In this document: in pieces, positions 1 to 64,000 of the stretch
Numbering within the stretch: position 1 is the stretch's first letter
How the letters are laid out: each line of letters starts with the position of its first letter
Source: Spiribacter roseus
GTDB taxonomy: Bacteria > Pseudomonadota > Gammaproteobacteria > Nitrococcales > Nitrococcaceae
Direction of reading: 5' to 3'
DNA length: 64,000 nucleotides
Assembly (NCBI RefSeq): GCF_002813635.1
Contig: NZ_CP016382.1
Location: 434,001 to 498,000 of the forward strand
Position numbers and translations under genes: made by a program
Notes under the pieces: generated by a model
Told to the model about the DNA's origin: nothing
What the model saw: the letters and a program-made list of their open reading frames with translations, nothing else
Database searches by the model: none

Positions 1-471
1 CGGCTGGCGGATGTCAGCAACATCAGCCTGGCGGTCTCGCTGCATGCGCCCAACGACGCGCTGCGCGACGAGATCGTGCCGATCAACCGCAAGTATCCGC
101 TGCGCGAGCTGCTGCCCGCCTGTGAGCACTATCTGGGCAACACCCCGCATCACTGCATCTACTGGGAATACGTCATGCTCGACGGCGTCAACGACAGCGA
201 CGCCCAGGCACGGGAGCTGGCCCAGCTGCTCCGGCACATCCCCTCCAAGATCAACCTGATCCCGTTCAACCCCTTTCCCGGTACGCGTTACGAGGCCTCG
301 CCGCGGTCGCGGATCCAGCGTTTCTCGGAGATTCTCCAGAACGCGGGCTTCATCACCACCACCCGGCGCACCCGGGGGCAGGACATTGACGGGGCCTGCG
401 GGCAGCTGGTGGGGCAGGTGATCAACCGCCGCAACCAGGGCAAGCGCGGATCCCCCTCGGCCAACGCCTGA
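1..471 (+). CDS. rlmN: 23S rRNA/tRNA (adenine-C2)-methyltransferase RlmN, 3' part
   Basis: Open from the first base of the window; only the last 156 residues are present. RlmN is a radical-SAM enzyme that methylates C2 of A2503 in 23S rRNA and A37 in some tRNAs. The fragment shows the family segments SLHAPND and IPFNPFPG, and near the C-terminus [11 protein letters not shown], whose Cys is the methyl-carrying, catalytic cysteine of RlmN/Cfr enzymes. The CxxxCxxC iron-sulfur motif must lie upstream of the window. The stop codon shares one base with the start of pilW (TGATG), the usual rlmN-pilW coupling of gammaproteobacteria. Confidence 0.96.
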
Positions 472-1220
472 TGCGTAGCCTGGTGTCGGTCCTGCTGCTG
501 CTGGGGATCGTCGGGTGCACGATCCAGCAGACCGGGCCGGCCAGCCGTGAGCAGGCATCCATGGCCGCCCGCGCCAACACTGAAATCGCCAGTTATCATC
601 TGCGCAACGGGGCGCTTGAGACCGCGCTGGCCAAGGTCAGTCAGGCCCTGGCCCAGGACGATGATCGAGTGGATGCCCATCTGGTGGCCGCCGAGATCCG
701 CGACCGGCTGGCGGAGCCCGTCCGGGCCGAGCGCCACTATCGCCGCGCGCTGTCGCTCAGTGGCCGCAGCGGGGCGGCGCTGAATAATTACGCGGGTTTC
801 CTGTGCCGTGCCGGGCAGACGGTCGCCGCCGTCGAGCACTGGCGTCAGGCCGCCGCGCTGCGCCGCTACGACGGTCGCGCCATGGCACTCAGCAATGCCG
901 CGCAATGCCTCGTTCAGGCCAACGCCTCCGGCCCGGTGCCGCGCGCGGACCGCTATTGGCGCCGCGCCCTGCGGATCGAGCCGGATTATGCGCCAGCCCT
1001 GCGCGGTCTGGCCGAGTGGAGCCTGGCGCGGGGCGAGCTGAATGCCGCAGGCGCCTGGTATTCACGCTACACTGCGTCCGTCGAGGAGAATCCTGCGGGG
1101 CTCTGGCTGGGGATCAGGATTGCCGGAGCCGGTGATGAGGCGGCGCGTCAGCGGGCGCTGACGGCGAGGCTCAGGGAACGGTTTCCCGCGTCCGAGCAGG
1201 CCGCACGACTGACGGAGTAA
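471..1220 (+). CDS. pilW: Type IV pilus biogenesis/stability lipoprotein PilW (PilF), TPR protein
   Basis: 249 residues. The N-terminus is a lipoprotein signal peptide with lipobox IVGC, Cys16 being the expected lipidated residue, so the mature protein should be anchored to the outer membrane. The rest is alpha-helical tetratricopeptide repeats (for example the A-rich ALNNYAGFLCRAG repeat at about residues 102-114). PilW/PilF helps assembly of the PilQ secretin. The start overlaps the rlmN stop, and rodZ follows after a few bases, matching the conserved rlmN-pilW-rodZ order. No other pilus gene is in the window, so a pilus function here is by homology only. Confidence 0.85.
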   Translation: MRSLVSVLLLLGIVGCTIQQTGPASREQASMAARANTEIASYHLRNGALETALAKVSQALAQDDDRVDAHLVAAEIRDRLAEPVRAERHYRRALSLSGRSGAALNNYAGFLCRAGQTVAAVEHWRQAAALRRYDGRAMALSNAAQCLVQANASGPVPRADRYWRRALRIEPDYAPALRGLAEWSLARGELNAAGAWYSRYTASVEENPAGLWLGIRIAGAGDEAARQRALTARLRERFPASEQAARLTE

Positions 1221-1227
1221 CGGGTTG

Positions 1228-2250
1228 ATGACGCAAAACGACGAATCGGGTGAGACAACCCGAACCGAGCGGCCCCGGTCCGGTCCGGGCCGCACACTGC
1301 GCGATGAGCGCCTGCGCCAGGACAAGGACACCGCAATGGTGGCCGACGCGCTGCACCTCAATCGGCGCACCATCGAGGCCCTCGAGGCGGATGATCTCGA
1401 CAGACTGCCGCCGCTGGCCTATGTGCGCGGCTATGTGCGCAGTTACTCGCAGCTGCTCGATCTGGACCCTGAGCCGCTGATCCGGCAGCTGGCGGAGGCC
1501 GGTGGCACCGGTGAGCCGCAGACGCTGAACCCGCATGTCGGCGAAGAGACGCGCAAGCGTCGGGCGCGACCGGTGACGGGCCGTGGTACCGGGTTTGTGG
1601 GTGTCGCGCTGGGTCTGGCGGTGATTATCGGTGCCCTGGTCGCCGGCGGCTGGTGGCTGTCGCGCTCGGACTTGAGTCTGCCTTTTCTGGCCACGCTGAC
1701 GGCGGAGGATGAACCGGCCGGCGAGACGCGTGTCGCGGATGCGGATGAGTCATCCGTCACGCCAACGGAGCCGGAACCCGAGCCGGAACCGGCGCCGGAA
1801 CCAGAACCGGAACCAGCACCTGAGCCGACGCCCGCGCCGACACCGGAGCCCGAGACCGAGCCCGAGCCCGGGGCGCAGCCCGCTGACCCCGATACCGCCG
1901 CCCCGACGCCCGAGCTCGACCGCGAGGCGATCGCCGATGCAGTCATCGGCGGCGCCGACGACGGCGAGGAAACCGCGGCGGACGATGAATCCGTAGACAC
2001 CGATTCAGCGGCGCTGGTGCTGCGCTTCAGCGGCGAGTCGTGGATGGAGGTGACCGATGCAGGCGGTGAGCGGCTTCTGTTCGGGATCGCCGAGTCCGGC
2101 GAGGAGCGGCTCGACGGCGAGGCGCCGTACGACATCGTCGTGGGTGATACCAGTAATGTCGAGATTGAATACGAGGGCGAGCCGGTGAATCTGGCCGACT
2201 ATGCGCGGGGGAGCGTGGCCCGCCTGACCCTGGGGGACAATGGTGAGTAA
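1228..2250 (+). CDS. rodZ: Cytoskeleton protein RodZ
   Basis: 340 residues from ATG 1228; a TTG directly before it is a less likely start. RodZ links MreB filaments to the cell-wall elongation machinery. Layout: cytoplasmic Cro-type helix-turn-helix of the HTH_25 family at about residues 20-85, one transmembrane helix at about 121-143, a Pro-Glu repeat spacer in the periplasm at about 181-216, then a C-terminal beta domain (DUF4115) at about 262-340. This is the full family architecture. The 3' end overlaps hisS by 11 bases; in many relatives ispG lies between the two. Confidence 0.93.
1770..1875 (+). repeat. Pro-Glu/Pro-Ala codon repeat in rodZ
   Basis: A low-complexity run of alternating GAG/GAA/GCG and CCG/CCC codons encodes about 35 residues of the pattern (E/A/T)P. 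It is the extended periplasmic spacer between the RodZ membrane helix and the DUF4115 domain. Such dipeptide runs are length-variable between strains through slippage. Confidence 0.8.
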
Positions 2251-3517
2251 GGCCATCCAGAACGTCCGTGGTTTTGGTGATGTGCTGCCGGCGGAAGGGC
2301 CGGCCTGGCAGTTTGTTGAGGCGACGTTCCGCCGCGAGCTCGAGCGCTATGGCTACGCCGGGATCCGCCTGCCCATCGTCGAGAAGACCGAGCTTTTCTC
2401 GCGCACCATCGGTGAGGTGACGGACATCGTCGAGAAAGAGATGTACACCTTCACCGACCGCAATGGCGATAGTCTGACCCTGCGGCCCGAGGGCACCGCC
2501 GGCTGCGTCCGCGCCGCGCTGCAGCGTGGGCTGCTTCACAATGCCCAGCCGCGGCTCTGGTACAGCGGGCCGATGTTCCGCCACGAGCGCCCGCAGAAAG
2601 GGCGCTATCGACAGTTCCATCAGGTGGGCGCCGAGGCCTTCGGCGTCTCCGGGCCGGACATCGATGCCGAGCTGATCCTGCTCTCGGGGCGCATCCTGCG
2701 CGCATTGGGCATCAGTGATCTTCGTCTCGAGCTCAACAGTCTGGGCTCATCCGCCGACCGTGGCCGCTACCGGGCGGCGCTGATCGAACACTTCGAGGCG
2801 CATGCCGAGGCCCTCGATGACGATGCGCGCCGGCGGCTTTACAGCAATCCGCTGCGGGTGCTCGACAGCAAGAACCCGGCCATGGCCCCGGTCATTGCCG
2901 CGGCGCCGGTACTCTCTGATTACCTGGACGACGAGTCACGGGCGCATTTCGATTCCCTGTGCCGCATGCTCGATCAGGCCGGACAGCCCTATCAGATCAA
3001 CCCGCGGCTGGTGCGTGGGCTCGATTACTACGGTGGGACCGTGTTCGAGTGGATCAGTGCCGATCTCGGCGCCCAGGGTACGGTGCTGGCCGGCGGACGC
3101 TACGACGTGCTGGTGGAGATGATCGGTGGCCGGCCGACGCCCGCCATCGGTTTCGCGGCCGGTCTCGAGCGGCTGGTCTCGCTGGTGGAGGCGGCCGGTA
3201 CGGCGCCGCCCGCGCCGACCCCGCATGCCGCGCTGGTGGTGGGCGACCCCGAGCTGCAGGGCGACACCCTGGCGCTGGCCGAGCGCCTGCGTGACGCGCT
3301 CCCGTGGCTGCATCTGCAGATGCAGCCGGGCGGGGGTTCCATGAAAAGCCAGCTGCGCCGTGCCGATCGCAGCGGCGCAGCGGTGGCGCTGATCCGCGGC
3401 GCCGAGGAGGCGGCCGCCGACACCCTCACCGTGAAGTATCTGCGCGATGACCTCGACCAGATCACGGTGGCCATCGGGCAGCTCCCGGAGATACTCTCCG
3501 CGCTGCAGACTCAGTGA
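2240..3517 (+). CDS. hisS: Histidyl-tRNA synthetase
   Basis: 425 residues, the normal length of bacterial HisRS. It charges tRNA-His with histidine. Class II motifs are visible: motif 2 with [17 protein letters not shown] around residue 112, and the histidine-specific [15 protein letters not shown] around residue 256. A C-terminal anticodon-binding domain follows (about 325-425). The start ATG lies inside the 3' end of rodZ, so translation is probably coupled. The position in the rodZ-hisS-yfgM-bamB series is standard for gammaproteobacteria. Confidence 0.97.
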
Positions 3518-3534
3518 AAGGACATTAAAAAGCC

Positions 3535-4164
3535 GTGGCATACGACGACGAAGAACAACTCGAGGCAATCCGCGACTGGTGGCACCGCTATGGACGCCTG
3601 GTGATCATTGCCGCCATCGCCGTACTGGCGGCCGTACTGGGCTGGCAGCAGTGGACGGCCTGGCAGGAACGTCAGGCGGCGAATGCCTCGGCGGACTATG
3701 CCGCCATCCTGCAGGCACTCAACAGCGATGATCGCGAGGCGGCGGGCAATCGCCTGCGCACACTGCGTGAAGCGCACGCCGACAGCCCCTATGTGGCGAT
3801 GGCCACCTTTGCGGTGGCGACCGCGGCGATGGACGCCGGCAATCCCGGTCGCGCGGCCGATGCCCTGGGTTGGGTGACCGACCAGCAGGCCGACAGCCCG
3901 CTGGCGGCGGTGGCGCGCCTGCGTCAGGCCGAGGCGCTGCGGGTCGAAGGTGACCGGAGCGCCGCGCTGGGGGTGCTCGAGCCGCTACCCGATGGCCCGC
4001 TGCGCGGCCGGTTCCTCGAACTGCAGGGTGACCTCGAGGTGGCGCAGGGCAACACCGATGCCGCCATCGAGGCCTATCAGCAGGCACTGCAGGCGATCGC
4101 CGGGCAGCGCCGCTCGCTGGTGGAGATCAAGCTCTTTGATCTGGGTGGAGCCCCCGCATCATGA
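3535..4164 (+). CDS. yfgM: YfgM family protein, ancillary SecYEG translocon subunit
   Basis: 209 residues from GTG 3535, preceded by GAAAGGA. A short charged N-terminus is followed by one membrane helix at about residues 21-39, then a periplasmic TPR-like domain: the DUF2133/TPR_21 architecture of E. coli YfgM. YfgM associates with SecYEG and the chaperone PpiD and hands secreted proteins to periplasmic chaperones. It lies between hisS and bamB as usual; its stop overlaps the bamB start as ATGA, so the two are co-translated. Confidence 0.88.
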   Translation: MAYDDEEQLEAIRDWWHRYGRLVIIAAIAVLAAVLGWQQWTAWQERQAANASADYAAILQALNSDDREAAGNRLRTLREAHADSPYVAMATFAVATAAMDAGNPGRAADALGWVTDQQADSPLAAVARLRQAEALRVEGDRSAALGVLEPLPDGPLRGRFLELQGDLEVAQGNTDAAIEAYQQALQAIAGQRRSLVEIKLFDLGGAPAS

Positions 4165-5315
4165 AGGCCGGCAACCTCAGGATCCTGTTCGCGCTGATGG
4201 TCGCCGGCATGCTGGCTGGCTGCGGCGGGCCGTCACTGATCAAGGCGGAGGATCCGCCGGCGCTCGAGACGCCGCCGGGCGAGCCCGCCGTTACCGAACA
4301 CTGGTCGGCCTCACTGGGCGCTGCCACGCCGCCGGGTTACCGGCTTGGGCCGGCGCTGATGGATGAACGGGTCTTTGCCGCGGGCGCCGACGGCACGGTG
4401 GCGGCCTACGACGCGGCGAGTGGCGAACGGCGCTGGCGGCAGGACCTGGACGTCGCCATCACCGGCGCCGTCGGCGTGGGCGAGACCGGTGTCGCGTTGG
4501 GCACGGCCAATGCCGAGGTGGTCCTGCTGGATCCCGACAGTGGCGCTGTCAAGTGGCGTCAGCGGGTCAGCAGCGAAGTGCTCGCGCCCCCGGCGGTGGG
4601 GCAGGGCAGTGTGGTCGTTCGCACCGGCGATGGAGGGGTGTTCGCGCTTGAGGCCGATACGGGTGAGCAGCGATGGCTCTATCGCAGCGGCGTCCCGGCG
4701 CTCAGTCTGCGCGGTCACGGCTCGCCGGTACTGGTGAATGGCGGCGTTGTGGTCGGTTTCGATAACGGCCGCCTCGCAGCGCTGGAGCTGGGCAACGGCG
4801 ACGTCGCCTGGGAGGCCAGTGTCGCGGTGCCGGAGGGGCGCAGCGATCTCGAGCGCATGGTCGATCTGGACGCCGATCCGGCGGTGGCCGGCGGTGACGT
4901 GTTCGCGGGCGCTTACCAGGGGCGTGTGGCCGGGATCGCGCTCGCCAACGGACAGATTGCCTGGACCCGGGAGGTCTCGGTGCTCGGTGGCATCAGTGTT
5001 GATGACAGCAACGTCTACGTGACCGACGAGCGCGGTCGGCTGTGGGCATTCGACCGCCGCAATGGCGCTTCGGTGTGGCGTCTTGACGCCCTCGAGGGGC
5101 TCTCCCTCACCGCGCCGCGTCGGTATCGGGATGGCCTGATCGTGGCCGGCAGTGACGGTTACCTGAACTGGATCGGGCTCCGGGATGGCGCCCTTGAAGC
5201 ACGTTATGCCTTCGATAATTCGCGGCTTTCCGTGGCGCCCCGGGTGGATGGCGAGCGGATTGTCGTGCTGGATCGCCGGGGTCAGCTCCGCTCGATCAGC
5301 GTCAATCAACAATAA
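4161..5315 (+). CDS. bamB: Outer membrane protein assembly factor BamB
   Basis: 384 residues. A signal peptide ends in the lipobox MLAGC, with Cys21 the lipidation site. The rest is an eight-bladed PQQ-type beta-propeller with recurring blade signatures such as YDAASGERRWRQ, LDPDSGAVKWRQ and LELGNGDVAWEA. BamB is a lipoprotein of the BAM complex that inserts beta-barrel proteins into the outer membrane. The gene der, which usually follows bamB, is not here; adk follows after 15 bases with its own Shine-Dalgarno. Confidence 0.95.
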   Translation: MKAGNLRILFALMVAGMLAGCGGPSLIKAEDPPALETPPGEPAVTEHWSASLGAATPPGYRLGPALMDERVFAAGADGTVAAYDAASGERRWRQDLDVAITGAVGVGETGVALGTANAEVVLLDPDSGAVKWRQRVSSEVLAPPAVGQGSVVVRTGDGGVFALEADTGEQRWLYRSGVPALSLRGHGSPVLVNGGVVVGFDNGRLAALELGNGDVAWEASVAVPEGRSDLERMVDLDADPAVAGGDVFAGAYQGRVAGIALANGQIAWTREVSVLGGISVDDSNVYVTDERGRLWAFDRRNGASVWRLDALEGLSLTAPRRYRDGLIVAGSDGYLNWIGLRDGALEARYAFDNSRLSVAPRVDGERIVVLDRRGQLRSISVNQQ

Positions 5316-5987
<672 letters not shown>

Positions 5988-6026
5988 GCCGGGAACCGGT
6001 GCGCGCATCATGCGTTCTGACCATGC

Positions 6027-7340
6027 ATGATGCGTGCGCTGCTCCTTGCCCTGCTATTGACCCTCGCCAATTCGGCGGCGGGGGAGTCCGTCCACCGTCT
6101 CAGCATTGAGGGCAGCATCGGACCCGCCACGGCGCAGTATGTGGCCGATGGCATCGAGGACGCCCGCGACGATTCCGCCGTCGCCGTACTGCTGAGCATC
6201 GACACTCCGGGCGGCCTTGACTCCGCGATGCGCGACATTGTCCAGGCCATTCTCGACTCGCCGGTCCCGGTCCTCGGCTATGTCGCCCCCTCGGGGGCCC
6301 GCGCCGCGAGTGCCGGCACGTATATCCTCTATGCAACGCATTGGGCGGCCATGGCCCCGGGCACCAACCTTGGCGCCGCGACCCCCGTGCAGGTGGGCCC
6401 CGGCGGTGGATCCGGGGACAGTGCGGAAGACGATGCCTCAATCATGGAGCGCAAACGCATCAACGATGCGGTGGCGTACATCCGCTCGCTGGCGGAGCTG
6501 CGGGGGCGCAACGCCGACTGGGCGGAGCGGGCGGTGCGCGAATCCGTCAGCCTGTCGGCACGCCGCGCATTGGCGGACAACGTCATCAACCAGGTCGCCG
6601 CCGAGCCACGCGCCGTCCTGGCCGCCGTGGATGGGCGGCGCTTGATGGACAGCGCCGACGCCGCGCCCCTGGAGGTCGCCGAGCGCCGCATCGAGGAACG
6701 CCCGCCGGAGTGGTCGGATGAGTTCCTCGCCGTGATCACGCACCCTAATGTGGCCTACATCCTGTTGCTGGTCGGGCTCTACGGGCTGATCTTCGAACTC
6801 GCCAACCCAGGGGCCATTGTGCCCGGGGTGATTGGCGGGACCTCGCTGCTGCTGGGGCTGTTCGCGATTCAGCTGCTGCCGGTGAACTACGCCGGTCTCG
6901 CCCTGATCGTGCTGGGCGTCGCCTTCATGGTGGGCGAGGCGCTTGTGCCGTCGTTCGGCGCCCTGGGTGTGGGTGGTGTGCTGGCCTTCGGGCTGGGGTC
7001 GGTGCTGTTGTTCGACATGCAGGGCCCCGGCTATGAGCTCTCGCTGCTGCTGGTCGCCGGTGTCACCGCCGCCAGTCTGGTCATCTTCATGGGCACCGGC
7101 TGGCTGGCGCTGCGGGCGTTCCGGCGGCGTGGCGTGGCGGGTCGGGCGCATATGCAGGGCCTGACGGGCACGGTGACCGCCACTCAGCCGCAGCTGCGGG
7201 TCTGGGTTGAGGGTGAGCGCTGGCGGGCCGTCTGCGACCAACCGCTCGCAGTCGGTGATAGGGTCCGCGTGAAAGCGGTGAACGGGCTTACCGTCACGGT
7301 CGAGCCCACGGAACAGATACCCGGGAGGGGGACGCAATGA
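6027..7340 (+). CDS. NfeD family membrane serine protease
   Basis: 437 residues. Order: a signal peptide (about 1-20), a ClpP/crotonase-like serine protease domain with LSIDTPGGL (about 57-65) and GARAASAGTYI, in which the Ser is the expected nucleophile, then about four membrane helices (about 240-370), then a C-terminal OB-fold NfeD domain. This is the long NfeD1b form, related to the archaeal stomatin-specific protease PH1510. Long forms usually sit beside a stomatin/SPFH gene, but none is here; pdxH overlaps the 3' end as ATGA. The natural substrate is unknown. ATG 6030 is an equally possible start. Confidence 0.88.
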   Translation: MMRALLLALLLTLANSAAGESVHRLSIEGSIGPATAQYVADGIEDARDDSAVAVLLSIDTPGGLDSAMRDIVQAILDSPVPVLGYVAPSGARAASAGTYILYATHWAAMAPGTNLGAATPVQVGPGGGSGDSAEDDASIMERKRINDAVAYIRSLAELRGRNADWAERAVRESVSLSARRALADNVINQVAAEPRAVLAAVDGRRLMDSADAAPLEVAERRIEERPPEWSDEFLAVITHPNVAYILLLVGLYGLIFELANPGAIVPGVIGGTSLLLGLFAIQLLPVNYAGLALIVLGVAFMVGEALVPSFGALGVGGVLAFGLGSVLLFDMQGPGYELSLLLVAGVTAASLVIFMGTGWLALRAFRRRGVAGRAHMQGLTGTVTATQPQLRVWVEGERWRAVCDQPLAVGDRVRVKAVNGLTVTVEPTEQIPGRGTQ

Positions 7341-7927
7341 CACTCTACGAGACCGCCATCGAGCGCTTCGGCGAATGGCTGGAAACCGCCCGTGAGGCCG
7401 AGGGCGTGATCGAGCCCACGGCGATGACGCTGGCGACGGCCCGCGCCGATGGCCAGCCCGGTGTGCGCACGGTGCTGCTCAAGCATTTCGATGGCGATGG
7501 GTTCGTGTTCTACACCAACACCCTCAGCAAAAAGGGCACTCAGCTGGCGGAGAACCCGCAGGTGGCGCTGAATTTCTTCTGGGCGCCCCTCGCGCGGCAG
7601 GTCATCGTCGAGGGCCGTGTGGAGTTTGTGAGCGATGCTGAGGCCGATGCCTATTTCGCCAGCCGTCCGCGGCTGAGCCAGCTGGGGGCCTGGGCGTCGC
7701 ATCAGTCACAGGTGCTCACCGACCGTGATGAGTTCGAGGCCCGCCTCGCGGAGGTCGAGGCGCGGTTTGCCGACGCGCCGGTGACGCGCCCCCCGCACTG
7801 GACCGGCTACCGCGTCCGTCCCGCCATGCTCGAGTTCTGGCAGGGCCGCGACGGCCGGCTCCATGACCGCGAGCGCTACACTCGCGGTGACGACGGGGAG
7901 TGGACCTGGACCCTGCTCAACCCCTAG
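7337..7927 (+). CDS. pdxH: Pyridoxamine/pyridoxine 5'-phosphate oxidase
   Basis: 196 residues. PdxH uses FMN and oxygen to oxidise pyridoxamine or pyridoxine 5'-phosphate to pyridoxal 5'-phosphate, the last step of vitamin B6 synthesis and salvage. Family signatures are the phosphate/FMN-binding RTVLLKHFDGDGFVFYTN, the SRPRLSQLGAWASHQSQ segment and the C-terminal RLHDRERY. The start overlaps the nfeD stop. The stop TAG is part of a CTAG tetranucleotide whose complement is also the stop of the convergent downstream gene. Confidence 0.96.
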   Translation: MTLYETAIERFGEWLETAREAEGVIEPTAMTLATARADGQPGVRTVLLKHFDGDGFVFYTNTLSKKGTQLAENPQVALNFFWAPLARQVIVEGRVEFVSDAEADAYFASRPRLSQLGAWASHQSQVLTDRDEFEARLAEVEARFADAPVTRPPHWTGYRVRPAMLEFWQGRDGRLHDRERYTRGDDGEWTWTLLNP

Positions 7928-9159
7928 GCATTGCCCCGGGTCTCGAGCCACGGCTGGAGCGCGGCTGGATGCCCGGCGGCGACGATATGCCCGGGCCGCT
8001 CCAGCCGCCATTGGGCTCCCAGCGCCTCGGCACGGGCCTGCCAGTGACCGATCACCGCCTGCATCCCCGCGGGCATGACCGGGTAGTCATGGACCAGGCT
8101 GAGCAGCTCGCCGTCGGCCGCCTGGACCAGCGCGGTATAGGCGATGGGCCCCAGCTGTGGGTCGGCCTGCTCGGTGAGGGTCACGATCGCCGCCCGTTCC
8201 GCCGTCGGGTCCTCGGTGATGATCTCGCGATACCAGGGTTGCTGTGGGTCGATGACATGCGCCTGGGCCACCGACAGGGCGACCTCGGGGTCCGCCGAGG
8301 CCACCCCTTTGCTGGGGGCCACGGCATGCACGGCGATTCCGTGGCTTTCAAGGCCGGATAGATACTGGCGTTGCTGGCGCACCCAATCACCGTAGCCGCG
8401 GATCGCCTCCTCAGCGCTCGCTTCGTGATGCGCCGCCCAGGCATCAAGGCTCTGCCACGGTGTCCAGACATCGCCGCCCGTACCCAGAAAGCGATTGCCA
8501 CTTTCCAATTGGCAGTCCTCGATGCTGTCCGGGCGATACAGGGCGGCCTCGATCAATCGCCATAGATCACCGAATTGAGCATGCTCGAGCTGCACTTTCA
8601 TGAGCGCCGAAAGATCGTGAAAGGTGGCATAACTCAGATTGACGGGGTCAACGCCCATCAGCTGACGAACGGCCCGATCCGTGGCCAGTCCCGCGCGGCC
8701 TTTTTCCAGTAGCACGTTTTCGAGTTTACGGCGTAACGGATCGAGCTGTTCACCCGGTGCAACCAGGGCAAAGGGAATCGCCAGCAACGGCCCCGAGCCC
8801 GGGCGGCGTAGCGGTGCGATCGCCGATTCGGGAAAACGTCCGGCATTGCTCCCCAGAGCCAGCAATTGCGGAATGAATGGCCCGCCGCGCAGGCTGCCGC
8901 GATAGACGTCGAGGAGCGCCTCGACCATGGGGAGGCCCGGGCGCAGCAGCTCGGTGAGGTCGTAGAGCGCGGCCGGCATGACAAAACCCGACTCGGCAAT
9001 ATCTTCGCCGACAATGCGCCGCAGATCATCGGCGATCGGGGCGGCCAGCACTTCGGCGTTATCGCGGCTCAGCGCTTCGGGCGGACGCCGGCGCATGATC
9101 TGTTCGGGATCGAGTTCAACGGTGAGAACAGCGGGGGTCGCGGAAAGGGCGGACGGCAT
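7924..9159 (-). CDS. Uncharacterised protein, 411 residues
   Basis: I do not recognise this family. The start is supported by AGGCAGGA just before the ATG. There is no signal peptide and no membrane segment; composition is acidic with many Leu and Ala, consistent with a soluble cytoplasmic protein of a halophile. Landmarks: PPEALSRDNAEVLAAPIADDL near the N-terminus and RPGLPMVEALLDVYRGSL at about residues 73-90. There is no nucleotide-binding or metal motif that I can identify. It is convergent with pdxH, overlapping by four bases, and divergent from the H-NS gene, so it is probably monocistronic. Codon usage looks like that of its neighbours. It is a real gene by length, ribosome site and coding bias. 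Confidence 0.75.
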   Translation of the reverse strand: MPSALSATPAVLTVELDPEQIMRRRPPEALSRDNAEVLAAPIADDLRRIVGEDIAESGFVMPAALYDLTELLRPGLPMVEALLDVYRGSLRGGPFIPQLLALGSNAGRFPESAIAPLRRPGSGPLLAIPFALVAPGEQLDPLRRKLENVLLEKGRAGLATDRAVRQLMGVDPVNLSYATFHDLSALMKVQLEHAQFGDLWRLIEAALYRPDSIEDCQLESGNRFLGTGGDVWTPWQSLDAWAAHHEASAEEAIRGYGDWVRQQRQYLSGLESHGIAVHAVAPSKGVASADPEVALSVAQAHVIDPQQPWYREIITEDPTAERAAIVTLTEQADPQLGPIAYTALVQAADGELLSLVHDYPVMPAGMQAVIGHWQARAEALGAQWRLERPGHIVAAGHPAALQPWLETRGNA

Positions 9160-9299
9160 TCCTGCCTCTCTTTAATGTGAAAACTGCAAGTCTATCATTC
9201 GCTGGGCAGAATCGATGCATTGACGGGGCTGTTTTCAAATCCGCAATGGATTATATTGTGCGGTGCTATCAACATCCAACCAATCCAGATGGGGAATAC

Positions 9300-9611
9300 A
9301 TGGATCTTTCAAACTACACCACCGAGCAGTTGAACCAGCTGAAAAAGGATATCGACGTCGAAATCCAGAGCCGGCGCAAGGAAGACGCGAAAAAGGCCCA
9401 GCAGGAAATGAAGCAGGTCGCCGAGCGCTACGGCTTTACGCTTAATGATCTGGTCAGTGGCCAGCCGGCCAAGACCCGTGCCAAGGGCAAGGTGCGGTTC
9501 CAGCATCCGTCCGACGCCGGCAAGACCTGGTCGGGTCGCGGCCGCAAGCCGGTCTGGATCAAGGAGTGGGAGGCCGAAGGCCGCTCGCTCGACGAACTGC
9601 GCGTCGACTGA
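9300..9611 (+). CDS. H-NS family nucleoid-associated protein
   Basis: 103 residues from ATG 9300, preceded by a GGGG ribosome site. An upstream in-frame ATG would add 41 residues unlike the family and is rejected. The N-terminal half (residues 1-45) is a charged coiled coil for oligomerisation. The C-terminal half has the H-NS DNA-binding core: FQHPSDAGKTWSGRGRKPVW, followed by a WEAEGRSLDELR tail. The TWSGRGRKP loop is the AT-hook-like minor-groove binder. The family silences AT-rich, often acquired DNA. The 140 bases upstream are visibly AT-richer than the surroundings. Confidence 0.92.
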   Translation: MDLSNYTTEQLNQLKKDIDVEIQSRRKEDAKKAQQEMKQVAERYGFTLNDLVSGQPAKTRAKGKVRFQHPSDAGKTWSGRGRKPVWIKEWEAEGRSLDELRVD

Positions 9612-9615
9612 TCGG

Positions 9616-9641
9616 CGAGCGCCCTCGAGCCCTAGCGCTCG
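9616..9641. terminator. Hairpin between convergent hns-like gene and pncB
   Basis: CGAGCGC (9616-9622) and GCGCTCG (9635-9641) form a 7-bp stem around a 12-base loop that contains the pncB stop. There is no T-run on either side, so intrinsic termination is only possible, not shown. Confidence 0.35.
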
Positions 9642-10981
9642 GGGGCGGTCTGCGTGAGCAGCTGCTCAAGCTCCGCTGACAGCGTCACGGGATACTCAGC
9701 GGGCTCGCGCAGCGCCCGGACGCCCTCAGGCAGGGCATGGAGCTGGGTCTGACAGCGTTCGCGGGCATCGGCCAGCGAGCCATCGCCGGCCGGCAGCCGC
9801 CGGCCGTCTTCCATCACCGTCTCGAGCAGGCCCTTGCCGGCGTCGGTGCTTTCCATCAGACCGAGGGTATCGCCCTGCATCATGCCGGCGCCGTCATAGT
9901 GCCGGTGGATCTGTTTGCGCCCGGGTAGATCGGTCTTGCCCGAGGAGTGCTTGCTGCGCGGCTTGCCCCGAAAGTAGTGGAGCTTGTACGCCGAATCCAG
10001 GAAGGGCTGATCGGCCGAGGTGTTGACGTTGGAGCCCACGCCCACCCCGTCAATCGGCGCGCCGTCCGCGAGCAGGGTTTCGAGGCGGTATTCGTCGAGC
10101 CCGCCGCTCACCAGAATCCGGGTGTCCTGCAGGCCGCCTTCATCGAGGATCTCCCGGGTCATGCGGGCGTTGGCGGCAAGGTCACCACTGTCGATGCGCA
10201 CGCCCTTGACCGGGATCGAGTCCTGCGCCAGGCGGTGGGCCACTTCCACCACCCGCTCGGCGCCGCGGCGGACATCGTGGGTGTCGATCAGCAGGACGAC
10301 GTTGTCCGGGTGATTGCGCGCAAAGCGCTCGAACGCCTCGACCTCGCTGTCGTGGGCAAGGACGAAGGCGTGCGCCATGGTGCCGGTGGGCGGGATGCCG
10401 TAGCGCGCACTGCCGAGGCAGGTGGCCGTTGCCTCGAATCCCGCCATATAGCAGGCCCGCGACGCCCAGGTACCGGCCTCGCCGCCATGGGCGCGACGCA
10501 TGCCGAAGTCGATCACCGGCGTGTCCCCCGCCACCAGCCGACAGCGCGCCGCCTTGGAGGCGATCAGTGTCTGGTAGTGGAGGATATTCATCAGCCGCGA
10601 CTCGATCAGCTGCGCCTCCGGCAGGGGGGCGACGATCTGCAGCAGCGGCTCTTCGGCAAAGAACACGGTCCCCTCGGGCAGGGCGTTGACCCGGCCGCTG
10701 AACCGGAACCCCGCCATGGTCTCGATGAAGGCGTCGGAGAAAAGCCCCGAGCTGCGCATCCATTCGAGCTCCGCGTCGCCGAAGGCCAGGGTCTCGAGCC
10801 ACTCCAGTCCCTGGTCAAGCCCGGCCGCCACGAAAAAGCCGCGGTGGCTTGACCGCCGCATGAACAGCTCGAACACCGCTTCCTCGGTCATTCCATGCGC
10901 ATAGTAGGTCTGCAGCATGGTCAGTTCGTAGAGATCGGTGAGAAGCGGCGTGCGCTCCAGATCCAGGGTCGGGCCCGCCAT
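9632..10981 (-). CDS. pncB: Nicotinate phosphoribosyltransferase
   Basis: 449 residues. It converts nicotinate and PRPP to nicotinate mononucleotide, the entry step of NAD salvage. Signatures include the N-terminal LLTDLYELTMLQTYY, FGMRRAHG (the region of the phosphorylated His in this family), GTMAHAFV, and the phosphate-binding GVRIDSGDL and LVSGGLDEY. The length and the N-terminal form resemble the family typical of actinobacteria and many proteobacteria rather than E. coli PncB. The start ATG shares a base with the stop of the upstream ABC permease gene (TGATG), so it is the third gene of a yadG-yadH-pncB operon. Confidence 0.92.
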   Translation of the reverse strand: MAGPTLDLERTPLLTDLYELTMLQTYYAHGMTEEAVFELFMRRSSHRGFFVAAGLDQGLEWLETLAFGDAELEWMRSSGLFSDAFIETMAGFRFSGRVNALPEGTVFFAEEPLLQIVAPLPEAQLIESRLMNILHYQTLIASKAARCRLVAGDTPVIDFGMRRAHGGEAGTWASRACYMAGFEATATCLGSARYGIPPTGTMAHAFVLAHDSEVEAFERFARNHPDNVVLLIDTHDVRRGAERVVEVAHRLAQDSIPVKGVRIDSGDLAANARMTREILDEGGLQDTRILVSGGLDEYRLETLLADGAPIDGVGVGSNVNTSADQPFLDSAYKLHYFRGKPRSKHSSGKTDLPGRKQIHRHYDGAGMMQGDTLGLMESTDAGKGLLETVMEDGRRLPAGDGSLADARERCQTQLHALPEGVRALREPAEYPVTLSAELEQLLTQTAPER

Positions 10982-11772
10982 CAGGTGCGCAGGCCCGTGC
11001 CGCGGTTGAGCAGCCAGAGGCTGAGTGCCGTCCCCGCGGTGATGAATCCGAGGATGAGGGCGTAGGCGATCACGATGGGTACGTCGGAGCTGCCCAGGAC
11101 GCCGTAGCGGAACGCATTGACCATGAAGAAGATCGGGTTGATCAGGGATACATGCTGCCAGAAATCCGGCAGCAGCGAGATCGAATAGAACACGCCGCCC
11201 AGGTAGGTCAGCGGCGTGAGGACGAACGTGGGCACGATCGAGATATCGTCGAATTTCTTCGCGAAGACGCCATTGATGAACCCGCCCAGCGAGAAAAGCA
11301 CGGCGGTGAGGAAAACCACCGAGATCGTCACCGGGAGGTTATGGATATTCAGATCGGCAAAGAAGCTGGCGATGATCGTGACGATCAGCCCCGTGCATAA
11401 CCCACGTCCGACGCCGCCGGCGACATAGCCGGCCAGGATGACGTAATTGGGGGTGGGCGAGACCAGCAGCTCTTCGATATGCCGCTGGAACTTGGCGCCG
11501 AAAAACGATGTGGCCACATTGCTGTAGGAGTTGGTGATCACCGCCATCATGATGATCCCGGGGGCGATGAACTCCATGAAGCTGTACCCCTCCATGGGGC
11601 CGACCCGCGAGCCGATCAGGCCGCCAAAAATCACGAAATACAGCGTCATGGTGATGGCCGGCGGCACCAGGGTCTGCACCCAGATCCGCATGTAGCGTTG
11701 GGTTTCCTTGCCGGCCAGGGTCTGCAGCGCCGTCAGTGTCTGGCGGGGATACGCGGGATAGAATCCGGCCAT
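10981..11772 (-). CDS. yadH: ABC-2 type transporter permease, YadH-like
   Basis: 263 residues from ATG at 11772; a TTG two codons upstream would overlap the preceding stop and is an alternative. Six membrane helices of the ABC-2 (DrrB/NodJ) family, with the family segment APGIIMMAVITNSYSN in the second helix and FVLTPLTYLGGVFYSI in the fifth. It pairs with the ATPase encoded immediately upstream. Homologues such as E. coli YadH have no firmly established substrate; the general class exports polysaccharides, drugs or lipids. Confidence 0.88.
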   Translation of the reverse strand: MAGFYPAYPRQTLTALQTLAGKETQRYMRIWVQTLVPPAITMTLYFVIFGGLIGSRVGPMEGYSFMEFIAPGIIMMAVITNSYSNVATSFFGAKFQRHIEELLVSPTPNYVILAGYVAGGVGRGLCTGLIVTIIASFFADLNIHNLPVTISVVFLTAVLFSLGGFINGVFAKKFDDISIVPTFVLTPLTYLGGVFYSISLLPDFWQHVSLINPIFFMVNAFRYGVLGSSDVPIVIAYALILGFITAGTALSLWLLNRGTGLRT

Positions 11773-11774
11773 GA

Positions 11775-12713
11775 TCAAGCAGTCTCCGACTGGGGTTCAG
11801 CGTTGCCGGTGCCGAGCATGCGAACGAACAGCTCTTCGAGCCGGTTGGACTTGTTTTTCATGCTGGTCACTTCAACCCCGGCGGCGTTGAGCGCGCTGAA
11901 CAGTTCCGTGAGCGTCTGCTCGCCACGCACTTCGACCTCGATGGTGCGCTCATCGAGCGGCAGCACGCCGAAATCCGGGAGTGCGGGAAGCGAGTTGACG
12001 GGTGTCGTCACATCAAGGACAAAACTCTGGGATTTGAGTTTCGTCAGCAGCGATCGCACGTCGGTGTCCTCGACGATCCGCCCGCCATCAATGATCCCGA
12101 TGCCCCGGCAGAGGGATTCCGCTTCCTCGAGGTAATGCGTGGTCAGGATGATGGTGGTGCCGCGCTCGTTCATACGCCGCAGGAAGTCCCACATCGAGCG
12201 TCGCAGCTCGATGTCCACGCCGGCCGTGGGTTCGTCGAGAATCAGCAGCCGCGGTTCATGCACCAGGGCGCGGGCAATCATCAGGCGGCGTTTCATGCCC
12301 CCGGACAGCTGCCGCGACGGGGCGTCACGCTTGCCCCACAGGTCGAGCTCGCGCAGATACTTCTCCGCCCGCTCCCGGGCGGTCGTCCGGTCGATGCCGT
12401 AGAAGCCCGCCTGGTTGGTGACGATCTGGGCGACGGTCTCGAACTGATTGAAGTTGAATTCCTGGGGCACCAGGCCGATGTTGGATTTGGCCTCCCATGG
12501 ATCCTTGAGGATGTCGTGTCCGAACACCTCGACGCTGCCCGAGGTGGGGCGCACCAGTGAGGCCACGGTACCGATGATCGTGGTCTTGCCGGCGCCATTC
12601 GGCCCGAGCAGGCCATAGAAGTCGCCGGGACGGACCTCGAGGCTGATGTCGCGAAGGGCCGTGACGCCGCCAGGATACGTCTTGTTCAACTGACGAAGAG
12701 AGAGCGCGTTCAT
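11775..12713 (-). CDS. yadG: ABC transporter ATP-binding protein, YadG-like
   Basis: 312 residues. Walker A GPNGAGKTT (about residues 37-45), signature LSGGMKRR, Walker B LLILDEPTAGVD and the switch His in LTTHYLEEAE are all intact, so it should be an active ATPase. The C-terminal 80 residues form the extra domain common in DrrA/YadG-type exporters and include TSMKNKSNRLEELFV. First gene of the operon with the permease and pncB; its start lies 205 bases from carA, transcribed the other way. Confidence 0.9.
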   Translation of the reverse strand: MNALSLRQLNKTYPGGVTALRDISLEVRPGDFYGLLGPNGAGKTTIIGTVASLVRPTSGSVEVFGHDILKDPWEAKSNIGLVPQEFNFNQFETVAQIVTNQAGFYGIDRTTARERAEKYLRELDLWGKRDAPSRQLSGGMKRRLMIARALVHEPRLLILDEPTAGVDIELRRSMWDFLRRMNERGTTIILTTHYLEEAESLCRGIGIIDGGRIVEDTDVRSLLTKLKSQSFVLDVTTPVNSLPALPDFGVLPLDERTIEVEVRGEQTLTELFSALNAAGVEVTSMKNKSNRLEELFVRMLGTGNAEPQSETA

Positions 12714-12815
12714 GCTGAATTGGACCGGATTGGTGGACCGCGGAATCGCGGTGGAAAGACGCCAAGGCTAGCCCCTTTCGCGCCGCCGGTGCAAGCAATT
12801 GGGACGGTGCCGTGA

Positions 12816-12846
12816 TTGGACAGTCAAGCCGCCGACGGCGTAAACT
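12816..12846 (+). promoter_or_regulatory. Candidate carA promoter
   Basis: TTGGAC at 12816-12821 and TAAACT at 12841-12846 with a 19-base spacer resemble a sigma-70 promoter with a long spacer. The -10 match is 4 of 6. A start near 12853 would place the downstream hairpin within the carA leader. Confidence 0.35.
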
Positions 12847-12865
12847 CAAGCGCTGAAACAGTGGA

Positions 12866-12897
12866 CGGGAGGGCTTCCGCGGAACCCTCCCGTTTTT
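12866..12897 (+). terminator. Intrinsic terminator in the carA leader (candidate attenuator)
   Basis: CGGGAGGG (12866-12873) pairs perfectly with CCCTCCCG (12885-12892), capped by a nested TTCC/GGAA stem, and is followed at once by five T (12893-12897). It reads in the plus direction, ends 21 bases before the carA start and has no plus-strand gene upstream for more than 3 kb, so its natural target is transcription entering carA. Confidence 0.72.
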
Positions 12898-12918
12898 GCG
12901 AGCAGACGGGGTACAGGC

Positions 12919-14079
12919 GTGACTCAATTGGCGATTCTGGGGCTGGAAGACGGCTCGATTTTCAGGGGGACGGCACTGGGTGCCAGCGGCCAGACGGCCG
13001 GCGAGGTCTGCTTCAACACGGCAATGACCGGTTACCAGGAAATCTGCACCGATCCGTCCTACTACGGGCAGATGGTGACGCTGACCTATCCCCACATCGG
13101 CAACACCGGCGCCACGCCGCTGGATGAAGAGTCCGTGGGCCCGCAGCTCTCGGGGCTGATCATCCGTGACGCGCCGGTGCGCCTGAGCAACTGGCGCTCG
13201 CGCATGCCACTGCCGGACTACCTCGCCGAACACGGCGTTGTCGGGATCTGTGACATCGACACCCGGCGGCTGACCCGGCTGCTGCGCGAAAAGGGCGCCC
13301 AGAACGGCTGCATCATTGCCGGTGACGCCGCTGATCCAGCCGCCGCCGTCGCCGCGGCCCGGGCCCACCCGCCACTGACCGGCCGCGATCTGGTGCGCTC
13401 GGTGACCACGACCGAAGCCTATTCGTGGCGGCTGGGCAGCTGGTCGCTGGCGCGGGGCGAGCGCGAGGGCGATGCGGTGGCCGACGCCGATCTGCCCTGG
13501 CACGTCGTGGCCTATGATTTCGGCATCAAGCGCAACATCCTGCGGCGGCTGGTGGACAGCGGCTGCCGGGTCACGGTGGTGCCCGCCGATACGCCGGCCG
13601 AGACGGTACTGGCCGATGCCCCGGACGGCGTTTTCCTGTCCAACGGGCCGGGGGATCCCGAGCCGCTCGATTACGCCATCGAGGCAACCCGCCAGTTCCT
13701 TGCCGCCGGCATGCCGGTGTTCGGTATCTGTCTGGGTCATCAGCTGCTGGGCCTGGCCGCCGGCGCCGGCAGCGTGAAGATGAAGTTCGGCCATCACGGC
13801 GCCAACCATCCGGTGGTGGATGCCGACACGCAGCGCGTCATGATCTCCAGCCAGAACCACGGGTTTGCCGTGGACGCTGACTCGCTGCCGGACAACGTGC
13901 GGGTGATCAACCGCTCGCTGTTTGACGGCACGCTGCAGGGCATCGAGCTGACCGATACGCCCGCCTTCAGCTTCCAGGGCCATCCCGAAGCCAGCCCCGG
14001 CCCCCATGACGTGTCCCCGCTCTTTGCCCGCTTCGTCGATTTGATGGCCGCCCGGCAGGCGGCCCGTACCACCAGGTAG
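12919..14079 (+). CDS. carA: Carbamoyl-phosphate synthase small subunit
   Basis: 386 residues from GTG 12919. CarA is the glutamine amidotransferase subunit that supplies ammonia to CarB for carbamoyl phosphate, the precursor of arginine and pyrimidines. The class I GATase triad is visible: Cys271 in FGICLGHQ, and His355 and Glu357 in GHPEASPGP. The N-terminus LEDGSIFRG is typical of the subunit. carB starts 10 bases after the stop. In many gammaproteobacteria dapB precedes carA; here a divergent ABC exporter does. Confidence 0.97.
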
Positions 14080-14089
14080 ACATCCCCCT

Positions 14090-17304
<3,215 letters not shown>

Positions 17305-17308
<4 letters not shown>

Positions 17309-17781
17309 GTAAGACACCGCTCACCGTGCGCGGTGCCGAGCAGCTTCGTGACGAGCTCAACCGGCTCAAGACCGAGGACCGTCCGCGGGTGATCAACGCC
17401 ATCGCCGAGGCGCGGGCCCATGGCGATCTCAAGGAAAACGCCGAGTATCATGCCGCCCGCGAGCAGCAGGGCTTCATTGAGGGGCGGATCGCCGAGATCG
17501 AGTCCAAGCTCGCCAATGCACAGGTCATCGACGTGACCACGCTGCCGGCCAATGGCAAGGTCGTATTCGGCGTCACCGTGGTGCTGGCCGACGAGGAGGA
17601 TGGCACGGAGAAGACCTATCAGATCGTTGGCGAGGACGAGGCGGATATCAAGAACGGCCGCATTTCGGTGCAGTCACCCATCGCCCGCGCGCTGATCGGC
17701 AAGGAAGAGGGCGATGTCGTCGACGTCCAGACACCCGGAGGCCACCGAGGCTATGAAATCGTCGAGGTCCGATACGAGTAA
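17305..17781 (+). CDS. greA: Transcription elongation factor GreA
   Basis: 158 residues, the standard GreA length. It inserts an N-terminal antiparallel coiled coil (residues 1-75) into the RNA polymerase secondary channel and stimulates cleavage of backtracked RNA. The coiled-coil tip contains the acidic-rich [13 protein letters not shown], with the Asp and Glu that hold the catalytic magnesium. The C-terminal FKBP-like domain ends [20 protein letters not shown]. It is translationally coupled to carB and is followed by a small overlapping gene. Confidence 0.97.
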
Positions 17782-17983
17782 CCGCCTGTCGCGGCTCGAC
17801 GCCATCAAGCTCGAGCTCGCCGTGGTGGTGGGTCTGCTGGTGGGGGTGCTGATCGTGATCTGGCGGGTCGACATGAGTCACTGGGCCGATCTGGCACTGC
17901 TGGCACTGAGTGGTTTCGGCGCCGGCGGCTGGATCGCCTGGCGCACCCGGGGCGTACTGCGGGACCACCAGCGTGGCGCGTAG
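17753..17983 (+). CDS. Small two-helix membrane protein of unknown function
   Basis: 76 residues from ATG 17753, inside the greA 3' end. A charged N-terminus (about 22 residues) is followed by two hydrophobic helices (about 23-40 and 46-62) separated by a short polar turn, and an Arg-rich tail. I do not know the family. It overlaps greA by 29 bases and rlmE by 11 bases in three different frames, so it looks co-translated. In many gammaproteobacteria the gene beside rlmE is yhbY, an RNA-binding protein on the opposite strand; that gene is absent here. Confidence 0.6.
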
Positions 17984-18596
17984 CAGCGGCAGTCGGCGCT
18001 GGCTCGACGAGCACTTCAACGACCCCTACGTCCGTGAGGCTCAGCGCCGGGGCCTGCGCTCCCGGGCCGCTTTCAAGCTCGAGGAGATCGACCAGCGGGA
18101 TCAGCTCCTCAAGCCACGCCAGTGCGTGGTCGATCTGGGAGCGGCGCCGGGGGGATGGAGCGAATACGCCGCCCACCGCGTGGGGGCGAGCGGCTGCGTG
18201 ATCGCCGTTGACCGGCTCGAGATGACACCGCCACCGGGGGTGACCTTCGTCCATGACGACTTCGACACCGATGCCGGACTCGCCGCGGTGGATACGGCAC
18301 TCGCCGGTCGGTCGGTCGACCTTGTACTCTCGGACATGGCCCCCAATTTCGCCGGTCAGAAGGCGATCGATCAGCCGGCGGCCATGCGGCTCGCCGAGCT
18401 GGCCCTCGACTTCTGTGACGATCGGCTGAAACCTGAGGGTGGGCTGCTGGTCAAAACATTTCAGGGACAGGGCTTTGATGAACTGCTCCAGGCGATGCGC
18501 CAGGCATTCCGCCGGGTTCAGAGCCGCAAACCCCCGGCCTCACGCGGCCGGAGCCGAGAAGTCTATCTGCTGGCCCGTGGCTTTCGGGCAGTGTAG
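17973..18596 (+). CDS. rlmE: 23S rRNA 2'-O-ribose U2552 methyltransferase
   Basis: 207 residues from GTG 17973, close to the 209 of E. coli RlmE/FtsJ; longer in-frame starts add a Pro/Ala-rich stretch absent from the family. It methylates U2552 in the A-loop during late 50S assembly. The SAM-binding motif is VVDLGAAPGGW. The K-D-K-E catalytic tetrad is present in AAFKLEEI, LSDMAPN, LLVKTFQG and SREVYLLARG. It precedes ftsH as in most gammaproteobacteria. Confidence 0.95.
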   Translation: MARSSGSRRWLDEHFNDPYVREAQRRGLRSRAAFKLEEIDQRDQLLKPRQCVVDLGAAPGGWSEYAAHRVGASGCVIAVDRLEMTPPPGVTFVHDDFDTDAGLAAVDTALAGRSVDLVLSDMAPNFAGQKAIDQPAAMRLAELALDFCDDRLKPEGGLLVKTFQGQGFDELLQAMRQAFRRVQSRKPPASRGRSREVYLLARGFRAV

Positions 18597-18632
18597 GCTG
18601 CCGAATTATTCGATTTGTAGAGGTGAGCCGTC

Positions 18633-20561
18633 TTGAACGACATGGCCAAGAATTTGCTCCTCTGGGTGGTCATCGCCGTGGTGCTGATGTCCGTTTTCAG
18701 CAATTTCCAGGGGCAGGGGACCACCGCCCAGGAAATCCCGTATTCGCAGTTCCTGACTGAGGTCGAGAACAGCCGGGTGGATTCGGTCACCATGAAGGGG
18801 CCGGTCATTCGTGGTACCCGCGGCGACGGGTCGAACTTCACGACCTACAGCCCCGAGACCGATAACAGTGCCCTGGTGGGCCAGCTGATGGACAGCGGCG
18901 TCAATATCAGCGCCGAAGAGCCCGAGGGGCGCAGCATGCTGCTGCAGATCCTGATCTCGTGGTTCCCCTTCCTGCTGCTCATCGGCGTGTGGATCTACTT
19001 CATGCGTCAGATGCAGGGCGGCGGTGGCGGCCGTGGCGCCATGTCGTTCGGCAAGAGCCGCGCCAAGATGATGTCCGAAGAGCAGGTCAAGGTGACCTTC
19101 AAGGATGTCGCCGGCGTGGAAGAGGCCAAGCAGGACGTGGTCGAGCTGGTGGAGTTCCTCAGCGACCCGTCCAAGTTCCAGCGCCTCGGGGGCAACATCC
19201 CGCGCGGCGTCATGATGGTCGGACCGCCCGGCACGGGTAAGACGCTGCTGGCGAAGGCCATTGCCGGTGAGGCGAAGGTCCCGTTCTTCAGCATCTCGGG
19301 CTCGGACTTTGTCGAGATGTTCGTGGGTGTCGGCGCCTCCCGGGTGCGTGACATGTTCGAGCAGGCCAAAAAGCAGGCGCCCTGCATCATCTTCATTGAC
19401 GAGCTGGATGCCGTCGGCCGCCAGCGCGGCGCCGGGATGGGCGGCGGCAATGACGAGCGCGAGCAGACCCTCAACCAGATGCTGGTCGAAATGGACGGCT
19501 TCGAGGGCAACGAGGGGATCATCGTCATCGCGGCGACGAACCGGCCCGATGTGCTCGACCCGGCGCTGCTGCGGCCGGGACGGTTCGACCGGCAGGTGGT
19601 GGTGCCGCTGCCGGACGTGCGGGGGCGCGAGCAGATCCTCAACGTCCACATGAACAAGACCCCCCTGGCCGACGACGTCAACGCGCGGACCATCGCCCGC
19701 GGATGCCCGGGATTCTCGGGGGCGGATCTCGCCAACCTGGTCAATGAGGCGGCCCTGTTCGCGGCACGCCGCAACAAGCGGGTCGTGGATCAGAACGACT
19801 TCGAGGATGCCAAGGACAAGATCATCATGGGCGCCGAGCGCAAGTCCATGGTCATGGGCGAGGACGAAAAGCGCCTCACCGCCTACCACGAGGCGGGCCA
19901 TGCCATCGTCGGGCTCAACGTGCCGGATCACGATCCCGTACACAAAGTGACTATCATCCCCCGCGGCCGCGCGCTGGGTGTGACCATGTTCCTGCCCGAG
20001 GAAGACCGCTACAGCTATACCAAGCAGCGGCTGAACAGCTCCATCTGCGGGCTTTTCGGCGGCCGTATCGCCGAGGAGCTGATCTTCGGGGCCGAGCGGG
20101 TCACCACCGGTGCCCAGAACGACATCGAGCGGGTCACCGAAATCGCCCGCAACATGGTCACCAAGTGGGGGCTGTCCAGCAAGATGGGGCCGCTCGCCTA
20201 TGGCGAGGACGAAAGCAATAACGCCATGGGGCTGCCGATGGGGCAGAAGAACATCTCCGATGAGACCGCACACTCCATTGACGAGGAGGTCCGGCGGATC
20301 GTTGAGGAGAACTATGCCGAGGCGACCCGGGTGCTCAAGGCCCACGACGACAAGCTCCATGCCATGGCCGACGCGCTCATGAAGTACGAGACCATCGATC
20401 GCGATCAGATCGACGACATCATGAACGGACGGCCACCGCGTCCGCCCAAGGAAAGCGAAGGCCCCTCGGGCACGGCACCGGGCGGAGGCACCGCCGACGA
20501 GGGCGACGGTGAGGTCGCCGATGACGGAGTCGGCGTCGGCAAGCCCGCCAGCGAGCATTAG
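18633..20561 (+). CDS. ftsH: ATP-dependent zinc metalloprotease FtsH
   Basis: 642 residues. The TTG at 18633 is preferred because GAGGTGAG (18620-18627) stands five bases upstream; ATG 18642 would have a 14-base spacing. Two N-terminal membrane helices (about 8-24 and 103-122) flank a periplasmic domain. The AAA module has Walker A GPPGTGKT near residue 198, Walker [12 protein letters not shown] and the second region of homology ending LLRPGRFDR. The zinc site is HEAGH at 419-423. FtsH degrades unstable or unassembled membrane and regulatory proteins. A Gly/Glu-rich C-terminal tail overlaps the start of folP. Confidence 0.97.
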
Positions 20562-21417
20562 CCCCGCCGTGACGGAGGCGCTGGATTGCGGGGGGCGTGA
20601 GCTGTCGCTGCGTCACCCCCGCGTGATGGGTATTCTCAATGTGACCCCCGATTCCTTCTCGGACGGGGGTCGTTTCGTCGGCGCCCAGGCCGCCGTCGAT
20701 CATGCCCGGGCCATGCAGGAAGCCGGCGCGGCGATCATCGATGTCGGCGGCGAGTCCTCCCGCCCCGGGGCCACCGGGGTCCCGGAGCAGGAAGAACTGG
20801 ATCGGGTGATCCCGGTGCTCGAGGCGCTCCATGGGGCCGTCGAAGTGCCGCTGTCCGTGGATACCACCAAGCCCGGGGTCATGAAGGCGGCGGCGGCGGC
20901 CGGCGCCGGCCTGATCAATGACATTACCGCCCTGCGCAGTCCCGGCGCGCTGGAGGCCGCGCGCGAGACCGGACTGCCGGTGTGCCTGATGCACATGCAG
21001 GGCGCGCCGGCGACCATGCAGGACAATCCCACCTACAGCGACGTCCTCGGCGAAGTCACCGCCTTCCTGCGCCAGCGGCTGGACGCCGCCGCGGCGGCAG
21101 GCATCCCGCGATCCCGGTTGCTGGTCGACCCGGGTTTCGGGTTTGGTAAGCGGGACCCGCATAATGCCCGACTACTGGCCGGACTGCCGGCCCTGACCGA
21201 GCTGGGCGTGCCGGTGCTGGCGGGCCTGTCGCGCAAGTCGCTGGTGGGCCGCGTGCTGGGGCGCGAGCTGCCCGACCGCCTGGCCGGCAGCGTGGCGGCT
21301 GCGGCGCTGGCGGCGTGGCATGGGGCATCCATCATTCGGGCGCATGACGTGGCCGAGACCTTGGATGCGGTGAATCTGATGGCGTATGTCCGTCAACATG
21401 GAGGAGGGGACGCATGA
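20521..21417 (+). CDS. folP: Dihydropteroate synthase
   Basis: 298 residues from ATG 20521, which has GAGG six bases upstream and lies 41 bases inside ftsH; GTG 20569 would give a 282-residue protein closer to the usual length but has no ribosome site. The enzyme joins p-aminobenzoate to dihydropterin pyrophosphate in folate synthesis and is the sulfonamide target. Motifs: [26 protein letters not shown] and [10 protein letters not shown]. The following glmM start overlaps the stop (ATGA). Confidence 0.94.
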
Positions 21418-22784
21418 CGCGCAGGTATTTCGGGACGGATGGTATCCGCGGTCGGGTCGGCGAGCCGCCCATCACCGCCGATTTCGTCCTCAAGCTGGGA
21501 TGGGCCGTAGGGCGCGTCATCGGCGCGCGCCATGGCGCTGGGGAAGTGCTGATCGGCAAGGACACGCGGCTGTCCAACTATATGTTCGAGTCGGCCCTCG
21601 AGTCGGGGCTCTCGGCGGCCGGGATCGATATCCGTCTGCTGGGCCCCATGCCGACCCCGGGGATCGCCTATCTCACCCGCACGCTGGGGGCCAGCGCGGG
21701 CATCGTGATCAGCGCCTCGCACAACGGCCATCAGGACAACGGCATCAAGTTCTTCTCCGCCGACGGTTTCAAGCTTGACGACGCCGCCGAGCTGGCCATT
21801 GAGGCGCAGCTCGACGAGCCCCTCGCCACCGTTGAATCGGCCCAGCTCGGCAAGGCCACGCGCCTGATGGACGCGCCGGGGCGATACATAGAATTCTGCA
21901 AGGCCGCGCGTCCGGCCGGCCTTGATCTGCGCGGGCTCAGACTGGTGGTGGACTGCGCCAACGGCGCGGGCTATCAGGTCGGCCCGGCGGTGTTCGAGGA
22001 GCTGGGGGCCACCGTGATCCGTCGCGGTACCCATCCCGATGGCCTCAACATCAACGTCGACTGCGGCTCGACGCATCCCGCGGGACTGCAGGCGGCGGTC
22101 ATCGAGCAGGGGGCGGATGCCGGCATCGCCCTCGATGGCGATGGTGATCGGGTGATCATGGTCGATCATCGCGGCGAGGTCCTCGATGGCGACCAGCTGC
22201 TGTGGATCATCGCCGCCGAGCGCGCCCGTCAGGGCACGCTGCGCGGGCCGGTGGTGGGCACGCAGATGAGCAATCTGGGGCTTGAGCGGGCGCTGCGCAG
22301 CCTCGATATCGACTTCCATCGTGCCCGGGTCGGGGACCGTTATGTCCTGGAAATGCTCCGCGAGCACGCGGGCACACTAGGTGGCGAATCCTCGGGGCAC
22401 ATCGTCTGCCTGGACTGCACCACCACCGGTGATGGCACCGTATCGGCGCTGCAGGTGCTGGGCGCGATGGTCCGGGCCGGGCGGCCGCTGGCGGATCTGC
22501 TCGACGGCATGACGGCCATGCCGCAGCACCGCGTGGATGTGCCCATTGAGCGGGGCAGCCGGCCCATGAGCGACGCGCGGATCACCCGTGCCGTGGAGGC
22601 CCTCGAGGCCGAGCTCGGCGAGCGCGGTCGCGTGCTGCTGCGCGCCTCGGGCACCGAGCCGCTGCTGCGGGTGATGGTCGAGGGCGAAGAGGCCGCGCAG
22701 GTCGAGGCGAAGGCCCGTACGCTCGCCGCCGAAGTGCGGGCCCTGTGTGGTGTGACCGAGCCGGCCGGGGCCAATGTGAATTGA
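21414..22784 (+). CDS. glmM: Phosphoglucosamine mutase
   Basis: 456 residues. It converts glucosamine-6-phosphate to glucosamine-1-phosphate for UDP-GlcNAc, feeding peptidoglycan and LPS. The N-terminal FGTDGIRG is intact. The phosphoserine loop is [16 protein letters not shown] with Ser102 as the phosphorylated residue; the usual sequence after ASHN is P-Y/F, here G-H. The metal loop is [13 protein letters not shown] and the C-terminal phosphate loop [15 protein letters not shown]. Co-translated with folP, the usual pair. Confidence 0.96.
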
Positions 22785-22809
22785 TTCGGCGCGGTCCGAT
22801 CAGTAACCT
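22781..22809 (+). promoter_or_regulatory. Weak candidate promoter before tpiA
   Basis: TTGATT (22781-22786) and TAACCT (22804-22809) are separated by exactly 17 bases, starting in the glmM stop region and 26 bases before the tpiA start. The -10 matches only 3 of 6. Confidence 0.28.
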
Positions 22810-22834
22810 CCCCGGTTTTTAGCAGGGGACTGCC

Positions 22835-23593
22835 ATGCGCACGCCGCTGATTGCCGGTAACTGGAAAATGAATGGCCTGGGCGACGACGCCCGCCACCTC
22901 GCCACTGCGGTGGCGCAGGGCGTCGCTGGCCTGGGCGGCGTTGAGATCGCGGTGTGCCCGCCGTTCGTCCACCTCGACACGGTCCGTGACCGGGTGGGCG
23001 ATGCACTGTCGGTGGGCGCGCAGAACTGCGCCGATGCCGCCGAGGGCGCCCGCACCGGCGAGGTCTCGGCGGCAATGCTGGCGGATCTGGGCGTGCGTTA
23101 CGTCATCCTCGGCCACTCTGAACGGCGCCAGTATTATGGCGAGGACGACGCGCTGATCGCCGCGCGCTACGCCCAGGCCCTCGAGCAGGGGCTCCGGCCC
23201 ATCCTCTGTGTCGGTGAAACCCTTGAAGAGCGTGAGGCCGATCGGACCGAATCAGTGGTGGCCAGTCAGCTGAATGGCGTGATCGACCGGCTTGATGCCA
23301 GCATCGGGCTCGGCGACGGCGTGATCGCCTACGAGCCGGTCTGGGCGATCGGCACGGGCCGTACCGCCACCGCACAGCAGGCGCAGGCCATGCATGCCTT
23401 CATCCGCCAGACGCTGGCGGCACGTGATGCCGGCCTGGCCGAGCGGATGCGGCTGCTCTACGGCGGCAGCATGAAGGCGGCCAACGCGGGCGAGCTGCTT
23501 GCCGAGCCGGATATCGACGGTGGCCTGATTGGCGGCGCGTCGCTCAAGGCCGATGATTTTGTGGCCATCTGCGCCACGGCAGCGCGGGGCTGA
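22835..23593 (+). CDS. tpiA: Triosephosphate isomerase
   Basis: 252 residues, normal TIM length. It interconverts dihydroxyacetone phosphate and glyceraldehyde 3-phosphate. All catalytic motifs are present: Lys in AGNWKMNG, His in VILGHSERR, Glu in IAYEPVWAIGTG, and the phosphate-binding LLYGGSMKAANA. The order glmM-tpiA-secG is found in pseudomonads and relatives. Confidence 0.98.
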   Translation: MRTPLIAGNWKMNGLGDDARHLATAVAQGVAGLGGVEIAVCPPFVHLDTVRDRVGDALSVGAQNCADAAEGARTGEVSAAMLADLGVRYVILGHSERRQYYGEDDALIAARYAQALEQGLRPILCVGETLEEREADRTESVVASQLNGVIDRLDASIGLGDGVIAYEPVWAIGTGRTATAQQAQAMHAFIRQTLAARDAGLAERMRLLYGGSMKAANAGELLAEPDIDGGLIGGASLKADDFVAICATAARG

Positions 23594-23623
23594 CCCCCGT
23601 CAACAAACGGAATCGACTGACTG

Positions 23624-23983
23624 ATGTACACGATTGTTCTGGCCATCCATCTTGGGCTCGCACTGGTGCTGATCGGCGTGGTGCTGCTCCAGCACGGCAA
23701 GGGCGCCGACGCCGGCGCCGCCTTTGGCAGCGGCGCTTCCAACACGGTCTTCGGCGCCCGCGGGTCGGCGTCCTTTCTGGGGCGGCTGACCGGCATTCTC
23801 GGCGTGGGCTTTTTCGCCACCAGCCTCACGCTGGCGATCATGGCCGGCACCTTCAGTTCCGGTGGCAGTGTCGTTGACGGGTCGGCTACCGACACTCCGG
23901 CCACCGAAAGCGCACCGGCGCCAGCGGCCGATGACGCGGGCAATGGTGAGGGCAGCCCGGCCCCGGCGCCCGCCCCCGACTGA
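23624..23983 (+). CDS. secG: Preprotein translocase subunit SecG
   Basis: 119 residues. Two membrane helices (about 2-20 and 55-75) are joined by the conserved cytoplasmic loop with [15 protein letters not shown]. The C-terminus, from about residue 80, is a long acidic Pro/Ala-rich tail of variable type. SecG assists SecYEG-driven export. It is followed by a hairpin and tRNA-Leu, the secG-leuU linkage common to gammaproteobacteria. Confidence 0.94.
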
Positions 23984-23996
23984 GCTGGCTGCGCGG

Positions 23997-24019
23997 CCCC
24001 TGCGGATTGCCCGCAGGGG
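23997..24019 (+). terminator. Hairpin after secG, no T-run
   Basis: CCCCTGCGG (23997-24005) pairs with CCGCAGGGG (24011-24019) around a 5-base loop, 13 bases after the secG stop. No T-run follows, so it may only slow polymerase or protect the mRNA 3' end. Confidence 0.4.
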
Positions 24020-24035
24020 GCTGCGCTGGTAATAT
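24007..24035 (+). promoter_or_regulatory. Candidate promoter for tRNA-Leu
   Basis: TTGCCC (24007-24012) and TAATAT (24030-24035) with a 17-base spacer; predicted start near 24042, 19 bases before the mature tRNA 5' end. The -35 element overlaps the secG hairpin. Matches are moderate. Confidence 0.35.
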
Positions 24036-24060
24036 CTCGATTGTTCAAGGCCACCGTGCC

Positions 24061-24145
24061 GCGGATGTGGTGGAACAGGTAGACACGCTGTCTTGAGGGG
24101 GCAGTGGCGCAAGCCGTGCCGGTTCGAGTCCGGCCATCCGCACCA
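24061..24145 (+). tRNA. tRNA-Leu (anticodon GAG)
   Basis: The acceptor GCGGATG (24061-24067) pairs with CATCCGC (24135-24141), followed by discriminator A and encoded CCA (24143-24145). The anticodon stem CTGTC/GGCAG holds loop TTGAGGG with anticodon GAG at 24095-24097, reading CUC and CUU. A short variable arm (type II) and the T-arm GCCGG-TTCGAGT-CCGGC are clear. Placement after secG matches E. coli leuU. Confidence 0.96.
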
Positions 24146-24190
24146 TCTTGGTCCTACCAAAACGTTTCGACTGAAAGGTGGCATTCGCCT

Positions 24191-24547
24191 ATGATCGAGA
24201 GCTATCTGCCCGTCCTCGTGTTCATCGCCATCGCAATGGGGATTGGCATCGCGCCTCTCGCCGCGGGCTTCATCCTTGCACCCCGACGACCGGACCACGA
24301 AAAACTGTCGCCGTACGAGTGCGGGTTTGAGGCGTTCGAGGACTCGCGCATGCAGTTCGACGTGCGTTACTACCTCGTCGCCATCCTGTTTATCATTTTT
24401 GATCTGGAGATCGCTTTCCTGTTTCCGTGGGCCATCGTGCTCGACGAAATCGGGCTGTTCGGTTACGGCGCCATGGCGATATTCATTGGCGTTCTCCTGG
24501 TCGGTTTCCTCTATGAGTGGAAGAAGGGGGCTCTGGAATGGGAATAG
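24191..24547 (+). CDS. nuoA: NADH-quinone oxidoreductase subunit A
   Basis: 118 residues from ATG 24191 with AAAGGTGG about ten bases upstream; an in-frame start further up lies inside the tRNA and is rejected. Three membrane helices. The conserved loop after helix one contains [10 protein letters not shown], and the second helix carries [16 protein letters not shown]. NuoA is a small membrane subunit near the quinone site of complex I. It begins the 14-gene nuo operon only 45 bases after tRNA-Leu and overlaps nuoB by ten bases. Confidence 0.95.
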
Positions 24548-25014
24548 AAGGCGCTCTCGACAAGGGCTTCGTGACAACCTCGGCGGACAAGCTCATCAAT
24601 TGGGCGCGCACCGGCTCGCTATGGCCGATGACCTTTGGTCTGGCCTGCTGCGCGGTCGAGATGATGCATGCCGGCGCGGCCCGCTATGACATGGATCGGC
24701 TCGGGCTGATCTTCCGGCCGTCGCCGCGGCAGTCCGACGTGATGATCGTCGCCGGCACGCTGGTCAACAAGATGGCGCCGGCGCTGCGTCGGGTCTACGA
24801 CCAGATGCCCGATCCCAAGTGGGTGATCTCGATGGGCTCGTGTGCCAACGGCGGTGGCTATTACCACTACTCGTATTCGGTGACACGGGGCTGTGACCGG
24901 ATCGTGCCCGTGGACATCTACGTGCCCGGCTGCCCGCCCACCGCCGAGGCGCTGCTCTATGGCGTGGTCCAGCTGCAGAACAAGATCCACCGCACGAACA
25001 CCATCGCACGCTAG
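24538..25014 (+). CDS. nuoB: NADH-quinone oxidoreductase subunit B
   Basis: 158 residues from ATG 24538, preceded by AGGGGG. NuoB holds cluster N2, the terminal [4Fe-4S] centre that reduces quinone. Its ligands are visible: the tandem cysteines in GLACCAVEM, the Cys in [10 protein letters not shown] and the Cys in YVPGCPPT. The start lies within the end of nuoA. Confidence 0.97.
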
Positions 25015-25025
25015 GGAGAATCGCC

Positions 25026-25757
25026 ATGGCCCTGACGGCTGACAAGGTGCTCGAACAGGTCCGTTCATCGCTGGGTGACCAGGTCGTCGCCAGCCGCTGC
25101 GAATACCGCGAGGCGGAAATCGAAGTCGCCCCCGGCGATCTCTATGCGGCCATGCAGACCCTGCGCGACGAGCCCGGGTTGGCTTTCAGCCAGCTGCTGG
25201 ACATCGCCGGCGTCGACTACGCGGCCTACGGGCAGGATGAGTGGATCACCGAAGAGGCCACCAACACCGGCTTCAGCCGGGGCGTCGATGGCTTCAGCAC
25301 CGGGCGGTTGGGGCTGACCGGCATCTACGGCGTCCAGCCGGTCCGTGAGAGCACCGGGCGCCGCTTTGCGGCGGTCTATCATCTGCTGTCGGTCAGCCAT
25401 AACCATCGCCTGCGGGTGCGCTGTTTTGCCGCCGATGATGATCTGCCCATGCTCGATTCCATCGTGCCGCTCTATGCATCGGCCAACTGGCAGGAGCGCG
25501 AGGCGTTCGATCTGTTCGGGGTCATCTTCAACGGGCATCCCGACCTGCGCCGGATCCTGACTGACTACGGTTTTGTCGGCCATCCGTTCCGCAAGGACTT
25601 TCCGCTGATCGGCAATGTCGAAGTGCGGTACGACGAAAACCGGGGTCGAGTGGTCTATGAGCCGGTCTCCATTCAGCCGCGTGTGCTGGTGCCGCGGGTG
25701 ATCCGCGACGACAACCGCTACGCCGACCCCTCCAAGCAGGAGGCCCCCGATGCCTGA
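25026..25757 (+). CDS. nuoC: NADH-quinone oxidoreductase subunit C
   Basis: 243 residues. Peripheral-arm 30-kDa subunit, encoded separately from NuoD (they are fused in E. coli). The family signature is [20 protein letters not shown], followed by [21 protein letters not shown] 25-residue insertion at about 75-100 ([16 protein letters not shown]) is like that of betaproteobacterial homologues. It overlaps nuoD by eight bases. Confidence 0.95.
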
Positions 25758-27003
25758 GATCAGTAGTTACACCGTCAATTTCGGCCCCCAGCATCCGGCC
25801 GCCCACGGCGTACTGCGTCTGGTGCTCGAAATGGACGGCGAGGTGGTCCGCCATGCCGACCCGCACATCGGCCTGCTGCACCGCGCCACCGAAAAACTCG
25901 CCGAGACCAAGCCGTTCAACCAGAGCATCGGCTACATGGACCGGCTCGATTACGTGTCGATGATGTGCAACGAGCATGCCTACGTGCTCGCCATCGAGAA
26001 GCTGCTGGGGATCAAACCGCCGGAGCGGGCCCAGTACATCCGCACGATGTTCGATGAGATCACCCGGATCCTCAATCACCTGCTGTGGATCGGCGCGCAC
26101 GGGCTGGATGTGGGCGCCATGACCGTCTTCCTCTATGCGTTCAAGGAGCGCGAGGAGCTGATGGACTGCTACGAGGCGGTCAGCGGGACGCGGATGCACG
26201 CCACCTACTACCGGCCCGGCGGTGTCTACCGCGATCTGCCGGCGCGTATGCCCAAATACCGCGACTCGGAGTATCGCAGCGACAAGGACCTCAAGCGCAT
26301 GAATGCCGATCGCGAAGGCAGCATGCTCGACTTCATCGAGGCGTTCTGCGACCGGTTCTCGGGCACCATTGACGAGATCGATACCCTGCTTACCGACAAC
26401 CGCATCTGGAAGCAGCGCCTGGTGGACGTGGCCGTGGTCCCGCCCGAGCGGGCCCTGCAGCTCGGCTTTACCGGGCCCATGCTGCGTGGCTCGGGGGTCG
26501 AGTGGGATCTGCGCCGCAAGCAGCCCTACGAGGTCTACGACCGCATGGACTTCGATATCCCCGTGGGCACCAACGGCGACTGCTATGACCGGTACCTGGT
26601 GCGCATGGAAGAGCTGCGTCAGTCGGTGCGGATCATCCGCCAGTGTGCCGATTGGCTGCGGCGCAACGACGGCCCGGTCATCCTGGGCGATCACAAGGTA
26701 GTGCCGCCGAGCCGCGAAGAGATGAAAGACGACATGGAGTCGCTCATCCATCACTTCAAACTGTTCACTGAGGGCTACTGCACACCGCCCGGCGAGGTCT
26801 ATGCCTCGGTCGAGGCGCCCAAGGGCGAATTTGGCGCGTACATCGTCTCCGACGGGGCCAACAAGCCCTATCGGCTCAAGCTGCGCGCCCCGGGTTTCGC
26901 CCACATGTCGGCCATGGACGAAATGGTCCGCGGCCACATGCTTGCAGACGTCGTCACGGTGATGGGAACCATGGATATCGTTTTTGGAGAGGTGGACCGG
27001 TGA
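25750..27003 (+). CDS. nuoD: NADH-quinone oxidoreductase subunit D
   Basis: 417 residues. 49-kDa subunit that, with NuoB, forms the quinone-binding cavity. The N-terminus [18 protein letters not shown] contains the His expected at the quinone head group, and the [15 protein letters not shown] segment and the C-terminal [10 protein letters not shown] ending are typical. Stop and nuoE start overlap. Confidence 0.97.
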
Positions 27004-27509
27004 GCACAGCCGAGAGCCCGGATCAGCATGAACTGACTGCGCCCGAGCGCGAGGAAATCGACCGCTGGCTGGCACAGTTTCCTGACACCCCCGAGGGGCG
27101 CCGGTCGGCCGTGATTCCGGCGCTGCATGTGGTGCAGCACAACACCGGCTGGCTGCCCCGCGGGCGGATGGACGCGGTGGCGGAGTACCTCGGCATGGCG
27201 CCGGCCCGGGTCTACGAAGTGGGCACCTTCTACGGCATGTTCGAGGTCGAACCCGGTGGCCGTCACCGGGTCAATATATGTACCAACATTTCCTGCATGC
27301 TCCGGGGGTCGGATGAGATCGTCGAGCATGTCGAGAAAAAGCTGGGAATCAGCCTTGGCGAAACCACCAGTGACGGCCGCATCACCCTCAAACGCGAGGA
27401 AGAATGCCTGGCAGCCTGCCGCAGCGCGCCCATGATGCTGGTGGATGAGGTGTTTTACACGGATTTGACGCCTGAGAAGGTCGATCGGATCCTCGACGAT
27501 CTGGAGTAG
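27000..27509 (+). CDS. nuoE: NADH-quinone oxidoreductase subunit E
   Basis: 169 residues from GTG 27000. 24-kDa subunit with a thioredoxin-like domain carrying [2Fe-2S] cluster N1a. Ligands: Cys pair in [11 protein letters not shown] and Cys pair in [13 protein letters not shown]. An N-terminal helical bundle precedes it. Two bases separate its stop from nuoF. Confidence 0.95.
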
Positions 27510-27511
27510 CC

Positions 27512-28785
<1,274 letters not shown>

Positions 28786-28789
<4 letters not shown>

Positions 28790-31200
28790 GCGCAGAAGTC
28801 AAGACCCAGAACCCCGAGACGGTCAACGTCACCATCGACGGCCAGTCCATCGAGGCGCTCAAGGGGGCCTCGCTGATCTCCGTCGCCGACGAGCATGGCA
28901 TCGACATCCCGCGCTTTTGCTACCACAGCAAACTGTCGGCGCCGGCCAACTGCCGGATGTGCCTGGTGGATGTGGAGATGAACGGCCGCAAGGCGCCCAA
29001 GCCGCTGCCGGCCTGCATTACGGCCGTGGCGGACGGCATGGTCGTGCAGACCACCTCCGAGCGGGCGCTCAAGGCGCAGCGCGGCGTGATGGAGTTTCTG
29101 CTCATCAACCATCCTCTCGACTGCCCGATCTGTGATCAGGGCGGCGAGTGCGAGCTGCAGGATCTGGCGCTGGGCTATGGCCGCAGCGTTTCGCGCTTCT
29201 CCGAGCGTAAACGCGTGGTCAAGGATGAAAACCTGGGGCCGCTGGTCGCCACCGAGATGACCCGCTGCATCCACTGCACGCGCTGCGTGCGGTTTCTCGA
29301 TGAAGTCGCCGGCACCTCTGAGCTGGGGGCGATGTACCGTGGTGAGCACACCGAGATCAGCACCCTGGTGGGCAGCGGTGTGCACTCGGAACTGTCCGGT
29401 AACATCATCGATCTGTGCCCGGTGGGAGCCCTGACATCGCGCCCGTATCGCTACACCGCCCGGGCCTGGGAAATGCTCAGTCACTCGAGCATCGCACCGC
29501 ACGACTGCCAGGGTTCGAACATCGATCTCCACCAGGTCCGCGGCACGGTCAAACGCGTGGTCCCGCGCGACAACGAAGCGATCAACGAGTGCTGGATCAG
29601 CGACCGCGACCGGTTCTCGTATGAGGGCATCTACAGCGATGCCCGGCTTGCCACCCCGCAGATCCGCGAGAACGGCGAATGGCAGAGCGTCGACTGGCAG
29701 ACCGCCATCGAGGCGGCGGCCAATCACCTGCGGGACAGCGTTGAGCGTCATGGCCCCGAGGCGCTCGGGGCGCTGGTATCGCCGTCGTCGACGCTCGAGG
29801 AGATGTATCTGCTGGGCCGGATCGTCCGGGCCATGGGCAGCCACAACATCGACGCGCGGCTGCGCCGCGGCGACTTCCGCGACGGGATCGAGACGGCCGG
29901 ATTCGCCGGGCTCGAAACGCCCGTCGCCGACCTCGAGAATCTGGACGCGGCATTCGTCATCGGCGGCTATCCGCGCCATGAACAGCCGCTGATCAACCAC
30001 CGCCTGCGTAAGGCCGCCCGCAATGGCGCCGAGGTCATGGTGCTCAACCCGCGGGCCTTCGACTGGAATCTGCCGCTCGGCGTGGAGCAGGTGGTCCCGG
30101 CGGACGCCATGCCCCGGGCATTGGCGGGTGTCGCACGGGCCGCGGCGGCGCTCCGCGGGGTGGATGAACCCGCCGGACTCGAGCAGTGGCTGGGCACGGC
30201 CGAGGCCGACGAACCCGCCCGACACATCGCGGCGGCGCTGGTCGGCGATGGCCGGCGCGCCCTGCTTCTGGGCGGTCTGGCTGACAGCCATCCGGCCGGC
30301 GCCGAGCTGCGCTACCTGGCGGCGGAAATCGCGCGCCTCACTGGTGCCGATTACGGCGAGCTGACGCCGGGCGCCAACACGGCGGGTGCCTGGCTGGCGG
30401 GGGCCGTGCCGGGTCGCACGGCCACCGGCGAAGCCACTGACGGCCTGGATGCCGCGGCGATGCTCGCGACGCCCCGTCAGGGCTATATCCTGATGAATGT
30501 CGAGCCTGAGCACGACTTCTTTGACGGTGAAACGGCCACTCGGGCGCTCGCCGGGGCCGAGGCCGTGGTGGCCCTGTCGGCCTATGACAGCCCCGCGCTG
30601 CGCGAGCACGCCGATGTGCTGCTGCCAATCGCGACGCTGGGCGAGACCGCTGGCACGCTGGTCAACGCCGAGGGCCGCTGGCAGACCTTCGCCGGCGTCG
30701 GCTATCCGCAGGGCGATGCCCGGCCGGCCTGGCGGCTCCTGCGGGTGTTGGGCAACGTGCTGGACCTTGAGGGCTTCAACTACCAGGCCCCGGATGAGAT
30801 CCATCACGAGCTCCAGCGCCTGTCCGAAGGCACGGGGGTCGCCCGGCCGTCAGCACCCATCGCGGCGCAGACGCCGGCCCCGAGTGAGCTCACCCGCATC
30901 GGCTATCCGGCGATGTTCGGCGTGGATCCGCTGACCCGGCATGCCGCCTCGCTGCAGCAGACCGATCATGCGGCCCCGGCACGGGCAGTAATGAATCCGG
31001 TGGACGCCGGGCGTCTCGGTGTCTCCGAGGACGATGCCGTCCATGTCCGCCAGTCGGGTGCGGCCCGGCGGCTGCCGGTGGCGGTCAGCGACGCCGTGCC
31101 GGCGGGCAGTGTCTGGATTCCGGCGGGCGTCGAAGGCAGCGCCGGTCTGGGTGCGCTGATGGGAGCCATCGAGGTGGTGGCGGACGGAGCCGCGGCATGA
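28786..31200 (+). CDS. nuoG: NADH-quinone oxidoreductase subunit G
   Basis: 804 residues. 75-kDa subunit. The N-terminal ferredoxin-like part has cluster N1b ligands in [19 protein letters not shown], the His-Cys N5 motif in [14 protein letters not shown], and N4 ligands in [10 protein letters not shown] plus Cys in IDLCPVGAL. The C-terminal two thirds is a molybdopterin-oxidoreductase-like domain without evident metal ligation, as usual for this subunit. The overlap with nuoH is ATGA. Confidence 0.96.
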
Positions 31201-32219
31201 ACGCATTGATCGAGTTGAGCTGGATTACCGCCAAGATCGTGGCGCTGATCGTGCCGCTGTTCCTGGCGGTGGCGTACATGACCTATGCCGAGCGCAAGGT
31301 CATCAGCTCGATGCAGCTGCGGCGGGGCCCCAACCGGGTCGGTTGGCATGGCCTGCTGCAGCCGTTTGCCGATGCCCTCAAGCTGCTGATGAAAGAGGTG
31401 GTGCTGCCGCAAAACGCCAACCGCTTTCTGTTCGTGCTCGCACCCATGCTCTCGATCATGCCGGCGCTGGCGGCCTGGGCTGTTCTGCCGCTGGCCGACG
31501 GACTGGTCATCGCTAATGTGAATGCCGGTCTGCTCTACGTGCTGGCCATGACCTCCATGGGGGTCTACGGCATCATCCTGGCCGGCTGGGCCTCCAACTC
31601 CAAATACGCCCTGCTCGGTGCTCTTCGGGCCGGCGCACAGGTGGTGTCCTACGAGATCGCCATGGGCTTCGCGCTGGTCGGCGTGCTGATGGCGGCGGGC
31701 AGCCTCAACATGGGCGAGATCATCCAGGCGCAGCAGGGGCCATTCTGGAACTGGTTCTGGCTGCCCCTGCTGCCGCTGTTCGTCGTTTACTGGATTTCAG
31801 GGGTGGCGGAGACCAACCGTCTGCCCTTCGACGTGGCCGAGGGCGAGTCGGAGATCGTCGCCGGCTTCCACGTGGAGTACTCCGGGATGGCCTTCGCCAT
31901 CTTTTTCCTGGCCGAATATGCGAACATGATCCTGATATCGGGACTTGCGGCCATTCTGTTCCTGGGCGGGTGGTATTCGCCGTTCGAGGGACTGCCGCTG
32001 CTGGGGCCGCTGTTCGGCTGGGTGCCGGGACTGGTCTGGTTCCTGCTCAAGGTGTGCCTGTTCCTGTTCCTGTACATCTGGTTCCGGGGTACGTTCCCGC
32101 GGTATCGCTACGACCAGATCATGCGGCTGGGCTGGAAAGTGCTCATTCCGGTCACCGTGGTCTGGCTGATTGTTGTTGCGGGCCTCAGCCTGGGAGAGGT
32201 CGGTCCGTGGTTTTCATAG
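31197..32219 (+). CDS. nuoH: NADH-quinone oxidoreductase subunit H
   Basis: 340 residues with eight membrane helices. NuoH connects the membrane arm to the quinone site. Signatures: [20 protein letters not shown] in the first loop and [20 protein letters not shown] in the long conserved loop. The 3' end is followed by 14 bases and then nuoI. Confidence 0.97.
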
Positions 32220-32233
32220 GTAGGTAGGCAACC

Positions 32234-32722
32234 ATGCAGTCAGTGAAGGAATTTTTCGGCACGTTCATGCTGACCGAACTGCTCAAGGGCATGCGGTTGA
32301 CCGGTCGGCACCTGTTCGAGGCCAAGTACACGCTCGAATACCCCGAGGAGAAGGCGCCGCAGTCGCCGCGGTTCCGCGGTCTGCACGCGCTGCGCCGGTA
32401 TCCCAATGGCGAGGAGCGCTGCATCGCCTGCAAGCTCTGCGAGGCGGTCTGCCCGGCGCTGGCGATCACCATTGATTCCGAGCAGCGCGAGGACGGCACC
32501 CGTCGGACCACGCGCTACGACATCGATCTTTTCAAGTGCATCTACTGCGGCTTCTGCGAAGAGTCCTGCCCGGTGGATTCCATCGTCGAGACGCGCATTC
32601 ACGAGTACCATTTCGAGGAGCGCGGCGAGCAGATCATGACCAAGCAGGATCTCCTCGCGGTCGGCGACAAGTACGAAGGCCAGCTGTTCAAGGACCGCGC
32701 CGCCGACGCACCATATCGATAA
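32234..32722 (+). CDS. nuoI: NADH-quinone oxidoreductase subunit I
   Basis: 162 residues. 23-kDa ferredoxin-like subunit with two [4Fe-4S] clusters (N6a and N6b). Both ligand sets are intact: [16 protein letters not shown] and [16 protein letters not shown]. The amphipathic N-terminal helix that anchors it to the membrane arm is present. Confidence 0.97.
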
Positions 32723-32747
32723 GCCTCAGGGGGGGTAGGGGCACGAC

Positions 32748-33359
32748 GTGATTGAGAAAGCGATATTCTATTTTTTCGCGGCGATCCTGCTGCTGGCGGC
32801 GACGCTGGTGGTGACCGCCCGCAACCCGGTGCACTCCGCGCTGTCCCTGGTGCTGGCGTTTTTCAGCAGCGCCGCGCTGTGGCTGCTCATCGAGGCGGAG
32901 TTTCTGGGTATCGCACTCGTGCTCGTGTACGTCGGGGCGGTCATGGTGCTGTTCCTGTTCGTGGTCATGATGCTCGACATCAACCTGTCGGTGATGCGCG
33001 AGGGGTTCGCGCGCTACCTGCCGCTGGGGGTCCTGGTGGGGCTGGTGATGGTCCTGCAGATGCTGCTGGTGATCGGCGCCGGCGTGATCGATCTGGAGCC
33101 CGCGCAGCAGGCGACGGCCGGCGGGGCGCTGGACGGCAATAACATCCGCCTGCTCGGCAGCGTGCTCTATACCGTCTACGTGTATCCGTTCGAGCTGGCG
33201 GCGATCGTGCTGCTGCTGGCGATCATCGCGGCCATCATGCTCACCCACCGGCGACGGGGTGATACCAAGCATCAGGACATTGCCGCGCAGGTCCGCACCC
33301 GGAAGGCCGATCGGCTGCGGATGGTGCGGATGCCAAGCGAACGCGATTCCGACTCATAA
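32748..33359 (+). CDS. nuoJ: NADH-quinone oxidoreductase subunit J
   Basis: 203 residues from GTG 32748. Five membrane helices; the third contains the conserved [16 protein letters not shown] with the pi-bulge segment of complex I J subunits. The C-terminal tail is basic. It is spaced 25 bases after nuoI. Confidence 0.95.
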
Positions 33360-33376
33360 CAACAACCGGGGCTTAC

Positions 33377-33682
33377 ATGTTAGCGCTCTCCGACTATCTG
33401 GTCCTCAGCGCACTGCTGTTTTCCATTGGCATGGCGGGCATCTTTCTCAACCGGAAGAACGCCATCGTCCTGCTCATGTCCATCGAGCTCATTCTGCTCG
33501 CTGTGAACTTCAACTTCATCGCCTTCTCGCATTTCCTCGGTGATATCCACGGCCAGGTGTTCGTGTTCTTCATCCTCACCGTCGCGGCGGCGGAGTCGGC
33601 CATCGGCCTGGCGATTCTCGTGGTGCTGTTCCGCAACCGGAGCACCATCAATGTCGCCGACCTGGATACCATGCGGGGTTAG
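33377..33682 (+). CDS. nuoK: NADH-quinone oxidoreductase subunit K
   Basis: 101 residues, three membrane helices. The conserved Glu residues of the proton path are in [14 protein letters not shown] and in [12 protein letters not shown]. Followed four bases later by nuoL. Confidence 0.96.
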
Positions 33683-33685
33683 GGA

Positions 33686-35662
33686 ATGAAGTCGATCTAT
33701 CTGCTTATCGTGCTGGCGCCGCTGTTCGGCGCCGCAGTGGCCGGGCTTGCCGGCAGGCGCATCGGCTGGAAGAACGCGCACCGCCTGACCGTGGGGGCGG
33801 TGGCGGTGTCGGCGCTGCTGTCGCTGGTGGTCCTCTATCAGCATGTCTGGGGCGGTGTCGGCGTTTTCAATGAATCGCTCTATCAATGGGCGCTGGTCGG
33901 CGGTCTCAACCTCGAGGTCGGGTTTCTGGTCGATCGCCTGACCGCGCTGATGATGGTGGTGGTGACCACGGTGTCGCTGGCGGTCCACGTCTACACCATC
34001 GGCTACATGTACGACGACGCCGGTTACGCGCGGTTTTTCAGCTTCATCAATCTGTTCACCTTCTCGATGCTCATGCTGGTGATGGCCAACAACTTCCTGC
34101 AGCTTTTCTTTGGCTGGGAAGCGGTCGGTCTGGTGTCCTACCTGCTCATCGGCTTCTGGTACCAGAAGGAAACGGCGATCTTCGCCAACCTCAAGGCGTT
34201 TCTCGTCAACCGGGTGGGTGACTTCGGGTTTCTGCTGGGGATTGCCGCGGTGCTGACCTACTACGGCAGCCTGGATTACGCTCAGGTCTTCACGGCCGCG
34301 GCCGCCGCGCCGGATCAGACCATGACGCTGTTCGGTACCGAGGCGCTGGTGGCCACCGTCGCGGCGATCCTGCTGTTCATCGGGGCCATGGGCAAATCCG
34401 CGCAGGTGCCGCTGCATGTCTGGCTGCCCGATTCCATGGAGGGCCCCACGCCCATCTCGGCCCTGATCCACGCCGCCACCATGGTGACCGCCGGCATCTT
34501 CCTGGTGGCGCGGCTCTCGCCGCTGTTCGAACTCTCGGACGTGGCGCTGTCGGTGGTGCTCATCCTGGGCGCGGTCACCGCCCTGTTCATGGGGCTGGTC
34601 GGGCTGGTGCAGACCGACATCAAACGGGTGATCGCCTACTCCACGCTCTCGCAGCTGGGCTATATGTTCGTCGGCCTGGGCGCGTCGGCCTACGCCGCCG
34701 GCGTGTTCCACGTCATGACCCACGCGTTTTTCAAGGCGCTGCTGTTCCTGGGGGCGGGCGCGGTCATCGTCGCCCTGCACCATGAGCAGGACATGCGCCG
34801 CATGGGCAACCTGCGCCGTTATCTGCCGGTCACCCACATCACCATGCTGCTGGGGACGCTGGCGCTGGTCGGGACGCCGTTCTTCTCGGGGTACTACTCC
34901 AAGGACGCCATTATCGAGGCGGTGCATCTCGCCGACCGCTTCGGGGCCGGCTTCGCCTACTGGGCGGTGCTACTGGGCGTGTTCATTACCGCGCTCTACA
35001 GCTTCCGCCTGTACTTTCTGGTGTTCTGGGGCGAGGAGCGGATTGATCCCCATGCCAAGGAGCACATCAAGCAGCTGCCCCGGTACGTGCTGCCGGTGAT
35101 GGAATGGCCGCTGGTGGCGCTGGCGATCCCGTCGGTGGTGCTGGGGTACTTCACCATCGAGCCGCTGCTGTTCGGGGACTTCTTCGGCTCGGCGATCCAG
35201 GTGGCGCCCGCCAACGACGTGCTGGCCGAAAAGGCGAAGAGCTTCCATGGGCCATTCGCCTTCGGCCTGCATGCGGCCGTCAATCCGGCGTTCTGGCTGG
35301 CCGTTGCCGGCGCGGTACTGGCGTGGTTCCTGTATCTCAAGCGGCCCGATCTGCTGCCTGCCATCAACGCGCGGCTGTCCCTGGCGGTGCGGGTGCTCAA
35401 GCGCAAATACGGCTTCGATGACGTCTACAACACCGTATTCGCCGGCGGCGGGCGCCTGCTCGGCCGGGCCCTGTGGCGCGGTGGCGATCAGGGGCTGATT
35501 GACGGTGTCATCGTCAATGGCACCGCGCGCACCGTCGGGCGGCTTGCCACGGCGCTGCGGGGCGGGCAGACGGGTTTTCTCTATCACTATGCCTTCGTGA
35601 TGATTGTCGGCCTGCTGGTTCTGCTGACGGTGTTCGTGGGTAGCTGGCGGGGGTGGTTCTGA
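33686..35662 (+). CDS. nuoL: NADH-quinone oxidoreductase subunit L
   Basis: 658 residues. Distal antiporter-like proton channel of complex I. Family motifs: GWEAVGLVSYLLIGFW with the essential Glu, WLPDSMEGPTPISALIHAAT, and the long lateral helix towards the C-terminus. All about 16 membrane helices seem present. Confidence 0.97.
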   Translation: MKSIYLLIVLAPLFGAAVAGLAGRRIGWKNAHRLTVGAVAVSALLSLVVLYQHVWGGVGVFNESLYQWALVGGLNLEVGFLVDRLTALMMVVVTTVSLAVHVYTIGYMYDDAGYARFFSFINLFTFSMLMLVMANNFLQLFFGWEAVGLVSYLLIGFWYQKETAIFANLKAFLVNRVGDFGFLLGIAAVLTYYGSLDYAQVFTAAAAAPDQTMTLFGTEALVATVAAILLFIGAMGKSAQVPLHVWLPDSMEGPTPISALIHAATMVTAGIFLVARLSPLFELSDVALSVVLILGAVTALFMGLVGLVQTDIKRVIAYSTLSQLGYMFVGLGASAYAAGVFHVMTHAFFKALLFLGAGAVIVALHHEQDMRRMGNLRRYLPVTHITMLLGTLALVGTPFFSGYYSKDAIIEAVHLADRFGAGFAYWAVLLGVFITALYSFRLYFLVFWGEERIDPHAKEHIKQLPRYVLPVMEWPLVALAIPSVVLGYFTIEPLLFGDFFGSAIQVAPANDVLAEKAKSFHGPFAFGLHAAVNPAFWLAVAGAVLAWFLYLKRPDLLPAINARLSLAVRVLKRKYGFDDVYNTVFAGGGRLLGRALWRGGDQGLIDGVIVNGTARTVGRLATALRGGQTGFLYHYAFVMIVGLLVLLTVFVGSWRGWF

Positions 35663-35664
35663 AC

Positions 35665-37176
35665 ATGTTGGGAGGTTGGCCTTTGCTGAGCCTGTTGATC
35701 TGGCTGCCGATCCTGGGCGGCGCGGTCGTCCTGTGGACGGGGCGCGATAACGCGGATCGGGCCCGTTGGTCGGCGCTGGCGGTCGCCGGGCTCACCCTCA
35801 TCCTGGGGCTGGTGCTGTGGTTTGGCTTCGAGACCGGCGTCGCCGGCATGCAGTTTGTTGAACGGGCGCCGTGGATCGAGTCCTTCGGCATCGAGTATTA
35901 CCTGGGCGTCGACGGCATCTCGATGCCGCTGGTGGTGCTGACCGCCTTCTCGACGCTTCTGGTGGTGATAGCGGCCTGGGAGGTGGTGCGCTACAAACCC
36001 GCCCAGTACCTGGCCGCCTTTCTGATCATGGAAGGCATCATGATCGGCGTGTTCAGTGCCCTCGATGCGCTGCTGTTCTACGTCTTTTTCGAGGCCATGC
36101 TCATTCCGATGTTCCTGATCATCGGCATCTGGGGTGGGCCGAACCGCATCTACGCGACCCTCAAGTTCTTTCTCTACACCTTCCTCGGATCGGTGATGAT
36201 GCTGGTCGCGCTGATCTACCTGCGCGGCCAGGCGGGCAGCTTTGCCATCGAGGATTTCTATGGGTTGGGGCTGCCGTTCGCAGCCCAGGTGCTGATCTTT
36301 CTGGCGTTCCTGGCCGCCTTCGCGGTCAAGGTGCCGATGTTCCCGGTTCACACCTGGCTGCCCGACGCGCACGTCGAGGCCCCCACCGGCGGCTCGGTGA
36401 TCCTCGCGGCGATCACGCTCAAGATCGGTGGTTACGGCTTCCTCCGCTTCAGTCTGCCGATCGCGCCCGAGGCCAGCATGGCGCTGGACTGGCTGCTGAT
36501 CGGGCTGTCGCTGATCGCGGTGGTCTACATCGGCCTGGTGGCGATGGTGCAGGAGGATCTGAAAAAACTCATCGCCTACTCATCCATCGCCCACATGGGC
36601 TTCGTCACTCTGGCGTTCTTCCTGATCTTCCGCATCGTGGCCGGCGAGGGCACCCGCGATGGCGCGCTGCTGGCGCTTGAGGGCGGGCTGGTGCAGATGA
36701 TTTCGCACGGCTTCGTGTCGGCGGCGATGTTCCTGTGTGTCGGTGTGCTCTATGACCGCATGCACACCCGGCGTATCGCCGACTATGGCGGGGTGGCCAA
36801 CCGCATGCCGGTGTTTGCCGGGTTGTTCGTGTTCTTTGCGATGGCCAATGCCGGGCTGCCGGGCACCTCGGGGTTCGTCGGTGAATTCATGGTGATCCTC
36901 GCAAGCTTCCAGGCGGGTTTCTGGTATGCGGCCATCGCCGGGCTGACCCTCATTCTGGGCGCCGCCTACAGCCTGTGGATGATCAAGCGCGTGGTCTATG
37001 GCCAGGTCAGGAACACGCAGGTGGATGAGCTGCGCGACATCAATGCGCGTGAGCGCCTGCTGCTCGGCAGCCTGGTGGGTGTGGTGCTGTTCTTCGGCGT
37101 GTATCCGGCCCCCCTGATCAATGTCATGGCGCCTTCGCTGGAAGCGCTTCTGGGCATCGTGATGCCCGCTCTCTAG
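35665..37176 (+). CDS. nuoM: NADH-quinone oxidoreductase subunit M
   Basis: 503 residues from ATG 35665, with GGGGGTGG about nine bases upstream; a GTG at 35653 inside nuoL is the alternative. Second antiporter-like subunit, about 14 helices. The essential Glu lies in YVFFEAMLIPMFLIIGIWGG, and WLPDAHVEAPTGGSVILA is the channel signature. Confidence 0.96.
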   Translation: MLGGWPLLSLLIWLPILGGAVVLWTGRDNADRARWSALAVAGLTLILGLVLWFGFETGVAGMQFVERAPWIESFGIEYYLGVDGISMPLVVLTAFSTLLVVIAAWEVVRYKPAQYLAAFLIMEGIMIGVFSALDALLFYVFFEAMLIPMFLIIGIWGGPNRIYATLKFFLYTFLGSVMMLVALIYLRGQAGSFAIEDFYGLGLPFAAQVLIFLAFLAAFAVKVPMFPVHTWLPDAHVEAPTGGSVILAAITLKIGGYGFLRFSLPIAPEASMALDWLLIGLSLIAVVYIGLVAMVQEDLKKLIAYSSIAHMGFVTLAFFLIFRIVAGEGTRDGALLALEGGLVQMISHGFVSAAMFLCVGVLYDRMHTRRIADYGGVANRMPVFAGLFVFFAMANAGLPGTSGFVGEFMVILASFQAGFWYAAIAGLTLILGAAYSLWMIKRVVYGQVRNTQVDELRDINARERLLLGSLVGVVLFFGVYPAPLINVMAPSLEALLGIVMPAL

Positions 37177-37197
37177 TATGCAGGCCAGAGGACGATA

Positions 37198-38637
37198 ATG
37201 AATTTCGAAATGCCGCAATTCGCGATGGCCGCCCCGGAGATCTGGCTGGGGGTGATGGTCTGTGTCGTGCTGATCGCCGATCTGTTCGACCGCAGCCAGC
37301 AGAGCCGGCTTGCGTTCTTTCTGACCCAGCTGACGCTGCTGGGGGCCATCGGTCTCGCGCTCTACACCCACTGGGGTATGGAGCGGGCGATCACCTTCAA
37401 TGGCATGTACGTCAGTGACAGCCTCGCCGCGGTGCTCAAGGTGACGGTGGCCGGTCTGTCCATGGTCACTCTTGGCTACAGTCGTGATTACCTGCGCCAG
37501 CGCGATCTGCTCAAGGGCGAGTTCTACCTGCTGGCGCTGATCGCCAATCTGGGCATGTTCGTCATGGCATCGGCCAGCAGCCTGCTGGTCCTGTATGTCG
37601 GGCTCGAGATGCTCTCGCTCAGTCTCTATGCCATGGTCGCCTTCGACCGTGACAGCCGCATCGGTGCCGAGGCGGCGATGAAATACTTCGTCCTGGGTGC
37701 GCTGTCGTCGGGGATGATGCTCTATGGCATGTCGATGATCTACGGCGCTTCCGGCAGTCTGCTGATCGACACCATCGCCAGTCACGCGGCGGCCGGCGAT
37801 AATCTGCTGCTCATGGCCTTCGGCATGACCTTCGCGCTGGTGGGGGTCGCCTTCAAGTTTGGTGCCGCGCCTTTTCACATGTGGCTGCCGGACGTCTATC
37901 AGGGCGCGCCGACCTCGGCCACGGCATTCCTGGGCACCGCGCCCAAGATCGCGGCGCTGGCGCTGTTCCTCCGTCTGCTGGTGGACGGGCTGGGCGATCT
38001 GCATGATCAGTGGCAGGCAATGGCGGTGCTGCTGGCGGTCGGGTCGCTGGCGGTCGGCAACCTGTTCGCGCTGGTGCAGACCAACTTCAAGCGCATGCTG
38101 GCCTACTCCACGATCTCGCATATCGGCTTTCTGTTCCTCGGCCTGATCGCCGGGACGCCCGAGGGCTATTCGGCGGCGCTGTTCTATGCGATCAGCTACG
38201 GGATCATGGCCAGTGGCGCTTTCGGGATGATCATCCTGCTCTCGCGGCGCGGGTTCGAGGCGGAGATGATTGACGACATGCGGGGGCTCAACGACCGCCA
38301 TAGCGGCTTCGCGCTGGTCATGCTGCTGCTCATGTTCTCAATGACCGGCATCCCCGGCACGGTGGGATTCTATGCCAAGTGGCTGGTGCTGCAGTCGCTC
38401 ATCGACACCGGCATGATATGGCTGGCGGTGGTAGCGGTCGTGTTCGCCGTCATCGGGGCGTTCTATTACCTGCGGGTGCTCAAGGCGGTGTACTTTGATC
38501 GGCTCGAGTCGCCAGTGCCGATCGAAGCGCCCGCCGGCCAGCGGGCCATCGTCGCGCTGAACGGCGGCGCCATCCTGCTGCTTGGGCTGTTCCCGGACCG
38601 GCTGATTGAAATCTGCCGGATCGCGTTGGGGCTCTGA
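37198..38637 (+). CDS. nuoN: NADH-quinone oxidoreductase subunit N
   Basis: 479 residues. Third antiporter-like subunit. Motifs: VLYVGLEMLSLSLYAMVAF with the conserved Glu, and FKFGAAPFHMWLPDVYQGAP. It closes the complete nuoA-N set. A DUF2818 gene starts seven bases after its stop, so the operon continues. Confidence 0.97.
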   Translation: MNFEMPQFAMAAPEIWLGVMVCVVLIADLFDRSQQSRLAFFLTQLTLLGAIGLALYTHWGMERAITFNGMYVSDSLAAVLKVTVAGLSMVTLGYSRDYLRQRDLLKGEFYLLALIANLGMFVMASASSLLVLYVGLEMLSLSLYAMVAFDRDSRIGAEAAMKYFVLGALSSGMMLYGMSMIYGASGSLLIDTIASHAAAGDNLLLMAFGMTFALVGVAFKFGAAPFHMWLPDVYQGAPTSATAFLGTAPKIAALALFLRLLVDGLGDLHDQWQAMAVLLAVGSLAVGNLFALVQTNFKRMLAYSTISHIGFLFLGLIAGTPEGYSAALFYAISYGIMASGAFGMIILLSRRGFEAEMIDDMRGLNDRHSGFALVMLLLMFSMTGIPGTVGFYAKWLVLQSLIDTGMIWLAVVAVVFAVIGAFYYLRVLKAVYFDRLESPVPIEAPAGQRAIVALNGGAILLLGLFPDRLIEICRIALGL

Positions 38638-38644
38638 CCCGACG

Positions 38645-38980
38645 ATGGCGACGCAGACAGCGATCATCGCGTTGTTGGTGGTGGCCATTATCGCCGCCAA
38701 CCTGCCCTGGATGAGCGAGCGGGTGGCGTTCGTCGGGACGCCGCCCGCACGCGGTAAGTCGGAATGGATCCGGCTGGTGGAATGGCTGCTGCTGTTCTGT
38801 CTGGTCGGACTCATCGCCGCGGGGCTTGAATACCGCACCCAGGGACAGCTGCAGGCGCAGGGCTGGGAGTTCTGGGTCATGAACCTGTCGCTGTTCGCGG
38901 TCTTCGCGCTGCCGGGATTCATCTACCATCACGATCTTCGCCGCCGGCTTCAGCGTCGCGGGCGGCGTCGCGAGTCTTGA
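38645..38980 (+). CDS. DUF2818 family membrane protein
   Basis: 111 residues from ATG 38645. Three hydrophobic helices (about 4-22, 47-64 and 77-94) and a strongly basic C-terminus. AANLPWMSERV and the QGWEFWVMNLSLFAVFALPG core resemble the DUF2818 family, known mainly from betaproteobacteria where it also sits after nuoN. Function unknown; the position suggests a role in complex I assembly or stability, which is inference. The -35 element of the next promoter overlaps its stop codon. Confidence 0.78.
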   Translation: MATQTAIIALLVVAIIAANLPWMSERVAFVGTPPARGKSEWIRLVEWLLLFCLVGLIAAGLEYRTQGQLQAQGWEFWVMNLSLFAVFALPGFIYHHDLRRRLQRRGRRRES

Positions 38981-39005
38981 AAAATGCGATCGGAGCGTCT
39001 AACAT
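38977..39005 (+). promoter_or_regulatory. Sigma-70 promoter for initiator tRNA
   Basis: TTGAAA (38977-38982) and TAACAT (39000-39005) are separated by exactly 17 bases. The predicted start is near 39012, seven bases before the mature tRNA 5' end. The -35 matches 5 of 6 bases and overlaps the stop of the DUF2818 gene. Confidence 0.6.
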
Positions 39006-39018
39006 TCTCAGAGTCGGT

Positions 39019-39095
<77 letters not shown>

Positions 39096-39111
39096 ATTAG
39101 GCATCTTCGAG

Positions 39112-39136
39112 AAGGCCGCTTGCGGCCTTTTTTTTT
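39112..39136 (+). terminator. Intrinsic terminator after tRNA-fMet
   Basis: AAGGCCG (39112-39118), loop CTTG, CGGCCTT (39123-39129), then a run of nine T (39128-39136). A strong canonical terminator 17 bases after the tRNA. Confidence 0.88.
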
Positions 39137-39167
39137 GCCGGTGTTGCAGTGGCGACAGCCGGCGTTG

Positions 39168-39191
39168 AAATGGGCCTCGGGCCCATTTTTT
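39168..39191 (+). terminator. Second intrinsic terminator, 30 bases before rimP
   Basis: AAATGGGC (39168-39175), loop CTCGG, GCCCATTT (39181-39188), with T from 39186 to 39191. It lies in the leader of rimP with no gene between it and the first terminator, so it probably acts on read-through into rimP-nusA-infB. Confidence 0.78.
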
Positions 39192-39220
39192 GTTCCGGCA
39201 GGGACCGGATACGAACAGAC

Positions 39221-39673
39221 ATGAAAGCGCCCGAACACGTTACTGAACTGCTTGAGCCGGTCATCGAAGGACTGGGCTACGAATGTGTCGGCCTGGAGTT
39301 TCAGCCCGGCCGGCGCGATGCCTGTCTGCGCGTATTCATCGACGCTCCGGCGGGCATCACCGTCGATGACTGCGCCCGGGTCAGCCATCAGGTCAGTGGG
39401 GTGCTCGACGTGGAAGACCCCATTGCCGGGGACTATCACCTCGAGGTCTCTTCTCCCGGGCTCGATCGCCCGGTCTTCAAGTCCTCCGATTACCAGCGGT
39501 TCGCCGGCGAGACAGTGCGTCTGCGGCTTCGCGAGCGGATCGACGGGCAGCGCCGGATCAGCGGTCGACTTGAGGGGCTGACCGACGGGGGCGTGGCGGT
39601 GGCGTCCGAGGACGGCCGCCGGGTCGTGCCGCTGGAGGCCATCGACAATGCACATATTGAGCTGGAGCCGTAA
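39221..39673 (+). CDS. rimP: Ribosome maturation factor RimP
   Basis: 150 residues from ATG 39221; an earlier in-frame GTG would begin before the second terminator. RimP binds the 30S precursor and supports its maturation. Signatures: GLGYECVGLEF and LEVSSPGLDRPVFKSSDYQRF. First gene of the rimP-nusA-infB operon. Confidence 0.95.
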   Translation: MKAPEHVTELLEPVIEGLGYECVGLEFQPGRRDACLRVFIDAPAGITVDDCARVSHQVSGVLDVEDPIAGDYHLEVSSPGLDRPVFKSSDYQRFAGETVRLRLRERIDGQRRISGRLEGLTDGGVAVASEDGRRVVPLEAIDNAHIELEP

Positions 39674-39707
39674 GCCGCGGCGTAATCCAATCGGAGAACG
39701 GTAGACG

Positions 39708-41204
39708 ATGAGCAAGGAAATTCTGCTGGTGGTCGACGCGATCGCAAACGAGAAGGGTGTCGAGCAGGAAGTGATCTTCCAGGCCATCGAGGCCGCCCTT
39801 GCCTCGGCAACGCAGAAGCGCCATGAGGGCGAGATCGGTGCCCGGGTCTCGGTCAATCGGCGCACGGGCGATTACGAGACATTCCGTGTCTGGGAGGTGG
39901 TCGAGGATGACGCCGAGCAGGAGTATCCCGATCAGCAGCTGACGCTCAGCGAGGCCCGTGCCATCGACCCCGAGGTCGAGGTGGGCGGCACCATCGAGGA
40001 GCCGCTGGAGTCCGTGGAGTTCGGCCGTATCGCCGCGCAGACCGCCAAGCAGGTGATCGTCCAGCGGGTCCGCGACGCGGAACGCGCGAAGGTGGTGGAG
40101 GCCTACCGCGACCGCACGGGTGAGCTGATCTCGGGCGTGGTCAAGCGCGTCGAGCGGGGCAACGTGTTTCTGGATCTGGGCAGTAATGCCGAGGCGTTCA
40201 TCCCCCGCGAGGAGATGATCCCGCGGGAGGCGGTGCGCCCCGGCGACCGACTGCGGGCCTGGCTTCGCGAGGTGCGTGAAGAGGCCCGTGGGCCGCAGCT
40301 GTTCGCCAGCCGCTCGGCACCGGAGTTTCTCGTCGAACTGTTCAAGCTCGAGGTACCCGAGGTGGGCCAGGAGCTGCTCGACATATTGGGCGCCGCCCGC
40401 GACCCGGGCCTGCGCGCCAAGATCTCGGTGAATGCGCTGGACAGCCGCATCGACCCGGTGGGGGCGTGTGTGGGGATGCGTGGCTCGCGCGTGCAGGCCG
40501 TGTCCAACGAACTCTCCGGTGAGCGCATCGACATCATCCTGTGGAACGAGAATCCCGCCCAGTTCGTCATCAACGCGATGGCACCGGCCGAGGTGGAGTC
40601 CATCGTCGTCGATGAGGATCGCCATAGCATGGATATCGCCGTGGGCGAGGATCAGCTCTCCCAGGCCATCGGTCGTGGTGGGCAGAACGTCCGCCTCGCC
40701 AGTGAGCTGACCGGTTGGGAGCTCAACGTCATGACCGCTTCCGAGGCGGAGGCCAAGAGCGAGTCCGAGGCGGCGGAGCTGGTCGATCGATTCGCCCAGT
40801 CGCTGGATGTGGACGAGGATCTGGCCGGGCTGCTGGTCGAGGAGGGCTTCTCGAGTCTCGAGGAAATCGCCTATGTACCGGTGGTCGAGCTGCTCGAGAT
40901 CGAGGGCTTCGACGAAGACCTCGTCAACGCACTGCGGCAGCGCGCCCGCGACGTGCTGGCCGAGCGTGAAGCCGAGGCCGCAGCGGCGGAGGCGCCGGCT
41001 GAGGACCTGCTCGGGCTTGAGGGTATGGACACGGCCGTCGCCGAGCAGCTCGCCGCGCGGGGAATCCAGACCATGGAGGACCTGGCCGAGCAGTCGGTGG
41101 ATGATGTAAGTGATATTGAAGGTCTTGATGCGGAGCGCGCAGGAGCGCTGATCATGAAGGCCCGAGAGCCCTGGTTCGCCGACGCCGGCGAGGGTCAGGA
41201 CTAA
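39708..41204 (+). CDS. nusA: Transcription termination/antitermination protein NusA
   Basis: 498 residues, the long gammaproteobacterial form. N-terminal RNA polymerase-binding domain (1-125), S1 domain (about 135-200, [17 protein letters not shown]), two KH domains (about 225-345, with [12 protein letters not shown] and [12 protein letters not shown]), and two C-terminal acidic helix-hairpin repeats. It controls pausing, termination and antitermination and in E. coli regulates its own operon. Confidence 0.96.
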
Positions 41205-41235
41205 TCTCGGTAAAGCCGGGACGGAGGTATTGAAT

Positions 41236-43869
41236 ATGGCGCAGAGCACAGTCCGGGATTTTGCAGACAGGACGGGCGTGCCGCTGGATCGGGTGCTGAT
41301 CCAGCTCCGCGAGGCGGGGCTGGCCAGCGATGATCCCGACGCGACGCTCTCCGATGCGGACAAGTCCGCGTTGCTCGAGCATATCCGCAAGACCCACGGT
41401 CGGCGCGATGACAGCGAAGACGGTGGACCGTCGCAGATCACCCTCAAGCGGCGCAGTCACAGTCAACTCAAGATGCCCTCGGGCGGCGGTGAGCGGCGCA
41501 GTCCGCGGGGCAGCCGCGGCGCCGGCGCCGGGCGGACCGTGAACGTGGAGGTGCGCAAGAAGCGGACCTACGTCAAGCGCAGCGTGGTCGAGGCCGAGGC
41601 CGCCGAGCAGGATGTCCAGGTGCTCGAGCGTGTCCTCCAGCAGGACGTGACGGCCGCCGAGGAAGCGCGTCAGGCCGAGGCCCAGCGCCAGGCCGACGCG
41701 GCGGCCCAGGCCGAGGCCGATCGGCAGGCCCGCGAGGCGGCGGAAGCCGCCGAGGCCGAGGCGCGCGCCGCCGAGGGTGGCACCGCGGCCGACGCCGAGT
41801 CTGCGACCGCCGGCAGCGAAACCGCCGCTGAGCCGGCCCAGTCGCCGGCCGATCTCGAGGCGCAGACGCAGAAGACCGAGTCGGAAGCGGCGCGCAACAA
41901 GGAAATCGAGGACGACAAGGAGCGCAAGCGCCTCGAGGCCGAGGCCAAGCGTGAGCGGGAGGCCGAGGAGCGGGCCGCCCGCAAGGCGTCGCGCGGCAAG
42001 GGCAAGGCGCGCAAGAAGGCCGAGTCCGGTGGCCGGCGGGCGCGCAAGGGCGGCGCCGCTGGTGCAGCGAGCTCGGCACTCCAGCAGGGGTTTGAAAAGC
42101 CCACCGCGCCGGTGGTGCGTGATGTCCAGGTGCCCGAGAACATTACCGTGGGCGATCTCGCCCAGCGCATGAGCGTCAAGGCGGCGGACCTGATCAAGGA
42201 AATGATGAAGCAGGGTGTGATGGCCACCATCAACCAGGCGATCGATCAGGACACGGCCGTCCTGCTGGTCGAAGAGCTGGGGCATCGCCCGCACATCGTG
42301 CGCGAGGACGACCTCGAGGACGAGGTGCTCAGTCAGACCACCGAGCCCGAGGGCACCGAGGAACCGCGTTCGGCGGTGGTGACCATCATGGGCCATGTCG
42401 ACCACGGCAAGACGACCCTGCTCGACTACATCCGGCGTGCCAAAGTGGCATCCGGCGAGGCGGGCGGCATCACCCAGCACATCGGTGCCTATCGGGTGCA
42501 CTCCGAGCGGGGCGATCTGACCTTCCTCGATACGCCCGGTCACGAGGCGTTCACCGCCATGCGGGCCCGCGGGGCGCAGGTCACCGACGTGGTCATCCTG
42601 GTGGTGGCGGCCGATGACGGCGTCATGCCGCAGACCGAAGAGGCGGTGAAGCATGCCCGTGCGGCCGGTGTACCGCTGGTGGTGGCGGTCAACAAGATCG
42701 ACCGCGAGGAGGCCGATCCCGATCGCGTCAAAAACGAGCTGGTGGCCCGGGAAGTCGTCCCCGAGGAATGGGGCGGCGATACGCAGTTCATTCCCTGCTC
42801 GGCGATCAACGGCCAGGGCGTCGAGGAACTGCTCGAGGCGGTGGCGCTGCAGGCGGAGCTCCTCGAGCTCAAGGCCGTCCGCGACTGCCCGGCCTCGGGC
42901 GTGGTGGTGGAATCCAGCCTCGATCGTGGCCGCGGTCCGGTGGCGACCATCCTGGTGCAGAACGGCATCCTCGAGCAGGGCGATACGATCATCTCGGGCA
43001 CCGAGTTCGGTCGTGTCCGCGCCATGCTCGACGAGCGGGGCGAGCGCGTGAAATCGGCGGGGCCATCGACACCGGTGGTCATCCTGGGGCTTTCGGGGCT
43101 GCCCGAAGCCGGTGACGAGGTCCTCGCCGTCGAGGACGAGCGCAAGGCCCGCGAGCTGGTGGACCGGCGCCGCGAGAAGAGCCGCGACAAGCGCCTGCAG
43201 GCGCAGAAGGCGGCCAAGATGGACGAGCTGTTCAACTCGATGCAGGACGAGGCGGTGAAGACCGTCAATCTGGTCATCAAGGGCGACGTGCAGGGCTCGG
43301 TCGAGGCGCTGACCCAGTCGCTGGCCAACCTGTCCACCGACGAGGTGCGCATCGTGCCCGTGGCCACCGGCGTCGGCGCGATCAACGAGTCCGACGTCAA
43401 CCTGGCGATCGCCTCCGAGGCCCTGCTGATCGGCTTCAACGTCCGTGCCGATGCCAAGGCCCGGCGCCTGGCGCAGGAAAACGACGTCAAGCCGCATTAC
43501 TACAGCATCATCTACGACGCCATCGATCAGCTGCGCAATGCCATCAGCGGCATGCTTGAGCCGGAGACCCGCGAGAACATCATCGGCACCGCCGAGGTGC
43601 GCGAGGTGTTCCGCTCGTCACAGCTCGGCCAGATCGCCGGCTGCCTGGTGGTGGACGGCGTCGTGCGGCGTCGCAACCCGATCCGGGTGCTGCGCGAGAG
43701 CGTGGTGGTGTTCGAAGGCGAGCTCGAATCGTTGCGCCGCTTCAAGGACGACGTCCGCGAAGTGCAGTCGGGCACCGAGTGCGGCATCGGCGTGAAGCAC
43801 TACAACGACGTGCGCGCCGGTGACCAGATCGAGTGCTACGAGCGCATCACCGTCGAGCGGACCCTCTAG
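41236..43869 (+). CDS. infB: Translation initiation factor IF-2
   Basis: 877 residues. ATG 41236 is chosen because GGAGG (41223-41227) stands eight bases upstream; a TTG six bases earlier is too close. The N-terminal IF2 fold is followed by a long Ala/Glu-rich charged linker (about 60-280). The GTPase motifs are [20 protein letters not shown] and NKID, and domains C1-C2 bind fMet-tRNA. IF-2 joins initiator tRNA and the 50S subunit to the 30S complex; the fMet tRNA gene is 2.1 kb upstream. Confidence 0.97.
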
Positions 43870-43871
43870 GG

Positions 43872-44252
43872 ATGCCACGGGACTTCTCACGGGCCCGCCG
43901 CGTCGGCGACCAGATCCAGCGCGAGCTGGCCGGGCTCATCCGGGACGAGGTCCGCGATCCCCGCGTGGGGTCGGTCACCGTCTCGGAGGTCCAGGTCAGC
44001 CGCGACTTTTCCTACGCCGATGTGTTCGTCACCGGTCTGGGGATGGACGCCGATGAATCCCGCGACATGGTCCGGGTGCTGACCGGCGCCGGCGCCTTTC
44101 TGCGCCATCAGCTCGCACAACGACTGACCCTGCGCAAGGTGCCCACACTGCGCTTTCAGTACGATCCCACCTTCGAGCGGGGGGCGCGGCTCAACCGCCT
44201 GATCGACGATGTCCAGCCGGATGACGGGCCGGGCTCGCGGGATTCGGACTGA
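43872..44252 (+). CDS. rbfA: Ribosome-binding factor A
   Basis: 126 residues from ATG 43872, two bases after the infB stop. RbfA binds the 30S subunit near helix 1 of 16S rRNA and is needed for late maturation and cold adaptation. Visible features are the KH-like core RARRVGDQIQRELAGLIRDE and the segment VQVSRDFSYADVFVT; the acidic C-terminal tail is typical. Confidence 0.95.
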   Translation: MPRDFSRARRVGDQIQRELAGLIRDEVRDPRVGSVTVSEVQVSRDFSYADVFVTGLGMDADESRDMVRVLTGAGAFLRHQLAQRLTLRKVPTLRFQYDPTFERGARLNRLIDDVQPDDGPGSRDSD

Positions 44253-44261
44253 CCCGGGGCG

Positions 44262-45191
44262 ATGGGGCGTCGCAGGGGCCGCGCGGTGGACGGGATCCTG
44301 ACGGTGGACAAGCCCGCCGGGCAGACCTCCAATCAGACCCTGAGACGGGTCAGCGGCTGGCTGGACGCCCGCAAAGCGGGGCATACCGGCAATCTCGATC
44401 CGTTGGCCACGGGACTGCTGGTGATGTGTTTCGGTGAGGCCACCAAGATCAGTGGCTGGCTGCTGGATGCCGACAAGGCCTACGTGGCGACCGTGCGCCT
44501 GGGGGTGGTCACGGACAGCGCCGATGCCGACGGCACGCCGCTGGATGAACGGCCGGTGCCCGCCGTTGATGCGGGCTACCTCGAATCGGTGCTGGCGCGG
44601 TTCCGCGGGCCCATCGAGCAGGTCCCGCCCATGGTCTCCGCACTCAAGCATCAGGGGCGTCGCCTGCACGAGCTGGCCCGCGAGGGCCGGACGGTGGAGC
44701 GGGCGCCCCGGCCCGTGACCATTCACTCGCTGACCGGCGAGTGGATCGAGGCCGACCGGCTGCGGCTGACGGTCAGCTGCTCCAAGGGCACCTACATCCG
44801 CAGCCTCGCCGCCGATATCGGCGAGGCACTGGGCTGCGGCGCCCACATTGAAACGCTGCGGCGCACCGCACTGGGGCCCTTCGACGGTGCTGGCATGTGG
44901 ACCCTCGACGCCCTTGAGCAGCGTTACCAGAGCGGTTCCGAGGCGCTGGATGCCTGCCTCCTGCCGGCCGACCGCGGACTGCGCGGTTATCCGGCGGTGA
45001 CGCTCCCCAGCGGCGAATCGGCGCGTTTCTGCCAGGGGCAGGCGGTGGCCCTGGCGGCCGACGAAACGGCGCCGACCGGGCTCTGCCGGGTCTATGCCGA
45101 GGCGGAGGGTTTTCTTGGCATGGGTGAGCGCGCCGGCGACCGCGGCGTCGCGCCCCGGCGTTTGCTTGTTCAGCGACGCCCCCACGGATAG
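44262..45191 (+). CDS. truB: tRNA pseudouridine-55 synthase
   Basis: 309 residues. TruB makes pseudouridine 55 in the T-loop of tRNAs. The catalytic Asp46 is in [11 protein letters not shown], and [14 protein letters not shown] opens the domain. A C-terminal PUA-like region (about 235-300) is present. The 3' end seems to contain the promoter of rpsO. Confidence 0.96.
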
Positions 45192-45194
45192 AAT
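45166..45194 (+). promoter_or_regulatory. Candidate rpsO promoter in the truB 3' end
   Basis: TTGTTC (45166-45171) and TAGAAT (45189-45194), 17-base spacer. The -10 matches 5 of 6. Predicted start near 45201, 35 bases before the rpsO ATG. An independent rpsO promoter is known in E. coli. Confidence 0.4.
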
Positions 45195-45235
45195 ATCGAA
45201 TTGTTGTTAATCAGTTTTTCATTCAGGAGTCATTG

Positions 45236-45505
45236 ATGTCGCTCAGCGCGCAGCAGAAGCAGGAGATCGTCCGTGATTACGGGCGGGCGGAAGGTGATAC
45301 CGGATCCCCGGAAGTGCAGATCGCGCTTCTCACCGCCCGGATCCAGTACCTCACCGATCATTTCGCCACCCATAAACAGGACCATCACTCCCGCCGCGGG
45401 CTGCTCAAGCTCGTCAATCAGCGTCGGCAGCTGCTGGATTATCTCCACCGTAAGAGCCTCGAGCGCTATCAGACGGTGATCAAGCGACTCGGCCTGCGTA
45501 AGTAA
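45236..45505 (+). CDS. rpsO: 30S ribosomal protein S15
   Basis: 89 residues from ATG 45236 with AGGAG six bases upstream; the TTG before it is rejected. S15 is a primary 16S rRNA-binding protein of the platform. The helical protein shows [21 protein letters not shown] and the basic C-terminal [13 protein letters not shown]. It precedes pnp as in most bacteria. Confidence 0.97.
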
Positions 45506-45538
45506 GCCGCTCCACAGAAGACCAGGGGATAAAACTCA

Positions 45539-47650
45539 GTGACTCCAACCGCCGTCAAAAAATCTTTCCAATACGGGGAACACAACGTCACGCTCGAGAC
45601 CGGCAGGATTGCCCGGCAGGCGAGCGGGGCGGTCATGGTCAACATGGCCGATACCGTTGTCCTTGTCACGGTCGTCGGCAAGCGCGAAGTCGTGCCCGGA
45701 CGAAGCTTTCTGCCGCTCACGGTCAACTACCAGGAGCGGACCTACGCGGCGGGCAAGATCCCCGGCGGATTCTTCAAGCGCGAGGGCCGGCCGTCCGAGA
45801 AGGAAACCCTGGTCTGTCGTCTGATCGACCGGCCGATCCGGCCGCTCTTCCCCAACGGCTTCACCAATGAGGTGCAGGTCGTCGCCACGGTGATTTCCAT
45901 GAACCCCGAGGTCGATCCCGACATCCCAGCACTGATCGGCACCTCGGCGGCGCTCGCGGTCAGCGGCATTCCGTTTGACGGGCCCATCGGCGCCGCGCGC
46001 GTCGGTTATCGGGATGGCGGATTCGTCCTCAACCCGGCGATCTCGCAGCTCGAGGACTCCGCACTGGACCTGGTGGTGGCGGGCACCGAGCAGGGTGTTC
46101 TCATGGTCGAGTCCGAGGCCGACCGGCTGCCCGAGCAGACCATGCTCGACGCGGTGCTGTTCGGTCACGAGCAGATGCAGTCGGCCATCACGGCCATCAA
46201 CGAGCTGGCGGCCGAGGCCGGTAAGCCGCGCTGGGACTGGTCGCCGGAGACGGCCGACCAGACGCTGGCCGAGCGGGTGCGCGAGCACGCCGAGAAGCCG
46301 CTGACCGACGCCTATGCCGTGGCCGACAAGCAGGCCCGGCAGGAGGCCGTCGCCAGTGTGCGCGAGACCGTCAACGCGGCGTTGGTCGCCGCCGACGACA
46401 GCGAGCATGGCTGGTCCGCGGAAGCGGTGAGTGATGCGTTCAAGGCCCTCGAGAAGACCATCGTTCGCGGTCGGATCCTCGCCGGCGAGCGGCGCATCGA
46501 CGGGCGGGACAACCAGAGCGTGCGGCCCATCGACATCGAGGTCGGGTCGCTGCCGCGTACCCATGGCTCGGCGATCTTCACCCGCGGTGAGACCCAGGCG
46601 ATCGTGGTCACGACCCTCGGCACCGGCCGCGATGCGCAGATCATCGACGGCATTGAGGGCGAGCGCCGCGAGCCGTTCATGTTGCATTACAACTTCCCGC
46701 CCTACAGCGTCGGCGAGGCCGGCTTCATGGGCACGCCCAAGCGCCGCGAGATCGGCCACGGCAAGCTCGCCAAGCGCGGCGTCCAGGCAGTGATGCCAGA
46801 GCCCGAGGACTGCCCCTACGTGGTGCGCGTGGTCTCCGAGATCACCGAGTCCAACGGTTCGAGTTCCATGGCGTCGGTCTGCGGGACCAGTCTGTCGCTG
46901 ATGGACGCCGGCGTACCGATCAAGGCGCCGGTGGCCGGTATCGCCATGGGGCTGATCAAGGAAGGCGATGACTTTGCCGTGCTCACCGACATCCTCGGTG
47001 ACGAGGATCACCTCGGCGACATGGACTTCAAGGTGGCCGGCACCGATAGTGGTGTGACGGCGCTGCAGATGGACATCAAGATCGATGGCATCACCCGCGA
47101 GGTCATGGAACAGGCCCTGAGCCAGGCCCGCGACGGGCGCTTGCATATCCTCGGCGAGATGAACGGCGTCATCGCCGAGCATCGCGAGGAGATGTCCGCC
47201 TACGCGCCGCGACTGATCACCCTGCGGATTGATCCGGACAAGATCCGGGACGTCATCGGCAAGGGCGGCGCCACCATCCGCCAGCTTACCGAGGAGACCG
47301 GCACCACCATCGACATCACCGATGAGGGCGTGGTCACCATCGGATCGGTGGACAAGGCGGCTGGCGAGGAGGCCCGGCGCCGGATCGAGCTGCTGACCGC
47401 CGACGTCGAAGTCGGGCAGGTCTATGAGGGCAAGGTCATCAAGTTGATGGATTTCGGCGCCTTTGTGAACATCCTCCCCGGTCGCGATGGGCTGGTGCAC
47501 ATCTCGCAGATCTCGGACCGGCGGGTGGAGAGCGTCTCCGACGAGCTCGCCGAGGGTCAGAACCTGCGGGTGAAAGTCCTCGAGGTGGATCGCCAGGGCC
47601 GTATCCGCCTGAGCATCAAGGCGCTTGGCGAGGAAGAGGCCGAGAGCTGA
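45539..47650 (+). CDS. pnp: Polyribonucleotide nucleotidyltransferase (PNPase)
   Basis: 703 residues from GTG 45539. PNPase degrades RNA 3' to 5' with phosphate and is a degradosome component in E. coli. Two RNase PH domains (about 1-210 and 310-545; the second contains [15 protein letters not shown] and the active-site acidic segment [18 protein letters not shown]), a KH domain with [17 protein letters not shown] and an S1 domain ending in RIRLSIKAL. It ends the rimP-pnp group and is followed by a terminator. Confidence 0.97.
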
Positions 47651-47684
47651 TTACCGCTATCGTCCCGCCCGGACGGTCGGTCAG

Positions 47685-47718
47685 AACCCCCGCGGTCCCT
47701 CGGGCCCCGGGGGTTTTT
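47685..47718. terminator. Intrinsic terminator after pnp
   Basis: AACCCCCG (47685-47692) pairs with CGGGGGTT (47708-47715) and is followed by T to 47718. It lies between pnp and a convergent gene and ends the translation operon. Confidence 0.82.
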
Positions 47719-47723
47719 CATGT

Positions 47724-49793
47724 CTAGAAGGCACGCTGCTGGCGGCGGAACTCGACCATTTTTTCCTGGGCGTCAATCGCCTCCTCAAGTCGGTTGATGC
47801 CCGCCTCGGGGAGCAGTCCGAAGAGCTGGATCATGATCTCAGCGGTGGTCAGCGAATCCCCCAGCGCGGTGTGACGCCCACCGACGCCCACCCCCAGCCG
47901 CCGGGCGACGCCTTCAAGGGTGTGCTCGCCGGTGTGGTCGTGCAGCAGGATGGACAGCAGCAGGGCGTCGAGCGTGGGATGATCAAAGCGCACCCCGCAG
48001 CGGCGCTGCCTGAGGCGCAGAAAGCGCATGTCGAAGGCGATGTTGAAGCCCACCAACACGGCGTCGCCGGCGAATGCATGAAAGCGCCGGATCACCTCGT
48101 CCACCGGCGGGGCATCGGCCACGTCTTCGTCATGAATCCCATGAATGCTTGATGCCAGCGCCGGGATCGGACGCTCCGGGTTGGCGAGTAGCTCGAAGGT
48201 CTCGCCGTGCATGACCCGCCCCTGGTGGATGCGCACGGCACCGATGGCGACGATTTCATCGCCATGACCGGGCTCGAGGCCCGTGGTCTCGCAGTCAAAG
48301 ACGACATAGTCGAGATCGCCGAGCCGGGTGTCGGCCGCCTCGCCCAGCGCCCGCACCGGCTCGGCCTCGTCGGCGGCGAAGTCGTAGTACTCGGGCCGCG
48401 CGGCGACCGGGGTGGGCGCCTCGGTCTTCGCCGGCGCACCGGGCAGTGGCAGTCGAAGCAGCGCCCGATGGGGCCGTGACAGGTCCGGCTGACTCCACAC
48501 GGTGGTGTCATGACGCTGCAGCACCTCGCGCAGGGTCACCGTCCCGCCGACATCATCGAGGCCCGCATCCAGCCACTCGTCGAGCTGATCGGGGCTGACG
48601 ACGTCGCCCGACCAGTTCATATCCAGATAGACCAGGCTGCCCTGGCCGCGTCCGGATACGGCGACGGCGCTGACCGCCAGGGTATCGGCCAGACGCATCA
48701 GCAGCGCCTCGATCACCTGGCTGAGCAGATAGGGTTCCGCGGACACCCACACATCGGCGCTACACTGCACCCGGGGCAGCCGGCCTGCCGCGGCGTTTTT
48801 CTTGATGCCGGCGATCAGGCTGCCGAGGTGCAGGTCCTCCAGCCGCCAGTTATCGGTGACCATCGAGGCGGTCTCATCGGACAGGTGCGCGAAGGCATCG
48901 GTCAGGCGTCGGGTCTCTTCATGCAGCATGCGCCCGAAGCGCTCGGCGTCCTCACTCATCTGCGCCTGCTGGGCCAGTCGCAGGCTTTCGCTGACGGTGC
49001 ACAGGCTGGTCAGCGGATCGCGCAACGACTCCACCGCCTCGCGCAGGCTCTGCTCGCGCCGCAGCACCGCCCGGGTCTGGCGCGAGACGTCGGTGAGGGT
49101 GATGACGAAGCCGTCGGTCCCCGGATCGTCGGTGATCAGCCGCGCCACCCGACAGCGCAGCAGTCGCTCGCCGCTCGCGGTCGCGCAGACCAGTTCGGTA
49201 TCGGCGTTGCTCGCGGCATCGGCGGAGGGATCGATCAGGCTCAGCGCATGCCGCAGCGGCCCGTCGTTGAGGACTTCATGCAGATAGCGCCCCAGACCCA
49301 GCGCCGGTTCGGCGTCCAGCAGCACGCGCGCGGTGCGGTTGTAGAGGGTGATGCGACCGTCGTCGCGGCAGACCACGACGCCTTCACGGATCTCGCGCAG
49401 GATGGTCTCGAGCCGGGCCTTGCGGGCTTCGATGCGGGTGGTCCAGGCCGAGGCGGCTTCTTCCATCTCGCGGCGACTGCGCGCCAGGGTGCCACCGAGC
49501 TGCTCGATGGTCTCGGGCAGGCGACCCAGCCAGTGCCGCGACGGCAGCTCCAGTCGATGGCCGGGGTTGGAGCCGGCGATTATCCCGGCCCCGCGCTCGG
49601 TGGCACTCAGCGGACGGGTCACGCGCCGATCCAGCAGCAGGCCGCCGATAAGCGGTGCCAGCCCCGCCACCGCACCGGCCAGCAGCGGATGCAGCCCACT
49701 CAGCAGGAATGCCGCGGGGCCAGCGAGCAGGGCGATGGCCGCTGTCGATCCCCATAGCCGCTTGCGCAGCCGCGGGAGCCGAAAGGCTCTCAC
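47724..49793 (-). CDS. Membrane-anchored PAS/kinase-like protein fused to DnaQ-type 3'-5' exonuclease
   Basis: 689 residues from GTG 49793. Order: two N-terminal membrane helices (about 15-55) and a HAMP-like linker, a PAS domain (about 130-220, EGVVVCRDDGRITLYNRTA), a segment resembling a histidine kinase DHp region (about 240-300), a poorly conserved ATPase-like part, then a DEDDh exonuclease (about 490-660). In the exonuclease VFDCETTGL carries Asp and Glu, FNIAFDMRFL the second Asp, and HTALGDSLTT the His and last Asp, so it looks active. In the kinase part the H-box reads VESLRDPLT with Glu255 in place of the phospho-acceptor His, and I find no clear N or G boxes. The gene lies two bases after a receiver-domain gene on the same strand. 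Substrate (DNA, RNA or nucleotide) is unknown. Confidence 0.82.
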   Translation of the reverse strand: MRAFRLPRLRKRLWGSTAAIALLAGPAAFLLSGLHPLLAGAVAGLAPLIGGLLLDRRVTRPLSATERGAGIIAGSNPGHRLELPSRHWLGRLPETIEQLGGTLARSRREMEEAASAWTTRIEARKARLETILREIREGVVVCRDDGRITLYNRTARVLLDAEPALGLGRYLHEVLNDGPLRHALSLIDPSADAASNADTELVCATASGERLLRCRVARLITDDPGTDGFVITLTDVSRQTRAVLRREQSLREAVESLRDPLTSLCTVSESLRLAQQAQMSEDAERFGRMLHEETRRLTDAFAHLSDETASMVTDNWRLEDLHLGSLIAGIKKNAAAGRLPRVQCSADVWVSAEPYLLSQVIEALLMRLADTLAVSAVAVSGRGQGSLVYLDMNWSGDVVSPDQLDEWLDAGLDDVGGTVTLREVLQRHDTTVWSQPDLSRPHRALLRLPLPGAPAKTEAPTPVAARPEYYDFAADEAEPVRALGEAADTRLGDLDYVVFDCETTGLEPGHGDEIVAIGAVRIHQGRVMHGETFELLANPERPIPALASSIHGIHDEDVADAPPVDEVIRRFHAFAGDAVLVGFNIAFDMRFLRLRQRRCGVRFDHPTLDALLLSILLHDHTGEHTLEGVARRLGVGVGGRHTALGDSLTTAEIMIQLFGLLPEAGINRLEEAIDAQEKMVEFRRQQRAF

Positions 49794-49795
49794 CC

Positions 49796-50170
49796 TCAGG
49801 CGGCTCCGCTCGCCAGCGACCGGATCCGGCCGAGGATGGCCGCGGGATCGAACGGCTTGACGATGAAGTCCGTGGCACCCAGCGAAAACGCCTTCTCGCG
49901 CTCCACCTCGAGGCTGTGCGAGGTGAGCATCAGGATCGGCAGGCCCATCGGGCCTGACCCCTGTAGCAGGCGCTGGCAGAGGTCGTACCCGTTGCGGTCG
50001 GGCAACGTGGTGTTGACCAGGGCGACATCCGGGGCGGCCTCGGCCATTGCGGCCTCGGCCTGGTTGCCGCTGTTGGCCAGTGCCACGCGAAAGCCCGACT
50101 GCTCGAGTAGAAAGCGCAGGGCACTGGTCAGGTTGGATTCATGGTCGACAATCAGAATTGTTTTAACCAT
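49796..50170 (-). CDS. Stand-alone receiver-domain protein lacking the phospho-acceptor Asp
   Basis: 124 residues from ATG 50170, a single CheY-like domain without output domain. ILIVDHESN shows His10 where the second acidic metal ligand is normal. At residue 53 the phospho-acceptor Asp is Asn, in ALVNTTLPDRNGYD. The switch Thr (MLTSH) and the Lys of FIVKPFDP are kept. It is therefore a pseudo-receiver that could act by binding rather than phosphorylation. It is coupled to the exonuclease-fusion gene and divergent from the CBS/DUF294 gene. AGGAGGAGG lies about 27 bases upstream of the start, separated from it by a perfect hairpin. Confidence 0.8.
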   Translation of the reverse strand: MVKTILIVDHESNLTSALRFLLEQSGFRVALANSGNQAEAAMAEAAPDVALVNTTLPDRNGYDLCQRLLQGSGPMGLPILMLTSHSLEVEREKAFSLGATDFIVKPFDPAAILGRIRSLASGAA

Positions 50171-50178
50171 CAGCCACT

Positions 50179-50196
50179 CAGCATCCGTGGATGCTG
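50179..50196 (-). promoter_or_regulatory. 18-bp palindrome in the leader of the receiver gene
   Basis: CAGCATCC (50179-50186), centre GT, GGATGCTG (50189-50196). On the minus strand it lies directly after AGGAGGAGG (50205-50197) and eight bases before the ATG. Folded, it would bring the ribosome site to the ideal distance; unfolded, the spacing is about 26. It could instead be a DNA operator. Confidence 0.5.
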
Positions 50197-50215
50197 CCTC
50201 CTCCTCTTTTCGGCC

Positions 50216-50246
50216 AGTATAGGCTACTCCCATGCCCGTTTGTCGA
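50216..50246 (-). promoter_or_regulatory. Weak candidate promoter for the receiver/exonuclease pair
   Basis: On the minus strand TCGACA (50246-50241) and TATACT (50221-50216), 19-base spacer. Each box matches 5 of 6 but the spacer is long. A start near 50209 would place the AGGAGG hairpin leader at the 5' end of the mRNA. Confidence 0.32.
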
Positions 50247-50290
50247 GGTACGCTGCCGGTAGACGCCGATGAACCACGCGGGAGACAGCG

Positions 50291-52177
50291 ATGAGCGACG
50301 ACACGGCCGATACCGACGCCTCGGTGGTGCGCGGATTTCTGGAGGCGCATGCGCCCTTTGACCGCCTGCCGCGGGCCCTGCAGCAGCATTTCCGCGAGCA
50401 TTGCGAGGTCTGCCGCTACACCGCCGGCACCGTCATCCTCGAGCCGTCGGTGGAGCCCGCCGGGTACTTCTACCTGATCGTCGACGGGCAGGTGCGCGCG
50501 GAGCGCCCCGGCGGCGAGCGCTTTGACATGGGCCCCGGGGATAACTTTCCCATGGCCGCAATGATCGGTCAGCGGGCCACGCGCACGGTCTATCGCGCCA
50601 GCACGCCCACCCAGTGTCTGCGCGTTCCCCGGACCACCTTCGAGCACCTCGTCAGCGAAAGCCCGCTGTTCCGCGACTATTGCCTGCGCGGGGTGAGCGG
50701 GCTGCTCGATCAGGTCCAGCAGGATATCCAGCACCGGGCCGCCGGCAATCTGGGCAGCGATACCACCATGGATACGCCGCTGGGAGAGCTGATGAACCGG
50801 CACCCGCTGACCTGCGAGGCGCATACCTCGGTGCGGGAGGCCGTGGCCACCATGCATGCGCGCAAGGTGGGCAGCGTGCTGGTCACCGACCCGGACGAGC
50901 GTCCGCAGGGCATCTTCACCCTGCATGACCTGCGGGGCGTCGTCGCCGAGGGCAGCCACCTCGACGAGTCGCTGGCGGCGGTGATGACCCGCGAGCCGGT
51001 CACCCTCGATACCCAGACCTATGCGTTTGAGGCGGTGGTGGAAATGGCGCGTCACCACATCCGGCACATGATCGTCACCGATCCGCAGGGCCGGCTCGCC
51101 GGTGTCATCTCCGAGCGCGACATCTTTGCCCTGCAGCGGATCAACCTGGTGCATCTGACCCGCTCGATCACCGGCGCCGAGGACGTGGACGCGCTGGTGC
51201 TGGCCCGCGGCCAGGTGGGGGCGCTGATCGATAGCATGATGGCCCACGGCGCCGGCGTTGAGCAGATCACCCGCATCATCACGCTGCTCAACGACCGCAC
51301 GGTGACCCGCGCCATTGAACTGGTCCTGGCCGAGCGCGGCGACCCCGGCGTGGCGTTTACCTGGATTGCCTTTGGCAGCGAAGGTCGACGCGAGCAGACG
51401 CGGGTGACCGATCAGGACAACGGGATTCTGTTTGACCCCGGCGATGAGACGCCGGAGGCGGTACGCGAGCGTCTGCTGCCGCTGGCACGGCGCATCAACG
51501 AGGTGCTCGACGCCTGCGGTTTTCCGCTGTGCACGGGCAATGTCATGGCGAGCAATCCGGGGCTCTGCCTGAGCTTTGCGGAGTGGGAGGCCACCTTTGG
51601 CCGGCTGGTGGCCAGTGCCACGCCGGAGAACGTGCTCAGCTCGACCATTTACTTCGATTTTCGGCCCGTGTGGGGGGATCTGGTCACCGGCGAGGCCCTG
51701 CAGCGCCGGGTGGTGGAGCTGGCGGCCGGCAACTCGGTCTTCCTGCACACCCTTGCGGCCAACGCCCTGGCCATCAAGCCGCCGCTCGGCGTGTTCCGGG
51801 ACTTCGTCACCGATCGCGATGCCGATGGTGTGCATCGACTGGATCTCAAGGTGCGTGGCCTGACCCCGTTCGTGGATGCCGCCCGGGTGCTGGCCCTGCA
51901 GGCGGGGATCGCCGATGGACACACCCAGACGCGTCTGCGCGAGCTGGCCCGCGCGGGGGTGCTGAGCGCCGAGGATGCCGGGGCGTTCGAGCGCTCGTTC
52001 GCCTTTGTGCAGCTGCTGAGGATGCGCGAGCACCAGCAGCAGTCGGTGACCGGCGACACCATGGGGAACCGGCTGGATCCGGAGAACGTCAATCCGATGG
52101 ATCGGCGGATCCTCAAGGAGGCCTTCCGCGAGGCGCGGCGGCTTCACAAAAAGCTCGAAGTGCGGTTCCAGCTATAA
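50291..52177 (+). CDS. cNMP-binding/CBS/DUF294 nucleotidyltransferase-like protein
   Basis: 628 residues. Order: cyclic-nucleotide-binding-like domain (about 15-140), two CBS repeats (about 155-290), DUF294 nucleotidyltransferase-like domain (about 310-440) with FGSEGRREQTRVTDQDNGIL, and DUF294_C helical domain (about 480-625). The GSxxRxE...DxD pattern recalls GlnD-type nucleotidyltransferases. The family is often found beside sodium:acetate symporters and DnaQ-like exonucleases, as here. A role in sensing adenylates and controlling carbon uptake is inference. The ATG has GGGAGA upstream; the gene ends at a bidirectional terminator. Confidence 0.85.
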   Translation: MSDDTADTDASVVRGFLEAHAPFDRLPRALQQHFREHCEVCRYTAGTVILEPSVEPAGYFYLIVDGQVRAERPGGERFDMGPGDNFPMAAMIGQRATRTVYRASTPTQCLRVPRTTFEHLVSESPLFRDYCLRGVSGLLDQVQQDIQHRAAGNLGSDTTMDTPLGELMNRHPLTCEAHTSVREAVATMHARKVGSVLVTDPDERPQGIFTLHDLRGVVAEGSHLDESLAAVMTREPVTLDTQTYAFEAVVEMARHHIRHMIVTDPQGRLAGVISERDIFALQRINLVHLTRSITGAEDVDALVLARGQVGALIDSMMAHGAGVEQITRIITLLNDRTVTRAIELVLAERGDPGVAFTWIAFGSEGRREQTRVTDQDNGILFDPGDETPEAVRERLLPLARRINEVLDACGFPLCTGNVMASNPGLCLSFAEWEATFGRLVASATPENVLSSTIYFDFRPVWGDLVTGEALQRRVVELAAGNSVFLHTLAANALAIKPPLGVFRDFVTDRDADGVHRLDLKVRGLTPFVDAARVLALQAGIADGHTQTRLRELARAGVLSAEDAGAFERSFAFVQLLRMREHQQQSVTGDTMGNRLDPENVNPMDRRILKEAFREARRLHKKLEVRFQL

Positions 52178-52178
52178 A

Positions 52179-52209
52179 AAAACCCCGGTGGCAGGGCCAC
52201 CGGGGTTTT
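52179..52209. terminator. Bidirectional intrinsic terminator
   Basis: AAAACCCCGGTGGC (52179-52192) pairs with GCCACCGGGGTTTT (52196-52209) around a 3-base loop. A/T runs on both sides allow termination of the DUF294 gene (+) and of the symporter operon (-). Confidence 0.88.
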
Positions 52210-52227
52210 CCTGACGGGTCAGGGCGC

Positions 52228-53982
52228 TCAGGAAGCGCGCGGGACCCGGATGCTCTCCACCAGTTCCTGGATGTTCTCCGGCGGCGGCGCCGTTGCCCGT
52301 GACACGAGCGATGCAACGATGACGTTGATCAACGCGCCGATGGCACCGATGGACTGCGGTCCGATCCCGAACAGCCAGTGCTCCGGCGTGTCCGGCAGCA
52401 TGTTGGTGCCAGGGATGAAGAACCAGCCCTTGAAGATGAACACATACACCAGGGTGAAGCTGAGACCCGAGAGCATGCCCGCGATGGCGCCGGCACTGTT
52501 CATGCGCCGGTTGAAGATGCCGAGCATGAGAACCGGGAACAGCGACGAAGCCGCCAGCCCGAAGGCCAGTGCAACGACCTGTGCCGCGAACCCTGGTGGG
52601 TTCAGACCCAGGTAGCCTGCCACAAGGACCGCCACACCCATTGCGATTCGAGCCGCTAGCAATTCGCTCTTCTCGCCGATCTTCGGGTTGATGACGCCCT
52701 TGATCAGGTCATGGGAGACCGATGAGGAGATCGCCATGAGCAGTCCTGCCGCCGTGGACAGGGCCGCTGCAAGGCCACCCGCGACGGTCAGGGCGATCAC
52801 CCAGTTGGGCAACTGCGCGATCTCGGGGTTGGCCATGACCATGATGTCACGGTCAACGGTCAGCTCATTGCCTTCCCAGCCATAGGACTCGGCCGTGGGC
52901 TCGAAGGCCGGGTTGTCGCTGTTGTAGTACTGGATACGGCCGTCATCATTCTTGTCGTCCCAGGCGAGAAGACCGGTCTCTTCCCAGCGCGAGAACCAGC
53001 CCGGCACGTTCTCGTACGCCAGGTTGCCGTCTTCGGCCCCGATCTCGCCCGGCTGGACGGTGTTGATCAGGTTGTAGAACGACATCGCGCCCACGGCCGG
53101 TGCCGTGGTGTAGAGAATGGCGATGAAAATCAACGTCCATCCGGCCGACAGTCGGGCATCCCGGACCCGCGGCACCGTGAAGAAGCGCACGATGACGTGG
53201 GGCAGACCGGCTGTACCGATCATCAGCGACATGGTCAGGAAGAACATGTTGAGCGTGGTGCCCTTCATCGCCGTGTACTGCGAGAAGCCAAGATCAACAA
53301 GGATGTTGTCGAGCTTGTTCAGCAGATAGGTGCCATCGGCGACGGTCCCGCCCAGACCCAGCTGTGGTGCCGGATTGCCGGTGATGGCCAGCGATATGAA
53401 GATGGCCGGAATGGTATACGCGAAGATCATCACGCAGTACTGGGCGATCTGGGTATAGGTGATGCCTTTCATGCCGCCGATCACGGCATAGAAAAAGACG
53501 ATCGCCATCCCGATGAAAAGCCCAAATTCGTAGCTCGTCTCAAGAAAACGCGAAAACGCGACGCCAATGCCCTTCATCTGACCGATGACATAGGTGATCG
53601 AGGCGACGATCAGGGCAATGACCGCAATGACGCGGGCCGTCTTGGAGTAGAACCGGTCGCCGATGAATTCGGGAACCGTGAACTTACCGAATTTGCGCAG
53701 ATAGGGCGCAAGTAGAAGTGCCAGGAGCACATAGCCGCCGGTCCAGCCCATCAGGTAGACGGAGGCGTCATAGCCCAGAAAGGCGATCAGACCGGCCATT
53801 GAGATGAACGATGCCGCGGACATCCAGTCCGCTGCGGTGGCCATGCCGTTGGCAATGGGGTGAACCCCCTTGCCTGCGACGTAGAATTCGCCGGTGCTTC
53901 CGGCCTTGGCCCAGATCGCGATACCGATGTACAGGACGAAGGTGGCGCCGACAATCAGATAGGTAGTGAGTGCGAGATCCAT
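52228..53982 (-). CDS. Sodium:solute symporter (acetate-type, VC_2705 subfamily)
   Basis: 584 residues with about 13 membrane helices, of the SSS family and close in type to ActP. The N-terminal EFYVAGKGVHPIANGMATAADW and the helix-three YVLLALLLAPYLRKFGKFTV region are family features. A large extracytoplasmic loop around residues 320-385 contains DKNDDGRIQYYN (52921-52956), an EF-hand-like pattern. It pairs with the DUF4212 small subunit 15 bases upstream. The likely substrate is acetate or another short carboxylate, based on the family and on acs nearby; pyruvate is not excluded. AGGGGAA precedes the start. Confidence 0.88.
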   Translation of the reverse strand: MDLALTTYLIVGATFVLYIGIAIWAKAGSTGEFYVAGKGVHPIANGMATAADWMSAASFISMAGLIAFLGYDASVYLMGWTGGYVLLALLLAPYLRKFGKFTVPEFIGDRFYSKTARVIAVIALIVASITYVIGQMKGIGVAFSRFLETSYEFGLFIGMAIVFFYAVIGGMKGITYTQIAQYCVMIFAYTIPAIFISLAITGNPAPQLGLGGTVADGTYLLNKLDNILVDLGFSQYTAMKGTTLNMFFLTMSLMIGTAGLPHVIVRFFTVPRVRDARLSAGWTLIFIAILYTTAPAVGAMSFYNLINTVQPGEIGAEDGNLAYENVPGWFSRWEETGLLAWDDKNDDGRIQYYNSDNPAFEPTAESYGWEGNELTVDRDIMVMANPEIAQLPNWVIALTVAGGLAAALSTAAGLLMAISSSVSHDLIKGVINPKIGEKSELLAARIAMGVAVLVAGYLGLNPPGFAAQVVALAFGLAASSLFPVLMLGIFNRRMNSAGAIAGMLSGLSFTLVYVFIFKGWFFIPGTNMLPDTPEHWLFGIGPQSIGAIGALINVIVASLVSRATAPPPENIQELVESIRVPRAS

Positions 53983-53997
53983 GTCGAATTCCCCTCG

Positions 53998-54264
53998 TTA
54001 CTTTTCGTACACGTCGTATTTTCGATCCAGCGCGTTCATGCGGAACACGTAGACGAAAATCAGGACGATGAACGTGTAAATCGCGCCCTGCTGGGCGAAC
54101 CAGAAGCCGAGGGGATAGCCCGCAATCATGATGTTGTTGAGCAATGGGGCGAGAATGATGCCCAGTCCATAAGAGACGAAAAACCAGATGATCAGCAATG
54201 TGATCAGCAGTCTGACGTTCTCCTTCCAGTAGGCCATGGCGGCCTGTTCCTGATTAGAAGCCAT
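53998..54264 (-). CDS. DUF4212 small subunit of sodium:solute symporter
   Basis: 88 residues, two membrane helices (about 18-40 and 58-76). AYWKENVRLLITLLIIWFFV and GYPLGFWFAQQGAIYTFIVL are typical of the DUF4212 family, which is encoded just before VC_2705-type symporters. GGAGGAG stands before the ATG. It should act as an obligate or modulatory membrane partner of the large subunit. Confidence 0.9.
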   Translation of the reverse strand: MASNQEQAAMAYWKENVRLLITLLIIWFFVSYGLGIILAPLLNNIMIAGYPLGFWFAQQGAIYTFIVLIFVYVFRMNALDRKYDVYEK

Positions 54265-54397
54265 GCTTCCGCTCCTCCTGCGGTGATGTCGTATGACAGT
54301 GTCGTCCAGCGACCTGTCGCTTTTTGTGATTATGGATGCGTGGAAATCTCGTCCGGTTGGTCAGATCCTCCCTGGCTCGATTCATTGTTGTGAGATC

Positions 54398-54429
54398 GCC
54401 CGGCGACCCCCTTGAGGGCGTCGCCGGGC
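54398..54429 (-). terminator. Hairpin after acs
   Basis: GCCCGGCGAC (54398-54407) pairs perfectly with GTCGCCGGGC (54420-54429), with three further inner pairs. It starts eight bases after the acs stop on the minus strand. No T-run follows, so it may be an mRNA 3' stabiliser rather than a terminator. Confidence 0.5.
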
Positions 54430-54437
54430 CGTGGTTG

Positions 54438-56375
<1,938 letters not shown>

Positions 56376-56415
56376 GCCGTTTTCTCCTCCTGAATGACAG
56401 CGTTCGACGTCTGTT

Positions 56416-57345
56416 CTATACCTTATGGACCCTATACTGCGGGTGTTGGAGGCCTGATGCCAAGCCATCGCGCGCAATTGCCCCGGATTGCCAGTGGCCA
56501 ACCGCCCATTCCAGAAGCATCGCGGGTGGGGCATCCGCCAGGTCGGCCGGCGGAGGATGCCCGAGAAAGGCCAGCGCGTCGGCCACGGCGGCCCCCGCCC
56601 GACGGGTATCCACGGGCGGCGCCGCGTTGGTTTTGCTGAGCTTGCGGCCCTGGGGGTCGGTGGCGACGGGTACATGCAGGTGGCGCGGCTGCGGCAGGCC
56701 CAGGGCGCTGCGCAGCAGCATCTGCGGGGGCGTCGCGGGCAGCAGGTCGGCACCCCGGACCACATCGGTGACGCCCAGCGTGGCGTCATCCACCACCATG
56801 GCCAGGTGATAGGCGTGCAGGCCATCGCCGCGGCGGATCACGAAGTCGCCGATCACGGCCGCGGGGACCAGGGACTGTGGGCCCAGGCGCCGATCCTCGA
56901 AGCCAAGGGGGCCATCGGGGACGCGGAACCGCCAGCTGCGCGCTTCACGGCCGGCGGGCAGGCCGTCGCGGCAGGTCCCGGGATAGATGATACCGGCCGG
57001 GCCGGCCTCGCCGCCCGCGGCCACCTCGCGCCGGGTGCAGGCGCAGGGGTAGGCGTCGCCACTTGCCTGGAGCCTTTCGAGGGCCGCCTGATAATGATCG
57101 CGCCGCGCGTCCTGGACCTGCACCGGGCCGTCCCATTCGAGGCCCAGGGCCTCCAGTGCCGCGCGGATGTCGCGCGCGGCCGAGACCCGGGCGCGGCCGC
57201 GGTCGACGTCATCGATACGCAATCGCCACTCGCCGCCGGCCGCCCGTGCATCCAGCCAGCTCGCCAGCGCCGCGATCAGCGAGCCGCGGTGGAGCGGCCC
57301 GGTCGGGCTGGGGGCGAAGCGGCCGATGTAGCGCGTGTCGGTCAT
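56416..57345 (-). CDS. gluQ: Glutamyl-Q tRNA(Asp) synthetase
   Basis: 309 residues from ATG 57345, which starts [10 protein letters not shown] as in E. coli YadB; an ATG four codons earlier is possible. GluQRS attaches glutamate to queuosine 34 of tRNA-Asp. Class I signatures are PLHRGSL (HIGH type) and RKLSKT (KMSKS type). Zinc ligands are CACTRREV and the YPGTCRDG segment. It lacks an anticodon-binding domain, as expected. The usual partner dksA is not adjacent; acs follows after 40 bases on the same strand. Confidence 0.93.
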
Positions 57346-57423
57346 AGCACCATCCATGCGTTGTTGCCTCAGCTTGCCATGCGGGTTGCTACACTGCGAG
57401 TCCAGTCATTCGCTGAGGTCGCC

Positions 57424-58596
57424 GTGCCACGCCCTGATCTGTCCGCGCGCAGTCACCGCATCCAACCGTTTCACGTCATGACCCTGCTGGCCCGGGCGCG
57501 CGAGCTTGAGGCGGGCGGCGCCGACATTGTCCATATGGAGATCGGTGAGCCCGACTTCCCCACGGCGGCGCCGGTGCGTGAGGCGGGCCGCCAGGCGCTC
57601 GCCGACGGGCGGACCGGGTATCAGCCGGCGGCGGGGCTGCCGGCCCTGCGCGAGGCCATCGCCGGGCACTACCAGCGTGACCATGGCGTGGAGGTCGATC
57701 CCGGTCGCATTCTGATTACCCCGGGGGCGAGCGGGGCGTTGCTGGTGGCCCTGGCCATGCTGGCGGATCCGGGCCGCAACGTCCTGCTGCCCGACCCGGG
57801 CTATCCGTGCAACCGCAACTTCGTCGAAGCCGTGGACGCCACGCCGCGGGCGGTGCGTGTGGACGCCGGCAGCGATTATCAGCTGACGCCCGGGCTGGCG
57901 GCCGCGGCCTGTGACGAGCGTACGGCGGCGATGCTCGTGGGCTCGCCGGGCAACCCCACCGGCACGCTGGCGAGCGCCGCGGATCTGGCCGGACTCGCGG
58001 CCCTCGGCCAGCGCCGGGGCATTGGGCTGATCGTCGATGAGATCTATCACGGACTGCATTACGACGGCGCGCCCGCCCAGGCGTTGGCGCATGCGCCGGA
58101 CGCGATTGTGGTGAACAGTTTCTCGAAGTACTTCGGTATGACCGGCTGGCGGCTTGGCTGGATGGTGGTCCCCGCTGACTGGGTGCCGGTTGCCGAAAAG
58201 CTGCTGCAGAATCTGTTCATCAGCGCCTCGACGCCCGCCCAGTACGCGGCGCTGGCCTGCTTTACCGAGGCGTCCCGCGAGATCTTCGAGGCGAGACGCG
58301 AGGCGTTCCGCCAGCGTCGGGACTTTCTGCTGCCGGCGTTGCGCGACCTCGGCTTCCACATCCCGGGCAATCCTGCCGGGGCGTTCTATCTGTATGCCGA
58401 TATCACCGCGCTCGGCGATGACAGCGCCGATCTTGCAAGCGGACTGCTTGAACAGGCCGGTGTGGCGGTGACCCCCGGGCTGGATTTTGAACGCACGGCA
58501 CCTGAGCGGCATCTGCGCTTCGCCTACACCACCGACACCGACCGACTGGCAACGGCGGTGAGTCGCATCCAGCGCTATCTGGCCGCCGGCGGCTGA
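57424..58596 (+). CDS. PLP-dependent class I/II aminotransferase
   Basis: 390 residues from GTG 57424, which has GAGG five bases upstream; the frame is open far 5' but only opposite gluQ. Fold type I aminotransferase: MEIGEPDFPTAAPV, YQPAAGLPALREAIAG, GSPGNPTGT, VDEIYHGLHYD, and the PLP Lys (about residue 236) in NSFSKYFGMTGWRLGW. It resembles the aspartate/alanine transaminase group, but the substrate cannot be read from the sequence. The last 22 bases overlap the convergent DUF779 gene. Confidence 0.87.
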   Translation: MPRPDLSARSHRIQPFHVMTLLARARELEAGGADIVHMEIGEPDFPTAAPVREAGRQALADGRTGYQPAAGLPALREAIAGHYQRDHGVEVDPGRILITPGASGALLVALAMLADPGRNVLLPDPGYPCNRNFVEAVDATPRAVRVDAGSDYQLTPGLAAAACDERTAAMLVGSPGNPTGTLASAADLAGLAALGQRRGIGLIVDEIYHGLHYDGAPAQALAHAPDAIVVNSFSKYFGMTGWRLGWMVVPADWVPVAEKLLQNLFISASTPAQYAALACFTEASREIFEARREAFRQRRDFLLPALRDLGFHIPGNPAGAFYLYADITALGDDSADLASGLLEQAGVAVTPGLDFERTAPERHLRFAYTTDTDRLATAVSRIQRYLAAGG

Positions 58597-58946
58597 TCCC
58601 GCGGCGGTACGCTGCACAGTTCAGAGCGGGTCAGGAAGCGTTTGCCCTCGGGCGCTTCCAGTGAGAATCCGGAGCCACGCCCCTCGATCACGTCGATGAT
58701 CAATCGCGTGTGCGCCCAGAGCGCATACTGGTCACCGCCGATGTAAAAGGGCTGTCCGCCGATGTCGCCAAGGTGGACATCGCGCGCGCCCACCCTGAAT
58801 TCGTCGCGGGGATAGCACATGGGTGCACTCCCGTCACAGCAACCGCCGGACTGGTGAAACAGCAATGGCCCGTGGCGCCGCTGCAGCTCGGCGATCAGTG
58901 CTTCTGCCGCAGGTGTCGCCACAACGCCCATTTCATTCGTGCTCAT
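58575..58946 (-). CDS. DUF779 family protein
   Basis: 123 residues. The family hallmark is a Cys-rich loop, here HQSGGCCDGSAPMCYP, with three cysteines, and a YIGGDQYALWAHTRLIIDV core. DUF779 genes commonly follow acetaldehyde-type aldehyde dehydrogenases, as here. The function is unknown; a role in metal or thiol protection of the dehydrogenase is speculation. The start is 63 bases after the dehydrogenase stop, with a strong hairpin in between. Confidence 0.88.
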   Translation of the reverse strand: MSTNEMGVVATPAAEALIAELQRRHGPLLFHQSGGCCDGSAPMCYPRDEFRVGARDVHLGDIGGQPFYIGGDQYALWAHTRLIIDVIEGRGSGFSLEAPEGKRFLTRSELCSVPPRDQPPAAR

Positions 58947-58968
58947 GATCGTCTCCTCGTCCGCAGCA

Positions 58969-58995
58969 CCGGGCGGGCGTGACCCGCCCGCCCGG
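58969..58995 (-). other. Strong hairpin between aldehyde dehydrogenase and DUF779 genes
   Basis: CCGGGCGGGC (58969-58978) pairs with GCCCGCCCGG (58986-58995) around a 7-base loop. On the minus strand it comes about 15 bases after the dehydrogenase stop. There is no T-run. It may set the ratio of the two proteins. Confidence 0.5.
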
Positions 58996-59009
58996 CGTTA
59001 TCCGCCCGC

Positions 59010-60530
59010 CTAGAACAGTCCCATGGGGGACTCGCTGTAACTCACCAGCAGGTTTTTGGTCTGCTGGTAGTGCGCGAGCATCATGAGGTGGTTTTCGCGA
59101 CCGAAGCCTGACTGCTTGTAGCCACCAAACGCCGCGTGCGCGGGGTAGAGGTGATAGCAGTTGGTCCAGACACGGCCGGCCTGAATGCCGCGGCCCATGC
59201 GATAGGCCGTGTTGACGTTGCGCGTCCACAGGCCCGCGCCGAGTCCGTACAGCGTGTCATTGGCGATACTCAGGGCGTCATCCCGATCGTCAAAGCCGGT
59301 GACCGAGACCACCGGGCCAAAAATCTCTTCCTGGAAGACGCGCATGCGATTGTCGCCCTCGAAGACGGTGGGCTGAACGTAGTAGCCACCGCTCAGTTCG
59401 CCGCCCAGGTCCAGACTCTCACCGCCGGCGAGGACTCTGGCACCCTCCTGCCGGCCGATATCCAGATAGGCCATGATTTTTTCCAGCTGATCGCGCGATG
59501 CCTGCGCGCCCACCATCGTCTCGGTATCAAGCGGATTGCCCGTTTTAATGCGGGATACCCGGTCAAGCGCAGCATCCATGAAGTCGCCATAGAACGAGCG
59601 CTGCACCAGTGCCCGTGACGGGCAGGTGCAGACCTCACCCTGATTGAGGGCGAACATCGCGAATCCCTCGAGGGTTTTCTCCCGGAAGCCGTCATTGGCG
59701 GCAAAGCAGTCAGCAAAAAAGACGTTGGGTGACTTACCGCCCAGCTCCAGCGTAACCGGAATCAGGTTTTCCGATGCGTACTGCATGATCAGTCGCCCGG
59801 TGGTGGTCTCTCCGGTGAAGGCCACCTTGCTGATCCGTGGGTTCGAGGCAAGCGCCTTGCCCGCCTCGGCGCCGAAGCCGTTGACGATATTGAGCACACC
59901 GGCCGGCAGCAGGTCGGCGATCAGCTCGGTGAGCATCAGAATGCTGGCCGGTGTCTGTTCGGCGGGTTTGAGTACCACACAGTTGCCGGCCGCCAGCGCC
60001 GGCGCCAGCTTCCACGTGGCCATCAGGATCGGGAAATTCCAGGGAATGATCTGACCGACCACACCGAGGGGTTCATGGATCTGATAGGACACCGTGTCGT
60101 CGTCGAGCTCGCCAAGTGATCCTTCCTGGGCACGGATGACGCCGGCGAAATAACGGAAGTGATCGATCGCGAGCGGCAGATCGGCCGCCAGCGTTTCCCG
60201 GACCGGCTTGCCATTCTCCCAGGTCTCCGCCACGGCAAGCGCCTCGAGGTTGGCCTCCATGCGATCGGCGATGGTGTTCAGAATGACGGCGCGCGCCGCC
60301 ACCGGCGTCTTGCCCCAGGCCGCCTTTGCCGCGTGGGCTGCATCCAGCGCCTTTTCAACGTCGGCCGCCTTGGAGCGCGGAATGCGGCAGAAGGTCTGCC
60401 CGGTGACCGGTGTGGGATTATCGAAGTACTCGCCGTCGAGCGGGGCCTGCCAGTCCCCGCCAATGAAGTTCTGATATTCGCTTTTGAAATGGACGATGGC
60501 GTTCGTGCTGCCGGGATTGGCGTAGATCAT
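59010..60530 (-). CDS. NAD-dependent aldehyde dehydrogenase (ExaC/AldB type)
   Basis: 506 residues, ALDH superfamily. Catalytic Glu in [10 protein letters not shown] (about 267) and Cys in [11 protein letters not shown] (about 301) are intact, with the Asn in [10 protein letters not shown]. The sequence type, with [13 protein letters not shown] near the N-terminus, matches acetaldehyde dehydrogenases of the ExaC/AldB group. It would oxidise acetaldehyde or related aldehydes to acids. GGAGGAG precedes the start. Expression is predicted from a sigma-54 promoter under the divergent activator. Confidence 0.93.
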
Positions 60531-60587
60531 GGTCTCTCCTCCGTTTTTATGGGTCGGGACGGGATGCGTGCCCGCACCGATACACCA

Positions 60588-60602
60588 GCAAGATCTGCGC
60601 CA
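60588..60602 (-). promoter_or_regulatory. Sigma-54 (-24/-12) promoter of the aldehyde dehydrogenase gene
   Basis: Minus strand TGGCGC, five bases, TTGC, followed by T: a near-perfect match to TGGCAC-N5-TTGC. The expected start is near 60576, giving a leader of about 46 bases before the ATG at 60530. Confidence 0.8.
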
Positions 60603-60707
60603 ATTGATGGCTGCGCGCCCGGCGCTTGCGTCGCGCCCGGGACTGGGCGATCGTGCTATTCAACCTGTCCGCTAGAGACGGGTGGCCGGTGTGCCGTTTT
60701 AGAACAA

Positions 60708-60728
60708 TCTGTCGCGGACTGCGACAGA
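60708..60728. promoter_or_regulatory. 21-bp palindrome, probable activator-binding site (UAS)
   Basis: TCTGTCGC (60708-60715), spacer GGACT, GCGACAGA (60721-60728). Its centre lies about 116 bases upstream of the -24 element, the usual distance for a sigma-54 enhancer site, and just before the activator's own start codon, where binding could also repress that gene. Confidence 0.65.
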
Positions 60729-60739
60729 GGAGGAGGGCG

Positions 60740-62614
60740 ATGGACGAGCGGCCGTTTAACGATCGCGCCCGGCTTGCCGGCGCGCGGCGTCAGCTGTTGG
60801 CGGGCGAGCGGACGCCGGCCGGTGTGGCGGATGGGGTGGCGGCCTCCTGGCAGCGGGTGGCGGCGGCCGGGCTCTCACCGCGGCAACAGGCGGCTGATGC
60901 CGTTTTTGATGCGGCGGCGTTGCGGGCGGCCCGGGCCGACAACGAGTCGCTGATCGCGCTGGCGCTGCCGGAAATCGAAAACCTGTATCACCAGATCAGC
61001 GGCAGCAACAGTGCCGTATTGCTCTGCGATGCGCACGGCACGATCCTCGAGCGCCACGGTGACCCGCATTTCCATGCCCGCAGTCAGCGCGTTGCACTGG
61101 CACCGGGTGCATGCTGGGGCGAGCCGGTGCGCGGGACCAACGCCATCGGCCTCGCGCTGGCACAGGGCGGTCCAGCGTCGGTCCACGGCCCCGAGCATTA
61201 TCTGCAGTGCAATACTTTCCTGACCTGTGCGGCGGCGCCGATCCGTGACACGGCGGGGACCGTGATCGGCCTGCTGGATGTCTCCGGGGATCAGTCGGCC
61301 CGCCAGATCCATGCCCTGGGGCTGGTGCGGATGGGCGCACGAATGATCGAAAACCGCTGGCTCACGGCGGAGTTCGCCGACAGCTTCCATCTTCATCTCC
61401 ATGCGCGGCCGGAGCTGCTGGGCACCCTCAGCGAGGGGATTCTCGCGCTCGATGGTGATGGACGGGTATTGGCCCTGAACGAGGTGGCGCGCAGCTACTT
61501 CGGCGACGACTGCGTGGGCGAGCGCTTCGAAGGGCTCTTTGAGGAGACGTTCGAGGGCTTGCTGCGCAGTGACGAGGCGATGCCGCTGCGGCGGACCCTC
61601 AGCGGGATCATGACCTGCCTGCGCCTGGTCGCGCCGCCGTCGCGCATCCACGGGTCGACGCCGGCGGCTGCGCTGTCCGATGACACGACGTTCGAGCGCT
61701 TGCACGCGGGGGATGATGCAGTGGCGGACACACTGCGTCGGGCTCACCGTGTCTTCGCCCGAAACATCCCCCTTCTGATCGAGGGCGAGACCGGCACCGG
61801 TAAGGAATGGGTGGTGCGCGCCCTGCACGCGAAGGGGCCGCGGGCGAACGGGCCGATCGTCGCCGTCAACTGCGCGGCAATCCCCGAGAGCCTTGCCGAG
61901 GCCGAACTGTTTGGTTATGCCCCGGGGGCATTCACCGGCGCAAACCCGCGCGGTGCCGAGGGTCGCATCGCCGAAGCCAATGGCGGAACACTTTTCCTTG
62001 ACGAAATCGGCGACATGCCGATCGCGCTTCAGACCCGACTGCTGCGGGTCCTCCAGGAGCGCACCGTCCTGCCGGTGGGTGGCGGTCAGCCCCGGGCGGT
62101 GGACTTTGCGCTGGTCAGCGCCACTCATTGCGATCTGGCAGCCCGGGTCAAGGCCGGTGCGTTTCGCGCCGACCTTTACTACCGGCTGTGCGGATTGCGG
62201 ATCGAATTGCCGCCGCTGCGCCGGCGCAGCGATCGTGAGGCGCTGATCGACCGGCTTCTGGCCGAGGAGGATCCCATGGCGACGCTTTCGCCGGATGCCC
62301 GCGCCCGGCTTCTCGCCTATTCATGGCCCGGTAATCTGCGTCAGTTGCACAGCGTCATGCAGACGGCGCTGGCGTTACGCCGACCGGGCGCGCCGGTGAC
62401 ACGGGCGGATCTGCCTGATGTCCTCCTGGAGGCGGACGTCGGAAACATGTCGGCTGAGGCCTGTCCGGATACCGACCTTCGGGCCATGGAACAACGCCAT
62501 ATTCAGGCGGCACTGGTGGAGCACGGCGGTAACGTCAGTCGCGCCGCGCAGTCGCTGGGCATCAGTCGCAGCACGCTCTACCGGCGCATTGGTTCCTCCT
62601 CCCGGGGAAAATGA
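60740..62614 (+). CDS. acoR: Sigma-54-dependent transcriptional activator, AcoR type
   Basis: 624 residues from ATG 60740 with AGAGGAGGAGGG upstream. Order: N-terminal helical part, GAF sensor domain (about 75-200), PAS-like region (about 210-290), AAA+ domain (about 325-530) with Walker A GETGTGKE, the sigma-54-contacting GAFTGA loop near residue 398 and Walker B GTLFLDEIGD, then a Fis-type helix-turn-helix (about 575-620, SRAAQSLGISRSTLYRRI). All residues for sigma-54 activation look intact. It is divergent from the dehydrogenase, which is its likely target. The symbol refers to the family, not to proven acetoin sensing. Confidence 0.9.
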   Translation: MDERPFNDRARLAGARRQLLAGERTPAGVADGVAASWQRVAAAGLSPRQQAADAVFDAAALRAARADNESLIALALPEIENLYHQISGSNSAVLLCDAHGTILERHGDPHFHARSQRVALAPGACWGEPVRGTNAIGLALAQGGPASVHGPEHYLQCNTFLTCAAAPIRDTAGTVIGLLDVSGDQSARQIHALGLVRMGARMIENRWLTAEFADSFHLHLHARPELLGTLSEGILALDGDGRVLALNEVARSYFGDDCVGERFEGLFEETFEGLLRSDEAMPLRRTLSGIMTCLRLVAPPSRIHGSTPAAALSDDTTFERLHAGDDAVADTLRRAHRVFARNIPLLIEGETGTGKEWVVRALHAKGPRANGPIVAVNCAAIPESLAEAELFGYAPGAFTGANPRGAEGRIAEANGGTLFLDEIGDMPIALQTRLLRVLQERTVLPVGGGQPRAVDFALVSATHCDLAARVKAGAFRADLYYRLCGLRIELPPLRRRSDREALIDRLLAEEDPMATLSPDARARLLAYSWPGNLRQLHSVMQTALALRRPGAPVTRADLPDVLLEADVGNMSAEACPDTDLRAMEQRHIQAALVEHGGNVSRAAQSLGISRSTLYRRIGSSSRGK

Positions 62615-62654
62615 GTATCTTGAATGCTGCACGGCAACAGGGACGCCCGCGTGG

Positions 62655-64000
62655 ATGCGGCTCAGTAAAATCCGCCTGAGCGGTTTCAAATCCTTCGTCG
62701 ACACGACGCCGGTCGCGCTGGGCTCGGGCATCACCGCCATCGTCGGCCCCAACGGCTGTGGCAAGTCCAACATCATCGATGCCGTGCGCTGGGTCATGGG
62801 CGAGCGGTCGGCCAAGCATCTGCGTGGCGGCTCGATGGCCGATGTCATCTTCAGTGGATCCGGCAGCCGCAAACCCGTGGGGCAGGCCAGTATCGAGCTG
62901 GTGTTCGACAATGCCGACGGTTCACTGGGCGGGCAGTACGCCGGGTTCAGCGAGATCGCCATCCGCCGTCAGGTCAACCGCGACGGGCAATCGGCCTATT
63001 TTCTCAACGGCAGCCGCTGTCGGCGTCGCGATATCACCGATGTCTTCCTGGGGACCGGGCTCGGGCCCCGCAGCTACTCGATCATCGAGCAGGGCACCAT
63101 CTCGCGACTGATCGAGGCGCGCCCCGAGGCACTCCGCGGCTACCTCGAAGAGGCCGCCGGGATCAGCCTGTACAAGGAACGGCGCCGCGAGACCGAGCGG
63201 CGGATCCGCGATACCCGCGAGAACCTCGAGCGGCTCGATGACATGCGCGCCGAGGTCGCCCGCCAGCTCGACCGGCTCAATGATCAGGCCCGGACGGCCG
63301 AGCGCTACCGCCAGTTGAAAGCCGATGAGCGTCAGTGTCATGCCGAGCTGACCCTGCTGCGTATCCGCCAGCTCGAGGCTGAACAGGCCGATCTGCAGAC
63401 CCAGCGAGCTGATGCCGAGACCGCCCTCGAGGCACGCCTGGCGGAACAGCGGCGCTGCGAGCGCGGGATGGAATCGGTGCGCGCCGAACAGACCGCGGCG
63501 AGTGATCACCTGAATGCCGTGCAGGCCGAGTACTACGAACTCGGATCGACGCTGGCCGCCCTCGAGCAGCGTATCCGCCACGACCAGGAGACGCTCAGCC
63601 AGAGCCGCCAGGCCCTTGAGCAGACACGGGCCGCCATCGCTGAGAACGACCGTGCCCTCAGTGACGACCGTGATGAACGTCAGACGCTGACGGCGACCAT
63701 CGACACCGAAACGCCGGCGCTCGCCGCCGCTGACCAGGCCCTCGCGGAGGCCGAGCAGACCGTTGCGACAGCGGGCGCCCGCCTCGATGAAGCCCGCGAG
63801 CAACGCGATGCGGTGGGGCAGGAACACGCCGAGGCTGAGCGCCGGATGCAGCTCGAGCAGACCCGGATCGATCAGCTCGAGGCCCGCGTCGCCGATCAGG
63901 ACCGGCGTCTGGCGCGCATTGCCGAGGAACTCGATCTGCAGGCGGGCGAGGACGCTTCCGCCGACGCCACCGACCGTGCCGATATCGAGGCGCTGGTGGC
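62655..64000 (+). CDS. smc: Chromosome segregation protein SMC, 5' part
   Basis: The first 448 residues are visible; the gene runs off the window. ATG 62655 starts MRLSKIRLSGFKSFVD, the SMC N-terminus. The ATP-binding P-loop IVGPNGCGKSNIIDAVRWVMG is at about residues 30-50, and FLGTGLGPRSYSIIEQGTIS follows. From about residue 165 the protein is a long coiled coil rich in Glu, Arg, Gln and Ala. SMC with ScpA/ScpB compacts the chromosome; its presence instead of MukB suits the Ectothiorhodospiraceae and relatives and speaks against enterobacteria. Confidence 0.95.
   Translation, partial: MRLSKIRLSGFKSFVDTTPVALGSGITAIVGPNGCGKSNIIDAVRWVMGERSAKHLRGGSMADVIFSGSGSRKPVGQASIELVFDNADGSLGGQYAGFSEIAIRRQVNRDGQSAYFLNGSRCRRRDITDVFLGTGLGPRSYSIIEQGTISRLIEARPEALRGYLEEAAGISLYKERRRETERRIRDTRENLERLDDMRAEVARQLDRLNDQARTAERYRQLKADERQCHAELTLLRIRQLEAEQADLQTQRADAETALEARLAEQRRCERGMESVRAEQTAASDHLNAVQAEYYELGSTLAALEQRIRHDQETLSQSRQALEQTRAAIAENDRALSDDRDERQTLTATIDTETPALAAADQALAEAEQTVATAGARLDEAREQRDAVGQEHAEAERRMQLEQTRIDQLEARVADQDRRLARIAEELDLQAGEDASADATDRADIEALV

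Follow-up and report, generated by a model that had tools for sequence, protein, structure and literature searches.

DivL of Caulobacter (PDB 4q20) is a pseudokinase which, according to parts of two reports, binds the phosphorylated single-domain receiver DivK and passes that state on, with phospho-selectivity given by its PAS domains (PMC5361649, PMC4211667). An arginine three residues after the dead site, Arg553, is needed for this docking (PMC5361649, PMC4211667), and the authors asked whether other two-component systems run in reverse (PMC5361649). A second point of reference is the P. putida operon of pp_0354 (a CBS protein) and pp_0353 (an RNase_T exonuclease), described in part of one account as controlled by MxtR/ErdR (CrbS/R) (PMC9927547). 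The pp_0353 mutant grew with a delay on pyruvate and normally on acetate, the authors suggested mRNA decay as the function, and pp_0353 homologues adjoin actP and yjcH in P. aeruginosa (PMC9927547). We counted the mutant's normal growth on acetate against the reading proposed below.

The SLC5/STAC kinases CbrA, CrbS and RpuS consist of a transporter-like first half followed by an intact kinase. CbrB is an NtrC-type regulator. CrbS and RpuS work with LuxR-type regulators, as part of a further paper describes (PMC9100948). Kinases of the WalK/VicK type share the order membrane segment, PAS, DHp and CA with the protein studied here, and its exonuclease resembles the PolC-type and Pol III epsilon exonuclease domains in fold and active-site residues. 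All of these parts are known already; the combination of a dead kinase, a lone receiver and a nuclease output appears new, and we file it as a pseudo-histidine-kinase variant. No description of a dead kinase with a lone receiver and a nuclease fusion appeared among the matches listed in searches of an open-licence library, which covers part of the literature.

We analysed a stretch of 64,000 nucleotides (the window) from Spiribacter roseus, whose genome is a single 1.93-Mb contig, 99.93% complete. The fusion gene (Table 1) is one open frame, free of internal stops and of any frameshift that would separate the sensor from the nuclease, and no in-frame start lies upstream of its GTG. It is read from the minus strand, a point that the earlier note had left out. 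The two membrane helices proposed there are visible both as hydrophobic stretches near residues 13-55 and as helices 7-31 and 36-74 of an AlphaFold2 model, and the proposed PAS domain is recognised by Pfam and forms strands and helices over residues 138-235 of the model. From the N terminus the protein runs from the membrane helices through a long helix, the PAS domain, a DHp hairpin and an ATPase-like domain to a linker and the exonuclease. The model (mean pLDDT 86.1, pTM 0.43, 74 sequences) defines the individual domains well and their relative placement poorly. Judged by its sequence, the product is membrane-bound and combines an inactive sensor kinase with an exonuclease that is apparently functional.

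Table 1. Features of the fusion gene and its surroundings, in window coordinates.
Feature	Position	Strand	Basis or remark
Whole gene: TM - PAS - pseudo-histidine-kinase - DEDDh exonuclease, 689 aa, GTG start	47724..49793	minus	
Membrane helices, about residues 7-55	49629..49775	minus	Hydropathy and AlphaFold2
PAS domain, residues 134-240	49074..49394	minus	Pfam PAS_4, E 4.9e-6
Pseudo-DHp helical hairpin, residues 237-313	48855..49085	minus	Model, profile match to solved kinases including DivL, HMM alignment
Codon of Glu255, phospho-His position	49029..49031	minus	Register from HMM alignment to two intact kinases
Degenerate catalytic/ATPase (CA) domain, residues 316-455	48429..48848	minus	Profile, HMM alignment, model
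DEDDh 3'-5' exonuclease domain (predicted), residues 491-664	47802..48323	minus	Pfam, fold, active-site residues
Lone receiver (REC) gene, 124 aa	49796..50170	minus	Pfam Response_reg, E 1.7e-24
DUF294 protein (cNMP-binding, CBS pair, nucleotidyltransferase), divergent	50291..52177	plus	Conserved neighbour
VC_2705-family sodium/solute symporter	52228..53982	minus	TIGR03648, E 1e-254
Symporter small subunit (DUF4212)	53998..54264	minus	
Acetyl-CoA synthetase (acs)	54438..56375	minus	Pfam AMP-binding and ACAS_N
40-base gap, acs to GluQ-like gene (tRNA-synt_1c)	56376..56415	none	

The kinase module has kept its fold and lost its chemistry. In an HMM alignment to two intact kinases from relatives, E255 falls opposite the phospho-His of SHELRTPL, where the earlier note had placed it. 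No row of a 50-row alignment (window included) has a His at this position, and neither does any of 80 loci, the best 80 of at least 432 confirmed candidates from a genome scan, 58 of these 80 carrying Glu; the H-box loss is therefore fixed. The N-box Asn sites correspond to A363 and R367 and the G1 Asp site to W394. Across the family this last site carries Trp in 72 of 74 rows and is followed by Gly396 in 73 of 74, while Asn occurs at either N-box site in 2 of 74, so that the phospho-acceptor His, the N-box Asn and the G1 Asp-x-Gly of active HisKA kinases are all missing and no intact ATPase motif is left. The earlier claim that ATP-binding boxes were absent thus holds for the chemistry but not for the fold, in which the ATPase domain is present. 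A Pfam scan of the fusion protein at E <= 10 returned neither HisKA nor HATPase, and among ten genomes searched HisKA appeared below the cut-off inside the orthologue in two (G006, E 1.1e-5; G005, E 8e-4). The 74-row family profile, on the other hand, matched solved kinases, with VicK the best of them over residues 38-459 (E 6e-26), ThkA at E 1e-14 and DivL over 247-458 (E 7e-8). Foldseek on the AlphaFold2 model agreed, with WalK in its first row and DivL at E 1.4e-8; the DHp hairpin and the CA domain are homologous to those of kinases. Since Pfam alone misses the module in the window protein, recognition of the pseudokinase needed profile and fold comparison. Within the aligned sequences the loss of kinase residues is a fixed family trait, and the view that the sensor scaffold persists while its chemistry is gone extends to the whole family.

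Like DivL, the protein combines PAS, DHp and CA folds with a replaced phospho-His and an Arg at site +3. In DivL the site is occupied by Tyr and the target is the kinase CckA (in the parts of PMC5361649 and PMC4211667 used here); the fusion family mostly has Glu, two membrane helices, no remaining ATP-binding residues and a fused exonuclease. It differs from WalK/VicK in having neither the phospho-His nor the G1 Asp and in carrying the additional exonuclease domain.

The exonuclease domain (Pfam RNase_T at 497-653, E 2.1e-30) was called an intact DEDDh enzyme in the earlier note, and this was confirmed. D500, E502, D588, H641 and D646 are present, and they are kept in 48, 48, 48, 48 and 49 of the 50 rows, respectively; the active site is preserved in 48 of 50, the two exceptions being L055, which has lost active-site residues, and L057, which lacks the domain. 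Structure comparison found PolC exonuclease as the closest solved fold (Z 23.8, rmsd 2.4 over 196 residues) and Pol III epsilon next (Z about 20); this comparison listed only exonuclease rows, and the kinase part was judged from the profile search and Foldseek. By these residues the exonuclease looks alive. The alternative activity offered by the earlier note, a nucleotide hydrolase, found no support of its own, both of these folds being nucleic-acid exonucleases. The domain is joined to a sensor scaffold here, and not to a polymerase as in PolC and Pol III.

The fusion family is widespread in bacteria and seemingly unstudied. The fusion is no chance assembly: of 370 genomes sampled from the same class, 20 contain a full-length relative, a count that includes the window's own genome and one congener and in which G338 has the gene in two pieces, and relatives are also present in metagenome-assembled genomes (MAGs) labelled with other phyla. 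By title, the best 80 of 432 loci come mostly from Alpha-, Beta- and Gammaproteobacteria, together with Magnetococcales and one MAG each under the labels Nitrospirota, Acidobacteriota, Spirochaetia and Desulfosarcina; among the matches listed, the closest relatives that have a name are Spiribacter and Ectothiorhodospiraceae MAGs. The 50-row and 80-locus sets overlap in at least six genomes, L097-L101 and L103 being genomes of the 50-row set. L002 and L017 were dropped before the first alignment and L063 before the second. Alignment A2 holds the 80 loci without seven (L130, L133, L139, L147, L156, L167 and L176), and its percentages lean towards conservation because L167 and L176, with the lowest DHp scores, are among those left out.

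Directly upstream of the fusion gene lies the lone REC gene, whose stop codon precedes the GTG start by 2 bases, a spacing that suggests coupled translation. The arrangement is general: among the best 80 of 432 loci, 66 have a lone REC as the next gene upstream, in the same orientation and at a spacing of -7 to 182 bases, and the 1103 kb of these 80 loci contain only 7 further lone RECs. The phospho-Asp is kept in 64 and the Lys in all of these 66 receivers; the two exceptions are L097, from the window's clade (Asn), and L101 (Glu). In the window the receiver retains Lys105, has Asp-His as its acidic pair and carries Asn53 at the phospho-acceptor site, as L005, L006 and L007 also have Asn there. 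Change in the pocket seems to have begun earlier, because its second acid is already altered in 8 of the 9 sister receivers seen in the genus, which argues for stepwise decay of the receiver.

The remaining neighbours point to acetate. A DUF294 gene is present in 52 of the best 80 of 432 loci, a count which, like that of the transporter-type kinase below, is lowered by contig ends, and among 35 loci from the window's order and family, 29 have a symporter or an acetyl-CoA synthetase within the fetched stretch. The exonuclease is fused to CBS-DUF294 in two genomes of the class (L089, by Pfam, and L092), and in L091, L093 and L096 a short exonuclease without the sensor part adjoins DUF294. The window neighbours, the CBS-DUF294 fusions and the P. 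putida pair together place the exonuclease with acetate genes. PP_0353/PP_0354 likewise pairs an RNase_T-family exonuclease with a CBS-domain gene, in an operon of an acetate/pyruvate regulon (in the part of PMC9927547 used here), and on family and neighbourhood we tentatively assign the window exonuclease to the PP_0353 group. The likeness is one of description and not of aligned sequences, and the same part of that account mentions no sensor part for PP_0353 (PMC9927547).

In 39 of the best 80 of 432 loci the neighbourhood further contains a transporter-type histidine kinase, matched over both halves. The first halves of these 39 are 50-60% identical to that of L040, a kinase of 924 aa with 11 hydrophobic peaks whose first half matches the solved histidine kinase 10ed (E 6e-72). 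HisKA and HATPase are found in the kinases of L040, L042 and L068; Pfam SSF was below the cut-off in L042 and L068 and absent from the L040 matches. In relatives such as L040 the protein is thus a transporter-like N-terminal half on an active-type kinase. The partners of CrbS and RpuS are LuxR-type regulators; here, gene order associates the transporter-type kinase with a lone REC and a pseudokinase-nuclease. Taken together, three neighbours suggest that the receiver, and not only a PAS ligand, provides the input: the adjacent lone REC, the cluster of DUF294, symporter and acetyl-CoA synthetase genes, and the transporter-type kinase found in relatives.

The order has two kinases with this architecture. 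One is that of the operon (924 aa in L040); the other, of 980 aa, is 34% identical to it in the first half and is encoded beside an NtrC-type regulator. Searches of the window's genus did not find the operon's own type, the matches being partial and 35-42% identical. In G003 to G012 a transporter-type kinase was matched in 10 of 10 genomes, and the nine receivers seen (that of G008 was not) keep the Asp. G000, G001, G002 and G013 yielded no transporter-type kinase at E 1e-60, and when the 980-aa kinase served as query the matches covered only parts of it from position 551 onward; exactly these four are the genus genomes whose REC has Asn. They form one clade (100/100) in a fusion-protein tree of 17 rows, which does not include G009, so that the coincident loss of kinase and phospho-Asp counts as one event and not four. 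In the sister species G011, G009 and G006 the kinase and its NtrC-type regulator lie between acs and the GluQ-like gene, which in the window and G001 are neighbours 40-odd bases apart, and the best matches to the regulator in the four Asn genomes are genes elsewhere with 44-48% identity. The kinase lost from the window's clade, at 980 aa, is not of the REC operon's type, and its link to the REC is indirect because it sits beside an NtrC-type regulator of its own. The genus pattern fits a receiver that loses its phosphate supply, and does not by itself show which kinase fed the REC.

The kinase fold is kept under purifying selection. We calculated dN/dS for the window and its three closest relatives (four pairs computed). 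Inside the Asn clade the values were 0.02-0.04 for the exonuclease, 0.03-0.12 for DHp, 0.05-0.16 for CA and 0.05-0.10 for PAS, and the REC stayed at 0.06-0.12 despite the lost phospho-Asp. Against the sister L008 they were higher (DHp 0.21, CA 0.19, REC 0.21-0.38), and the REC values indicate that constraint on the receiver changed on the way to the window's clade.

With the architecture, the fixed loss of kinase residues, the purifying selection, the intact exonuclease residues, the conserved gene order and the coincident losses of the clade in hand, we infer docking, gating, nuclease activity, a substrate and a physiological role as follows. The fusion protein would be a receiver-gated membrane exonuclease, a DivL-like reversed two-component system in acetate/pyruvate metabolism; we hold this reading tentatively, at somewhat less than an even chance. 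The DHp/CA module would no longer make or pass phosphate and would serve as a docking and dimerisation platform for the upstream lone REC, much as DivL works with a single-domain receiver, the partnership being deduced here from the adjacency of the genes. In many relatives the adjoining transporter-type (SLC5-like) histidine kinase would set REC phosphorylation. REC binding, together with the PAS domain, would alter the helical bundle and so switch the C-terminal DEDDh exonuclease, whose substrate while acetate or pyruvate is being used would probably be RNA or short oligonucleotides. Because the window's clade has lost the transporter-type kinases and its REC lacks the phospho-Asp, the REC there would work independently of phosphorylation, either as a fixed subunit or as one regulated by other means. 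The complete chain, from transporter-kinase to lone receiver to pseudokinase to membrane exonuclease, with flow reversed and no transcription factor and with the phosphate step lost in the Spiribacter-like clade, is rather unlikely to hold in every link.

If true, this scheme would provide a widespread second example of reversed two-component flow, in which monocarboxylate sensing directly controls RNA or oligonucleotide turnover, and would make the Spiribacter-like clade a natural experiment in rewiring, with a phosphorylation-independent receiver. The fusion family, beside its lone receiver, is a broad candidate for such flow, and its nuclease output is easy to assay. It may also be a post-transcriptional arm of acetate/pyruvate regulation, with a growth phenotype of a putative nuclease already on record in the part of PMC9927547 used here.

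A somewhat unlikely alternative is that control of the nuclease lies with PAS alone, which would bind a metabolite or redox cofactor; the pseudokinase would then be no more than a dimerising linker, and the REC would act elsewhere, for example on the DUF294 protein. This would account for L087, a relative of 502 aa that lacks DHp and CA and may have a PAS domain towards its N terminus (PAS_10, only at E 0.11), for the short exonucleases beside DUF294 that lack a sensor part, and for the 11 of 75 loci that keep the fusion without an adjacent REC. It would also fit the absence of a docking signal in REC/pseudokinase covariation (110 pairs, weighted number 90), a result that also counts against the receiver-docking reading: only 2 of the 50 strongest pairs involved the DHp, which makes up 78 of 648 positions (12%), and clade signal dominated. 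However, DHp and CA are kept in nearly all aligned relatives under purifying selection close to that on PAS, and the REC is tied to the fusion gene more often than DUF294 is (66 versus 52 of the best 80 of 432 loci).

The dependence of the DHp on the REC, as expected if the receiver docks there, was compared over 75 of the 80 loci, L130, L147, L156 and the contig-edge loci L102 and L145 being left out. DHp profile scores showed no overall difference between the 64 loci with and the 11 without REC (p 0.2), and 8 of the 11 keep an ordinary score. The Arg at +3 (R258) is kept in 70 of the 75, a count of presence only. Such an Arg is usual in active kinases as well, and both intact kinases used for the alignment have it. 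Two weak signals in favour of docking emerged post hoc: the three lowest DHp scores of the 75 all belong to loci without REC, and R258 is lost in 3 of 11 loci without REC versus 2 of 64 with it (p 0.02).

It is improbable that the pseudokinase is a sink, phosphatase or assembly partner in the transporter-kinase system, with a constitutive nuclease merely tethered to the membrane. Such roles agree with the membrane anchor of the model and with the gene order, a transporter-type kinase accompanying the fusion in 39 of the best 80 of 432 loci, but the positions flanking the lost His are not conserved either (position 256 is mostly Gly, 42 of 74, and 259 mostly Ala, 31 of 74), and the window's clade has no transporter-type kinase, yet its pseudokinase and REC are under selection. 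The phosphatase role in particular was set aside on these adjoining residues.

Decay of both the kinase and the receiver into pseudogenes, in a genome of small size, is highly improbable. In its favour, the window REC is without the phospho-Asp and one acid of the pocket, a frameshift splits the gene in G009, the middle of the gene is strongly diverged in G018, and the REC values against L008 are raised. Against it, the window frame is open, the His loss common to all of the best 80 of 432 loci is not recent, and dN/dS inside the Asn clade (0.02-0.16 for PAS, DHp, CA and exonuclease, 0.06-0.12 for REC) led us to set decay aside, neither the fusion gene nor the REC behaving as a pseudogene.

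Among the plasmid matches listed (15 of 31), the relatives that have a name carry only generic nuclease names, 'exonuclease domain-containing protein', '3'-5' exonuclease' or 'DNA polymerase III subunit epsilon'.

In the relative of the fusion at locus L055, the active-site residues of the exonuclease are gone, and the relative at L057 is devoid of the exonuclease domain; both are adjoined by acs and an intact receiver gene, as if the pseudokinase were useful by itself at these loci. The 502-aa relative at L087 contains neither DHp nor CA; the only PAS match in the region preceding its exonuclease was to PAS_10 (E 0.11), and a PAS domain is possibly present there. At L089 and L092, CBS-DUF294 is joined directly to the exonuclease and the sensor part is wholly missing.

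At L063, in a single genome, a frameshift close to where the pseudokinase part ends breaks the fusion gene in two, which may reflect either a sequencing error or a real loss. Another genome (G031) carries three copies of the fusion (L031, L038 and L039), each adjoined by DUF294-type genes. The phospho-Asp site of the receiver at L035 is occupied by Glu, possibly a phospho-mimic, and the pocket is Asp-His-Gln. The sigma-54 activator near acs in the window is presumably AcoR-like.

Coordinates of the variant genes and of the additional window neighbours
Locus (genome)	Position	Feature
L055	6936-8999	Fusion relative
L057	6852-8054	Fusion relative
L087	1456-2964	Fusion relative
L063 (G009)	7657-9725	Split fusion gene
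L035 (G016)	10077-10433	Receiver
Window	59010-62614	Aldehyde dehydrogenase and adjoining divergent GAF/sigma-54 activator
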